Shown: positions 1 to 64,000 of the stretch, piece after piece
How positions within the stretch are numbered: the stretch's first letter is position 1
Layout: each line of letters starts with the position of its first letter
The notes under the pieces: model-generated
What the model saw: only the letters and a program-made list of their open reading frames with translations
Databases searched by the model: none
Told to the model about the DNA's origin: nothing
Program-made: the position numbers and the translations under genes
NCBI GenBank assembly: GCA_015063135.1
Contig: SUTA01000010.1
Coordinates: 1-64,000, forward strand
Length of the DNA: 64,000 nucleotides
Reading direction: 5' to 3'
From: Thermoplasmata archaeon
GTDB taxonomy: Archaea; Thermoplasmatota; Thermoplasmata; Methanomassiliicoccales; Methanomethylophilaceae

Positions 1-374
1 TCGTCTCCACCACCACCGGAACCTCCGTCTTCGTCGACGGGGTCAAGTACGCCAGCGGAACCACCATCAACGACGTCGCCGTCGGAGTCCACACCGTCAA
101 GGTCACCATCGACCCCGGATACAAGGGAACCACCGAGGTCACCTTCAACGGCAAGGTCCTCAGCGGCCTGATGGTCTTCGAGATCACCCCTGAGATGGTC
201 GGACCCACCGCCAAGTACGTCCTCTCCGTCACCGGAGACATCGTCATCGACGAGCCCGTCGTCCCTGAGCAGGAGAAGGAGGACAACACCATCATCATGG
301 TGCTGCTCGCCATCCTGGTCGTCATGGTCGTCATCCTGGCGATCGTCGTCATCCTCAGGATGATGAGGAGCTGA
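1..374 (+). CDS. Surface protein, C-terminal fragment with membrane anchor
   Basis: The gene enters from the left edge (reading frame starts at base 3) and ends at TGA 372-374. The visible 123 residues are rich in Thr, Val and Gly, with short beta-type segments such as VFVDGVKYASGTT that resemble a PEGA-like or repeated extracellular domain. An acidic linker (EQEKED) is followed by one long hydrophobic helix and a short basic end (LRMMRS). This architecture suggests a secreted protein anchored by its C-terminus and facing outside. The same plan is seen in the protein at 48889-49938. The start is outside the window and no specific function can be given. Confidence 0.8.
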   Translation, partial: VSTTTGTSVFVDGVKYASGTTINDVAVGVHTVKVTIDPGYKGTTEVTFNGKVLSGLMVFEITPEMVGPTAKYVLSVTGDIVIDEPVVPEQEKEDNTIIMVLLAILVVMVVILAIVVILRMMRS

Positions 375-384
375 TCTCCCTACC

Positions 385-440
385 GAGGTCCGGCTTGCCG
401 GACCTCGCAAACCCCTTACCGCCCCTCGGGGCGGGTTTCT
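385..440 (+). terminator. Two consecutive hairpins after the surface protein gene
   Basis: A perfect 9-bp stem (385-393 with 398-406, loop CTTG) is followed by a 7-bp stem (419-425 with 428-434) and a short T-rich tract. It lies 10 nt after the TGA of the surface protein gene and is probably its transcription terminator. Confidence 0.6.
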
Positions 441-540
441 CACAACTTTGCCATCCATCTATTTAATCATCCGTTGCACATCCTGTGCCACGTGACCGCA
501 CGGTGCTCCCTTTATATTCAGAGACCCCGAACCCGCGCAC

Positions 541-1436
541 ATGCGCAGATACGACGTCGATCCCGAGGTTCAGAGATGGCTCGACGACCTGTCCCGCCGC
601 GGCAGGAGGGACACCACCATCGAGAGCTACGGCGAGGTCGTGATGCGCCACCTCCGCTTCCTGAGGGCCAACGGATACCTCGCCGACGCCGCATCCATAG
701 GCATCGAGGAGATAGGCTTCCTGTACGCCAACCTCCCCGGGAAGGAGAGCACCCGCAGGTCCGAGCTGCGCCAGCTGGCCAATTTCATACTCTTTACCAC
801 CGGCAGGGACCGGTGAAGCAGGCCGGCCTGCTGTACAACAGGGAGAGCATCGACCGCGTCTGGATCGACCTGGACGATTTCAAGAGGATGATGGCCGCGG
901 CCGACCCCACGCAGAGAATGATCCTCATCCTAGGCGGCATGATGGGCCTCCGCAGGTCGGAGATAGCCGGCCTCAGGGACGGGGACATCGACGGGAATAG
1001 GATGACCGTCCGCGGCAAGGGGCACGGCAGGGACGGGCTCGTATCGGTGATGGAGATGCCTCCACCGGTAACGAAGGAGCTGGACCGCTATTTCCGGTGG
1101 CGCGAGCCCTACCGCAGGGCCGACAATCATGTGGTGCAGCACCTGTTCGTCACCTACGGGGAGCTGCGCGGCATTTCCCCCAAATACGTCAGCGACTCCG
1201 TCAGGAAGCTCGGGCTCAAGGCGGGGGTCAGGGCCACATCCCACTCCCTCAGGAGGATGTACGGCACCGCCCTCTACTACGAGTGCGGTTGCGACCCGGC
1301 GACGCTGAAGGACCTGCTCCGCCACGCCAGCATAAACACCACCTTCAAATGCTACATCGGGAGCTCCGAGAAGAGGAAGAAGGAGGCGATGGACGCGCTG
1401 TCGGAGCTGATGGGCGATGGAGACGTGCCAGATCGA
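541..1436 (+). pseudogene. Tyrosine recombinase (XerA/phage integrase type), split by a -1 frameshift
   Basis: The N-terminal SAM-like core-binding domain is read from ATG 541 and stops at TGA 814-816. The catalytic domain continues in another frame from about 810. One extra C in the CC at 810-811 joins them as GRDPVKQAG. The catalytic set is complete: Arg in GLRRSEIAGL, Lys in the hairpin VRGKGHGR, HxxR in SHSLRR, His in LRHAS, and the nucleophilic Tyr in FKCYIG. The joined product is about 299 residues, normal for the family. The C-terminus reads GAT CGA TGA, so either CGA or the next TGA (1439) ends it. It stands right beside a surface-protein gene, so a site-specific inversion role is possible but not shown. 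It may be a pseudogene, a sequence error or a programmed shift. Confidence 0.8.
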
Positions 1437-1467
1437 TGATTCTTAGTTTCCTATGTGGTTCTTTTTT

Positions 1468-1536
1468 ATGAAAGTTTCCGAATGAAATGGATGAAAGTTT
1501 CCGAATGAAACGGATGAAAGTTTCCGAATCATTTGG
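1468..1536. repeat. Three tandem 23-nt repeats upstream of an AAA ATPase gene
   Basis: Three copies with an exact 23-nt period start at 1468, 1491 and 1514. The shared core is ATGAAAGTTTCCGAAT; only the last few bases differ, mainly in the third copy. They end 49 nt before the ATG of the ATPase at 1586. A short related TAGTTTCC occurs at 1444-1451. The complementary strand reads TCGGAAACTTTC, which shares GGAAACT with the repeats at 4687-4767. Position and spacing suggest protein-binding operator sites. Confidence 0.85.
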
Positions 1537-1585
1537 ATATTTTCATTAAATATGTTGACCGCATACATAACCGCGGAGGGACCCT

Positions 1586-2893
1586 ATGAACATCAAAGAC
1601 TACATCCCTAGGATAGTGGACAAAGAGATCAACGACCTCATCGCTACCTATGGGGCGGTCTCGATCAAGGGTCCTAAGTACTGCGGCAAGACCTGGACGT
1701 CGATGCGCCATGCTTCCAGCATCTTCGCGTTGGACGATCCCGACGGGAACTACAGGAACCTCAGGGTGGCCTCCATGGACCCGAACGCGGCGCTGGAGGG
1801 CGGCAAGCCGCACCTCATCGACGAATGGCAGCTGGTACCCGCGACATGGGATGCCGTCAGGCGTAGGGTGGATCTCAATCCCGGCCCCGGGCAGTACATC
1901 CTCAGCGGCTCGTCCGTCCCCGCGGAGAGCGGGAGCGAGGATCCGATCGAACGGATCCGCGGGGGGAACCTCCACAGCGGGTTTGGGCGCATCACCACAG
2001 TCCGCATGCGCACCATGACCCTTATGGAGAGCGGACTGTCGGACGGCAGGGTGAGGCTTGGGGACCTGTTCGACCTGAACGTGCCGACATCCATCTGCGA
2101 GACCAATAGCATCGATGGGATAATCGATATGGTAATGTGCGGAGGATGGCCGGGCAACCTGCGGCTGGATCCGGACCATCGCATACTGGCCGTCTCCCGC
2201 TATCCCGACGAGATCTGCGAGAAGGACCTCCCGCGCATCGACAGCACCAAATCCCCGTACAAGATGAAGATGCTCCTGCGCTCCCTGTCCCGCAACGAGA
2301 GCACCCTGGCCAAGTACACGACCATAGCCGCGGGCATGAAGGAATACGATGACGAATCGATGACGGACGAGACCGTGAAGAACTACATCTCCGTCCTGGA
2401 GAGGATGCACCTCATCGAGAACCAGCCCGCCTTCAACCCCAACCTGAGGTCCTCCGTCCGCGTCGGCAAGAGCCCCAAGAGGCATCTCACCGACCCGGCC
2501 CTGGCCATTGCTTCCATGGGGCTGAGCAAGAAGATGCTCCTGGACGACCTGGAGCTCTTCGGCTTCATGTTCGAGGCCATGTGCGAGCGCGACCTGCAGG
2601 TATACGCGAACTCTATGGGCGGCAGGCTGTACCACTACCGCGACGGGAGCGGGCGCGAGATAGATGCGATAGTAGAGCTGCCGGACGGGAGGTGGGGTGC
2701 CTTCGAGATAAAGCTGGGAGCCAACCAAATCGATGACGCTGCAGACGATCTCCTCGATGTGGGCAGGATGATCGCCAATGACGAAAACGGACGCCCGCCG
2801 GAGTTCATGTGCGTCATCAGCGGGACCGGGGGCGCGACCTACAGGCGCGAGGACGGGGTGCTCGTCGTGCCGATCACATCGCTCGGATGCCGA
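1586..2893 (+). CDS. AAA ATPase with DUF4143-type nuclease-like C-terminus (first of three)
   Basis: A 435-residue P-loop ATPase of the archaeal/bacterial AAA_14-DUF4143 group. Walker A is GPKYCGKT at residues 29-36 and Walker B is HLIDEWQ near residue 79. A C-terminal PD-(D/E)XK-like segment contains EIDAIVELPDGRWGAFEIK, the usual D...ExK pattern. Start: GGAGGG lies about 8 nt before ATG. The family-like end VVPITSLGC is followed directly by CGA 2891-2893; the standard code would continue to 2968 through unrelated sequence. Members are typically accessory, multicopy and often horizontally moved; the cellular role is unclear (suggested links to toxin-antitoxin or mobile elements). The three repeats upstream suggest tight regulation. 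Confidence 0.88.
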
Positions 2894-3120
2894 TCTGGTC
2901 GTACTCCGCTTGGTGGATCGATCGATGGTTTCTGCCTGTCATCTCGGATGATGCTGCACCTGCTATGATCCTATTCTTTCTCTATATAGAGGAGTCGTCA
3001 ACTCCCTCGACGACCGGACTCGGCACGCCGAATCGCATCGCCCTATGGCACCATTGCCGCTTGCGGCATCTTATCCAATCGGTAGCCGTCCTCCGATTAC
3101 CGACATCAAGAAGATCGCGG

Positions 3121-4547
3121 TCATTCCACAAAGTTATGGTGCTCTTCCCGATCGTCCTCCCTCCTGACGACCTTGTTCTTCACCATGAACGTCATGATCA
3201 GGCAGGCCACGATGATCACCATCCCGACCGCGGAGACGTTCCAGAACGCCCGGACCACGTTGTCGGGGCTCTCGACGCCTCCGGAGGCGAGTCCGTATAT
3301 CATGGCGAACAGAGCGCATCCCGCCGCGACGGCGAAGTAGTACACCACCAGCATCAAGCCGGTGGATTCGTCCTCGTAGCCGGGCGTGGCATGGTGGATC
3401 ATGCAGGTGGGCTGGGCCGTCCCCGAGAACGCGTGGCCGATCCCCAATATGACGAGCGTGACCACCAGGACGATGATCCCCACGGAGGGGTCCAGGAAGA
3501 ACCCGAGCCCGCATAAGGCCAGCCTGGCGATCATGGCCACCGCGACTGGGTTCCTGCAGCCCGACCTGTCGCACCATCTCCCGACGAAGAACACGCAGGC
3601 GACCATCGCCACGGACGAGATGACGAGATACAATCCGCTCTCCGCGGACGACATCCCCCATCCGATCTGCATCAGGAACGGGATCATGTAGTTCATCCCT
3701 CCGGCAACCATGGTGCTCAGCAGCAGGGTGACGGCGACCAGCATGAAATCGCGGTTCACGACCATCCTGGTGGCCAACACCGCCCTCTGCAAATCCCTCC
3801 TGGCGCAGTAGACCAGGGCCAGGGCCGAGATCACCGCCGTGTTGCCCGTGATGAACTTCGCGGTGAAGTTGAGGTCCGGATCCCCGAAATCCTCGACCAA
3901 TGCCAGGAGGCATCCGAAGAACAGGAGGGACGATACCGCGCCGATGACGCTTGGGTCCTTGGACCTGTCCGCCCCCTGGTCCTTGGGCAGGTAGCGGCAG
4001 CAGAGGTAGAGGAGGACGGCGCACAGGGGGATGTTGATGTAGAACAGCCAGGCCCAGTCGAGGTACTGGGCGATGATCCCTCCCAGGGAGGGGCCGATGA
4101 CCAGCGCGGAACCGGTCGCGGCGCCCGTGACCGCGATCCCCAGGCCCTTCATGTCATCGGGGATCATGCGCACTATCAGGGTCGGGACGGAGGCCGCGAT
4201 CATAGCTGAGGCCACCCCCTGCGCTATCCTGAATACTATCAGCTCGATGAACCGGGGGCCAATCCGCAGAGCACCGAGGTGATGGCGAAGAGGACGGTCC
4301 CCCAGACGCAGAACCTCTTGGTGCGGCCGTTCTTGCTGAACTTGTTGAACGGGAGGATGAGGGCGGAGAGCCCCAGGGCGTAGCCGAATATCAGCCAGGA
4401 GCCATCGCTGCCTCCGAATCCCTTGAATGATTCCATTATTGTGGGGAGGGCGACGTTGACGATGGAGGCTTCCAGGCTATTGAGGAAGTCGCCCAGGAAG
4501 ATTATCCCGAATATGGGAATGGGTGCTTTCGCCACACCCTTCATCAA
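3121..4547 (-). pseudogene. MFS multidrug exporter (EmrB/QacA type), frameshifted
   Basis: The gene is read from ATG 4547 and carries the start of a 14-helix MFS protein (GDFLNSLEASIVNVALPT, typical of DHA2 proton antiporters). The frame breaks at about 4252: the first part ends at a TGA around 4239, and the rest continues in another frame to TGA at 3121. One extra base in the GG (minus strand; 4252-4253) restores APGFIELIVFRIAQG. The second part carries many transmembrane helices, ending in a charged tail (EDDREEHHNFVE). Full length would be about 475 residues, normal for the family. Substrate is unknown. It is a pseudogene or a one-base sequence error. Confidence 0.82.
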
Positions 4548-4686
4548 GACGGTATGGCGAGCCTTGATTTAATTTAGCGCATAGTTCGACAAGGAGCAGA
4601 TAAACTGCAGTATCGTCGGATTCCTAAATCAAAGCACCGCTCGTCTCCGAAGATAGGAATCGCCCTTTATAAACGTCGATTATACC

Positions 4687-4767
4687 AAATCGCGGGAAAC
4701 TCGAGATATTGCCTTTTTGAAATCGCGGGAAACTCGGAATTTCACCATTTTAAAATCGCGGGAAACT
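4687..4767. repeat. Three repeats with 33-nt period upstream of the second AAA ATPase gene
   Basis: AAATCGCGGGAAACT occurs at 4687, 4720 and 4753, an exact 33-nt spacing. The first two continue with CG, the third with TT. The last copy ends 30 nt before ATG 4798, where the promoter should be. The GGAAACT core is shared, in opposite orientation, with the repeats at 1468-1536. This fits an operator array over the promoter. Confidence 0.85.
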
Positions 4768-4797
4768 TTATCTAATACTCTCGCAATACATTTTCTG

Positions 4798-6141
4798 ATG
4801 AGCACCCAGATATTCAAGCGCAAGATATACGGCATGATGCTGGAGTGGAAAGGCCGCAGCAAGGGATCCTCCGCCCTGCTCATAGAAGGGGCGAGGAGGG
4901 TCGGCAAATCCACGATAGTGGCCGAGTTCGGCAAGAACGAGTACTTATCCTGTATGATCATAGACTTCATGAACCCGCTGCCAGGCACCATCGACGTGTT
5001 CGAGAGCTACGGCCACGACGTGGGACTGCTGACATCCAACCTGGCCATACTTTACGGAAAGAAGCTGGTCCCCCGTGAATCGCTCATCGTGTTCGACGAG
5101 GTGCAGAGGTACCCCCGTGCCAGGGAACTGATCAAATACCTGGTGCAGGACGGGAGATACGATTACATCGAGACAGGTTCCCTCATATCCATCAAGGAGA
5201 ACGTCAAGGGCATACAGATCCCATCCGAGGAGGAGCCCATATCCATGCACCCGATGGACTTCGAGGAATGGCTGTGGGCCAACGGCGACAATGCGACGAT
5301 GGACGTCCTGCGCGAGAGGTTCGGGAGCATGGAGCCGCTCGGCGCGATGCACAAGGTGATGCTGGAGAAGTTCAGGCTGTACCTGATAGTCGGCGGGATG
5401 CCCGGGCCGGTTTCCGCCTTCCTCAGGAACCACGACCTGACCGAGTCCGAGGCTGTGAAGCGCCAGATACTGAACCTCTACCGCAACGACATCCGCAAGT
5501 ACAGCAAGGAGCCAGACCTGGCACTCATGCTGTTCAACAGCACCCCCGAGATACTGTCGTCACACAGCAAGATCTTCAGACCGTCCGCGATAGAGGACGG
5601 GACGCTCACGGAAAGGTACCTTGGGGCCTTCGAATGGCTGTTCGAATCGAGGATGCTGGTCAGATGCATATGCAACAGGGACCCTAGCCTCTCGATGAAT
5701 ATGGGGAACGATCCCTCGCGCTTCAAGGCATATCTCCTGGACACCGGCCTGCTGGTGACCATGGCCTTCGACACCGGCATCGTGGACGAATCCGTGTTCG
5801 CCGGCTTCGCCAAATACAAATTCGGCCTGAACGAGGGGATGTTCTTCGAAAACGTCGTCGCCCAGCAGCTGACGTCCTCCGGTCACAGCCTGTTCTTCTG
5901 CGAGTTCTACAAGAAAGGGGACGACAAGCACCTGTGCGAAGTGGACTTCCTCCTGGTCAAGGGGATAAAGATCGTTCCCGTGGAGGTGAAATCGTCGTAT
6001 TCGGCCGCCCACGCATCCCTGGACACCCTTATCGAGAAGCACAGGAAGAGGATCGGCCGCGCGGTAGTCGTGCACCCCAAAGACGCCGGATCCAAGGACG
6101 GGGTGGATTACCTGCCCGTGTACATGGCGGGCCTGCTGCGA
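4798..6141 (+). CDS. AAA ATPase with DUF4143-type C-terminus (second of three)
   Basis: A 447-residue P-loop protein. Walker A is GARRVGKS at residues 31-38, Walker B LIVFDEVQ near residue 100, and ETGSLIS follows as the sensor region. The C-terminal part has CEVDFLLVKGIKIVPVEVKSS, the PD-(D/E)XK-like pattern of DUF4143 proteins. ATG 4798 is chosen because it follows the three repeats; an upstream in-frame ATG (4717) would put the repeats inside the gene. Homology ends at VYMAGLL and the next codon is CGA 6139-6141. The standard code would run to 6240 over the opposing gene. The convergent neighbour also ends at CGA, only 4 nt away. Confidence 0.88.
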
Positions 6142-6145
6142 CCGG

Positions 6146-6493
6146 TCGCTCCCCGCCGTACTTCTCTATGTGCGCCCTGCGGCGCTTGTAGTCCTCGACG
6201 CACTGCTCCACGGTGCCCTCCTCGTCGGGGGACACCCTGATGCCGGCATCCTTGAGGATCTTGATGCCGTGGCCGCCGATGCCGCCCGTGAGGACGGCGT
6301 CGACGCTGCCCAGGGAGACTATCGCATTGGCGACGGCCATGCCGGCGCCCTCGGGGGAGTCCATGAACTCGTTCACTATGACATGGTAGTCCAGGGTGTC
6401 CTGGTCCACCAGCAGGAAGAACGGAGCGTGCCCGAAGTCGTCGGACACGAAGGAATCCAGGGTCTCCCCCTCGGACGTCACCAGGAGCATCAT
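6146..6493 (-). CDS. NifX/NifB-C-like iron-molybdenum cofactor-binding family protein
   Basis: A 115-residue protein of the dinitrogenase iron-molybdenum cofactor family (small soluble alpha/beta fold). It starts MMLLVTSEG and has GHAPFFLLVD and the signature GGIGGHGIKILKDAGI. Length matches the family if CGA (6146-6148) after EKYGGE is the stop; the standard code would add 39 residues to 6029 overlapping the ATPase. The start ATG overlaps the stop of the Mrp gene, so the two are co-transcribed. Mrp and NifX-like proteins often occur together in anaerobes, probably for Fe-S or metal-cluster handling. The exact ligand is unknown. A second ATG at 6490 is possible. Confidence 0.87.
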
Positions 6494-7314
6494 TCCACCG
6501 TCTTGACGATCCTGTCGATGATGGACATGAAGGCCTTGGCAGACTCGCATCCGGGGTCCCTCACAACAATGGGCATCCCCGAATCCCCGGACATCACGAT
6601 GCCCGGCTCTATGGGCACCCTGCCGAGGAACTGGATGTTCATGTCCTTGGCGGTGGCCTCGCCGCCGCCGGACTTGAAAATCTCGGTGACCTGCCCGCAG
6701 TGGGGGCATACGAAGCCACTCATGTTCTCGATGATTCCGATGATCGGCATCCCGGTCTCCGCCGCGAACACGACGGACTTCCTGCTGTCGAGCAGGGCGA
6801 CGTCCTGCGGCGTGGTGACGATGACCACTCCGTCAGCCTTTGGGATCAGCTGCACGATCGAGAGGGCTTCATCCCCGGTGCCCGGGGGCATGTCGACCAC
6901 GAGGTAGTCCAGGGAGCCCCAGTTGACGTCCTCGAGGAACTGCTTGATGGCGCCCATCTTCACGGGGCCCCTCCACATGACGGGGGAGTCCCTGTCAGGG
7001 AGCAGGAAGGCCATGGACATGAGCTTCATGGACGGCGGGACGGTCACCGGGATCAGCCTGTGGTTCTCCGCGGTGAGCTGCTCGCTCTCGACACCGAACA
7101 TCTTGGGGATGTTGGGCCCGGTGATGTCCAGGTCCATGATTCCGGTCTGGTACCCTCTCATGGAGAGCGCCGCGGCCAGGTTGGAGGAAACGGTGCTCTT
7201 ACCGACCCCTCCCTTGCCGCTCATGACGATGATAACGTGCTTGATGCCCGCCAGCGTCTCCGCCAGCCTGGACTCCTCTTCGATCTGGTCCCCGGTCAAT
7301 ACTCCTCCGGCCAT
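6490..7314 (-). CDS. mrp: Mrp/NBP35-type Fe-S cluster carrier ATPase
   Basis: A 274-residue cytosolic P-loop NTPase of the Mrp/Nbp35/ApbC family, which carries and transfers [4Fe-4S] clusters. The deviant Walker A GKGGVGKS lies near residue 33, with LDITGPN and VVDMPPGTGDE as the following signatures. FVCPHCG supplies the CxxC that binds the bridging cluster. It ends in TGA at 6490 and overlaps the NifX-like gene start. Upstream on its own strand there is a TATA-like TTTAAA near 7350 and a small hairpin (GGGCG...CGCCC around 7327-7344) in the leader. Confidence 0.95.
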   Translation of the reverse strand: MAGGVLTGDQIEEESRLAETLAGIKHVIIVMSGKGGVGKSTVSSNLAAALSMRGYQTGIMDLDITGPNIPKMFGVESEQLTAENHRLIPVTVPPSMKLMSMAFLLPDRDSPVMWRGPVKMGAIKQFLEDVNWGSLDYLVVDMPPGTGDEALSIVQLIPKADGVVIVTTPQDVALLDSRKSVVFAAETGMPIIGIIENMSGFVCPHCGQVTEIFKSGGGEATAKDMNIQFLGRVPIEPGIVMSGDSGMPIVVRDPGCESAKAFMSIIDRIVKTVE

Positions 7315-7983
7315 CTTATATCACTGGGCGCTCGTATGCGCCCTTAGGTTTAAAGAGTTGGCTTTTCCGCCGGCCACCCCTGCGGTTCGAGAGCCAAAGG
7401 TGAATGGCAAGATTGGCTGGTTCGGTAATTCAGGCGTTCATGGTGGAATGATGCTCGGTAATGAAAGGCTTTTATAATCACGATTCAGTGGTTGAAACGA
7501 AGACGAATGGAACCCATCGGGCAGACCAGCGGTAGATTAATTAGTTTTGAGGTAAGTGAACGAACTGGCCTGTTCGTTGTGTTTGTGTGGTTACTTTCTC
7601 AATGGACAGACCACTTTTTCAACTTAGAGGCCAGTTTTACTTCGGCAGTTCGGCCAACAGCCTGAACCACTGAAGGACCAGGGCGAGCATTTGCAGGCGC
7701 AGGCCCTGGTCCTGTTTCTTCTCTGGCAGGTTTTCACCTCCTTTGAAATTCTCAGGGCCGAGTCCGGCTGCAGGCTATGGAAGTCCTACATGCCGGACTT
7801 CCATCCTGGCAATTTACCAATATATTTCAGATATATGAACACAAAGATGTTAGCAATGTTAAATGAGAATTTGTATAGAGCATAGCCAGAATCATAATAT
7901 TCTTTTACATCTGGAATCAATTAGAAATCTGTAATGTCTCAATAATAAATATATTTAGATATATGTAAGATATACTCGTTACT
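7315..7983. other. 669-nt intergenic region with strong hairpins, no convincing gene
   Basis: No credible protein is seen. Three inverted repeats stand out: AACGAAC/GTTCGTT at 7559-7578; a perfect 11-bp stem 7674-7684 with 7703-7713; and a 10-bp stem 7777-7786 with 7795-7804. The right part (7805-7983) is AT-rich and holds TATA-like elements serving the Fic gene. It could contain a small RNA or the remains of a mobile element; it does not match the structured RNA at 39886 by eye. Confidence 0.5.
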
Positions 7984-8976
7984 ATGACCTATGCCCCGCC
8001 GTTCACGCTCACACAGCCCATGGTGGATCTGACCTTCCGCATCGGAGAGCTGGTCAGCAGGATGGAGGGATACGAGGCGCTGGACCCCAGCCCGAGACTA
8101 AGGAAACGGAACCGCATCAGGTCCATCCACTCCTCCTGCGCTATAGAAGCCAACTCGCTCACCCTCGAACAGGTATCGGACATAATCAACGGGCACCGCG
8201 TCATCGGTCCGGAGGACGAGATAAAGGAGGTGAAGAACGCCGTCGCTGCGTACTCGCTACTGGGGAGCTTCGACCCCTACGACATAGGCGAGCTCCTGAG
8301 GCTCCACGGGGTGATGATGGAAGGGCTGGCCGACGACGCCGGGAAGTTCCGCACCGGCGGCGAGGGCGTGTTCCGCGGGAGGGACCTGATATTCATGGCC
8401 CCTCCGCCGGAGCTCGTCCCGGAGCACATGCGCAACCTCTTCGGCTGGCTCAGCAGAGAGTCCGCCTCGCTCAACCCGTTGATAGCCTCCTGCGTGTTCC
8501 ACTACGAGATGGTATTCGTGCACCCGTTCTCCAACGGCAACGGGAGGATGGCTAGGCTATGGCAGACCGCGATCCTCGGCAGATGGAAAGGGGTGTTCCA
8601 CTGGATCCCCCTGGAGAACAGGATCGAGAAGGCCCAGCAGGAGTACTACGATGCCATCGACGCCTGCAACAGGGCCGGCGATTCCGCCAGGTTCGTGGAG
8701 TTCATGCTCCGGATGATCCTGAGCGCCCTCGAGGACGCCGACTACGAAATCAGGAACGAGCCCAGGGGCGGGGACAAGCTGGACAGGCTGCTGGACAAGA
8801 TGGAATCGGGGGTGTACTACTCCCGCCCCGAGCTCATGGAGATGATGTCCGCGAAATCGCAGCCGTCGTTCCACAGGGACTACCTCGGCCCCGGACTGGA
8901 GCGCGGCGTGATCTACATGGAGTACCCGCAGACACCCCGCAGCAGGAGGCAGAGGTACAGGAGATCGGACTTCCGA
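7984..8976 (+). CDS. Fic-domain protein (AMPylase-like), class II layout
   Basis: A 330-residue Fic/DOC protein. The catalytic motif HPFSNGNGRMAR is at residues 180-191, matching HxFx(D/N)GNGR, so NMP transfer to a protein hydroxyl is expected. A likely inhibitory helix near residue 50 reads SSCAIEAN; the usual Gly/Asn after Glu is Ala here. A C-terminal segment (KLDRLLDKMESGVYYSRPELM and after) resembles a winged-helix domain. Homology ends at QRYRRSDF and the next codon is CGA 8974-8976. The standard code continues to TGA 9027, inside a repeat also found after the next gene. The promoter region is very AT-rich. Confidence 0.88.
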
Positions 8977-9021
8977 CCGATCCCCGATTCTCGTGGGACC
9001 CCGCGGACCATGGCGGTTGCT

Positions 9022-9061
9022 ATCTGAATGGTAATGCGTAATTACGCACTACAATTCAATT
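9022..9061. repeat. 40-nt direct repeat, left copy
   Basis: This 40-nt segment recurs at 10364-10403 with three mismatches. It begins ATCTGAAT and contains the perfect palindrome TGCGTAATTACGCA followed by CTACAATTCAATT. The copies bracket the ATPase gene 9098-10369. Confidence 0.9.
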
Positions 9062-9097
9062 AAGTTTATAAACTTTAAATATATATCATACATCGAT

Positions 9098-10369
9098 ATG
9101 GAATCAAAGAGAGTCGATTATCTCGAAAAGCTTCTATCGCACAGATGGAACGGCCTGGTGAAGGTCATCACAGGTGTGAGGAGATGCGGCAAGTCGTACC
9201 TCCTCTTCAACCTGTTCAAGGCCCGCCTGCTGTCGGAAGGAGTGGTTCCCGACGATATCATCGAGATAAAACTCGAGGAGATCGGATCGATTTCCCTCAG
9301 AAACCCCATAACCCTGCACGATTACTTGAGATCCCGCACTTCTGACGGGAGGAGGCGGTACGTGTTCATCGACGAGATACAGATGATACCCAAGGTCAAG
9401 AACCCGTATATGGAGGGAGGGGACGACATAACGTTCTACGAGACGTTGAACGGCCTCCTCAACACCGGGTACCTCGACCTGTACGTCACCGGGAGCAACT
9501 CCCGCATGCTGAGCTCGGACGTGCTGACCCAGTTCCGCGACCGCGGGGACGAGATACGCATCCATCCGCTGTCCTTCTCGGAATACTGGTCGACGGTCGG
9601 GGGGGACCGGGCACAGGCGTATTCGGATTATCTCACCTTCGGGGGGATGCCCCGCCTGCTATCCATCGATTCCGACAGGGAGAAGGCCGAATACCTCAAA
9701 GGACTGTTCACCGAGACCTATCTCAGAGACATAATGGAGAGGCATAGGATAGACTACCCCGAGGTCCTCGAGGGGATCGTGGATTTCATCAGCTCCAACA
9801 TCGGCTCCCTGACCAATCCCAAGCAGATCGCATCGCAATTCAAGGAAGTCAGCGAGGGGACCGTGAGGACCTATATCGACTATCTGAAGGACGCGTTCCT
9901 GTTCTCCGAGGCCCATCGTTTCGATGTCAAGGGCAAGAGATACTTCTCATATCCGAACAAATACTACTGCGAAGACCTGGGATTGCGCAATGCCCGCCTG
10001 AATTTCAGACAGCAGGAGAGGACCCACCTGATGGAGAACGCCATCTACAACGAATTGCGCATACGCGGATATTCGGTGGACGTGGGCGTGGTGACGATCA
10101 ACGCGAAGGATCCGGAAGGGAGGTCGGTGCGCATCCCAAAGGAGATCGACTTCGTCGCCAACAGGTACGAGGAGAAGGTGTACATCCAATCCGCATTCTC
10201 GATACCGAGCGACGAGAAGATGCACTCCGAGACAGACCAGTTCAGATACACCGGGGATTCCTTCAGGAAGATCGTCGTCCGCGAGGATGTTGGCAAGAGG
10301 TGGTTCGACGAGAAAGGCGTCCTCCACATCAACATCGTGGATTTCATGCTCGACAAGGAACTAATCTGA
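9098..10369 (+). CDS. AAA ATPase with DUF4143-type C-terminus (third of three)
   Basis: A 423-residue protein of the same broad family as those at 1586 and 4798 but from another subgroup. Walker A is GVRRCGKS at residues 26-33, Walker B YVFIDEIQ near residue 92, and VTGSNSRML follows as sensor. A winged-helix region around SEGTVRTYIDYLKDAFLF and a nuclease-like EIDFVANR complete the layout. It ends in TGA at 10369. A 14-bp palindrome AAGTTTATAAACTT and TATA-like sequence sit before the start. The gene is bracketed by 40-nt direct repeats, suggesting movement as a unit or shared regulatory sites. Confidence 0.9.
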   Translation: MESKRVDYLEKLLSHRWNGLVKVITGVRRCGKSYLLFNLFKARLLSEGVVPDDIIEIKLEEIGSISLRNPITLHDYLRSRTSDGRRRYVFIDEIQMIPKVKNPYMEGGDDITFYETLNGLLNTGYLDLYVTGSNSRMLSSDVLTQFRDRGDEIRIHPLSFSEYWSTVGGDRAQAYSDYLTFGGMPRLLSIDSDREKAEYLKGLFTETYLRDIMERHRIDYPEVLEGIVDFISSNIGSLTNPKQIASQFKEVSEGTVRTYIDYLKDAFLFSEAHRFDVKGKRYFSYPNKYYCEDLGLRNARLNFRQQERTHLMENAIYNELRIRGYSVDVGVVTINAKDPEGRSVRIPKEIDFVANRYEEKVYIQSAFSIPSDEKMHSETDQFRYTGDSFRKIVVREDVGKRWFDEKGVLHINIVDFMLDKELI

Positions 10370-10403
10370 ATTGTCTTGCGTAATTACGCACTACAATTCA
10401 ATT
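10364..10403. repeat. 40-nt direct repeat, right copy
   Basis: Second copy of the 9022-9061 repeat. It includes the last sense codon ATC and the TGA stop of the ATPase gene, then the TGCGTAATTACGCA palindrome. Confidence 0.9.
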
Positions 10404-10469
10404 CGTACGATATGGAGAATACGGGCAAATCTGGCAACCATTATACCGTCGGAGCCCGATTCGGCGCTC

Positions 10470-11312
10470 ATGCCAGAAGCAACCGTAGGCGACTACATGA
10501 TCCGCGACGTCCAGGTCGTTGGGCCCAACATGACCGTGGAGGAGGTCAGGCAGAAGATCATCAGCTCCAACTTCCACGGCTTCCCCATAGCCGAGAACGG
10601 CTACCTCCTGGGATTCATCACCGCCAAGGAGCTCCTCAGGCACATCGACCACCCCGACGCCAAGATCCGCTCCGTCATGCGCAGGGGGACCCTCTGCGCC
10701 GTGCCCAGCATGAGCGTCAACGACGCCATGCGCGTCCTGTTCCGCTACGGGCTCAGGAATCTGCCGGTGGTGGACGAGGACAAGAAGCTGGTCGGCATCA
10801 TCTCCAACATCGACATCGTCAGGTCCCAGATCGAGAAGTCCCGCCCCGGGAAGGTCATGAGCGTCAAATCGTTCATGGAGCAGCAGAACGGCCTGAAGAT
10901 GAAGGTCGTCAACAAGGAGATCCCCATGAGCAGGATCATCCCCTCCCAGAAGGAGGTCTACATGGACGAGCTCATCGGCCGCCAATACGAGATCAAGAGG
11001 GGCCTCAACGAGCCCATCATCGTCATCGAGAGGCGCAACGGCTTCCTGGTCGTGGACGGCCACCACAGGATCATGGCCGCGAAGAAGCTCGGGATGGACA
11101 GCTTCAAGGCGATCGTCCTGGTCCCGAACGACTACGACGTGAAGCTCGGCCTGGAGAAGACCGCCGAGCGCTGGGGCCTCAAGTCCCTGGACGACGTCAC
11201 GATCATCGAGGGCGCCAAGCACCCGTTCATGGAGGTCACCACGATGCTCCTGCCCAACGAGGAGGCTTCCACCATCAACGAGACTCTGATGTCGATGCAG
11301 GGCGAGGATTGA
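10470..11312 (+). CDS. CBS-CBS-ParB-like domain protein
   Basis: A 280-residue cytosolic protein. Two CBS motifs occupy roughly residues 1-130 (TVGDYMIRDVQVVGP; then IRSVMRR...LRNLPVVDEDKKLVGII), normally a nucleotide-sensing pair. Residues about 150-230 form a ParB/sulfiredoxin-like domain: SRIIPSQKEVYMDELI, a loop of variable sequence, then FLVVDGHHRIMAAKKLG, the DGHHR motif used by ParB-like nucleases and kinases. ATG 10470 is chosen because the CBS homology begins there; upstream codons encode the repeat and promoter. It ends in TGA. Function is unknown; a ligand-gated phosphotransfer or CTPase-like role is an inference. Confidence 0.85.
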   Translation: MPEATVGDYMIRDVQVVGPNMTVEEVRQKIISSNFHGFPIAENGYLLGFITAKELLRHIDHPDAKIRSVMRRGTLCAVPSMSVNDAMRVLFRYGLRNLPVVDEDKKLVGIISNIDIVRSQIEKSRPGKVMSVKSFMEQQNGLKMKVVNKEIPMSRIIPSQKEVYMDELIGRQYEIKRGLNEPIIVIERRNGFLVVDGHHRIMAAKKLGMDSFKAIVLVPNDYDVKLGLEKTAERWGLKSLDDVTIIEGAKHPFMEVTTMLLPNEEASTINETLMSMQGED

Positions 11313-11417
11313 CCCCGTACAGTGCCAGGCTGCGAAGCGCCTTACAGTTTTCATCAGGACAGCCGTAGCTCTGGATCTGAGAGAATCGGTAGAATGAAGC
11401 AATGGAGGAGGAATGAG

Positions 11418-11489
11418 TGCGGAAGCCGGGAATCGAACCCGAGTTCTAACCTTGGCAAGGTTAAGTGATAACCCCTACACCACTTCCGC
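11418..11489 (-). tRNA. tRNA-Gly (anticodon GCC)
   Basis: The minus strand folds into a full cloverleaf: acceptor GCGGAAG/CTTCCGC with discriminator A, anticodon stem TAACC/GGTTA with loop TTGCCAA (GCC), and T-loop GGGTTCGATTCCC. No intron and no encoded CCA. A TATA-like CTATAACC lies about 45 nt upstream on the same strand. Confidence 0.96.
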
Positions 11490-11576
11490 ACATGACGCAT
11501 CTCGAACCGCCCAGACAACCTGGACGCGGGTTATAGTTCGGATGAGACCCCATTATAGAGGTTCTTATTAAGGGTA

Positions 11577-11819
11577 TCGGTTGCCTTCCCTCTCGGCGCG
11601 GATGGCATCGACCTCGGCAGATACGGCGGACCTGAGGTCAAGGGGCACATACGCATCCTCCATGGCCACCGCCTTGGTGAATCCCTCGTCCATCATCTCG
11701 ATGACGATGTTGGCGAAGTGCGTCACGATCTTGGCATGGGCCGCGGCCTTCTCATCCGCCATGGCCTCCTTCCTCTTCTCGAACAGCCCGTGGTGCTCCT
11801 CGTCCTTCCTGATGCTCAT
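11577..11819 (-). CDS. Small conserved-looking hypothetical protein
   Basis: An 80-residue, charged, mostly helical protein starting MSIRKDEEHHG. A strong GGAGGAG ribosome-binding site lies 5 nt before the ATG, which is why the longer upstream start is rejected. The end reads GGC AAC CGA TAC CCT TAA, so CGA (11577-11579) or the TAA two codons later (11568) terminates it. No domain is recognised. It stands alone between tRNA-Gly and a divergent helicase gene. Confidence 0.65.
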
Positions 11820-11986
11820 CTGCTCTCCTCCGCCTCTGGGGGCAAGCGACCCACGGCTCGCGGGCAGCGCCATGCCGTGAATTAGCCCCGTGATGGCGTT
11901 TTTCCTTTTTGAAACAATGCCCCATCGTTGTAGCGCGGTGCGATGCGACCGCCTGGTTTTATAGCAGTGCCGGGGTAGCGGTCATC

Positions 11987-13408
11987 ATGGGAGGCTTCGA
12001 GGAGCTCACAGGCAACAAGAAGGTCCTGTCCGCGATATCGGACATGGGATGGTGCGAGCCCACGCCCATCCAGGCGGCCAGCGTGCCGGCCGGCCTGTCC
12101 GGCAGGGACGTCCTCGGGAGGGCCCAGACCGGGTCCGGGAAGACCGGGGCCTACGGGATCGTCATCATAGCCCGCACGAAGCCCGGGTCGAAGCTCCCGA
12201 CGTCCCTCGTCGTGGTCCCCACCCGCGAGCTCGCGGAGCAGGTCTCCGGCGAGCTGCAGAAGCTCTCCAAGAACACCAATCACGTCATCGCCTCGGTGTT
12301 CGGCGGCGCCAGCGCCGAGGGCCAGATCAGGAAGCTGGCACACGGCTGCGACATCGTCGTCGGGACCCCCGGCAGGATCCTCGACCTGTACCGCAGGGAT
12401 GCTCTCGACCTGTCGAACGTGAGGGAGCTCGTCCTCGACGAGGCGGACAGGATGCTGGACATGGGGTTCTCCGAGGACGTGATGTCCATCGTGTCCCTGG
12501 TCCCCGGGGACCGCCAGACCCTGATGTACTCCGCCACGCTCTCCGATGCCGTGGCGGAGGTGGCATTCGGCACCATGAGGGATCCCGAGAGGATATCCAT
12601 CGCAGAGCGCACCGTGCCCCCTAAGGTGAAGCAGCTCTACGTCGTTACCGAGAGGAAGGACAAGATCCACCGCCTCAACGAGGTCATCTCCACCAACAGG
12701 AAGATCATCGTCTTCTGCTCCACCCGCAAGATGGTGGAGGAGCTGTACAGGAGGCTCTCGGAGCAGGGCTCCAGGGTCGGGGCCATCCACGGCGAGATGC
12801 CGCAGAGGCGCAGGGACGCCACCATAGCCGGGTTCAGGAGGAACTCCATGCCCATACTCGTAGCCACGGACGTGGCCGCCAGGGGCATGGACATCGAGGA
12901 CGTGGAGGTGGTGGTGAACTACGACTCCCCCTACGACGCCGAGGACTACGTGCACCGCATCGGCCGCGCCGGTAGGGCGGGCAGGACCGGTTGGGCCGTC
13001 ACGTTCATCACCCCGTCGGAGGACCGCAGGCTCCCCGCCTACGAGGAATACACCAAGACGAGGATCAAGAGGGTCCGCAAGGACGGCATCGCATACGAGA
13101 TCGGCGTGAGGGAGGTCAGGGAGAAGGAACCGAAGAAGGAGGAAGCTGGCACATCTCTCCCCAAGGACCTCGTTTCCATCACCGTGGACCTCGGGAGGGA
13201 CTCCGGGATCGACCGCAACGCCCTCGCCAGGATAGTCATGGACTCCGCCAGGGTCCCCAGGGACCGCATCGGGAAGATCGGCATCTCCAAGGACCGCTCG
13301 TTCATAGAGGTCAACAGGGGCGACGCGGACAGGATAATCGCATCCCTCAACCGCTTCAGGTTCAACGGGAAGCCGCTGAAGTCCCGCTACGCCCCATCGA
13401 AGAAGCGA
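11987..13408 (+). CDS. DEAD-box RNA helicase (first of two paralogues)
   Basis: A 473-residue ATP-dependent RNA helicase. The Q motif WCEPTPIQ, motif I AQTGSGKT, motif II VLDEADRM, motif III SAT, motif V ATDVAARGMD and motif VI HRIGRAGR are all present. The last 75 or so residues form a DbpA/CsdA-like RNA-binding domain (RNALARIVMD...IGKIGI). A TATA-like TTTTATAG 25-30 nt before ATG 11987 suggests a leaderless message. The end reads SKK then CGA 13406-13408; the standard code adds four codons to TAA 13423 that run into the next promoter (CTTTATAAAT). A likely role is unwinding structured RNA in ribosome assembly or cold stress. Confidence 0.95.
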
Positions 13409-13507
13409 CCCCATCCTTTATAAATAATTTATATATGCCCCTAAACGGAAGCAACAGGATGCCCGTGTCTACAGTCGCGGGCCGTTAGTTCCGGATCAGT
13501 GATTTGA

Positions 13508-14932
13508 ATGATCTCGAAATTCACAGACATAGGCGTGCCCGAAGCGGTCGCCAAAGCCATGGACGACATGGGATGGGAGGAGCCCACCCCGATCCAAGTG
13601 AACTCCGTCCCCCTCGGCCTCCAGAAGCGCGACATGTTCGGCCAGGCCCAGACGGGAACCGGCAAGACCGGCGCGTACGGTTCCATCATCCTCGGCACCA
13701 TCGATGCGGGGAACAAGGTCCCCAGGGCCATCGTGCTCGCCCCCACCAGGGAGCTGGCCACCCAGGTCTCCGAGGAGATGAACAAGCTCTCGAAGTACTC
13801 CGGCCACGTGGCCGTCCCCATCTACGGCGGCGCCAGCATCGAGGGCCAGATCAAGAAGCTGCAGGAGGGCTGCGACATCATCGCGGGCACCCCCGGGCGC
13901 GTCAGGGACATGATCACCCGCGGCGCCCTGAACCTCAGCGAGATCACCACCGTGGTCCTCGACGAGGCCGACAGGATGCTGGACATGGGATTCATCGAGG
14001 ACATCGAGTTCATCCTGAAGGCCATGCCCGCAGAGCGCCACACCATGCTCTTCTCCGCCACCATGCAGGAGAACGTCAAGCAGCTGGCTTTCGACTACAT
14101 GAGGAACCCCAAGGAGGTCTCCGTGTCCCAGGACGAGGTCGTCCTGGACCTCACCAAGCAGTACTACATCTCCGTCGGCAGGAGGAACAAGTCCTGGGCC
14201 CTCTGCAGGATCCTGGACATCGACGAGCCCAAGGCCATCATCTTCTGCCAGACCAAGAAGATGGTCGAGATCCTGGAGGAGAGACTCAAGGAGCTGAAGT
14301 ACAAGGTCGAGGCCATCCACGGCGACATGCCCCAGGTCAAGAGGGAGAAGGTCATCAGGGACTTCAAGGAGGACCGCGTGGACATCCTCATCGCCACCGA
14401 CGTCGCCGCCAGGGGACTGGACATCGACGACATCAGCTACGTCATCAACTACGACATGCCCGACGACATCGACACCTACATCCACCGCATCGGGAGGACC
14501 GGCAGGGCCGGCAAGGAGGGCACCGCGGTGTCCTTCGTCACCTCCGCGGAGGAGTACCTCGTCAGGGAGTTCCAGATGCGCACCGGCATGGACATCGAGA
14601 AGCGCGAGGTCCCCGATGCGGAGCCCGGCACCAAGGACACCATCAGGAGGGTCGTGGACTACGACCAGATCTGCGACGTGTACGGCATGTGCAGGTTCGA
14701 GATCAACCTCGGGAAGAAGGACGGCATCAAGAAGGTCTCCCTTGCCGACCTCATCATCAAGAACGCCAGGGTCAGGGACGTCTCCATCGGGAAGATCGAG
14801 ATCGGGGACGAGTCCTCCATCGTCGAGGTCCACAAGGACTTCGGCAACAGGATGACCATGGACCTCACCAAGGCCAGGTACAACGGCAAGAGGATCCAGG
14901 TGCGCGTCATCCAGGAGAGACCTCCCATCTGA
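13508..14932 (+). CDS. DEAD-box RNA helicase (second paralogue, CsdA/DeaD-like)
   Basis: A 474-residue helicase with Q motif WEEPTPIQ, motif I AQTGTGKT, motif II DEAD (VLDEADRM), SAT, ATDVAARGLD and HRIGRTGR, followed by a DbpA-type RNA-binding domain. It is a close paralogue of the gene 99 nt upstream, probably by tandem duplication. It has its own promoter: TTTATATA at about 13427-13434, giving a short leader of roughly 45-50 nt. It ends in TGA. All Arg codons read here are AGG, CGC or AGA, never CGA. Confidence 0.96.
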   Translation: MISKFTDIGVPEAVAKAMDDMGWEEPTPIQVNSVPLGLQKRDMFGQAQTGTGKTGAYGSIILGTIDAGNKVPRAIVLAPTRELATQVSEEMNKLSKYSGHVAVPIYGGASIEGQIKKLQEGCDIIAGTPGRVRDMITRGALNLSEITTVVLDEADRMLDMGFIEDIEFILKAMPAERHTMLFSATMQENVKQLAFDYMRNPKEVSVSQDEVVLDLTKQYYISVGRRNKSWALCRILDIDEPKAIIFCQTKKMVEILEERLKELKYKVEAIHGDMPQVKREKVIRDFKEDRVDILIATDVAARGLDIDDISYVINYDMPDDIDTYIHRIGRTGRAGKEGTAVSFVTSAEEYLVREFQMRTGMDIEKREVPDAEPGTKDTIRRVVDYDQICDVYGMCRFEINLGKKDGIKKVSLADLIIKNARVRDVSIGKIEIGDESSIVEVHKDFGNRMTMDLTKARYNGKRIQVRVIQERPPI

Positions 14933-14942
14933 TCGGTGCGGA

Positions 14943-16078
14943 ATGCTGTATTCCCTGATGAACAAGGATGTCGAGGTCTCGCGCCTTGACATCGGTGACG
15001 ACGGCGTCATTACGGGCCTTTCGTCGGTATCATCTCCAGAGCATATGCCGGTCGGCACCATGCCCCAAGGGAAGGCCGACGTAATCCAACTGAGGAATTG
15101 GTGGCACAATCGCTGCATACCCGTCACTCGCGACGGTGCGAGAGAGTTCCTTGAGAGGGCTGGCCTATCGAATACGTCCTCCCTGCTCACACGCTCATAT
15201 GGCCTGAGCCTATCGGACCAGTATTGGATCCGCCCCGTAGACTCCTCGCTCGGCTGGGGATCGGTGAACTTCTTCGAGAATCCATTCACCGAGGACGTGG
15301 GCAACCTGCTCTTCGGGAGGCCCATCAGTGGCGAGATCGACCTCGCATCCCCTGACAACACTCTGACGGTATCCTCAGGAAGAGATGGGCCATTGTCGAC
15401 GGGAGACGCTGCCTGATAAAGTCTGGTACCGAACCGTTCCACCAGGAGCCTGTGAACGAGGCGGTGGCGACGATGATCATGGAAGCCCAGGGAATACCGT
15501 GCGCCCACTACGACCAGATATGGGTCGATGATGTGCCCTGTTCCATCTGCGACTGTTTTGTTACGCCACAGACTGAGCTCGTCTCTGCCATGAGGATCGT
15601 GGATGCTTACGGCCTTCCGAGTGACTCCAAACGTGATGCATACGAGAGCGCCTGCGCTGAGATTGGTGCGGACATCGGATTGGCGATGGCCCAGCAGGAC
15701 TTCATCGACTACATGATGATGAACGGCGACAGGCACCCCGGGAACTACGGCCTCACCAGGGATGCCGACACCCTCGAATGGAACGGTCCTGCGCCTGTCT
15801 TCGATACCGGCACATCCCTCATGTGCAGGAGGGCCACAACGGCCATCCCGAAGGCCGTCCCCTCCGGCACATCGGACGTATGGGCGGAGCGCCTGTTCCA
15901 TTCCGACCTCGATTGGCTCGACGTGGATGCTCTGCACCGCTCCATCGATGATGCATCCAAGATAATCCGCTCCACAGCCGCGAGGCTCGGAGGCGAGGGG
16001 TTCGACGACGCGAGGGCTGACGCCCTCATCGAAGTGCTAAGGTCCAGGGCGGAGGGCCTCGAGGACCTGTTCGCATAA
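14943..16078 (+). pseudogene. HipA-like serine/threonine kinase, frameshifted
   Basis: The first part (from ATG 14943) matches the N-terminus of HipA-like proteins (GLSLSDQYWIRP, NFFENPFTEDVG, SPDNTLT). It then breaks: an extra G in GG at 15368-15369 restores LTGILRKRWAIVDGRRCLIK, the nucleotide-binding region, and the reading continues to TAA 16078. The second part has QQDFIDYMMMNGDRHPGNYG, the kinase catalytic loop (D..H..N), and FDTGTSL, the DFG-like metal site. The joined product is about 378 residues. No HipB-like partner is visible. It is either a decayed toxin-like kinase or a one-base sequence error. Confidence 0.83.
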
Positions 16079-16090
16079 TGAAGGAAATAG

Positions 16091-16110
16091 CCCGGCGGTC
16101 GCCCGCCGGG
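16091..16110. terminator. Hairpin between convergent genes
   Basis: A perfect 8-bp GC stem CCCGGCGG/CCGCCGGG (16091-16098 with 16103-16110, loop TCGC) lies between the HipA-like gene and valS, which converge here. On the plus strand a T-run follows (TTGTTTTTC). It probably ends transcription from the left. Confidence 0.65.
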
Positions 16111-16122
16111 GATGATTGTTTT

Positions 16123-18738
16123 TCAGAGCTCGACCAGGGCCAGAACGTTGCCGATCTGGATGGTCTCCACGGCCTTCCCGTCGAGCATCAGGCGCTTGTC
16201 CAGCTCGAAGTACTCCGCGGGGACGGTGACCTTCTCGCCGTTGGCGTCGACCTCTATGGCGCCCTTCGACAGCGCGACGGCGGCGTCCTTGGGGTCCATG
16301 GCCGCGACCGCGGCCACGATGGCCTTGGCCTGCGCCTTGAATGCGGGCCCGAGCTTAGAGTGCACCGGCTTGACGCCGACGACCTCCTCGGTCAGCTGCG
16401 CGTCCGGGGCTATCCTCACATCGACGGCCTTGGTGGTCTCCATGATGTCGGCCTTGGAGGACTCCAGGATCGCGGCGTCGGCTCCGACCAGCTCGAGCAT
16501 CTTGAGCTCGGCGTTCAGCGGGATCTTCCTCTCGCCCTTCCATGCGCGGATCTCGGCGAGGACGGCCCTCAGGACCTCTCCCGCGGCCTCCGCATCCTCG
16601 TCGATCAGGATGGGCTCCGGCCAGGAGGTCAGGTGGATGCTCCTGCATCCCTCGGTGGCCTTGAAGCAGGTCTGGTAGACCTCCTCGGTCACGTGGGGCA
16701 TGAACGGGGCCAGCAGCTTGATCGCTCCCAGGAACACGTTGTACACGGTGTACCTGACGGCGTCGTCGCTCCTGGACTTGACCATCTCCACGTAGTCGTC
16801 GGCGAAGTCGTGCCATATGAACTGCTCGACCTCCCTCATGGCCTTGTCGAAGCCGTACTCCTCCAGCTCGGCGGTGACGGACTCGACGGTCTTGGAGAAC
16901 CTGGTGATGATCCACCTGTCGGAGACCCTCAGCTGGGGCATCTCCTTGGGGGCGTTCTCCAGGAACCTGCCGGCGAACTGCCCAAGGTTGAACACCTTGT
17001 TGCAGAGCTTCCTGCCGCGGACGACGTCCTTCTCCCTGAAGGCGTGGTCGATGCCCAGGGAGCAGGTGGCAGCATAGTACCTCAGCGCGTCCGCGCCGTA
17101 GTTCTCGAGGATGGGTATGGGGTCGATGACGTTCCCGATGGACGAGTGCATCGGGGTCCCGTCGGGGGCCATGATGAACCCATGGATCATGATGTTCTCC
17201 CAGGGGATGGACTGCTCGATCTGCTCCGCCCTCAGGATGGAGTAGAACGCCCAGGTCCTGATGATGTCGTGGGACTGGGGCCTCATGGACATGGGGAAGA
17301 GCTTCTTGTGCATCTCCTCGTCCCTGCCCCAGAAGGTGTTGTACAGGGAGGACCCGGAGGAGTCCATCCATGTGTCGAACACGTCGGTGCATCCGATGAG
17401 GTCTCCGCCGCACTCGGGGCACTTGGGCACCGGCGGGGCATCCAGGGTGGGGTCCACGTAGCACTGCTCCTCGGTGGCGCAGACGGCGTGCCCGCACTTG
17501 GCGCACTCCCACACCGGGATCGGCGTGGCGAAGACCCTCTGCCTGCTCAGGACCCAGTCCCACTCCAGGGAGTTGGTCCAGTCCTGCAGCCTGATCTTCA
17601 TGAACTCGGGGAACCAGTTGATCTCGTCCGCCCTCTTGAGGATGGCATCCTTGAACGTGGTGGTCTTCAGGAACCACTGGGGCACCTGGAGGAACTCGAT
17701 GGGGGTGTGGCACCTCCAGCAGATGGAGACCTGCTGGGGGTTGTCCTCCTGCTTGACCATGATGCCGGCGGCCTTCAGGTCCTCGATGGAGGCCTCCCTG
17801 GCCTCAAGGACGGTCATGCCCGCGTACTTGCCGGCGAGCTCGGTCATCTTGCCGGCCTCGTCGATGCCCTTCTCCATCTCGAAGTGGTACTTCATGACCC
17901 ATGCGAGGTCGTCCTTGTCCCCGATGGTGCAGATCATGACGTTGCCGGTGCCGTAGTCGAGCTTGACGTTCGGGTCGGAGATGACCTTGACCCTCCTGCC
18001 GAACAGGGGGGTGATGAGCTCCTTGCCCACGTACCTGGCCTTCTCCTTGTCGTCCGGGTGGACGGCGACCGCCTTGCAGGTGCAGAGCAGCTCGGGCCTG
18101 GTGGTGGCGATGAGCATGTAGTCGTCCGGCGTGGAGTCGGCGACCTGGAACTTGATGTAGTTCAGCTTGTTGACGTTGTCCCTGTACTCGACCTCCGCAT
18201 CGGCCAGCGCGGTCATGCACCCGGGGCACCAGTTCACGGGGAAGTTCGCCTTGTAGACGAGCCCGCGCTTGAACAGGTTGACGAACGACAGCTGGGTGAT
18301 CCTCCTGTAGTAGGGGGCGTCCGTCTGGTAGTATATGCTGGGGTCCATGGACTCCCCCAGCATCTCGAAATCGTGGGTCATCTGCTCGATGAACCCGTTG
18401 GCGTACTCCTCGCACAGCCTCCTGTACTCCTGCCTGGGGGTGTCCAGCTTGGTGATGTGGTGCTTCTTCTCCACCTTGACCTCGATGGGCGTCCCGTTGA
18501 CGTCGAAGCAAAGGGGGAAGAACACGTTGTATCCCCTCATCCTCCTGAAACGGGCCGCGAAGTCGATCAGGGAGTACCCGGTCGCGTGTCCCAAATGCAG
18601 GGGCCCGGACGTGTATCTGGGGGGGTTGTCGATGCTGAACACCGGCTTGTCGGATTTGGGGTCGAAGCGGTAGACCGCGTCCTCCCTCCACATCTCCTGC
18701 CAGCGCTTCTCAATGGTGGCCGATTCGTACTGCGCCAT
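16123..18738 (-). CDS. valS: Valyl-tRNA synthetase
   Basis: An 871-residue class I aminoacyl-tRNA synthetase that charges tRNA-Val. HLGHA gives the HIGH-type motif near residue 48; FDVNGTPIE is the following ValS-like segment; the CP1 editing domain has ATTRPELL. Zinc-ribbon Cys pairs occur at NWCPGCMT, SICWRCH, CAKCGHAVC and CPECGG. The KMSKS position reads PMHSSIGNVIDP, a degenerate form. DALRYYAA and the anticodon-binding domain follow. It ends GAG CTC TGA. Reading every codon shows no CGA among its Arg codons. Single gene, TATA-like TATATAAA about 30 nt upstream. Confidence 0.95.
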   Translation of the reverse strand: MAQYESATIEKRWQEMWREDAVYRFDPKSDKPVFSIDNPPRYTSGPLHLGHATGYSLIDFAARFRRMRGYNVFFPLCFDVNGTPIEVKVEKKHHITKLDTPRQEYRRLCEEYANGFIEQMTHDFEMLGESMDPSIYYQTDAPYYRRITQLSFVNLFKRGLVYKANFPVNWCPGCMTALADAEVEYRDNVNKLNYIKFQVADSTPDDYMLIATTRPELLCTCKAVAVHPDDKEKARYVGKELITPLFGRRVKVISDPNVKLDYGTGNVMICTIGDKDDLAWVMKYHFEMEKGIDEAGKMTELAGKYAGMTVLEAREASIEDLKAAGIMVKQEDNPQQVSICWRCHTPIEFLQVPQWFLKTTTFKDAILKRADEINWFPEFMKIRLQDWTNSLEWDWVLSRQRVFATPIPVWECAKCGHAVCATEEQCYVDPTLDAPPVPKCPECGGDLIGCTDVFDTWMDSSGSSLYNTFWGRDEEMHKKLFPMSMRPQSHDIIRTWAFYSILRAEQIEQSIPWENIMIHGFIMAPDGTPMHSSIGNVIDPIPILENYGADALRYYAATCSLGIDHAFREKDVVRGRKLCNKVFNLGQFAGRFLENAPKEMPQLRVSDRWIITRFSKTVESVTAELEEYGFDKAMREVEQFIWHDFADDYVEMVKSRSDDAVRYTVYNVFLGAIKLLAPFMPHVTEEVYQTCFKATEGCRSIHLTSWPEPILIDEDAEAAGEVLRAVLAEIRAWKGERKIPLNAELKMLELVGADAAILESSKADIMETTKAVDVRIAPDAQLTEEVVGVKPVHSKLGPAFKAQAKAIVAAVAAMDPKDAAVALSKGAIEVDANGEKVTVPAEYFELDKRLMLDGKAVETIQIGNVLALVEL

Positions 18739-18886
18739 GGTATACGGACATGGGTAGATGCGGACCCTATATAAACGCGCGCGTACCCGCTCGACGGTCC
18801 ATCGACCGTGGATGACGGTGGCGTGACGGCCCTACATAAATGCTCACATGCAGTATCCCTCCGCCCTCCGGGGCAGGAGAACACAG

Positions 18887-19792
18887 ATGGGTGAAATGGA
18901 AGAAGATCGGACGAGGGACTACTCCTACGATGCCGCGGCAAAAGCCTTCGTGAGCCTGAAAGGCGTGATGGCGGTTGCCGGCGAGACCTACATACCGGAA
19001 TTCAGTGGGATGAGCCGCAAGGAGATCGAGAGGATGCTCGGTGACGAGCCGCGCTTGAAGAGCCAGAATGTAAAATTCAGGAACATGATCGGCGGCAGCG
19101 TGGAGCTGGACAACCTCTTCCTCCTCAACACTCCCGAGGGTCCGGCGTCTCTGTTCGTCAATGTCGAGACGGAGCGCAGGCAATGGAGGCTGGAGCCCCT
19201 AATCAACCGTGCGCTGGTGTACATCTCGGCCGTGATGTTCAACCAGATGGAGTCTGGGGGCGACAGCCAAAAGTATGAAAAAGTCAAGAATGTCTATGCA
19301 TTCTGGATATTGAAGAACCCGCCGGCAGCATACAGGAACCGCGACCTGGTGTACGAATTCAGGGGAAGGGACATTGGCGGATGCCGCGACCTGCCGGTTT
19401 GCGGTACCGTCAGGCTGATCGTCATCTGCCTCGGAGACCCTATGGAGAACAGGGATGGCATATCCCTGCCCCTCAGGATGTTCGATGCCGCGATGGCAGG
19501 GAACTACACCAAAGAGGAACGCCTCGAGATGCTGGAGGAACAAGGCATGGACATCAACGAACTGCTGGAGAAGGACATCGACAGCCTCTCGAAGCGCGAG
19601 CTCGAAATGGTCGAGGCCGTTCTCGATGCTAAAGCGGAGGAGAGGGAGAAATACATCGAGCATACTGCCTCGATGGTTATGGCTGAAATGGAATGTTGGG
19701 ACGTCTCGGCTGAGAAGGCTGTGGACAATCTCCGCATAGATCCGGAAATCCGCGGTAAAGTCCTCGATGTAGTAAGGTCGCGCAAAGAACGA
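18887..19792 (+). CDS. PD-(D/E)XK nuclease-family transposase (Rpn-like)
   Basis: A 301-residue protein of the PD-(D/E)XK nuclease family transposases. The catalytic core is GGSVELDNLFLLN followed by SLFVNVETERRQ (D...ExE), and a signature RALVYISAVMF follows. The C-terminal 80 residues are helical and repeated as a separate small gene just downstream. ATG 18887 is preferred over ATG 18848 because AGGAG lies 6 nt before it. The end reads AAA GAA CGA TGA, so stop is CGA (19790-19792) or TGA 19795. No terminal inverted repeats were found; such genes are often domesticated or multicopy in gut anaerobes. Confidence 0.85.
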
Positions 19793-19862
19793 TGAATTCA
19801 TCGCTGATCGCAGAACGAATACGCTGGCAGAGAATCCTCGGAGATATCCGGAGGAATAGGGC

Positions 19863-20111
19863 ATGAACTACAAAGAACTGCTGGAGAAGGACATCGACAG
19901 CCTCTCAAAAAGTGAGCGCGAAATGGTGGAAGCCGTTCTCGAAGGAAAGGCGGAAGTAAGGGAGGAATTCATCCAGATGATAGCCTCGATGATCATGGCC
20001 GCAATGAAATACCGGAACGTCTCGGCGGAAGAGGCCGTGGATTATCTCCGCATAGATCCGGAGATCCGCGGCGAAGTCTTAAACATAATTAGAGAACGCA
20101 CGGGCGCATGA
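19863..20111 (+). CDS. Stand-alone copy of the transposase C-terminal domain
   Basis: An 82-residue protein starting MNYKELLEKDIDSLSKSE. It repeats the C-terminal tail of the upstream transposase (INELLEKDIDSLSKRE...), including LRIDPEIRG near both ends, with about two-thirds identity by eye. GGAATAGGGC precedes the ATG and it ends in TGA. It is a partial tandem duplication that kept its own start and an open frame, so it is probably expressed; a regulatory or dimerisation role for the parent is an inference. Confidence 0.75.
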   Translation: MNYKELLEKDIDSLSKSEREMVEAVLEGKAEVREEFIQMIASMIMAAMKYRNVSAEEAVDYLRIDPEIRGEVLNIIRERTGA

Positions 20112-20128
20112 GAATGTAAACGGTTTCC

Positions 20129-20150
20129 GGGGCCGGGGAATCCCGGCCCC
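20129..20150. terminator. Hairpin between convergent genes
   Basis: A perfect 9-bp stem GGGGCCGGG/CCCGGCCCC (20129-20137 with 20142-20150, loop GAAT) lies between the small transposase-tail gene and the convergent CBS gene. Confidence 0.65.
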
Positions 20151-20157
20151 TGGACAT

Positions 20158-21333
20158 TCACTTCTTCCTCTTGCGGAAGGTGACCTTGGAATCCTTCATG
20201 TTGATGACCTGGTCCTCCATGTTGGCGATGAGGTCCCCTGCGGTCTTGATGAGATCCCAGCCCACCTCCTTCGCCATTATCGCCGTGCCGTTGATGAACA
20301 GCCTGGCGCTGATGCTGTACTTGTAGTTCCCACCGGTGTCGTTGTACCTGGTGACGTGCATCGTGAAGGATTCGGGCTTGTAGATCTTGGAGACCTTCTG
20401 CACCATGGACTCGATGTCCTTGTAGATGGCGTCCACGTAATCCTTCTCGTCGTCTTCGAGACCGGAGATCTGGACGAACAGCATGTCCCTCTCGCGGCAT
20501 GCGGAGATGAGCTCCAGCACGTCGTACTCGGTGATGATTCCGACCAGGCTCTTGCCCTCGATGACGGGCAGCGTGGAGAACTTGTTCTCCACCATCAGGT
20601 CTATGACCTCCCCGAGGTCGGAGTCCCACTCGATGGTGCTCACCGACGTCTTGGCGATGGACTCCACGGTGATCTGCGCCTTGGAGCTCTTCTCCAGGTC
20701 GCCGATGGTCTTGGCGTCCTTCTTCCAGTTGTTGTCGATGATCTCCCTCATGCCGACGATCCCGACGACGGAGTTCTCGTTGTTGACGACCGGTATGGTC
20801 CTGTAGTCCTCGCGGATCATGAGTGCCAGAACCTCGTCCATGAGGTCCGTGGACTTCACGGATTCGGCCGGGTTGCTCATGATCTCCCAGACCTTGATCT
20901 CCTTGAATGCCTTGATATCTCTGGCCACCTCGATGAGGTTGTTCCTCTTCACGATCCCCAGCACCTTCTTGCCGCTGACTATGGGCAGCTGGCGGCAGTT
21001 GCTCGAGACCATCATCTCCGCGACCTTGGTTATCTCCGTGTCCGGAGCTATGGTCGGGAGGTTGCGGACGAGGTTCTTCACCTTCGCATCCAGAGTCACG
21101 CTCTTCTTCCTCAGGATGGATACGTAGCTGATCATGCCCACGTACTCTCCCCCGTCCACGACGGGGACATCCTGGTAGTTGCTCTCCTTCATTACCGCGA
21201 GGGCGTCAGCGATGCGGTCTTCGGGCGAAACGGTCGGGAAATCCTTGGACGTGACCGACTCGACGGAGATCCCGTCGATTTGCGATCTAAGCATAGAAAG
21301 CTTCTTCAGATCTTCAAGGTCCTTAACTCCCAT
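20158..21333 (-). CDS. Four-CBS-domain protein with C-terminal ribosome-hibernation-like domain
   Basis: A 391-residue cytosolic protein. Four CBS repeats fill about residues 20-275 (VTSKDFPTVSP, LVRNLPTIAPD, IMSNPAESVKS, IAKTSVSTIEW). The last 110 residues (MLFVQISGLEDDEKDYVD onward, ending NMKDSKVTFRKRKK) have a beta-rich, basic pattern resembling an HPF/RaiA-like domain fused to CBS domains in archaea; this assignment is weak. It ends in TGA. CBS domains usually bind adenine nucleotides, so an energy-sensing role is likely. Expressed alone; start at ATG 21333. Confidence 0.85.
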   Translation of the reverse strand: MGVKDLEDLKKLSMLRSQIDGISVESVTSKDFPTVSPEDRIADALAVMKESNYQDVPVVDGGEYVGMISYVSILRKKSVTLDAKVKNLVRNLPTIAPDTEITKVAEMMVSSNCRQLPIVSGKKVLGIVKRNNLIEVARDIKAFKEIKVWEIMSNPAESVKSTDLMDEVLALMIREDYRTIPVVNNENSVVGIVGMREIIDNNWKKDAKTIGDLEKSSKAQITVESIAKTSVSTIEWDSDLGEVIDLMVENKFSTLPVIEGKSLVGIITEYDVLELISACRERDMLFVQISGLEDDEKDYVDAIYKDIESMVQKVSKIYKPESFTMHVTRYNDTGGNYKYSISARLFINGTAIMAKEVGWDLIKTAGDLIANMEDQVINMKDSKVTFRKRKK

Positions 21334-21530
21334 AATACACCTCGGTAAGAAAATCGGCGGATGCGGTTATAAAAGGTGTGCCCCAGGGACTTCCAGATCG
21401 CCCGAATTGGATGGGTCTGGCATAATGACAGGTCAGCAAACGGCGGATGCGTCCGTTTTGCGCGATGGAAATAAATACAAGTGCACGGGCGGGGCGGGGC
21501 GCGGGGCCCCGCATCCCGCCTGAAATGGTT

Positions 21531-23228
21531 TCAGAGGTCCGCGAAGGGCTTCCCGGCGAGGAGCTCGTCGACGATCCTGGGGGCGTCGTCGGCCCTGATC
21601 CTCTTCTGCTCCGTGGAGTCCCTGTCCCTGATGGTGACGGTGCCGTCCTTCAGGGAATCGTAATCCACGGTGATGCACCAGGGGGTGCCGACCTCGTCCA
21701 TGCGGGCGTACCTCTTGCCGATGGTGCCGGAGCCGTCGTAGTATGCCTCCACCCTGTGGGTGTGGACCTTCTCGTACAGCGCCTTGGCCATGTCGTCCAG
21801 GCCGTCCTTCTCCATCAGCGGGAAGACCCCGACCTTGATGGGGGCGACGATGGGCGCCAGGTGCATGACGGTGTAATCCTTCTCGGCGTCGCGCTCGTAG
21901 GCGTGCTCGAGGACGGAGTAGAAGATCCTGTCCAGGCCGTGGGATGGCTCGATGACATGGGGGACGACCCTCTCGCCGGTGACCTTCTCCCTGACGGTGA
22001 CCACTTCGAACGCCTCGCCGTCGAGCTCGATGTCCTGCCCGTCGACGGTGACGGTCAGCTTCCCGTCCTTCACGTCCTCGGGGGACTTGGCCTCGATGGC
22101 CTCGGCGACCGCCCTGGCCTGGCCCTTGAACCTGGGGCCGAGGGTCTTGTGCTTGGCCCTGACCTTGGTGACGTCGGCCTCGCGGGGCTCGTCGAACTTC
22201 TTGAAGTGCTTCAGCTCGGTGCCGGAGAACTGGGCGTGCCTGGTGAGGTCCCAGCTGCCCCTGTCGGCGATGCCGGTGATCTCGGTCCAGCCGTAGCTCA
22301 GCAGGACCTCGGCGTCCCAGCAGTCGGCCGCATAGTGGGCCATCTCGTCCTGCAGGTGCTGCCTGAAGCGGAGCTTCTCCTTCTTGATGCCGAGGGACAG
22401 CAGGAACTGCTTGGTGGTGTTGACGAAGTACGCCAGCACGCGGTTGGCGATGATCCCCTTGTCCACCGCCTCCTTGATTGTCATCTCGACGGGCTCGCAG
22501 GTGGTGTTGGGTACCAGGGTGATGGTCTCGTTCTCGATGTCCGGGAACCTCTCCCAGTCCTTGTCCTCGGGGTCGACGAACAGCTCGACCTCCATCTGGT
22601 TGAACTCCCTCAGGCGGATCATCCCCTGCCTGGGAGCGATCTCGTTCCTGTAGCTCCTGCCCGTCTGGATCACCCCGAGGGGCAGCTTCTCCCTGTTGTA
22701 CCTGTAGAGGTTGGGGAAGTTCACGAAGATCCCCTGGGCCGTCTCCGGCCTCAGGTATCCGATCCTGGCGGAGCCGGGGCCGATGTTGGTCCTGAACATG
22801 AGGTTGAACTCGTCCACCGGGCCGAGGTCGCCGCCGCACTCGGGGCATTTCACGCCGTGCTTCACGAAGGCCTCCTCCAGCTGCTTGGGGGACAGGACGT
22901 CGGGGTTGTCGTAGAACTCCTTCACCAGATGGTCGGCCCTGAAGGGCGCGTTGCACTTGGTGCAGTAGGTGATGGTGTCGGCGAACTCGTCCACGTGCCC
23001 GGAGGCCTTGAACACCTCGCGGGGGTTCACGGTGTCGGAATCGATCTCGACGAAGCCCTCGCGACCCTTGTAGATCGACCTCCAGACCTCGACGATGTTG
23101 TTCCTCAGGGAGAACCCGAGGGGGCCGTAGTCGTACATCCCGGCGACTCCGCCGTAGATCTCGAATGAGGGCCAGATGTAGCCCCTGCGTTTGCAGAGGG
23201 CCATCAGGTCCTGGTTGTCGTCACTCAT
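21531..23228 (-). CDS. glyS: Glycyl-tRNA synthetase, archaeal/eukaryotic dimeric type
   Basis: A 565-residue class II synthetase. The N-terminal KRRGYIWPSFEIYGG and GMYDYGPLG, motif 2 region FRNEIAPRQG and motif 3 (SHGLDRIFY) are present; CxxC pairs occur at YCTKCNAPF and KCPECGG. ATG 23228 is preferred because it overlaps the end of the upstream CBS gene by 8 nt and begins MSDDNQD; the longer frame has no support. Ends in TGA at 21531. All codons were read and no CGA is used. Co-transcription with the upstream CBS and UspA genes is likely. Confidence 0.94.
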   Translation of the reverse strand: MSDDNQDLMALCKRRGYIWPSFEIYGGVAGMYDYGPLGFSLRNNIVEVWRSIYKGREGFVEIDSDTVNPREVFKASGHVDEFADTITYCTKCNAPFRADHLVKEFYDNPDVLSPKQLEEAFVKHGVKCPECGGDLGPVDEFNLMFRTNIGPGSARIGYLRPETAQGIFVNFPNLYRYNREKLPLGVIQTGRSYRNEIAPRQGMIRLREFNQMEVELFVDPEDKDWERFPDIENETITLVPNTTCEPVEMTIKEAVDKGIIANRVLAYFVNTTKQFLLSLGIKKEKLRFRQHLQDEMAHYAADCWDAEVLLSYGWTEITGIADRGSWDLTRHAQFSGTELKHFKKFDEPREADVTKVRAKHKTLGPRFKGQARAVAEAIEAKSPEDVKDGKLTVTVDGQDIELDGEAFEVVTVREKVTGERVVPHVIEPSHGLDRIFYSVLEHAYERDAEKDYTVMHLAPIVAPIKVGVFPLMEKDGLDDMAKALYEKVHTHRVEAYYDGSGTIGKRYARMDEVGTPWCITVDYDSLKDGTVTIRDRDSTEQKRIRADDAPRIVDELLAGKPFADL

Positions 23229-24075
23229 CGGGATTACCCGCCAGCACGCGGATGACATCCACGTCGTAGATCATGCCGATGAGCTCGTCCTTGGTACCGT
23301 GGACGGGCATCTGGCCGAAGTCGTTGTTGACCATCAGCTTGGCGACCTCCGCGAGGTTGGTCTTGCTGAAGACGGTCATCGGGTCCTTGACCATGAAGTC
23401 CTTGACGAGCCTGTCGTCGGACTGGTACTTCTCCGTGGCAGAGTAGAACAGGGGCAGGACGTTCCTGTAGCCGGCCAGGTTGCCGACGTCCTCGATGCCC
23501 AGCTCCTTGATGGCCTCGGAGTCCTTCATCTGGTCGCTGAAGAGGTCCCTGTCCGTCAGGATCCCGACGAGGTTGCCGTGGGCGTCCAGGACGGGCACGG
23601 CGGACACGTCGCTGACCCTCATGGCCGGGATGGTGTAGGTCAGGGGCTCGCCCTCGTAGGCGGTGACGCAGGTCGTGGAGATCACGTCCTCGGCGGTCAT
23701 GGTGGTCTTCATGTCCTTGACCAGCTTGAGGACGTCGGTGGGGGTGACGATGCCCACGAGCCTGCCGCCCTCGACGACGGGGAGCCTGTGGATCCTCTTC
23801 CCGCTGAAGATGCGGGCCGCCTCCTGCACGGTGGCATCGGGGGTGATCGTGATGCAGCCCTTCTTCATGATGAGCGAGAGCTGGTCCTCGCCGATGTTGC
23901 GGAAGATGTCCCTCCTGGAGACGACTCCCATGAGCATCCCGTCGGAGGACCTCACGACGGGGAGTCCGGTCAGCTTGTTCCTGACCATTGCGTTGATCGC
24001 ATCGCTGCGCGTGCCGGGGACCTCCACCACGATGGGGGCCGGCGTCATAATGTCTGCTACTGTCTTGCTGTTCAT
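23221..24075 (-). CDS. Four-CBS-domain protein
   Basis: A 284-residue protein made of four CBS motifs in two Bateman pairs: VADIMTPAPIVVEVP, KKGCITITPDATVQEAAR, DVISTTCVTAYEGEP and VKDFMVKDPMTVFSK. It lies in a tight series with UspA-like (stop adjacent to this start) and glyS (8-nt overlap), so the three are likely one operon. Adenine-nucleotide sensing is the usual role of the family; the target is unknown. Ends in TGA. Confidence 0.9.
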   Translation of the reverse strand: MNSKTVADIMTPAPIVVEVPGTRSDAINAMVRNKLTGLPVVRSSDGMLMGVVSRRDIFRNIGEDQLSLIMKKGCITITPDATVQEAARIFSGKRIHRLPVVEGGRLVGIVTPTDVLKLVKDMKTTMTAEDVISTTCVTAYEGEPLTYTIPAMRVSDVSAVPVLDAHGNLVGILTDRDLFSDQMKDSEAIKELGIEDVGNLAGYRNVLPLFYSATEKYQSDDRLVKDFMVKDPMTVFSKTNLAEVAKLMVNNDFGQMPVHGTKDELIGMIYDVDVIRVLAGNPDE

Positions 24076-24516
24076 TTAGTTCCCTGCCTCGGGGGCCCTG
24101 ACGACCAGGACGGGGCACGAGGATCCTCTGACGACCCTCTCGGCCACGCTGCCCATCAGGAGCTTGGACATGCCGGTGCGTCCCAGCGTGCCCATGACAA
24201 TCAAATCGAATTCTTCGGACATTTCGAGGATGACCTTGACGGGGGTCCCTTCCTTGATGCATATCTCGGTCTCGACGCCCATCTCGTCGCCAATCCCCTT
24301 GACGAAGTCGACGGCTTCCTTCCCCTCCTTCTCGAGGCTGTTGTAGATGTTCATAACCGCGGTGTCCATCGGCATGTTGGTGAGCACCGTCTGGTCCAGC
24401 ACGTAAAGGGCGGTCACCTTGCCGCCGGACAGCTTCGCCAGCTCGAAGGCCTTCCTCACGGAGGCCTTGGTGTTCTCGCTCCCGTCTGTGGGGACCAGTA
24501 TCTTGTCGAAGACCAT
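24076..24516 (-). CDS. Universal stress protein (UspA family)
   Basis: A 146-residue single-domain Usp. It begins MVFDKILVPTDGSE and ends with the ATP-binding signature GTLGRTGMSKLLMGSVAERV (G-2x-G-9x-G-S), so the ATP-binding type. GGAGTGAG lies just before ATG 24516. It ends in TAA immediately before the CBS gene start. The upstream amidohydrolase ends 5 nt before, so all four genes may be one transcript. Confidence 0.94.
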   Translation of the reverse strand: MVFDKILVPTDGSENTKASVRKAFELAKLSGGKVTALYVLDQTVLTNMPMDTAVMNIYNSLEKEGKEAVDFVKGIGDEMGVETEICIKEGTPVKVILEMSEEFDLIVMGTLGRTGMSKLLMGSVAERVVRGSSCPVLVVRAPEAGN

Positions 24517-24521
24517 CTCTC

Positions 24522-25571
24522 TCACTCCTTGGTTGTTCCTCTCAGGCCGACCGCGCCGCCCCTGTACCCGCGGATGGAGCCCTCGGGGCTCCCTTCCAGG
24601 GGCACGGCGGCGCAGCATACGGCCGTTCCGCCCACCCCATGGTTTTCCTGACGATATAATATCTTCCCACATGAGGCGCTGAGCACGTCCCAGACGGCGC
24701 TTGCCGGGGCCCCCTGGGACTCCATGAGGCGCATCAGCAGCGAGGCCTCGGCGACCATGTCCGGAGCCCTGAGCATGCCGTTGTCTGTGCCGAGGACGAC
24801 CGAAGCCCCGCACGCGAGCATTTCCGCAACCGGGGCCTCGACGCCGAAGTAGGCGTTGGACCCGGGGCAGACCGCGATGGGGACCTCCGCCTCGGCGCAC
24901 TTCGAGATGTCGGAGCGCGTGGCCGAGCACATGTGGACGACCATAGCAGGGTCCAGGGAGAGCACCGCGTCGATGTCCTCGCGGATCCTCTCGCTGGCAT
25001 GGATGGCCAGCGGGCGGCCGCGGGAGCGGGCGATGTCCGCCAGGCCCTCGCAGTATGATGCTGGCATATCTGTGATGCTGGGGAGCCCGAAGCCGTCGGC
25101 GACGCCCAGGATGGCCTCGGCCTCCGCGGGATCGAGCTCCGGGGACACGGGGCGCCCCAGGATGGTGGCGCCCGGGCAGGCGGCCCTGAGCATCTCGCAG
25201 CCCTCCAATCCCCCCTCCCTGAAGTCGATGAAGCCCGAGACCCCGAATGAGCCAGCCTTCTCGGAGAACGCCCTCATGGAGGCCTCCAGCTCCGCCCTCG
25301 GCGCCTCGCGCAGATACCTGTGCTTCAGGCCGTCGGGCGGGGCGACGAGCTCCTGCAGGGACATCCCGGCGGGGACCCTCAGCCCGAAATCGGCACAATG
25401 GGTGTGGCAGTCGACGAGGCCACGGATGATGATGGCGTCGGCGACCGGGCGGTCCGGCCTCCCCTCGCGGAAACCCGCGACGAGGCCCCCCTCCAGCACC
25501 GCGTACCCCTCCCGGAGCCCGCGGCGGTCCAGCAGGTAGCCGCCTATCTCGCCGTCAGACATGCCGTCCAT
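24522..25571 (-). CDS. Amidohydrolase-superfamily protein
   Basis: A 349-residue metal-dependent hydrolase. Metal-binding motifs: DCHTHCADFG (HxH near residue 55), AIHASE, VVHMCSA, and GTDNGML (catalytic Asp). These fit the cytosine-deaminase/chlorohydrolase-like branch, but the substrate cannot be named. Start ATG 25571 or 25562. A TATA-like ATATTTTAAAAG lies about 25-30 nt upstream, which implies a near-leaderless message and shows that the gene before it must end earlier. Ends in TGA. Confidence 0.87.
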   Translation of the reverse strand: MDGMSDGEIGGYLLDRRGLREGYAVLEGGLVAGFREGRPDRPVADAIIIRGLVDCHTHCADFGLRVPAGMSLQELVAPPDGLKHRYLREAPRAELEASMRAFSEKAGSFGVSGFIDFREGGLEGCEMLRAACPGATILGRPVSPELDPAEAEAILGVADGFGLPSITDMPASYCEGLADIARSRGRPLAIHASERIREDIDAVLSLDPAMVVHMCSATRSDISKCAEAEVPIAVCPGSNAYFGVEAPVAEMLACGASVVLGTDNGMLRAPDMVAEASLLMRLMESQGAPASAVWDVLSASCGKILYRQENHGVGGTAVCCAAVPLEGSPEGSIRGYRGGAVGLRGTTKE

Positions 25572-25648
25572 GGACGCACATCCCGCACGTGTCTTTTAAA
25601 ATATGCCTTCCGACAGGCGGACGTGGGCACGGGGCCGATGCCACAAAA

Positions 25649-26584
25649 TCGGGCCCAGTAGGGCTTCTTGCTGAACTTGTACGCCATCAGGACGGCCGTG
25701 GTGGCCTCCCCCATCGCGGTGGTGATCTGCTTGAACTTCCCGGGGTAGCTGACCGCATCGCCGCAGGCGAAGATGCCGGGGCGGTTGGTGGACATGTCGA
25801 AATCCACCTTGACGAGCCCCTCCTCGGTGATCTCAAGGCCCCACTTCTTGAGATCATCCAGATCCGCGGATATGCCGATGTTGATGACGACGAGGTCCGT
25901 GGGGATGAGCATCTCCTTCCCGTCCTGGCTCACGGTCACCGACTCCACATGGTCGGTCCCGTTGATCGAGACGAGGTTGGCGCTCATGACGGTGTGGACG
26001 TTGCTCTTGGCGAGCTCCTTCAGCTGGATCTCGTCGGCGCGGAACTCCGCCCTGCGGTGCACGAGGGTGGTGTCGGTGACGCTGTCGGCGACCAGTGCCA
26101 TGTCGATCGCGGAGTTGCCGCCGCCGAACATGGTGATCCTCTTGCCGACGATGTCCTCCTTGGCGGGCAGGATGTATGAGACTCCCTTGCCCTCGAGCTC
26201 GTCCTCGCCGGGCACGCCCATCTTCTTGGGCTTGAAGCTGCCCATGCCGATGGCCACTATGACGGACTTGGCCTCGTACTCACCCTTGGTGGTCTTGATG
26301 AGCAGCACATCGTCGCCGTTGAGGATCTCCTCGACCTTCTCGTTCTCGTGGATCTCGCAACCTATGGACTCCGCCTGGGCGTAGAGCTTGTCCGAGAGCT
26401 TCCTGGCCTGGATGGTCTCGAATCCCGGGTAGTTGTGCACTCCCTTCTCGGGGTAGAGGCTGGTGAGCTGCCCCCCGACGCGTCCCGAATCGAAGATGAT
26501 AGTCTCCATCATCTTGGTCCTAGCGTAGATTCCGGCAGTAAGGCCGCCGGGGCCCGCACCTACAATGACGACGTCGTAGCACAT
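25649..26584 (-). CDS. Thioredoxin-reductase-like flavoprotein (ferredoxin/NAD(P)H oxidoreductase type)
   Basis: A 311-residue FAD/NAD(P) two-dinucleotide-fold enzyme. FAD site: VVIVGAGPGGLTAGIYA at residue 4; NAD(P) site: MFGGGNSAIDMAL; C-terminal FAD contact: GIFACGDAV. The redox CxxC of true thioredoxin reductases is missing (GVSYILPAKED there), so it is closer to the TrxR-like ferredoxin-NAD(P) reductases. The family end KKPYWA is followed directly by CGA 25649-25651. The standard code would run 35 codons further to 25544, through the promoter and start of the amidohydrolase gene. Start ATG 26584. Confidence 0.9.
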
Positions 26585-26796
26585 CGGACGGGGGAGAGTT
26601 TCACCATATAAAAAGATGCCACACAAACGGACCGTTTTCCAGCATATATCCCGTCGTAAAACATCGAAAACCGCATTTTTTCTGCGGATTCCATCAATTC
26701 GGATACGACTATCGTAGATTGGATGCGGACCTGCCAGCCAGATGCCCTCGATAGGTATTTTACCGCTCACGCCAATCCGAACTCAGAGGCTTGGAA

Positions 26797-27165
26797 ATGG
26801 ACCGCTCGGAAATCTACACGGAAAAGCTCATGAACATGATCATGGACGCCGTCGACGACATGATCATCATCCACGATTCGGAGCACACCATCATCTGGAT
26901 GAACCGCTCCGCCGAGAGGGCCTTCGCCGTCCATGTGGAGGAGATGATTGGGAGGAAGTGCTACTCCCTCTTTGGCCACAGCAACCCCTGCATCGACTGC
27001 ACCGTCAACAACTTCTCGCCCGGCGGCCCGAAGAGCGTCCTCCGCAGGACCATCCCGAAGACTGGGATCGAATGCGACTGCACCACCATCCCCTACTACG
27101 AGGAGGGAAAGCTCAGGCTCGTGGTCCAGAAGCTGACGCCCGTCAAGCCCATCACGCCAGAATAA
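26797..27165 (+). CDS. Single PAS-domain protein with Cys cluster
   Basis: A 122-residue protein that is almost only a PAS domain: VDDMIIIHDSEHTIIWMN then the helix NRSAERAFAV. A Cys-rich loop RKCYSLFGHSNPCIDC and a later ECDC could hold a metal or Fe-S cluster or form disulfides. ATG 26797 with GAGGC 7 nt before is preferred over the TTG two codons upstream. Ends in TAA. No effector domain, so it probably senses for a partner protein. TATA-like TATTTTACC lies upstream (26756-26764). Confidence 0.82.
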   Translation: MDRSEIYTEKLMNMIMDAVDDMIIIHDSEHTIIWMNRSAERAFAVHVEEMIGRKCYSLFGHSNPCIDCTVNNFSPGGPKSVLRRTIPKTGIECDCTTIPYYEEGKLRLVVQKLTPVKPITPE

Positions 27166-27196
27166 GTTTATTAGCGGGGAACTGCTGCGCGGTACC

Positions 27197-27301
27197 ATGG
27201 ACATAGGATTCATCGAGGATTTCCTCGGACTCGTCGTCAGCGGTGCCATCGTCTTCATCGCGATGGCCATCGCCAACAAGAAAGCCCCCAAGGACCAGTG
27301 A
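27197..27301 (+). CDS. Very small membrane protein (34 residues)
   Basis: ATG 27197 opens a 34-residue frame: an N-terminal amphipathic stretch (DIGFIEDFLG), one hydrophobic helix (about residues 11-27) and a basic tail (KKAPKDQ), ending in TGA 27299-27301. A TATA-like AAGTTTATTA lies 25-30 nt before the start and the PPOX-like gene begins 6 nt after the stop, so it looks like the first gene of a three-gene unit. No family is recognised. Confidence 0.55.
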   Translation: MDIGFIEDFLGLVVSGAIVFIAMAIANKKAPKDQ

Positions 27302-27307
27302 GGCCCC

Positions 27308-27706
27308 ATGGTCGACATGCCGGAGCCCGTCATCAGGATGATCAAGCATCCGGACACCTGCAAGGTGATGGTCACCATAGGCGAGGACGGATTCCCGCAC
27401 GCGATCGTCTGCGGCAGCCTCAGGGTCGTCGACAACGACACCATCGTGGTCGGCGACGCGCTGATGCGCAGGACCAGGGAGAACATCGACCGTTGCCCCA
27501 ACGTCGAGTTCCTGGTCTGGCACCGCAAGGACGCCTACTCCATCAAAGCCAAGTTCAGGGTCCGCCTTGACACCGGCCCGCTCTACGACAGCATGGTGAA
27601 GGACCTGGAGAAGATCAACCTCTGGCCCAGCTCCGTGTGCATCTTCGACACCACCGAGGTCTGGGACGAGAGCGCCAGCCATACGGCGGGCGACAGAGTG
27701 GTCCGA
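27308..27706 (+). CDS. Pyridoxamine-5'-phosphate-oxidase-like flavin-binding protein
   Basis: A 132-residue split-barrel protein of the PPOX/FMN-binding group: KVMVTIGEDGFPHAIVCGSL at the N-terminus is the usual FMN-contact strand pattern, and NVEFLVWHRKDAYSIKAKF follows. The cofactor may be FMN or F420. It terminates at CGA 27704-27706, whose last base is the A of the next gene's ATG (CGATG). The standard code would carry it to 27751 inside the next gene. A classic TGATG-type coupling appears here as CGATG. Confidence 0.83.
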
Positions 27707-27933
27707 TGGACATCGAAGGGTGGCGCTCGCTCTCCAAGGTCGCGCTGCTGATCGGCGGGGTCATGGCCGTCCTCGGCCTGGTAGTTTTCATGAAGGCATC
27801 CGCCGTGGGCGGTGTCGTTCTCATCATAGCCGGGGTGGTCGTCGCCGTCATGGGCGGCGCCGTCTCCGGGTTCCTCTCCACGTACGACTTCCACGAGATG
27901 GTCGTGGACGCATCCAAGAGGAAGAAGGACTGA
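27706..27933 (+). CDS. Small two-helix membrane protein
   Basis: A 75-residue protein starting MDIEGWRSLSK. Two hydrophobic helices (about residues 13-28 and 33-56, Gly/Val rich) are followed by a polar tail ending KRKKD and TGA. Its start overlaps the stop of the PPOX-like gene (CGATG), so translation is coupled. Function unknown. Confidence 0.7.
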   Translation: MDIEGWRSLSKVALLIGGVMAVLGLVVFMKASAVGGVVLIIAGVVVAVMGGAVSGFLSTYDFHEMVVDASKRKKD

Positions 27934-27983
27934 GAAATCAAGTGGTTTGGGAGGTAAGGGGTTTCCCTGATCCCTCGAAGGGC

Positions 27984-28175
27984 TCAGAACCTGCTCCTGT
28001 CCCTCTCCTCGGGCTTGTGCTTCCTGAAGCAGTCCCTGCAGTAGACCGGCCTTCCCTGGGTGGGCTTGAAGGGGACCTCGCACTCCGCCCCGCAGTCGGA
28101 GCATGTAGCTTTGAAGAATTCCCTAGGCCTGTCCCTGTCCCTGTTGTCCCTGTATCCGCCGTACATCGTCTGCAC
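27984..28175 (-). CDS. CxxC-x17-CxxC zinc-binding domain protein
   Basis: A 63-residue protein. CSDC and CRDC are separated by exactly 17 residues (the proline-rich CxxC-x17-CxxC domain, TIGR04272 type), binding one Zn. The flanks are highly basic and charged (YRDNRDRDRPRE; KPEERDRSRF), suggesting nucleic-acid contact. Ends in TGA; stands alone with a start close to ACTTTTCC rather than a clear ribosome-binding site. Confidence 0.85.
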   Translation of the reverse strand: MQTMYGGYRDNRDRDRPREFFKATCSDCGAECEVPFKPTQGRPVYCRDCFRKHKPEERDRSRF

Positions 28176-28243
28176 TTTTCCTTTCGCCCCGATTAAGGGT
28201 TAGAGGGGGCATAGTATTCCGACTATATAACGATGGATAGGCG

Positions 28244-29140
28244 TCGGCACCCCTCGGGGCACACCCATCCGGACTTGGTCATGACCATCATCCCGCCGCA
28301 TCTGGCACATACCATGGAGGTGGCCTCCGCGTTGCGGATCACCCTCTTGCCGGCGAGGTCCGCTGCGGCCCATGATAGGATGCCTGAGAGCTCCAGATGG
28401 CGGTCCTCCATGTCGGGGCCGTAGAACTGCAGGTTGTCCGCCTCGTTGTAGAGCCTCACCCGGATCTTGTTGATGGCCGTTGCGACGTTGTTGTAGGTCG
28501 TCAGGCCGACCGCCTCCAGGGGATGGACCTTCTCCCTGTAGCGGACGTCCAGGTACTCCTTGGAGCGGTCCAGGAACCTGTCGAAGGCCGCCTCGTCGGG
28601 ATAGACGGGGAGGGACATCACCAGGCTCCTCTGGCGCCTCAGCGGGGGGTTCCTCTCCAGGATCCCCTCGAGGATGGCGCGGGCGTCCTCGCGCATCGGG
28701 CCGTCCACTTGGCCGCAGACCTCCCTGACGGCATCCACATCCTCCGCCCTGGCTATCCTGGCCAGCGAGACGGCCGCGGAATGGTACTCCTCGCCCCTGG
28801 AGTGCTGGAGCGAATCCAGGAGCCCCGGGATCCTCTCATCGTCCTCCTCGAGGGCCTTCATGTAGCCCAGGCAGTGGTCGCGGACCCTTTGGGTATCCGT
28901 CCTCTGCATCCCGCGGATCTCGTCCTTGACGGACCTCTCGCGCACCTCGGCGAAGAGGTACACGACCTCGCAGCGCACGCGCTCGTCGTCATCGTGCAGG
29001 AATGCGGCCATCACGGGAGCGTAGTCCGCCCTGTACGAGTTGCGGAGCCTCCTGTCCTCGGAGATCGCGCCGGCGCGTCCCGAGGACACTGCATCGGCGG
29101 CGTCGTAGAAGCGGTCCAGGTACTCCGTGCGCGGATCCAT
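28244..29140 (-). CDS. HEAT-like repeat protein with C-terminal zinc ribbon
   Basis: A 298-residue soluble helical protein. The first 150 residues show HEAT-like helical pairs (VMAAFLHDDDERVRCEVVYL, then AAVSLARIARAEDVDAVREV). A middle region (AVGLTTYNNVATAINKIRVR) is unassigned. The end is a zinc ribbon, MVCARCGGMMVMTKSGWVCPEGC, whose last Cys is followed directly by CGA 28244-28246; the standard code adds RRLSIVI-type residues to a TAG at 28223. The CGA end is the natural one for a ribbon. Function unknown; it may act as a scaffold. Confidence 0.8.
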
Positions 29141-29170
29141 GTGAATCGTAGAAAAGGAAGCGGTTTGAGG

Positions 29171-29188
29171 CCCCGGGCGGGCCCGGGG
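29171..29188. terminator. GC-rich hairpin after the PC4-like gene
   Basis: A perfect 7-bp stem CCCCGGG/CCCGGGG (29171-29177 with 29182-29188, loop CGGG) lies just downstream of the minus-strand gene 29198-29419. Confidence 0.55.
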
Positions 29189-29197
29189 GATGGAATC

Positions 29198-29419
29198 TCA
29201 GATGTCCCTGGTGTTGAGGGCCTTCTTGAGGATGGCGACCTCCTCATCGGAGAGGGTGACGCCCTTGCCCATCTTGCTGCCGTCGGGGGACCACTCGCGG
29301 ATGTCGTACTTGGGCTCCCTGTCGTTCCAGCTGATGAGGTTGAGCTCCTTCGTCCAGCCCTTGGAGGACTCGGAGAGGACCGCAATCTTCTCAACTATCT
29401 CGTATTTGATCTCTACCAT
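29198..29419 (-). CDS. PC4/YdbC-type single-stranded DNA-binding protein
   Basis: A 73-residue protein of the PC4-like (YdbC) family: strands EIVEKIAVLSESSKGWTKEL and LISWNDREPKYDIREWSPDG, followed by the helix SDEEVAILKKAL. These homodimers bind single-stranded DNA and act in transcription or repair. ATG 29419 with AGGTG 5 nt upstream is chosen over the longer frame. Ends in TGA; its own hairpin follows. Confidence 0.87.
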   Translation of the reverse strand: MVEIKYEIVEKIAVLSESSKGWTKELNLISWNDREPKYDIREWSPDGSKMGKGVTLSDEEVAILKKALNTRDI

Positions 29420-29583
29420 ATTGGCACCTAAAGGTGGCATGGTCCGTTTAATATATAATTATAAGTAATAATAAGAACGCGCGACTTAATAGGGGTTAAC
29501 GTTTATATTTCCGTGCCACGTTGCACTGGCAACGGTTGGATTCACTTGAACGGGAAAATCGCCAGGAGCTGCTGAACCGATCC

Positions 29584-30843
29584 ATGCTAGCTCCAATCTA
29601 CATAGCCGCCATCGCGCTTCTGATAGTGTGCTCGAGCTTCTTCTCAATGACCGAGACCGCGTTCACCAGCGCGAACCAGATCCGCCTCAAGAAGATGGCC
29701 AACGAGGGCGATGCCAAGGCCGCGAAGACCCTGCGCATCCTCGAGGACTACGACAAGTTCCTCACGACCACCCTCATAGGCAACAACCTGGTCAACATCG
29801 CCGGCACATCCATAGCGACCCTCCTGTTCGCCATCCTCCTGGGCGCCGAGACCGGCGCCGTGGCCTCCACCGTGGTCATGACCATACTGGTCCTGATCTT
29901 CGGCGAGATCATCCCCAAGTCCTACGCCAAGCGCTACCCCGAGAAGGTCTGCATGAAGACCTGCGGCATCGTCCATGGGATAGAGGTGGCCCTGAGCCCG
30001 TTCTCCTGGCTCTTCACCCGCATCACGCGCCGCCTGAACAAGGGGGACATAGAGGACACCCTCACCGAGGACGAGCTCGAGGTCATGATCGACGAGGTCC
30101 AGAGCGAGGGGGTCATCGAGCAGGAGGAGGGCGAGCTCGTGAAATCCGCCCTCAGGTTCGACGACATCCAGGCGTCCGAGATATACGTCCCCCGCATGGA
30201 CATCGTGGGCGTTGACTCCGAGATGCCCGTGGAGGAGCTGGGCAAGCTGATCTCGAGCACGCAGTTCTCAAGGTACCCCGTTTACGAGAAGAGCATCGAC
30301 AACATCATCGGCGTGATCTACGCCAAGGAGTTCTACTCGGACTCCCTGATGGGCGTGAAGTTCACCATCCGCGACATCATGAAGCCGGTGAAGTACGTGC
30401 CGGAGACCATGAGCATCGCCAAGATCATGAAGGACTTCCAGAAGTCCAAGATCCACATGGCGGTGGTCCTGGACTCCTACGGCGGGACCATGGGCATAAT
30501 CACCATGGAAGACATCCTGGAGGAGCTCGTGGGCGACATATGGGACGAGAGCGACGAGGTGCAGCACGAGATCGTGAAGATCGACGACGGCACCTACCTC
30601 GCCAAGGGGGTTGCCAACATCTTCGACCTCACGGACATGATGTGCATCCGCTTCGACCCGGGCGATTACGAGGACTACTCCGTCAACGGCTACATATTCT
30701 ACAGGCTGGGCCGCGGGCCCGTCAGGGGCGACGTCGTCGACATGGAGGACGCCACCATCACCGTCAGGACCGTCAAGGGCCGCAGGGTGACGGAGGCCGT
30801 ATTCAAGAAGAAGCCGGCTGAAGCCCAGCCAGAAACTCAGCGA
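29584..30843 (+). CDS. CNNM/CorC-type membrane transporter (hemolysin C family)
   Basis: A 419-residue protein. The N-terminal CNNM (DUF21) domain has four hydrophobic segments in residues 1-150 with FFSMTETAFTSAN and LIFGEIIPKSYAKR. Two CBS motifs follow (IYVPRMDIVGVD; IRDIMKPVKYVPE), then a CorC_HlyC domain (YSVNGYIFYRLGRGPV). It is probably a Mg/Co or Na-coupled divalent-cation exporter in the cytoplasmic membrane. ATG 29584 has AGGAG 12 nt upstream and a TTTATATTT box at about 29500. The end is CGA 30841-30843; the standard code runs to 31026 across the opposing gene. Overlap with that gene is then 41 nt. Confidence 0.9.
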
Positions 30844-31243
30844 GGACCTTCCTGGCCACATCGGGCTTGGCGGGATGCGCCTGTATCTTGCCTGTTATGG
30901 CGATCACGTCGCCGTGGTGCGCCACCTCGTAGATCCCCTGGACGGCCTTCTGCTTGTCCAGCCTCAGGTACAGGATGCAGTCCTCGTCCACCCTGTTGTC
31001 GATATCCTCGAGGATGTAATCTATGATCGCCTGCGGGAGCTTCGAGAACAGGTCGGCGAACTCCCTCTGCTTGGTGTAGCGCGCCTCTATGATGATCGTC
31101 TCGTTGCCGTGCTCCCCCTCGCAGATGTCCTCTGACATGGCCTCCGGGTCCACCAGGTTGCACATGGTCTCCTCGATGAGCTCCCTGTCCTCGGTGGCGT
31201 AGACGAACGTCTGCACCCTCACCCAATGGAACGCGACCTGCAT
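30803..31243 (-). CDS. Archaeal RNA-binding protein, COG1325 type
   Basis: A 146-residue protein: FHWVRVQTFVYATEDRELIE at the start and EHGNETIIIEARYTKQREF are typical of the archaeal COG1325 (DUF54) RNA-binding family, linked to exosome and rRNA functions. ATG 31243 shares its A with the CGA stop of the upstream gene (CGATG), so the two are coupled. Ends TCT TCT TGA at 30803. Confidence 0.87.
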   Translation of the reverse strand: MQVAFHWVRVQTFVYATEDRELIEETMCNLVDPEAMSEDICEGEHGNETIIIEARYTKQREFADLFSKLPQAIIDYILEDIDNRVDEDCILYLRLDKQKAVQGIYEVAHHGDVIAITGKIQAHPAKPDVARKVLAEFLAGLQPASS

Positions 31244-31728
31244 CGCTGGGCCTCCCTGGGGAGGTGCTTCGCCATGGCCTCGGGGTCCTGCACGGACACG
31301 ACGACGACCCTCTTGCCGGTGAGCTTCATGGCCACGCCGAGGTCGTCCCCGACGGCCATGTACGCACGGTGCTTCACGCCCTTGAGGTCCCAGTCGCTGT
31401 AGCTCCTGATGATGCCCAGCTCGCCGAACCTGCTGTCGAAGATCTCGGCCATGGGGATGGAGATCCTCCTGTAGCCCTGCACGATGGTCACCGCCTCCTC
31501 GGTCACCGATACGGCGTGCCTGAGCGTGAGCGACAGGACCATGACGATGACCAGCACTACGGCCAGGACGGGCAGGGCCCATGGGGTGAACTCGATGTCC
31601 GTGGCGAACTGCATCACCGCGGCGAACGCGAGCGTGGCCGCGAACACCCCGATGGCGATGTATGCGAGGTTGCGGGGCAGCAGCGGCCTGGCCTCGTAGA
31701 AGAGCGCTTCCATGTCTCTGGGATGCAT
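31243..31728 (-). CDS. PH-like (bPH) domain membrane protein
   Basis: A 161-residue protein: two hydrophobic helices at about residues 18-60, then a beta-rich domain (SVTEEAVTIVQGYRRISIPM; EIFDSRFGEL) like bacterial PH-like domains. ATG 31728 is taken; the upstream codons belong to an unstructured leader. The stop is CGA 31243-31245 directly overlapping the next ATG; the standard code would end at 31219. Function unknown, possibly membrane organisation. Confidence 0.75.
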
Positions 31729-31816
31729 CTTATTTCTAATAAACCGTGCGCACGCATCCAGGGGAACGGCGGCCAATACAAACCTTTATATCCGATTCAT
31801 CTATCCTCGGTTCAAC

Positions 31817-31891
31817 GGTCCCATAGCTTAGCCTGGATGGAGCGTCCGGCTGATAACCGGAAGGTCGTGTGTTCGAATCACATTGGGACCA
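31817..31891 (+). tRNA. tRNA-Ile (anticodon GAT)
   Basis: A full cloverleaf: acceptor GGTCCCA/TGGGACC with discriminator A, anticodon stem CCGG/CCGG with loop CTGATAA (anticodon GAT), T-loop GTGTTCGAATCAC. No intron, no CCA. TATA-like CTTTATATCC at 31787-31795 is 22-30 nt upstream. Confidence 0.96.
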
Positions 31892-32001
31892 CTCACTTCT
31901 CTTCATCTTCATTCCGATGTTTCTCTGCGCGTCCGTTCCCACGCGGTGATACCCTACCCCCCACCCGTATTGATTATAAACCATAAGGCAATCTTCCTAG
32001 C

Positions 32002-32274
32002 ATGAGGCAATGCATGGACTCGGAGAATCTCCACGTCCGCATGAGGAAGATACAGGGCCAGCTCGCGGCCATCGACAGGATGATCGACGAGGACGTGCCC
32101 TGCGAGGATATCATCATCCAAGTCAACGCCGTGAAGAGCGCCCTGCAGAAGGTCGGGCACATCATCATGGAGGGTCACATCCAGCACTGCGTGCGCGAAG
32201 GCATCGAGCACGGGGACGCCGACAAGACCATCCAGGAATTCACAAAGGCGTTGGAGCAGTTCTCCAGAATCTGA
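32002..32274 (+). CDS. csoR: CsoR-type copper-sensing repressor
   Basis: A 90-residue all-helical DUF156 protein. The Cu(I) ligands are complete: Cys34 (DVPCED), His59 and Cys63 (EGHIQHC), with the C-x24-H-x3-C spacing of CsoR. It should bind the palindrome just downstream (32301-32315) and release it with copper. ATG 32002 is 25-30 nt after a TATA-like GATTATAAAC (leaderless); ATG 32014 is a shorter option. Ends in TGA; the metal ATPase follows. Confidence 0.9.
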   Translation: MRQCMDSENLHVRMRKIQGQLAAIDRMIDEDVPCEDIIIQVNAVKSALQKVGHIIMEGHIQHCVREGIEHGDADKTIQEFTKALEQFSRI

Positions 32275-32288
32275 ATGGTTGAGTCTAG

Positions 32289-32319
32289 CCTATATACCTG
32301 TACCCCGTAGGGGTATATG
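32289..32319 (+). promoter_or_regulatory. TATA box and CsoR-type operator of the metal ATPase gene
   Basis: TATATA at 32290-32295 is followed by the perfect palindrome TACCCC-GTA-GGGGTA (32301-32315), the known form of CsoR operators. The palindrome lies between the TATA box and the start point, which should fall near the ATG at 32317. Binding would block initiation. It directly follows the csoR gene. Confidence 0.85.
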
Positions 32320-34196
32320 GTGATCAGATAACCAAGGTAGCCGAAGCTCTTCGCAAGGAACTGCTGCCGATAGCGACCGTTGCCATAAGCACGGCGTTCG
32401 CGGTACTGGCAGCGGCCGTCCGCTTCGACGCGTTCTATTCGGTGGCCATCGTCCTATGCGGCCTGCCGATCATCCTAGGAGCGGCGCTGGCACTTGTACG
32501 CGACCATGACGTGACAGCCGATCTCCTCGTATCCGTCGGCATAGCCGCCGCCATCTGCATCGGCGAGTACGCGGCCGCGGCCGAGGTCTCGATAATCATG
32601 CGCATAGGCGGCATCCTGGAGGAGGCCACCTGCGGCCACGCGGAATCCGGGATCGAAGAGCTCCTCCGCAGGAGACCCAGGACCGCGAGAATAGTCGAGG
32701 GTGCTTCGGTCAGAGAGGTTGACTTATCAGAAGTCCGGAAGGGGACTGTGGTGAGGATCCTCCCGGGGGAGCAGGTGCCAGTGGATGGCACGGTCATATC
32801 CGGGTCGTCCTCGGTGGATGCCTCGGCCATGACCGGGGAGTCCATCCCGGTCGACGTTTCCGTCGGCGACGCCGTCCGCGGAGGCACCGTGAACCTCTTC
32901 GGCTCCATAGACGTGGAGGCCTCCGGAACCTGGGAGGAGAGCGATTACGCTGAGATGGTCAGGCTCGTGCAGGACTCAGGCTCTGATACCAAGCTATCCC
33001 GCACAGTGGACCGCTGGGCGAGGTACATCGTCCTGATGGCCGCGATCGCCGCCGCATCCACCCTGCTGGTGACGGGCGACCCGGACAGGATGGTGACCGT
33101 CCTCGTCGTGTTCTGCCCGTGCGCCCTGGTACTGGCCACGCCCACGGCCGTCACCGCCGCCATAGGCAACATGGCGCGCAGGGGGATCCTCGTGAGGGAC
33201 GGGTACGCCATCGAGGGGATGGCGGCTGTGGATACGGTGCTGATCGACAAGACTGGCACATTGACCGAGGGGAGGATGGTCTGCACCGGTTACCGCGGCC
33301 TCGGCCCGAATCCGGAGAGGGCACGCGTCTACGCCGCGGCCGTGGAATCCATGTCGGAGCACCCGTTCGGGAGGGCAGTGGCGGCCTCCGTGGAAGGGGA
33401 GCTCCCCAAGGTGGAGGGCTTCGAGTACCGCCCCGGGAGAGGGGTCCTGGGCACCGTGGAGGGCCATTCTGTGGCCGTCGGGGGCCCTGGGCTCATGAGG
33501 GACCTGGGGATCGACTGCAGCGGCCTGGAATCGGGGGCCATGGTGGCCGTGGACGGCCGCCTGTGCGGGACATTCGATCTCAGCGACGTGGTCAAGGGGG
33601 AGTCCAAGGCCACCGTCGACAGCCTCCGCTCCGACGGAGTGAGGACCATCATGCTCACCGGGGACAGGGAGGGGCCCGCCAAGGCCATAGCCTCGGAGAC
33701 GGGCGTGGACGATGCCGTATGGGAGTGCCTGCCGGCCGACAAGCACCGCATAGCTAGCAAGATGAGCTCGGATGGCGCGGTGTGCATGGTCGGGGACGGG
33801 GTAAACGACTCCGCCGCGCTGAGGGCCGCCACAGTGGGGATCTCCATGGGCGGCGGCGACGGGCTCGTGGAAGGGTCCTCGGACATAGCGGTGGTCAGCG
33901 GATCCATATCGGACGTCGCCGGCATCAGGAAGCTGTCCAGGAGGACCCTGCTCACGATCAAGGCCGGGATCGGCATATCCATAGCCCTGAACGTGGCCGC
34001 GACTGCGCTCGGCATGCTTGGCATGATGTCCCCGTCCACGGGCGCGCTGGTCCACAACGGGGGGTCCATCGCCGTGATTGCGATGGCGGCCATGCTGGTG
34101 AGGTACGATGCCTGGAGCCTCGGTACTGGCCGCGGTACATCCTGGCATACCCGCCGCCAAGCGCCATCAGCTCCTCGTGGGTGCCGGTCTCGGCGA
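32317..34196 (+). CDS. Copper-type P1B ATPase, apparent frameshift at its start
   Basis: A metal-exporting P-type ATPase without heavy-metal-binding N-domain. The CPC metal motif lies in VVFCPCALVLATP; also visible are TGES, DKTGTLTEG, SEHPFGRAV (HP motif) and MVGDGVNDSAAL. CsoR next door points to Cu(I). ATG 32317 is the promoter-predicted start, but the long frame is offset by one base: an extra G at GG 32319-32320 gives MGDQITKVAEALRKEL. Without it the first usable codon is GTG 32442. The 3' end is unclear. The first in-frame CGA is 34194-34196 (standard TGA 34220), overlapping the opposing ABC gene. One more extra G near 34098 would give a CGA at 34106-34108 instead. Confidence 0.85.
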
Positions 34197-35874
34197 TCCT
34201 GCCTTCCTCCAGGTAGATGATGCGGTCCGCGTTGGATATGAGGTAGAGCTTGTGGGTGATGATCAGCAGGGTCCTGCCCTTGTAGAGCTCCCTGACCTTC
34301 TCCATCATCTGATAGGACGACCTGACGTCGATCCCCGCGGTGGCCTCGTCCATGATCAGGACCTCCTGGCCGGCGACGATGGCGCGGGCCAGGGATATCA
34401 GCTTCTTCTCCCCCAGGGAGATCTGAAAGCGCTCCTCCCCGATCTGGGTCTCGTAGCCGTCGGGCATCAGCGCCACGTACTCGTCGAGGCCAGCGGTCTC
34501 GGAGGCGGCCCTGATCTCCTCCATGGAGCAGACCTCCTTGGGGAATCCGACGTTCTCCGCGACCGTGCCGTCGAATATCCACGGGACCTGGCTTATCATG
34601 CCCAGGTGCCTGTGCAGGGAGACCCTCCTTACCTCCGAGAGGTCGTGCCCGTCGAACAGCACGCTCCCCGATGTGGGGCGGTAGAACCCCATGAGAAGGT
34701 TCGCTATGGTGGTCTTCCCGGATCCGGATGGCCCCACCAGCGCGGTTATCTTCCCCTCGGGGGCCTTGAAGGAGACCCCGTTCAGCACCTGGCGGTCGCC
34801 GTAGGAGAACGACACGTCCCTGAACTCCAGCTCTCCGCGCACATCATCTGGCAGCTCGGAGGCGTCCTCGGGCTCCGCGGGCTCCTCCTCCTCGTCGAGG
34901 AGGGCGCATATCCTCTCCAGGGCATGGAGCTCGTCCGCGATCTGGTTCATGTGGTAGCCGGTCTTGGTCACCGGGGACTGGATCATCCTCACGAAGAACA
35001 GGCACGTGGTGAAGATCCCCATGGTGAGGTCCCCCTGTATGATCAGATAGGCGCCGAGGATGGCCGTGATGATGTACCCGACGTTCATTATCGCGGTGCC
35101 CGCGGGCTCGACCAGCCCGGAGTACGTCCTGGACCTGCGGTAGGATGAGGCGTAAGCGGAGTTCCTCCTCCTGAAGCCCTCGGACATCCTGCCCTCGGTG
35201 GCGTAGGACTTGATCAGCGCGTGGTTCCTGACGGAATCGTCCAGGAACCCGTTCATGTCGCCCATGGCGGCGTAAGTCCCGACGTAATCCTTGTCCGAGG
35301 ACCTGTCGATGAGATGCGTGACCAGCAGGGACGATGGCACCAGGACCAGGTACGCCAGGCCTATCGGGGGGCACTGGATCAGCATGATGGCCAGCACCAT
35401 GATGACCAGGACCTGCTGGGAGATGAATCCCAGGAGGTCGTTGGACATCAGCCTGCCGACGGCGTCGAAGTCGTTTGTGATGCGGGTGGATAGCTCCCCG
35501 GCGGGATGCTCGTCGAGGTACTCCACGGGCAGACGGTGGATCTTCTTCGCGAGGGACTCGCGCATCTCCGCTGTGGTGGTGCGGCTGACGAACAGCATCC
35601 TCTTCCCGGCTATTGCGGTGAGGGCGTACCACAGCACGATCAGCAGCGCCATGTAGCCGGTCATCTGCTCGATGTACTCCGGCGTGATGACCGCGCCGGT
35701 GGACCAGTGCTCCACGAGGGCGTTGAAGAACAGTCCCCCGACCACCGGGGCGCTGACCGCGCAGACGGCACCGACCAGAAGCATCACTGCCGACAGTGCC
35801 GCATACCTGCAGCGGCCGCGGCCCATGATGGCCATCAGCCTCTTCAGCATCTGCCTGTAGAATCCCGTGTCCAT
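34120..35874 (-). CDS. ABC exporter half-transporter, intact nucleotide-binding domain
   Basis: A 584-residue fusion of six-helix membrane domain and ATPase. Walker A is GPSGSGKTT, Walker B VLIMDEATAGID with the catalytic Glu; the signature is an unusual SLGEKKLISLARA instead of SGGQ. ATG 35874 shares its A with the CGA stop of the upstream ABC gene. Family homology ends at ARMYRGQY, then CGA 34120-34122; the standard code would run to 33958 across the opposing ATPase. It forms a heterodimer with the next gene, most likely as a drug, lipid or peptide exporter. Confidence 0.9.
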
Positions 35875-37568
35875 CGGGCCCCCTCCTGGAGGCGGCGCAT
35901 GGCCGCGTACTCGGGGCAGGTGCGGAGCAGCTCCTCATGGGTGCCGTCGCCGGCCAGCCTGCCGCCGTCGAAGAACAGGACCCTGTCGGCCAGGGATGCC
36001 TGGAGTATGTCGCCCGTGATGAACAATACCGTGTCGCCCTTGCAGCGGGCCATTATGTTGCCGACCAGCTTGGACTCCACCAGCGGGTCTATCGAATGGA
36101 AGCACTCGTCGAACACCCTTATGCCGGCAGGCTTGGCCAGGGACCTGGCGATGACCAGCCTCTGCCTCTGTCCGTCCGAGAACTCCAGGCCGCACGACGC
36201 GAAATCGGTGTCGAGGCCCTCGGGCAGCCCTGCGATCACATCGTCCATGCACGCATCGGAGCACACCGCGGCGATCTCCTCGTCGGATATGTCGCGGCCC
36301 ATCGAGATGTTCTCCCTCATGGAGTCCCTGAGGATCATCACCCTGTCGGACACTATGCTGATGGACCCGCGGGCGTCCTCCGGGCCGTCGACTTCCAGGC
36401 CGTCCACCAGGACCCTGCCGGACGACGGTGGCCTGGTCCCGGCTATCGCGGCCACCATGGCCCTCCTCATGGGGCCCTTCAGCCCGACCATGACGGTGAC
36501 CTCCCCCCGGCGGATCGCCAGGTCTACATCCCCGGCGACCGGCTTCCCGCCGATCCCAAGCGTTGCGGACTCGAACCTTATGGCATCGCTCGATTCGGCG
36601 CGTACCGGTTCGGAAGCCTCCTCCGCGGGCGCATCGAGTATCTCGAGGATCCTGCGCTTGCCCACGGCGTACTTGGGGGCCACGCCGGTGATGAACGGCA
36701 CCACCGCCAGGCACCCTATCAGGCATCCCCAGAGCTGAACGATCAGGGACAGCTCCGCCACGCTCATGTCAAAGTCCCCGACGGTGATCCCGCCGCGGTT
36801 GTACACCATCACCAGAACGAAGTTGATGATCGCGATGGCGAGGATCGGGTAGAAGTATGTGTTGTTGTTGTACTTGGTGCCCTTCTTGACGAACACCGAG
36901 TGGTAATCGGAGAACCTCTTCATCTCCTGCTCCCCGCGGCCGTAGGCCCTGATGGCCCTGGCCCCCGAGGCGGAGTCCCTGAACATGCCCGTGACGCCGT
37001 CCATCAGAACCTGGACGTCGTCCACCATGCGGCGGATCCTCAGGCCCGAGTATATCATGAAGAGCACCACGGCGACGAACGACACCAGCATGGCCGCGCA
37101 GGCCCATGTGCTGATCTCGAACACCATCCACAGCATGAGGAACATCATGGGCGGCACGAACAGGACCGCCGTGACCAGCAGCCTCGTGTACTCCTGGACC
37201 GCGTTCACGTCGGTCGTCATCCTCACCATCGTGTCCGAGGTGTCGCGGGTGCACTTGTCGGGGGCCGGCATGGACATGACCCGGTCGTACAGGTCCTGGC
37301 GGATCTCCGCGCCGACGCGGGAAGCCAGCCTCGCGGATATGACGGACACCGCGAACGACATCACCATTATGCCGCCGGCGAGCAGGATCATGACGAACGC
37401 GAACCCCAGCACCAGTTCGAAGTCCTTCGCGGCCACGCCCTGGTCGATGATGGGCTTGGTCAAGTAGAGCAAGTAGATCTGCAGGAACGCAACGAATATC
37501 TGCAGGACGACCGCGCCAACGATCAGATACGGGCGGCGCTTCAGGTACCTCCATACCAATGACGCCAT
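35874..37568 (-). CDS. ABC exporter half-transporter, degenerate nucleotide-binding domain
   Basis: A 564-residue protein. The membrane domain is normal (MASLVWRYLKRRPYLIVGAV start). The ATPase is degenerate: the Walker A position reads GLKGPMRRA without GKS/T, and the Walker B end reads IRVFDECFHSID with Cys in place of Glu. The signature FSDGQRQRLVIARSLA is kept. This is typical of the non-catalytic half of heterodimeric ABC exporters. Stop CGA 35874-35876 overlaps the partner's ATG; start ATG 37568 overlaps the CGA of the FNT gene. The standard code would end at 35844. Confidence 0.88.
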
Positions 37569-38167
37569 CGGGCCGCGGTCTCCTCGTACATATACTTCCT
37601 CGCCGCGGGGATTATGATGCCGCCGACGGCGTTGCCCAGGATCACCACGATGATGAACGCCAGAGCCTCCAGCGTGAACTGGCCGCCGGCGCAGAAGTAG
37701 AACATGTCGGCGATGGAGTGCTCGAAGCCGGCGAGTATGAACACCGGCACGCAGATGAACGTGGCCAGGTACTTCTTCCTGGTCTTGTAGTAGTCGGCGG
37801 CGATGAACATCAGCACGCCGCAGAACACTCCCTTGAAGAACACCCTGATGTAATCGGGGTCGTCCAGCTTCGCCTGGGCGAGCGCCTCGGCGGCGTCGGA
37901 GGGCAGCGCCAGGCCGAGAGCCAGGCACCCCACGAAGTTTCCGATAATCACCAGGATGAGGTACGGGATGTATGAGCGGTCGTTCTCAACGGAGTAGCCC
38001 ACCTTGCCGGTGTAAAGGTCCAGGCCGAAGGTGAACACCGTGAACAGGCCGATCGAGAACAGCACGGCCCCTACCCACCTCACTTCGCATCCCAGGTAGA
38101 CGAATCCACCAATCCCGATGGCCATACCCGCCAGGATCGCTCTGATGAAAGCCTTCTTGTAGTCCAC
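37568..38167 (-). CDS. Formate/nitrite-transporter (FNT) family protein, short
   Basis: A 199-residue integral membrane protein with about six helices. GIGGFVYLGCEV and GLDLYTGKVGYS correspond to the FNT signature region, and CGVLMFIAADYY to the second half. It is shorter than usual (about 250-280) but looks continuous. The substrate could be formate, nitrite or hydrosulfide. Stop is CGA 37568-37570 as CGATG with the ABC gene; standard-code end 37541. Start ATG 38167, just after a TATATAAGAG-like promoter. Confidence 0.83.
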
Positions 38168-38262
38168 GGCCGCGCCTCTGTCAAGGTTAAACCCGCTCTT
38201 ATATATCTAATGAGCGCACGCGCACGGGCAATGATTTATCAGACCCAGGGGATACGGGGTGC

Positions 38263-39291
38263 ATGGGACTGTTCTCCAAGAAGCCGACCGGCCCGGTCAT
38301 CAGGAAGAGCGTCTTCGAGATCCACTGGGACACCGAGGACCCGTTCACCTTCGCCTCGCACCACGAGGACGACTACCCCCACGGAAACCGCCAGCTCGCC
38401 CCTCCCTGGGAGGAGATCGGCGGCAGGGACCTGGGCAGGGACTACGACAAGAGGCTCGGGTTCAGGATGTACAACGGCAAGGTCGTGCCCGGGTTCCCCA
38501 TGCACGCGCACTGGGGCTACGAGACCCTCACCTACCCTAGGATCGGCTACGTGGACCACTTCGACCACAAGGGGGCCCACGGCAGGTTCGGGTTCGGGGA
38601 CGCCCAGTGGGTCATGGCCTCCTCCAGGTACAGCCACTGCGAGATGTACCCCCTGGTGGACCAGGAGGGAAGGAACCCCAACGACATAACCCAGATCATG
38701 ATCAACATCCCGCTGGAGAGGAAGAACGGGGAGAACGCCGTCACCACGGTGTGGAGCGAGGACATCCCCATCGTCCGCGGAGAGGGCTGGGAGGCCACCG
38801 TCCTGTGCGGGTCCTTCGGCGGGGAATCTGCGGAGTCCCCATCGCCCGGCACATGGGCCCTGAGGGAGAACGGCGTGAGGATCGTCAGGTTCCAGCTGGA
38901 GCCCGGCGCCGTCATCAGAGTGGACCCGGCCGTGGAGGGCGCCAACCGCAACGTGTACATGACTTCCGGGAACGGGGCCGACCTCATGGGCACCCCGATC
39001 ATGCACAACGACCGCGCGAAGGTCGAGGGCGGGGTCGAGATGACTATAACGAACGGGGAGACCCCTGCGGTCATCTGGCTGCTGGAGGGGAGGCCGATCG
39101 GCCAGAAGATGGCATCGTTCGGACCTGTCATCCTGGGCAGCACCAAGGAGGTCAGGACCGCCCTGGACGAGATCCGCAAGAACGAGTACGCCGAATGGCC
39201 GTTCGACGTGGTGGACAAGGTCCATCTGGAGGAGGGCACCGGCAGGTTCATCTCATATCCCGACGGTCGCGAGGAGCGCCCGCACAATCGA
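38263..39291 (+). CDS. Pirin-family cupin protein
   Basis: A 342-residue bicupin. The first cupin carries the metal ligands (MHAHWGYETLTY, then HFDHKGAHGRFGFGDAQWV and SHCEM), matching pirin His-His-His-Glu. A second, less conserved cupin follows (GAVIRVDPAVEGANRNVYM). Enzymatic function is uncertain; pirins include quercetinases and regulators. It ends at CGA 39289-39291 after EERPHN; the TATA box of dcd (AAATATACC) begins at this codon. The standard code would run to 39435 within dcd. Confidence 0.88.
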
Positions 39292-39319
39292 AATATACCA
39301 ATCCGCGGATTCGGGGACC

Positions 39320-48888: not shown

Positions 48889-49938
48889 ATGAGCAAAAAA
48901 ATAATCGTCGCGGCGGTTGTAGCACTTTTCTGCGCTACTGCCTTCGCCAGCCTCGCTGGTGGAGCCGACGCTGCGAAAAACAACTACGTAATCTATGGAG
49001 AGGTCATCGACGACGATCTCGAAGTCTCTGACTACTTCTACGTTTACTTCAGCAGCGAAGCTGACAACGAGAAATACATTGAGGCAGCCAATGCCGCGTT
49101 CAAGGCAGCTGGCGTCCCCGCTACATTCGAGATGGGCAAGTACGGCCCCAGCTGCAAATACGATGGAGATGGCAACACCTCTTGCTTCGTCTCCGATGGA
49201 AAGACTGTCGTCCCCGTCGCCAAGAGCTCCGAGGATTACATCAACAACCCCAAGGCAGCATTCTCCTTCGTCAACGGATGGATCTCCACCGAGGAGTATG
49301 AGGCACTCGACCCCGTCGAGCAGCTGAACTGGATGGTGGACGCCTACGGAATGGGAGCCCAGAAGATCCCCGAGTGCGGAGCCTCTGCCACCGTCAAGGA
49401 CTACATCGCCTACCTGACCCTCATCAAAGACGATCTCGTCAGCTGGGAGGCCACCGCCATTACCTTCTCCGCCGCCCAGGAGCCCGTCGCATGGTGCTAC
49501 GCATTCAACCAGGCCACCAAGGCCCTGGGCAACGACATCTTCGCCGACTGCAAGGTCTATTACGAAGCTTCTACCAACTACATCGGAGTCGACTTCGATG
49601 GAATGACCGCCACCTGGGTGAAGGATGGAAAGGACTGGAAGAAGACCACCGTCACCGGCACCGAGTACATCAACGCCAAGGAGGTCGACTTCGAGCTGAA
49701 GAACGGCTGGATCAGCGAGGCCCAGTACAAGACCCTCTCCGAGAAGGAGCAGAAGAACTGGACCACCGATGCCATGCTGGGTGGCTACTACATGAGGAAC
49801 GCCACCGGAGAGGTCGTCGAGGAAGCCATCAGCATGATGCTGATCATCGGCGTCATCGGAGCCCTCATCCTGGCCGTCATCATCGCCATCGTGCTCATCA
49901 CGGTTGTCCGCAAGAAGAGCGGCAACAAGGCGGCTTGA
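48889..49938 (+). CDS. Secreted C-terminally anchored surface protein with duplicated domain
   Basis: A 349-residue protein. N-terminal signal (SKKIIVAAVVALFCATAFAS), C-terminal anchor helix (MLIIGVIGALILAVIIAIVL) and basic end. Two related segments are seen: FSFVNGWISTEEYEALDPVE and FELKNGWISEAQYKTLSEKE, each followed by a similar W-x-D-A stretch, so the ectodomain arose by duplication. Few Cys. AGGTGAT at 8 nt suits ATG 48889 better than upstream TTG codons. Base use is less GC-rich than neighbours. Ends in TGA. It is divergent from the corrinoid operon and may belong to it; function unknown. Confidence 0.82.
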   Translation: MSKKIIVAAVVALFCATAFASLAGGADAAKNNYVIYGEVIDDDLEVSDYFYVYFSSEADNEKYIEAANAAFKAAGVPATFEMGKYGPSCKYDGDGNTSCFVSDGKTVVPVAKSSEDYINNPKAAFSFVNGWISTEEYEALDPVEQLNWMVDAYGMGAQKIPECGASATVKDYIAYLTLIKDDLVSWEATAITFSAAQEPVAWCYAFNQATKALGNDIFADCKVYYEASTNYIGVDFDGMTATWVKDGKDWKKTTVTGTEYINAKEVDFELKNGWISEAQYKTLSEKEQKNWTTDAMLGGYYMRNATGEVVEEAISMMLIIGVIGALILAVIIAIVLITVVRKKSGNKAA

Positions 49939-50025
49939 TGCTTGAAACGGGACGGAGGTAACCCCGCCCCACCTTTTCCTTTTCAATCCTTACTAAAATA
50001 ATGAAGATATTTGACGGGGACGATC

Positions 50026-50823
50026 TCATTCGTCCTCGATGATCTCCTCGGGAGCTCCGGCAAACCTTACCAGCGCGAACTGCTCCATGAAGTGGAGCTT
50101 CCCGGGGAGGACCAGGGTCTGCAGGGGCTCTCCGAGATCCATCTTCATGAGGTCCTGAGGGTACCCGGCGAACACCTTCTCATCGGGAGACCCGGCGCGG
50201 GACACGACGCACAGGAGGGTCCTGTCGTCTATCAGGCCCTCGCCCCACTTCTCCTCGCCCTTCATCAGCCACTCGATGGCCTGGTGGGCGTTCATATAGC
50301 GCATCTCGTCGGCGCGGATGTCCAGGAGGATCATCGTATGCAGGCCCATCCTCTTGTTCTCCATGATGTGGTCGTAGGGGGACTTGGGGTGCCAATCGTC
50401 CTCCAGGAACGGGAGGGTGACCGCCCTGCCGAACTTGTAGTGCTGCAGTCCGAGCGACGTGGGGCAGGCGGAGAATATGGAGATGCCGTGGAACATCCTC
50501 ACGGGGATGCCGGCCTCGGCGGCCTGGATCCTGAGGTCCACGTGCGTGGTCGCCGACATGGTGTCTCCGGCGGTGACGAACCCGACGCGCATCTCCAGCG
50601 CGTCCTTGATGATGTCGTCGGTCTCCTCGACCTGGGACCTGTACAGGACCTTGATCTTCTTGCCGATCACCTTCTCCAGGTCCTCGGGCTTGGTGCCGAT
50701 GAGCATGGAGGTGTAGAACTCGGCGTAGATCTTGTCGCACTGCTTCAGGGCCTCCAGCGCCTTGACGGTCATGCCGTCGGTACCGCTGAGCCCCAATCCC
50801 ACGAAGATGAGCTCTGATGTCAT
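50026..50823 (-). CDS. dphB: Diphthine synthase
   Basis: A 265-residue SAM-dependent methyltransferase of the tetrapyrrole-methylase fold. FVGLGLSGTDGMTVKALEAL at the start, GFVTAGDTMSATTHVDLR (SAM loop) and ISIFSACPTSLGLQHYKFG match archaeal DphB. It methylates the modified His of elongation factor 2 in diphthamide synthesis; dph2 is at 59363-60364. Ends in TGA at 50026. Confidence 0.95.
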   Translation of the reverse strand: MTSELIFVGLGLSGTDGMTVKALEALKQCDKIYAEFYTSMLIGTKPEDLEKVIGKKIKVLYRSQVEETDDIIKDALEMRVGFVTAGDTMSATTHVDLRIQAAEAGIPVRMFHGISIFSACPTSLGLQHYKFGRAVTLPFLEDDWHPKSPYDHIMENKRMGLHTMILLDIRADEMRYMNAHQAIEWLMKGEEKWGEGLIDDRTLLCVVSRAGSPDEKVFAGYPQDLMKMDLGEPLQTLVLPGKLHFMEQFALVRFAGAPEEIIEDE

Positions 50824-50945
50824 CGGCGGGTGGACGCGGTAGCCGTATTTATCCTATGCTGGGAACGGCGCAGAATGGGGCGTATAAAAAATATAAGAAT
50901 TTTTTCACATGCATGGCCGAACGTGTAAAAAAATTCTGATTTCTT

Positions 50946-52016
50946 TTATTCAGCTCTTGAGAACTCCTCGATCAACGGATTGTTGACGTAAACCAATCCC
51001 TTTCCAGTCCTGACGGAGCGGAGCATGTCTACGGATTCCAGAGCTTTGAGGTATTTCGATGCGCTGGGGCGGCTGCAGCCCAGACTGTCCATCATGTTAC
51101 CTATCGTGCAGTACGGATTGGAGAAGACGGCATCGATACATGCCTCCGGTACACCGAGGGACTTTGCACCGGTCTTGCAGTCTTTGATGAGGGATGTGAT
51201 CCTCCCGATCCTGGAGACGGTTCTGCGCGATACGATATCGACCGCTTCCAACATGAACAGGATCCAGGACTCCCAGTCGCCCTCCTTCGTGACGTTTCCC
51301 AGGAGCTCGTAGTATCTCGCCTTGTTCTCGATGATGTAATCGCTGATGAACAGCAGCGGATCCGTGATTAGCTTGCTATATTGGAGATAGATGATGTTCA
51401 GAATCCTCCCCGTTCTTCCGTTGCCATCGAAGAACGGATGGATGGCCTCGAACTGGTAGTGGATCACTGCCATCTTGATGAGTGGGTCTACGTCATCGTC
51501 TGTGAATATGTACTCCATTAAGTTCTTCATGAGGCCATTGACGGATGCCCCTGATGGCGGGGTGTAAACAGCGACCCTGGAACCGGCGCTGAAGAGTCCC
51601 ACCTGCTCATCCCCAGGATTGCGGTAATCCATCGCTTCGCCCTTGATGGACGAGCAGATGTTTCTGATGGTTTCCAAATCGGGAATCCTGCCTGAAGATG
51701 TGAGCAAGGCCTTGTTATACCCCAATATCTCGCGCGTGGAACGGTCGGCCTTCTCCGGATCGCCGGATACCGCCATGAAGAGCCTCTTCTTCGATGACAC
51801 TATGTTCTCAATGGCCGAACTGGATTCCGATTCCTGCAATGGCAGCAGTTCTAGAAGGATTCTCTTATCCGGGATGGTTGAAACAAGCCCTTGCAACTCG
51901 GCGAGCGATCTGGATGCCTTGATGCATGCCCTCATGATGTCGACCGACTCGATATCCGCCCGCGGAGGGAGCCTCGGCAGGTCGTCATACGGTGAATTAC
52001 GGTCGAAATCGGGCAT
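50946..52016 (-). CDS. Fic-domain protein with N-terminal inhibitory motif and C-terminal winged helix
   Basis: A 356-residue class II Fic. The inhibitory motif SSAIEN (SxxxEN) lies near residue 70, the active motif HPFFDGNGRTGR near residue 195, and a winged-helix region (YCTIGNMMDSLGCSRPSASK) at the C-terminus. It should AMPylate a target and self-inhibit. A TATA-like AATAAATA at 52038-52045 places transcription start at ATG 52016, so that start is used instead of 52031. Lower GC than neighbours suggests transfer. Ends in TAA. A different lineage from the Fic at 7984. Confidence 0.88.
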   Translation of the reverse strand: MPDFDRNSPYDDLPRLPPRADIESVDIMRACIKASRSLAELQGLVSTIPDKRILLELLPLQESESSSAIENIVSSKKRLFMAVSGDPEKADRSTREILGYNKALLTSSGRIPDLETIRNICSSIKGEAMDYRNPGDEQVGLFSAGSRVAVYTPPSGASVNGLMKNLMEYIFTDDDVDPLIKMAVIHYQFEAIHPFFDGNGRTGRILNIIYLQYSKLITDPLLFISDYIIENKARYYELLGNVTKEGDWESWILFMLEAVDIVSRRTVSRIGRITSLIKDCKTGAKSLGVPEACIDAVFSNPYCTIGNMMDSLGCSRPSASKYLKALESVDMLRSVRTGKGLVYVNNPLIEEFSRAE

Positions 52017-52115
52017 AGAATCTGGATGCAACCCAGCAATAAATACCCATTCATCGACGAAAACCGCTATCGAATTTGGATATGGTCCCCGCCCCTCACG
52101 GGGCGGGAATGGGTT

Positions 52116-54233
52116 TTAAAATGGATCGTTTCGCTGCTTGACCAGGGTGACCAGGGCATCGACGGCGTAGGCGCCCTTGCCCTCGACCTGGACGATGACA
52201 GGGTTGATCTCGAGCTCGTGGATCTCGGGGTTCTCGACGGCGATGAGGGCGATCCTCTTGATGGCCTCCTTCATCGCGGGGATGTCGGACTTGGCGAGTC
52301 CCCTGGCGCCGGACATGAGCTTGTACGCCTTGGTGGAGGTGATCATCTCGTCGAGCTGCTCCTCGGTCATGGGCACGTGGGCCTGGGAGATCTCCCTGAG
52401 GATCTCCACGTAGATGCCGCCGAGTCCGAAGGACACGACGGGCCCGAACTGGACGTCGCGGATCATGGACAGGATGACCTCCTGGCCGGAGACCATCTGC
52501 TGGATGGAGACCCCGTCGATCTTGGCTCCGGGCACGTTCTTGGTACAGGAGTCCATGATCTTGTTGTAGGCCGCCTTGGCCGCCTCGGCGTCCTTGACGC
52601 CGACGACGACTCCGCCCACATCGGTCTTGTGCTTGATGTCGGGGGAGACGATCTTCATGACGACGGGGTAGCCGATCCTGTTGCACTCCTTGACGGCCTC
52701 GTCTGCGGAGTTGACGGTTGCCTCGCCGGGGGTGGGCACGCCGTACGCCTTGAGGATCTCCTTACCCTCGGCCTCGGAGAGGGAGTCCCTTCCCTCGGCC
52801 TTCGCGGCGTCGATGACCTTCTTCGCGGCGGCCCTTCCGCCTCCGGTGGCCTTGGGGTAGGCCATGTGGGTGTGCTTCTTCTCCTTGTTGATGGTGTATG
52901 TCCTGAGGACATCCAGGGCGTGGATGGCCCTGTCGGGGGTGGGGTAGGTCGGGATGCCGGCCTCCTTGAGGTAGGCGTTGGCCTTGTCGCACTTGTGGCC
53001 TCCGGCGAAGCAGACGACGAAGGGCACGGGGATCTGGTCCTTGATCTCGACGATGGACTGCGCGACCGCTTCCAGGTCGGCGGTGTCGAGGGGGGATCCC
53101 ATGATGACGAGCGCCCCGACCTCGGGGTCATGGGACAGGATGTCGATGACCTCCTTGAAGTACTCGGGCTTGGCGTCCCCGCGGATGTCGATGGGGTTGG
53201 TGACTCCGGCGACTGTGGGGACCCTCCTCCTGATCTCGGAGATGGTCTCGTCGGAGAACTTGACGGCGTGGACGTTCTTGGCGTCGAAGGCGGCATCGGC
53301 GGACATGACCCCGAGGCCTCCGGCGTTGGTGATGATCCCCAGGCCGCCCTTCTTCATCTCGTCGCAGCCGCTGAACACGTTCAGGACGTCGAACATGTCG
53401 TCCAGGCTGCTGGCCCTGTAGACGTTGAGCTTCTTGAAGATGACGTTGTTGACCGCATCGGCCCCGGCGAGGGACCCGGTGTGGGAGGACGCGGCGGCTG
53501 CGCCGGCCTGGGTCCTTCCGGACTTGTATACGACAATCGGCTTCTCGATGGGCATGTTCTCGATGGCGGACACGAACCTGTGCCCGTTGGAGATGCCCTC
53601 GCAGTACATTCCGATGACCTTGGTATTGGGGTCCTCAGAGATCTCGGGGATGATGTCTGCCTCGTCGAGGTCGGCCTTGTTGCCGAAGGTGACGAAGTTG
53701 GCGATCCCGATCTTGTTGAAGTAGGCCCAGTCGATGATCGAGGAACCGACCGCTCCTGACTGGGAGAAGATGGAGATGTGTCCCTGGCGGGGCAGGAGGT
53801 GGGCGAACGTGGCGTTCACTCCGGCCCAGGGGTTCATGTTGCCGAAGCAGTTGGGTCCGAAGAACCTGACGTTGTTCCTGGCGGCGGCCTCCTTGAGCTT
53901 CTTCTCGAGCTCGGCACCGGCGGGGCTGTCCTCCTTGAATCCGGCGGTGAGGATGGTCGCGTGCCTGACGCCGGCCTTCCCGAGGTCGTCCATGAGGGCG
54001 GGGACGAGCTCGGCCTTGATGGCGACGACCGCGAGGTCGACGGGCTCGCCGATCTCCGTGATGCTCGTGTATGCCTTGAGGCCCTGGACCTCTCCGCCCT
54101 TGGGGTTGATGGGGTAGAGCTTGCCGGGGTACTTGGCGTTGATCATGTTGACGAGAAGCATCCCTCCGAGCTTGGTCAGGTCGTTGGAAGCGCCGACGAT
54201 AGCTACGGATTTAGGAGTCAGGTAGTCTGTCAT
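52116..54233 (-). CDS. acd: ADP-forming acyl-CoA (acetyl-CoA) synthetase, fused alpha and beta subunits
   Basis: A 705-residue enzyme, acyl-CoA + ADP + Pi to acid + ATP. The alpha part has a CoA-binding Rossmann fold (SVAIVGASNDLTKLGGMLL) and FGPNCFGNMNPW; SSHTGSLAGAD lies at the active region. The beta part is ATP-grasp (LKAYGVPTPGEATVNSADEA; GYPVVMKIVSPDIKHKTDVG). Ends in TAA. Every codon was read and no CGA is used. Single gene; a TTTTTAATA box lies near 54255. Confidence 0.94.
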   Translation of the reverse strand: MTDYLTPKSVAIVGASNDLTKLGGMLLVNMINAKYPGKLYPINPKGGEVQGLKAYTSITEIGEPVDLAVVAIKAELVPALMDDLGKAGVRHATILTAGFKEDSPAGAELEKKLKEAAARNNVRFFGPNCFGNMNPWAGVNATFAHLLPRQGHISIFSQSGAVGSSIIDWAYFNKIGIANFVTFGNKADLDEADIIPEISEDPNTKVIGMYCEGISNGHRFVSAIENMPIEKPIVVYKSGRTQAGAAAASSHTGSLAGADAVNNVIFKKLNVYRASSLDDMFDVLNVFSGCDEMKKGGLGIITNAGGLGVMSADAAFDAKNVHAVKFSDETISEIRRRVPTVAGVTNPIDIRGDAKPEYFKEVIDILSHDPEVGALVIMGSPLDTADLEAVAQSIVEIKDQIPVPFVVCFAGGHKCDKANAYLKEAGIPTYPTPDRAIHALDVLRTYTINKEKKHTHMAYPKATGGGRAAAKKVIDAAKAEGRDSLSEAEGKEILKAYGVPTPGEATVNSADEAVKECNRIGYPVVMKIVSPDIKHKTDVGGVVVGVKDAEAAKAAYNKIMDSCTKNVPGAKIDGVSIQQMVSGQEVILSMIRDVQFGPVVSFGLGGIYVEILREISQAHVPMTEEQLDEMITSTKAYKLMSGARGLAKSDIPAMKEAIKRIALIAVENPEIHELEINPVIVQVEGKGAYAVDALVTLVKQRNDPF

Positions 54234-54294
54234 GAGACGTCGTATCTACTGTCTATTAAAAAGGTTATTGCTCACTTTTAACGACGAGTTATTG

Positions 54295-54338
54295 TTTTCG
54301 TGGAAATAGCTACGAAATCCGTAGAAATTTCACGAAAA
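54295..54338. promoter_or_regulatory. 44-nt nested inverted repeat upstream of the acyl-CoA synthetase gene
   Basis: Outer arms TTTTCGTGGAAAT (54295-54307) and ATTTCACGAAAA (54327-54338) enclose an inner perfect stem CTACG-AAATC-CGTAG (54310-54324). It lies about 40 nt upstream of the TATA-like box of the minus-strand gene at 52116-54233 and 90 nt downstream of queE. It may be an operator or the terminator of the que operon. Confidence 0.6.
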
Positions 54339-54428
54339 ACTGATTAAAACCGTAAAAAATCGGCAATTAACGTGAGAAAAACACGGATTTAGTTGTTCGA
54401 CGTGGATAATATTCGTCGATTGACGTAT

Positions 54429-55055
54429 TCAAACCCCTTTGCGGTCGCCCCAGATGATCTTGTGGAGCTGCGGCAGGACCCTCGCCTCGATGCCGTCCTC
54501 CAGCACCCTGGCCACGAGCCACTCGAGCCTCTCGGTGCCGCCGACCGGCGTGAATATGACGCTGGCCTCCGGGGAGTGCGACCTGAGGTGGGCGACGGCG
54601 AACTCGTAGTCGGCATCGTCGGCGATGACGTACTTCAGCTGGTCCTTCGCCCTGATGATGCGCATGTTGGATTCCAGCATGCGGTCGGTCATGCCCGACG
54701 AGGGGCACTTGACGTCCATGCTGATCATCACCATCGGGCTGTCTGGCACAAATGAGATGTCGGTGGCGCCGTTGGTCTCGACGACGACCCTCTTCCCCGC
54801 GTCCAGGAGCCTCCCGATGAGCTCGGGCATGTCGGGCTGGAGCAGCGGCTCCCCGCCCGTGACGCACACGGTGCGGGCGTCCCCCACGACTTCCATTATC
54901 TCGTCGAGGGACATCTCCTCGCCCCCCTCCATGGAGTACTGGGTGTCGCACCAGCTGCACCTGAGGTTGCACCCGACCGTCCTGACGAAGGTGGTCGGCA
55001 GGCCCATGGTGAGGCCCTCCCCCTGGATGGAGCGGAAGATCTCGCATATCCTCAT
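54429..55055 (-). CDS. queE: 7-carboxy-7-deazaguanine synthase (radical SAM)
   Basis: A 208-residue radical SAM enzyme, CPH4 to CDG in preQ0 synthesis. FRSIQGEGLTMGLPTTFVR and the cluster motif CNLRCSWCDT are diagnostic, with VCVTGGEPLLQPD following. It is encoded in the operon mtxX-queD-queC-queE. ATG 55055 lies inside the end of queC (14-nt overlap). In archaea preQ0 leads to archaeosine in tRNA. Ends in TGA. Confidence 0.95.
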   Translation of the reverse strand: MRICEIFRSIQGEGLTMGLPTTFVRTVGCNLRCSWCDTQYSMEGGEEMSLDEIMEVVGDARTVCVTGGEPLLQPDMPELIGRLLDAGKRVVVETNGATDISFVPDSPMVMISMDVKCPSSGMTDRMLESNMRIIRAKDQLKYVIADDADYEFAVAHLRSHSPEASVIFTPVGGTERLEWLVARVLEDGIEARVLPQLHKIIWGDRKGV

Positions 55056-55734
55056 AGTCGATCTCGTCCTCGTAGCCGGCCTCCTTGAAGCCGGCGAGCC
55101 TGAGCCTGCAGGAATCGCAGTGCCCGCATGCCTTCTCCCCGCCGTTGTAGCAAGACCAGGTCAGCTGCAGCGGGGCCCCCAGCCTCTTGCCCCTGCGGAC
55201 GATGTCCGCCTTGGAGTCGCGGAGAATCGGGGTCATTATCCTGATGGGGTTCCCCTCGACGCCGGCCTTGGTCCCCCTCCTGAGGGTCTCCTCGAAGGCC
55301 TCGAAGAACTCGGGCCTGCAGTCGGGGTACCCGGAGTAGTCGACGACGTTGGCGCCGATGTATATCCTGTCTGCGTCGACGGACTCGCAGAGCCCGGCGG
55401 CGATGCTCAGGAAGATGATGTTCCTAGCGGGGACGTAGGTTATCGGGATGTCCCCGCCGATCTCCTCCCTGTCCTCCGGCACGTCTATGTCGGAACGGGT
55501 GAGCGCGGACCTGAACGAGCTGAGGTTCAGGTCGATGATGGCATGGTCTATGCCGTAGAACTTGCAGACCGCGGCCGCCGAATCCAGCTCCCTGGTGTGC
55601 CTCTGGCCGTAGCGGAAGCTTATCGCGGTAACGTCGCAGCCGTCGTCGATGGCCTGGGCCAGCGTGGTCGTGGAATCCAGTCCGCCCGAGAGCAGGACGA
55701 CCGCCCTGGGCTTCAAAGGACCACCGTGTACCAT
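55042..55734 (-). CDS. queC: 7-cyano-7-deazaguanine synthase
   Basis: A 230-residue PP-loop ATP pyrophosphatase, CDG to preQ0. PP-loop VVLLSGGLDSTTT at about residue 12, FRYGQRHTRELD, and zinc site CxxxxxxxxCGHCDSC (CYNGGEKACGHCDSC). The length is exactly normal if CGA 55042-55044 after DYEDM is the stop. With the standard code the frame runs about 225 codons further to 54367, antagonising queE in another frame, which no QueC does. Start ATG 55734 overlaps queD. Confidence 0.93.
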
Positions 55735-56186
55735 GCCGTCTGTCCCCTCTCCTCGTCCAATCCTATCGAGAGCGAGGAGACGTTGTCCGGGATGTCGATC
55801 TCGGCGACCATCCTCTCTGCCATCATCTTGGACATCTCCTCGGCGGTGGTGGTGGGGATGTCCAGCAGCGTGACGTCCATCCTGGGGAAGACGTACCTCT
55901 TGCCGCAGCTGACGGCCTCGACGGAATCGCCATCCATGGTCAGCTTAACGTCGTCTGACCTGGTGGGCAGCAGGGTCTTGTGGTCGAGCTCGTCGATGAT
56001 CTCCCTGAGCTTCTTCTTCAGTACGACGAAGTCCATGATCATGCCCTCCGCGCCGATCTCTCCCTCTAGCCTCAGCCTGACGATGTAGGAGTGGCCGTGG
56101 AGCCTGGAGCACTTCTCGTGCCTGGGTATGAAGTGGCATGCGGAGAACCTTATGCCGGAGTAGCCGCCGTCGATTTCCAGTATCAT
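55713..56186 (-). CDS. queD: 6-carboxytetrahydropterin synthase (QueD)
   Basis: A 157-residue 6-pyruvoyl-tetrahydropterin-synthase-fold enzyme making CPH4 from dihydroneopterin triphosphate. Zinc His ligands: FSACHFIP and RLHGHSY; MIMDFVVLKKKLREIIDELDHKTLL is the typical second half (split by position, residues about 61-85). Start ATG 56186 overlaps mtxX (ATGA). Ends in TGA inside the start of queC. Confidence 0.94.
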   Translation of the reverse strand: MILEIDGGYSGIRFSACHFIPRHEKCSRLHGHSYIVRLRLEGEIGAEGMIMDFVVLKKKLREIIDELDHKTLLPTRSDDVKLTMDGDSVEAVSCGKRYVFPRMDVTLLDIPTTTAEEMSKMMAERMVAEIDIPDNVSSLSIGLDEERGQTAWYTVVL

Positions 56187-56932
56187 TTCCTCAACTCCGT
56201 TAGAAGCATGGCAAGGGCCAGCGAGTCCCTGTAATCCGTTTTGACGCGGGACGTGTCTACGAACACCTTGTCGGCGTTCACGACCGGCGCGCCCAGCGCC
56301 GCGGCGCCGCCGATGAAGTGCAGCGTCCTGAATATGATGTTGCCCGTGATGCCCTCGGGCGCGATGAGGATGTCCGCCTCGTTGACGGCGTCCTCGATGA
56401 GGATCTGCGAGTGGTACGCGTCGTAGCCGTCCTCGGTGAGCTTCTTGACGATGTACCTCGCGGCCTCGATGGAGTGGTCCACGGCCTTGCAGCGGCCGTA
56501 GTCCTCGCAGCGCCCGCCGGACATGACCGCGATGCGGGTGCCCAAGCCGACGGCCTTTGCCAGGTCCACAGACTTCTTGGCGAGCTCGTACCTCTGGTCC
56601 TCGGTCCACCCCTCGTCGATTCCCACCGGGGCCATCAGGAACATCTTGCCGCTGATGGGCTCCAAGAACACGACCCTCTCGAGCTTCTTCAGGCCGAGGG
56701 ATCCCTTCAGGATCGGGAGCAGCTTGGACGAGGACATGTCCCCGCGGGCGGCCGCGTCGAGCGTGCCGTTGGCGAGATCGTCCGCCAGAGCCTGCGGGTC
56801 GTCGTATATGCGGATGTCATGGCCCTTCATTGCGGCCACGCTCCTCTCGACGTTCCCGGCGTCAGAACCGCGCCCTATGCCGACGACTACGTCCGGGAGC
56901 TCGCGGGAGAGGAGCCCCTCCGTGTTGAACAT
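56183..56932 (-). CDS. mtxX: Methanogenesis marker protein 4 (MtxX)
   Basis: A 249-residue protein of the MtxX/Mmp4 family, related in fold to phosphate acyltransferases: VVVGIGRGSDAGNVERSV at the start and LIAPEGITGNIIFRTLHFIGG near the end. It is restricted to methanogens and is the best taxonomic marker in the window. Its biochemical role is unsettled. A TATA box (TTTATATCC on the minus strand, about 56950-56960) gives a near-leaderless start and drives the que genes too. Ends TGA overlapping queD. Confidence 0.9.
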   Translation of the reverse strand: MFNTEGLLSRELPDVVVGIGRGSDAGNVERSVAAMKGHDIRIYDDPQALADDLANGTLDAAARGDMSSSKLLPILKGSLGLKKLERVVFLEPISGKMFLMAPVGIDEGWTEDQRYELAKKSVDLAKAVGLGTRIAVMSGGRCEDYGRCKAVDHSIEAARYIVKKLTEDGYDAYHSQILIEDAVNEADILIAPEGITGNIIFRTLHFIGGAAALGAPVVNADKVFVDTSRVKTDYRDSLALAMLLTELRK

Positions 56933-56975
56933 GAGCCGCGCTATATTTTAGGGATATAAATAAGGGTCGAACGGC

Positions 56976-57977
56976 TCGGTCCCTCTCCCAGACCTGCTTT
57001 ATGCCCGACTCCTTATCCGAGGCCAGCTCCTTCTCCATCCTCTTCTTGGAGAACAGCACCGAATCCATGAACGCCACCCATATGACCTCGACGACGATGC
57101 TCGCGGCTATTGCGACCATCGCATCGCCTATGGCGGGCCCCACCAGGACGGAGGTGCACAGCGCGATGGCGATGCCCTTGTTCTTATAGGATATCATCAG
57201 GATGTCCGTCACGCGGGAGGACCACGGGATGCCGAGCTTCTTCTCGGTGACCTCCGCGGTCAGCCCGAGGCCTATGTCCCTCAGGGCGGCGATGACCATG
57301 AACACCGCCAGGACCACGAAGCCCGCGGTCTTGAAGTTAGTGGAGCTCACGGAGAGCCAGACGAGGAAAGCGATGGTGCAGTTGAGGACCACGGCCATGA
57401 GAGTCTTGTCGAGCTTGACCTTGGTCAGCGCCCTGGAGAGGACCAGCGGCACGCCGATGAGCTCTATGACGGTGATGACCACCTTGGTCATGTCCACGAC
57501 CTCCCCCAGCGTGATCCATACGACGAACGGGATCCACAGGAGGGAAACCGCGTACACGACGATGGTGGACCTGAGCGCATGCTCCAGGTCGCCCCTCAGG
57601 ATGAGGGACAGGGGGCCGACCGACCCGGCGAACGGCGTCGCCGCCAGGAAGACGAGCCCGACTGCATACTGGCTGTAGCCGTCCACGTCCTTCAGCAGGA
57701 AGTAGGCGATCAGCGGGACGGTGGATGCGACGACGAGCCCCAGGAATATGGCCCTGGAGACCGACTTGTAGTTCTTGACCGGGTCCAGGTCCCTGTAGGG
57801 GATGCGGGACATGGTCAGCGTCAGCATCGCCGCGAGGAGGATGATCGTCACGTTGCTGCGGATGTCCGGAGTGAGGACGTCGCCTGGGAAGAGGTCAAGG
57901 AAGTTGGTCGCGGACGACACTACCAGCGCGAGCATCATCATGAACGCCGTGCTGCAGACGAGATCGATTGCCTTCAT
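56976..57977 (-). CDS. Bile-acid:sodium-symporter-like (BASS/SBF) membrane transporter
   Basis: A 333-residue protein with about 9-10 helices. FLAATPFAGSVGPLSLILRGD resembles the crossover region of BASS transporters and STNFKTAGFVVLAVFMVIAA is a later helix. The substrate is unknown (organic anion coupled to sodium is usual). Stop is CGA 56976-56978 after VWERD, leaving 43 nt for the mtxX promoter; the standard code would run to 56862, 70 nt inside mtxX. Start ATG 57977. Confidence 0.8.
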
Positions 57978-58010
57978 GCTAACGAGTTATCATATAACGA
58001 TTAGTATTTA

Positions 58011-58232
58011 TCGTTTATCGATAACATCATCATCCTCGACGTACTCCAGGATGTCCCCGGGCTGGCAATCCAGCGCCCTGCATATCCCGTTGAGGGTGGA
58101 GAACCTTATGGCGCTGATCTTCCCGGTCTTGATGTTGGAGAGGTTCACGTTGGTGATCCCGACCCTCTCCGCCAGCTCGTTCAAGGTCATCTTCCTGTCG
58201 GCCATCACCCTGTCCAGCCTGAGCACGATCAT
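58011..58232 (-). CDS. Xre-family helix-turn-helix regulator (YozG-like)
   Basis: A 73-residue single-domain HTH protein: LRLDRVMADRKMTLNELAER, then the recognition helix ITNVNLSNIKTGK, and the family ending ICRALDCQPGDILEYV. It is encoded right after a DUF2975 membrane protein, a common pairing. The end reads GAT AAA CGA TAA, so CGA (58011-58013) or TAA (58008) is the stop. Confidence 0.9.
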
Positions 58233-58236
58233 GGTA

Positions 58237-58749
58237 TCACAGGGTGTGATCGGACTCGTCCTGGAGGACGGAGCCGTAGCGGACGGTCAGGGCGTAGCAG
58301 TAGAGGGTGACGCTCGCCAGTATGCAGCCGAAGAACATGAACAGGGTCTCCGCGACGGATCCGGAGGCGACGGCGGCCAGGACCCCCAGGGCCAAGGCGC
58401 AGACGAAGTATATCTTCGACAGACGGATGATGGCCCGGGTGTTCTCCTCGGTGAAGGGGCTGTGCTCGTCGCGGATGGAGACCATGAGCCTGTAGACGGT
58501 CCATACCGTCACCAGTGCCAGCGCGAGGATCAGGACTATCTCCGCGACCCTTGCCGCCGATGCGACGTCATCCGGCACTCCGACCCCGAATACGGCGTCT
58601 AGCGCGTCCGCGAGGATGTCCGATGCGAAGGATCCGAAAGCCATGATCACGGCCGCCAGCAGGACTATGCCTATGACCGCCTCTCCGATCAGCATGGCCT
58701 TCGAGCCGTACTCGCAGACTCTCTTCAGGGTGTGCAGGTCCCCTTTCAT
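58237..58749 (-). CDS. DUF2975-family membrane protein
   Basis: A 170-residue protein with four hydrophobic helices (about residues 15-40, 65-90, 110-130, 140-160). The pair with a YozG-like Xre regulator 4 nt downstream is the usual context, suggesting a membrane-signal-linked switch. ATG 58749 (MKGDLHTL) with GGGTGC upstream is taken over the ATG 5 codons earlier. Ends in TGA. Confidence 0.82.
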   Translation of the reverse strand: MKGDLHTLKRVCEYGSKAMLIGEAVIGIVLLAAVIMAFGSFASDILADALDAVFGVGVPDDVASAARVAEIVLILALALVTVWTVYRLMVSIRDEHSPFTEENTRAIIRLSKIYFVCALALGVLAAVASGSVAETLFMFFGCILASVTLYCYALTVRYGSVLQDESDHTL

Positions 58750-58851
58750 GCACCCTCCATGCACTGATTCGGATTAATGATTAACGATAACCCTACGGTT
58801 CCGTAACCGCATCCTTTTATCCAAGTTGGACTATACATCCAATTGATAGCC

Positions 58852-59310
58852 ATGGTAGACAAGCAGACTGTCATCGGTGCGTTGCAGATAATCGTCACTA
58901 ACCTGTCCCAGCAGGCGGACGGGCACGACATCCAGGCCAAGGTCTTCGAATCCAAGGGATACTCAAAGCTCGCCAAGGTGTACGCCGACCACGCTGCCGA
59001 GGAGAGGGGATTCACCATGAAGATGGTCGAGAGGGTACTCGACATCGGCGGATTCCTCACCAACGGCGCGAAGATCGAGACCCCCATCCTCGACGACCCC
59101 GTCGAGTGCCTCAAGTACGACCTCGCGACCTCCGTCCAGGGGCTCGCCGAGCTCGATAGGGTTCTCCCCCTCGTCCACGACGACGTCACCACCTACGAGA
59201 TCCTCAAGGACTACTACATGGACGAGGAGCAGGACATGTACTGGACCGAGACCCAGCTCGCCCTCATCAACGAAATCGGGCTCCAGAACTGGCTCGTCGC
59301 CCAGCTCCGA
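58852..59310 (+). CDS. Bacterioferritin/ferritin-like protein
   Basis: A 152-residue four-helix ferritin-like protein. Possible di-iron ligands: Asp/His in QADGHDIQAKVFE, Glu-Glu in HAAEERGFT, and Glu/His or Glu in DEEQDMYWTE. Likely iron storage or peroxide defence. The normal end NWLVAQL is followed directly by CGA 59308-59310; the standard code would read 47 residues further through a terminator into dph2. ATG 58852 with TATA-like CTATACATCC upstream. Confidence 0.9.
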
Positions 59311-59324
59311 TCGTCAAACTCCAC

Positions 59325-59344
59325 AGGCGCCCTCCGGGGCGCCT
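59325..59344. terminator. Hairpin between ferritin and dph2
   Basis: AGGCGCCC/GGGCGCCT (59325-59332 with 59337-59344) lies 14 nt after the CGA end of the ferritin gene and before TCCCCTTATAC. It fits a terminator only if the ferritin gene ends at CGA, as the standard-code frame passes through it. Confidence 0.65.
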
Positions 59345-59362
59345 CCCCTTATACTAATAATA

Positions 59363-60364
59363 TCAAGATAGGCGGACGGGGGCCGGGCGTATCTGGTCGA
59401 ACTCGTAATCCGCCCATTCCCTCAGGCCCAGGGCGATCTCCAGCTCGGTGACCGTCAGCATCGGCTTCCCGTAGCGCGCGGAGTCGTCCATGGCTATGCG
59501 GGGGCACGCAGTGTTCACGTAGGCGTCGACCCGGTAGGCGGCCAGCGCATCCGGGTTGATCTCGTCGAGCAGCACCCTGCAGGCGCTGCGACCGGATTCC
59601 CTGATGGCGGCGCATATCCTGTCGGCCTCCTCCCTGCGGTTCTGCCCGATCTTCCTGCTCTCGACCACCAGGAAGCTATTGGCCAACCTGGCGGACTCGA
59701 TGGCTGCGAACCTGCGCCTGAGCATGCGGTCGCGCGTCTGCGACATATCCCTGAGCTCAGTAGTTATGGGGTTGAGGACATACACTGGCTTCCCCACGCC
59801 CAGGGCCACGGCGAGCGGGTGGAAGTCGCCCTCCCCGATGTACAGGAAGGCATCCACGTCCCCGAGGACGGCCTCGGCCGCGGAGCAGTTGCATCCCAGG
59901 ACCTGCCCGGGATGGCATATGCGGTCGTCCCCCTCCCCCACCAGGGCGGTGCGGCCGGTGGATTCCAGGATGACGACCATGTCAGGGATCAGCCCGAGGT
60001 ACTGGACGGTTGCGAGCACCCCGATCCTCTGCGGGATGCCCGAGATAGCGTCCTCGACGTCCCCGCCCAACCCGACATCGGACCTGGACTCGATGTAGAG
60101 GACCGTAGGGTCGTCCCCCTGGGACGGTATGGGCGAATGGCCGAAGTGCACGAGGGCGTCGAAGCGGCCTTTATGATCGTAGAGGTCACAGGCCCCGTAA
60201 CAGGGGAGGCCTATGACCGCAACGGAAGCACCGGTGCGCTCAGAAATCTCGTCGGATAGCTCCGCAGCCCGGACCTTCAGGCCCTCGGGCAATTGGAGGG
60301 CGACGGAGGCATAGCCTCCGTCGCGAATCCACGCAACGATGCGGTCCTGTTCGAAATCGAACAT
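59363..60364 (-). CDS. dph2: Diphthamide synthesis enzyme Dph2
   Basis: A 333-residue non-canonical radical SAM enzyme. The three cluster-binding cysteines are visible: GLPCYGAC, LGCNC and NTACPRIA, one per domain. It transfers the 3-amino-3-carboxypropyl group of SAM to EF2 His, the step before DphB. All Arg codons were read; no CGA. Start ATG 60364, end TGA. L10e begins only 9 nt downstream on the same strand, and it may be co-transcribed. Confidence 0.94.
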   Translation of the reverse strand: MFDFEQDRIVAWIRDGGYASVALQLPEGLKVRAAELSDEISERTGASVAVIGLPCYGACDLYDHKGRFDALVHFGHSPIPSQGDDPTVLYIESRSDVGLGGDVEDAISGIPQRIGVLATVQYLGLIPDMVVILESTGRTALVGEGDDRICHPGQVLGCNCSAAEAVLGDVDAFLYIGEGDFHPLAVALGVGKPVYVLNPITTELRDMSQTRDRMLRRRFAAIESARLANSFLVVESRKIGQNRREEADRICAAIRESGRSACRVLLDEINPDALAAYRVDAYVNTACPRIAMDDSARYGKPMLTVTELEIALGLREWADYEFDQIRPAPVRLS

Positions 60365-60372
60365 TTATGGTT

Positions 60373-60891
60373 TCACTGGATGAGCTCGGCTCCCTTCTCT
60401 ATGTCGATATAGCAGGGGGAGGGGAACTTCATGGATGCCCTCCAGAGGGCGTCCTTGGCGATGACCGCCTTCTCGGCGGGGACGCGGACGGTCAGGATGG
60501 CCTGGTTCCTCTCGAGCCTGGCTGCGGTCCCGACGGTCTTGCCGAATCCCTGGCGCATTCCGCTGGACACACGGTCCGCTCCTGCGCCGGTAGCGAGCTT
60601 GTTCTCCCTGAGGACGACGTGGGGGTACGCCCTGACGGTCATGTGGTAGTTGGCGACTCCGGCCTGACCGTTGAGGACCTTGTTGGCGGCGATACGGCCT
60701 GCCTCGATGGAGGTGTGCCTGATCTGCACGCGGTTCTTGACCCTGAGGGTGAGCACGACGGGGAACTCCTCCTTGAGGTTACCCATCTCATACTGGCTGA
60801 CCCTGCTCGCGGGGACTCCTCCCATGTATTCGCGGCGGGTGTACGCCTGTCCTTTGATCTGTCTGTACATCGATGCGGGCTTTCTTACCAT
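60373..60891 (-). CDS. rpl10e: Large-subunit ribosomal protein L10e (uL16)
   Basis: A 172-residue ribosomal protein. MVRKPASMYRQIKGQAYTRR is the archaeal L10e start (near-identical to family), with QIRHTSIEAGRIAANKVL and LRENKLATGAGADRVSSGMR as other landmarks. ATG 60891 is the family start; upstream in-frame codons belong to the leader. Ends in TGA. Confidence 0.96.
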   Translation of the reverse strand: MVRKPASMYRQIKGQAYTRREYMGGVPASRVSQYEMGNLKEEFPVVLTLRVKNRVQIRHTSIEAGRIAANKVLNGQAGVANYHMTVRAYPHVVLRENKLATGAGADRVSSGMRQGFGKTVGTAARLERNQAILTVRVPAEKAVIAKDALWRASMKFPSPCYIDIEKGAELIQ

Positions 60892-61077
60892 TTGCACCAC
60901 CTGATTGGTTGGAACGTGATAGGGACCCACGCCACACGGCGTACGGTCGCCTGGTTCTACGATAAGCGACCCAATGACAACTCGCATATAAACATTGCGA
61001 ACAGGAACGCACCCGCGTTTATAATATAGGGTCTGAACGGGCGAATAATAATTAAGCCGTTCGGCCATACTGGCGTC

Positions 61078-62079
61078 ATGCGCCAGTACGGATTCAAGGT
61101 CGTCCCCGCGGAGGACGACGCAGCAGTACCCGTCGCCGTGGCCGGCCAGGCCATGGTGGACATCCAGAAGCTCCTCACAGACATAGGCACCATGCTGGTG
61201 AAGGTCGAGCTCAGGGTGCAGGGGGACCTTGATCCCAGGCTGAAGGCCAAGTTCGACCTCAAGATCGGCGGATCATCCGGCTCCGGGATCGGCTCCGACC
61301 CGGACAAGGGCAGCGAGGACCTGATGGAGGAATCCATGAAGATGCTCTGCTCGACCCTCGACTTCCTCGGGAAGGGCGTCGTGGGCGACTGGTTCGACGA
61401 CTACTTCCCGGACCCGTACGGCAGGAGGGAGGTCGCCAGGGATGTGCTGGCATTGTGCGACCACCTCGACGGCTTCGTCCTCGAGTACGGCCCCGCGGAC
61501 GCCCAGAGGAGGTTCGGCAGGATCGACCGCGAGAAGGTCGCCGCCGTCGCCGACAGGGACGTCTCCAGGATACCCGCAGTGGTCATCGGAGTCATCTACA
61601 GGGACCCCGTGAAGGTCAACCACTGGCACATTTCCAACGGGAGCGACGATCTGGAGATCACCTTCGCCGACAACATAGCGAAGAACGACATCCCCGAGTT
61701 CGCGAAGGCGGGCCCGGTCATAGTCTCCGGCAGCGTCCGCCTGGACGAGGATGGCAGGCGCACCGCGGTCACCGACGTCAGCGGCTGCTACACATTCCCC
61801 ATGGTGAAGTTCCAGAGGATCATCACCCCGCAGAGGGACATACCCCTCCTGAACCCTGCCATCGGCACGCCCGGCTACGACGCGGATAAGGGGCTCTGGC
61901 ACCTTTCCTGCGAGCTCCTCGGCATAGACGAATCGAAGCCCTCCTGGGACGAGTGCGTCCTGGCCTTCCACGACTACTTCGAGTTCCTGTGGGAGACCTA
62001 CTGCGACACAGAGGAGACCTTCGAGGGCGAGGAGGCCGAGGTCCAGGAGTACCTGCGCTCCCTGATGCCCGTCGCGCGA
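61078..62079 (+). CDS. Hypothetical archaeal protein
   Basis: A 333-residue soluble acidic protein starting MRQYGFKVVP. Possible strand-rich region around AVVIGVIYRDPVKVNHWHISN and VIVSGSVRLDEDGRRTAVTD, and an acidic C-terminal helix (EETFEGEEAEVQEYLRS). No family recognised. It ends at CGA 62077-62079 after SLMPVA. The standard code would fuse it to the RNase P subunit that follows, even though a TATA-like TCTTATAGG and a new ATG lie between. ATG 61078 follows an AT-rich promoter shared divergently with L10e. Confidence 0.75.
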
Positions 62080-62136
62080 TTGCGAGCTTCCGCGCACGTT
62101 TCTTATAGGACTTCCGCAGTCGAGTCGCCGAGCACA

Positions 62137-62451
62137 ATGTCGAGGAGGCGCATATCCCACTCGGAGGTGGCCCGCATAGGCGAGCAACGCATCTCCAGGC
62201 TGCTCGACCTCTCGGTCGAGGCCCTCAGGGCCGGAAGGGCCGACAGGGCGCGCAGGTACGTGGATATAGCAAGGAGAATCGGCATGAAGACCCGCGTCGG
62301 CATGCCCAAGGACAGGCGCTACTGCAAGAGGTGCCTGGCGCCGCTCGTGCCCGGGCTCAGCTGCACGATCAGGCTGAACAACGGGACCAGGAGTGTCACA
62401 TGCGGGCTGTGCGGGAAGGTATGGCGCATGCCGTACGACGGAAGGGAGCGA
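62137..62451 (+). CDS. rnp4: RNase P protein component 4 (Rpr2/Rpp21)
   Basis: A 104-residue subunit of RNase P, which matures tRNA 5' ends. Helical N-terminus (ISHSEVARIGEQRISRLLDL) and Zn ribbon: YCKRCLAPLVPG and SVTCGLCGKV give the four Cys. ATG 62137 is about 30 nt after TCTTATAGG. The end reads GGG GAG CGA ACA TGA; CGA is 62449-62451, TGA 62457. The CRM gene begins 2 nt after CGA, suggesting coupling. Confidence 0.92.
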
Positions 62452-62453
62452 AC

Positions 62454-62747
62454 ATGACAGAGAGGGAAGCCAAGAAGGAGCTCATGAGGAGGGCCAACGA
62501 GATCAGCCCCACGGTCCATGTGGGCAAGGACGGCCTTGACGAGGGGCTCTACGCCGAGATCACTGCGCAGCTGAAGAAGAACCGCCTGATCAAGGTGAAG
62601 GTGCTGTCCAACTCCGACAGCGGGGCCAGAGACGCCGCGGACGCCATCGAGGCCGAGACCGGTGCGGTCGTGGTGGACGTGCGCGGAGGGGTCATAGTGC
62701 TGACCGACAAGCGCACCTGGACGTCGCTCTCCCAGAAGAAATTCCGA
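62454..62747 (+). CDS. CRM-domain (YhbY-like) RNA-binding protein
   Basis: A 97-residue CRM/YhbY protein: ANEISPTVHVGKDGLDEGLY, LKKNRLIKVKVL and VVVDVRGGVIVLTDKR make the single alpha/beta CRM fold. Associated with ribosome assembly. In-frame CGA occurs at 62745-62747 (after SQKKF) and again at 62757-62759, where the A is the first base of serS ATG (CGATG). The first would be the stop; the standard code runs to 62813 inside serS. Confidence 0.88.
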
Positions 62748-62758
62748 GTTGATTCACG

Positions 62759-64000
62759 ATGCTGGACGTTAACGTTATCAGGGAGGATCCCGAGAGGATC
62801 AGGACGATGCTGAGGAACAGGAACAAGGACGAGGCCATCCTCGACAGGTTCCTCGAGGCCGATGCGGAGTGGAGGTCCCTCACCAACGAGAACAACCGCC
62901 TCAGGAAGGTCAGGAACACCGTCTCCCAGGAGATCTCCAAGATGCCCAAGGGCGAGGAGAAGGATGCCAAGATCGCCGAGATGCGCGAGGTGGCGGACAA
63001 GGTCAAGGCCAACGACGAGAGGATGGCCGAGCTCGATGACATCAGGAACGACTGCATCCTCAACATCCCCAACATCCCCCACGAGTCCGTGCCCATCGGC
63101 AAGGACGAGAACGACAACGTCGTCGTGTACGAGAAGGGCGAGAAGCGCAAGTTCGACTTCAAGCCCAAGGAGCACTGGGAGATAGCCGAGGACCTGGACA
63201 TCATCGACTTCCAGAGGGGTACCAAGGTCGCCGGCAGCGGGTTCTACTGCCTCAAGGGCGACGGCGCCAGGCTCGAGAGGGCCATCATCAACTACTTCCT
63301 GGACATGCACCAGGACCAGGGCTACACCGAGCTGTTCCCCCCGGTGGTCGTCAACAAGGCCGCCGTCATAGGCACCGGGCAGTACCCCAACCTGAAGGAC
63401 GACATGTACTACCTCGAGAGGGACGACATGTTCCTCAACCCCACCGCGGAGGTCCCCATCACAAACCTCCTGCAGGACGAGATCCTGGAGAAGGAGCAGC
63501 TCCCGATCTACTACACCGCGTACCTGCCCTCGTTCAGGAGGGAGGTCGGTAAGCACGCCGACACCAGGGGCATCATCAGGGTCCACGAGTTCAACAAGGT
63601 GGAGATGGTCAACTTCGTCCTGCCCGAGAACTCCTACGCCAGGCTCGAGGAGCTGCGCCAGAACGCGGAGGACCTCATCACCGGCCTCGGCCTGCCCTAC
63701 AGGGTCCTCCTGCTGTGCACCGGCGACATGAGCTTCTCCTGCTCCAAGTGCTACGACCTCGAGCTGTACGCCCCCGGAGCGGACAGGTGGCTCGAGGCTT
63801 CCTCGTGCTCCAACTTCACCGACTTCCAGGCCAGGAGGGCCAGGATAAAGTACAGGCCCGAGCCGCACCTCAAGAGCGAGTTTGTGCACACCCTCAACGG
63901 CTCCGGACTGGCCCTGCCCAGGACGATGGTCGCCATCCTCGAGAACTACCAGAACAAGGACGGCACCGTCACCATCCCCGAGGTCCTAAGGCCCTACATG
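62759..64000 (+). CDS. serS: Seryl-tRNA synthetase, N-terminal 414 residues
   Basis: The gene starts ATG 62759 and runs off the window. An N-terminal antiparallel coiled coil (MLDVNVIREDPERIRTML to about residue 105) is followed by the class II core: FNPTAEVPI-like FLNPTAEVPITNLL, motif 2 YTAYLPSFRREVGK...RVHEFNKVEM, ELYAPGADRW and GSGLALPRTMVAILENYQN (motif 3). It is the common, not the methanogen-specific rare, SerRS. All codons seen avoid CGA. Confidence 0.95.
   Translation, partial: MLDVNVIREDPERIRTMLRNRNKDEAILDRFLEADAEWRSLTNENNRLRKVRNTVSQEISKMPKGEEKDAKIAEMREVADKVKANDERMAELDDIRNDCILNIPNIPHESVPIGKDENDNVVVYEKGEKRKFDFKPKEHWEIAEDLDIIDFQRGTKVAGSGFYCLKGDGARLERAIINYFLDMHQDQGYTELFPPVVVNKAAVIGTGQYPNLKDDMYYLERDDMFLNPTAEVPITNLLQDEILEKEQLPIYYTAYLPSFRREVGKHADTRGIIRVHEFNKVEMVNFVLPENSYARLEELRQNAEDLITGLGLPYRVLLLCTGDMSFSCSKCYDLELYAPGADRWLEASSCSNFTDFQARRARIKYRPEPHLKSEFVHTLNGSGLALPRTMVAILENYQNKDGTVTIPEVLRPYM

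Follow-up and report, generated by a model that had tools for sequence, protein, structure and literature searches.

Among the changes of the genetic code reported so far from prokaryotes, a stop codon was turned into an amino acid codon or one amino acid codon into another, with the conversion of an amino acid codon into a stop being described only from organelles (PMC12574857). The organellar examples include UCA in the mitochondria of Scenedesmaceae (PMC6821328) and UUA/UCA in the plastids of peDinoflagellates, the latter case (2025) being termed by its authors the first outside mitochondria (PMC12574857). In these reassignments a sense codon closes genes and vanishes from gene interiors, and the release factor is altered; they concern Leu/Ser codons of small genomes with bacterial-type release factors. 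Among bacteria, the rare arginine codons CGA/CGG and AGG became codons for Trp, Gln and Met by codon capture, with loss of the tRNA(UCG) in some, as described using Codetta (PMC8629427), a screen that by its own statement is unable to detect sense-to-stop changes (PMC9825746). A further system to be considered is the bacterial prfB gene, which encodes RF2 and contains an in-frame UGA at which its own product terminates and which is bypassed by frameshift; this switch tends to be lost in bacteria with high use of RF2-specific stops (PMC12421855, PMC13245932).

The window examined here is a stretch of 64,000 nucleotides from a MAG of the genus UBA71, Methanomethylophilaceae (referred to as G000; 40 contigs, 1.86 Mb, 87% complete). 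When read with translation table 11, positions 61078-62457 of the forward strand form a single open frame of 459 codons, with the next standard stop being the TGA at 62455-62457. The sequence-only reading had proposed that two genes, for a 333-residue protein and for the RNase P subunit Rpr2, share this frame without a standard stop and are parted by CGA acting as a stop. The open frame was confirmed, and homology was found to support the division of the genes by CGA, both here and genome-wide, where CGA was identified directly behind the C-termini of relatives' proteins.

The gene for the 333-residue protein (61078..62076, +) was aligned by relatives over residues 1-333, mostly with 42-54% identity, and the alignments end there; a Pfam search of these first 333 residues gave no family match. 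It adjoins Rpr2 throughout the genus, a conserved neighbourhood. Codon 334 is CGA (62077..62079, +), at the place where the stop of the relatives, mostly TGA, is located. A TATA-like TCTTATAGG was read in the sequence at 62101..62109 (+) as a possible promoter of Rpr2. The separate gene for Rpr2/Rpp21 (62137..62448, +; PF04032, E 3e-12) would encode 104 residues. Its Pfam match covers residues 371-446 of the 459-codon frame, while matches to the separate Rpr2 of relatives start mostly at residues 335-356 of the fused frame, in which the ATG at 62137 is residue 354. A second CGA (62449..62451, +) lies at the end of Rpr2 homology and 2 bases 5' of the ATG of the next gene; its last base, 62451, is where the sequence-only reading had ended the feature, this being the CGA that closes Rpr2. 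The next gene, for a CRS1/YhbY-domain protein of 97 residues (62454..62744, +; PF01985, E 4e-21), ends in a third CGA (62745..62747, +), and its orthologues (g1249) in relatives stop at the corresponding position, either with a standard stop codon or with CGA.

A match to the locus was found in 30 of the 31 genomes of the genus (the focal one included, G029 being the exception), and the 333-residue protein and Rpr2 are separate genes in every matching relative. For G007, G018, G019, G020, G026 and G030, a single alignment covers both genes with a TGA inside (sometimes also TAG or TAA), while in most other relatives two pieces were matched, corresponding to residues 1-333 and about 350-455. A fusion in relatives with the standard code, which the sequence-only reading had named as evidence against itself, was checked for and seen in none. 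As judged from these alignments, the fusion is only apparent and arises from applying the standard code to the window. Chance was rejected as an explanation of the CGA at 62077 because CGA recurs in this pattern throughout the genome.

CGA is an arginine codon almost everywhere else. Its use at gene ends was analysed over 1.765 of the 1.861 Mb of G000. Gene calling with CGA as a stop gave 663 CGA-ended genes among 1507, and the use of CGT, CGG or AGA as the extra stop gave 537-745 such ends; since shadow ORFs inflate naive counts of this kind, only homology-based counts were taken as evidence. For the decisive test, standard-code proteins of relatives, taken from genomes in which CGA stops are absent or almost so, were used as probes. 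The codon directly behind the last residue of the relatives was CGA in 19 of 47 cases and TGA in 17, with any other codon occurring at most twice. When the first of TAA, TAG, TGA or CGA was sought in a small window near the C-terminus, 30 of 67 genes were closed by CGA, 34 by TGA and three by neither; without CGA as a stop, 25 of the same 67 genes were left stopless. The control codons CGT, CGG, AGA, CTA, TCA and CAA took only 1-10 genes and left 18-25 stopless. Among orthologues of the CGA-ended genes of G000, the stop was TGA in 338, TAA in 29 and CGA in 43, the median distance between stop and alignment end being 0 codons. The sequence after CGA appears non-coding, as it does after TGA and TAA, with a coding score per codon of -0.25 behind CGA and -0.31 behind TGA, compared with +0.40 inside genes. 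Furthermore, 45% of CGA codons in the standard-code ORFs of G000 lie in the last tenth of the ORF, versus 11-25% for other rare codons. These results suggest that CGA is very probably a genuine and frequent translation stop codon in G000, and that it closes about 45%, or nearly half, of its genes.

A similar picture was obtained for the window, where CGA is concentrated near the 3' ends of the standard-code ORFs and where, with CGA as a stop, about 26 of the 61 genes called end in it. These include a gene at 7984..8976 (+) and one at 55042..55734 (-; g1238), which we take to be QueC-like from the look of its sequence and whose orthologues in relatives are closed either by a standard stop codon or by CGA.

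Within genes, 32 CGA were identified among 1,780 aligned arginine codons of G000, nearly all of them at alignment ends or within the first 45 codons, where they probably lie upstream of the true start. This does not hold for the cmk-truB junction or for a pair of CGA-ended genes near 55524-56186 of the window. Two near-start CGA were found in a gene of 1,106 residues. CGA is nearly absent from the conserved gene interiors of G000, as expected of a sense-to-stop change. The only continuous homology across an in-frame CGA in relatives was found for the cmk-truB pair, where the relatives likewise have CGA. Two candidates for genes running through CGA (g1032 and g0678) were rejected, as both proved to be tandem paralogues. 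A tandem paralogue pair in one frame with only CGA between its members was observed at G000:C32:36296-40180; both genes are CGA-ended and presumably encode proteins resembling cation antiporters.

Comparison with other members of the genus identified CGA stops by homology in G011, G012, G018, G019, G020, G021, G023, G024, G026 and G030, as well as in the named MAGs L247 and L250-L253, with fewer in G002, G004, G009 and G027. None were seen by the same approach in G001, G003, G005, G006, G008, G010, G013-G017 and G022. CGA counts in the named loci from length-only gene calls were discarded as inflated by shadow ORFs, and aligned codons were used in their place. CGA was likewise not accepted as a stop in the outgroups L304-L307, which are very GC-rich and where the candidate codons sit 2-27 codons past the alignment end. 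In other genus members and in Methanomethylophilus-like relatives, CGA stops are less frequent than in G000. Among the latter, L283, L284, L286, L288, L289 and L297 have a cmk gene closed by CGA, with truB following immediately in the same frame; in L294 the codon is TGA. The arrangement of cmk and truB as one frame parted only by CGA could also be a case of regulated readthrough. On a tree of aRF1, G000 forms the deepest branch of the genus (the aRF1 of MAG UBA71, L318, being identical to that of G002), and the state of CGA as a stop requires 8 label changes. Because it is present in Methanomethylophilus-like loci too, CGA termination probably predates the genus and was gained or lost on some of the intervening branches.

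The arginine tRNAs found in G000 have the anticodons UCU, CCU, GCG and CCG. No tRNA-Arg(UCG) was detected in this MAG, nor any full-length sequence closely related to it; as the assembly is 87% complete, this result is strong but not final. An overly strict search pattern had suggested loss of this tRNA in 27 of the 31 genus members, a result that was discarded after BLAST, ARAGORN and a looser pattern identified a normal-looking tRNA-Arg(UCG) in at least 17 of 31, some of them users of CGA stops. CGA stops and tRNA-Arg(UCG) occur together in G011, G012 and G018-G021, and CGA may be ambiguous in such members because the tRNA persists there. No such tRNA was detected in G026 or G030. U is nearly universal at tRNA position 33. 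Within the clade G001-G015, the three tRNA-Arg(UCG) that were checked (L367, L378 and L373, of G003, G006 and G013; anticodon loop read by eye) have C33, and this tRNA is possibly a weakened decoder of the CGA of aRF1. Two nearby tRNA-Pro(UGG) calls were noted at G000:C4:9149-9224 and 10851-10924, one of which scored only 33 bits with the covariance model.

Examination of the release factor showed that aRF1 residue 68 (human numbering), located seven residues past the N of the NIKS motif, is R in 18 outgroup loci and M/L in 57 loci of the family. Arg is also present in the solved aRF1/eRF1 chains that were compared. The share of CGA among arginine codons outside aRF1 is 4.9% in the R68 outgroups versus 0.7% in the M/L68 family. 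The aRF1 of G000 additionally has Asn69-His70 in place of Lys-Asn (K69N, N70H), and NIRS was found in place of NIKS (Lys63Arg) in the aRF1 of L209 (G018), L247 and L299, a change of the residue in contact with the first base of the stop codon. According to free-energy simulations, Lys63 of the NIKS loop rejects C in the first codon position, while Arg68 holds the loop, with Arg68Ala lowering this rejection (PMC5681627). On these grounds it is likely that aRF1 recognises CGA. The change of Arg68 to Met/Leu across the family (together with Lys69Asn and Asn70His in G000) would alter support of the NIKS loop and relax rejection of first-position C, so that aRF1, the single release factor, would read CGA besides UGA and UAA. 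Met68 is not sufficient to abolish sense CGA, since the horse-gut MAGs L278 and L291 have Met68 and yet keep CGA within genes (22 of 287 and 8 of 135 arginine codons outside aRF1). CAA (567 codons) and CAG (10234 codons) were not lost from G000, although the simulations predict the same risk for them.

The aRF1 gene itself was found to retain the codon. Exactly one CGA is present in aRF1 in each of the 24 genus relatives counted (24 CGA of 517 arginine codons), at a conserved Arg at NIKS+20 and in the same frame. In other genera the CGA of aRF1 lies at -33, -8 or +65 relative to NIKS, or elsewhere. Of all aligned CGA codons, 22 of 28 lie in aRF1 in 21 UBA71-type loci and 10 of 12 in ten Methanomethylophilus-like loci. 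Nearly all species of the family retain one or more CGA in this gene. Three M/L68 genomes (L290, L321 and G000) have no CGA within aRF1; in G000 the internal site is CGC and the gene itself is CGA-ended. The persistence of a rare codon just in the gene of its potential reader, at changing positions, suggests feedback, and on analogy it is fairly probable that the CGA of aRF1 is an autoregulatory stop. Abundant aRF1 would stop its own synthesis at CGA, while scarce aRF1 would allow readthrough by a weak tRNA-Arg(UCG), so that competition between termination and slow decoding by this rare, partly degenerate tRNA would set the level of aRF1. This arrangement would resemble prfB in being a release-factor gene with an in-frame codon at which its own product terminates, and G000 resembles bacteria that have lost the prfB switch, as it has many CGA-ended genes and the CGA within aRF1 is gone. 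The two differ in how the codon is passed, by frameshift at UGA in prfB and, as we infer, by tRNA readthrough of an arginine codon in the archaeal gene. A ribosomal frameshift at the CGA of aRF1 was not supported, the frame being continuous through the codon in alignments; for this reason aRF1 is not a member of the prfB type and at most works likewise.

Taken as a sequence of events, aRF1 reading CGA would have driven the codon from coding sequences across the family, with survival mainly inside aRF1, and in several lineages a change of TGA to CGA at gene ends would have become harmless. In the focal lineage CGA would then have taken about 45% of gene ends and the CGA of aRF1 would have become CGC, in a genome where tRNA-Arg(UCG) can no longer be detected. 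We consider it reasonably probable, overall, that the loss of Arg68 made CGA readable by aRF1, and that the codon, retained chiefly within the aRF1 gene to act as a self-limiting switch, was captured in lineages of the UBA71 genus to serve as a fourth stop.

Other explanations of the CGA-ended genes were also considered. If CGA were unassigned, a ribosome without a tRNA for it would stall, and the protein would be freed by rescue (Pelota, or aRF1 without codon recognition). The lack of a detected UCG tRNA in G000 fits this, as does the finding that Neurospora eRF1 releases at rare codons like CGA without full codon recognition (PMC6755126). Such rescue is nonetheless unlikely, given that CGA stops also occur where tRNA-Arg(UCG) is kept, that closing about 45% of genes, aRF1 among them, with an unread codon would be costly, and that the retention of CGA within the aRF1 gene suggests that this factor recognises the codon. 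For the locus in the window, the open frame under table 11 is what would be expected of a real fusion, in which CGA encodes arginine and a 50-kDa protein combines the 333-residue domain with Rpr2. With the genes separate in all matching relatives, Rpr2 homology beginning near its own ATG and the same break at CGA found genome-wide, this is extremely improbable.

C-to-U editing occurs in plant organelles, and conversion of CGA to UGA in the mRNA would account for the interchange of CGA and TGA at the same gene ends. Against this, at out-of-frame sites a GCG codon followed by A is aligned with Val of relatives in 2.4% of cases, compared with 3.6-4.8% when other bases follow, ACG, CCG and TCG before A likewise show no trace, and the editing would need knowledge of the reading frame, making it very improbable. 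As G000 is a MAG, TGA might also have been miscalled as CGA through a sequencing or assembly artefact. To this we assign almost no probability, since other frames have no T-to-C excess, CGA stops recur in independent assemblies (L247, L250-L253, L283, L284, L286, L288, L289 and L297), and the tRNA and aRF1 changes fit CGA as a stop.

With CGA read as a stop codon, the altered code of G000 belongs to a known kind. It is comparable to the organellar reassignments in the features described above but differs in affecting a 1.86-Mb archaeal genome, an eRF1-type factor and an Arg codon. It is also comparable to the bacterial cases in the rare Arg codon, the loss of the tRNA(UCG) in some of them and the codon capture, although here the codon became a stop and not an amino acid codon. 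In the open-access literature, no report of CGA as a stop outside organelle genes was found. The non-organellar genome, the Arg codon, the eRF1-type factor and the possible autoregulation are to our knowledge new. If true, this would be the first sense-to-stop change outside organellar genomes and the first example of an archaeal release factor regulating itself. Because the suspected cause (the release factor), supporting changes (tRNA loss and codon depletion) and intermediate stages are visible together in this family, the sequence of steps in a codon reassignment becomes testable, and the role predicted for Arg68 against first-position C can be tested on naturally occurring variants. Under standard-code annotation of these gut methanogens, neighbouring genes are fused and false C-terminal tails are added, and genetic-code screens such as Codetta miss CGA as a stop.

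A second alteration of the code was indicated for G000, as a pyrrolysyl-tRNA synthetase (PylS) was identified at G000:C18:72418-73092 (L392) and, unlike for CGA, TGA and TAA, coding sequence continues past TAG. On the basis of these two observations, UAG probably encodes pyrrolysine. G000 shares its order and PylS with the pyrrolysine-decoding Methanomassiliicoccales, in which the change of UAG is stop-to-sense, with the change of CGA from sense to stop being added to it here; G000 would in that case combine UAG as a pyrrolysine codon with CGA as a stop.
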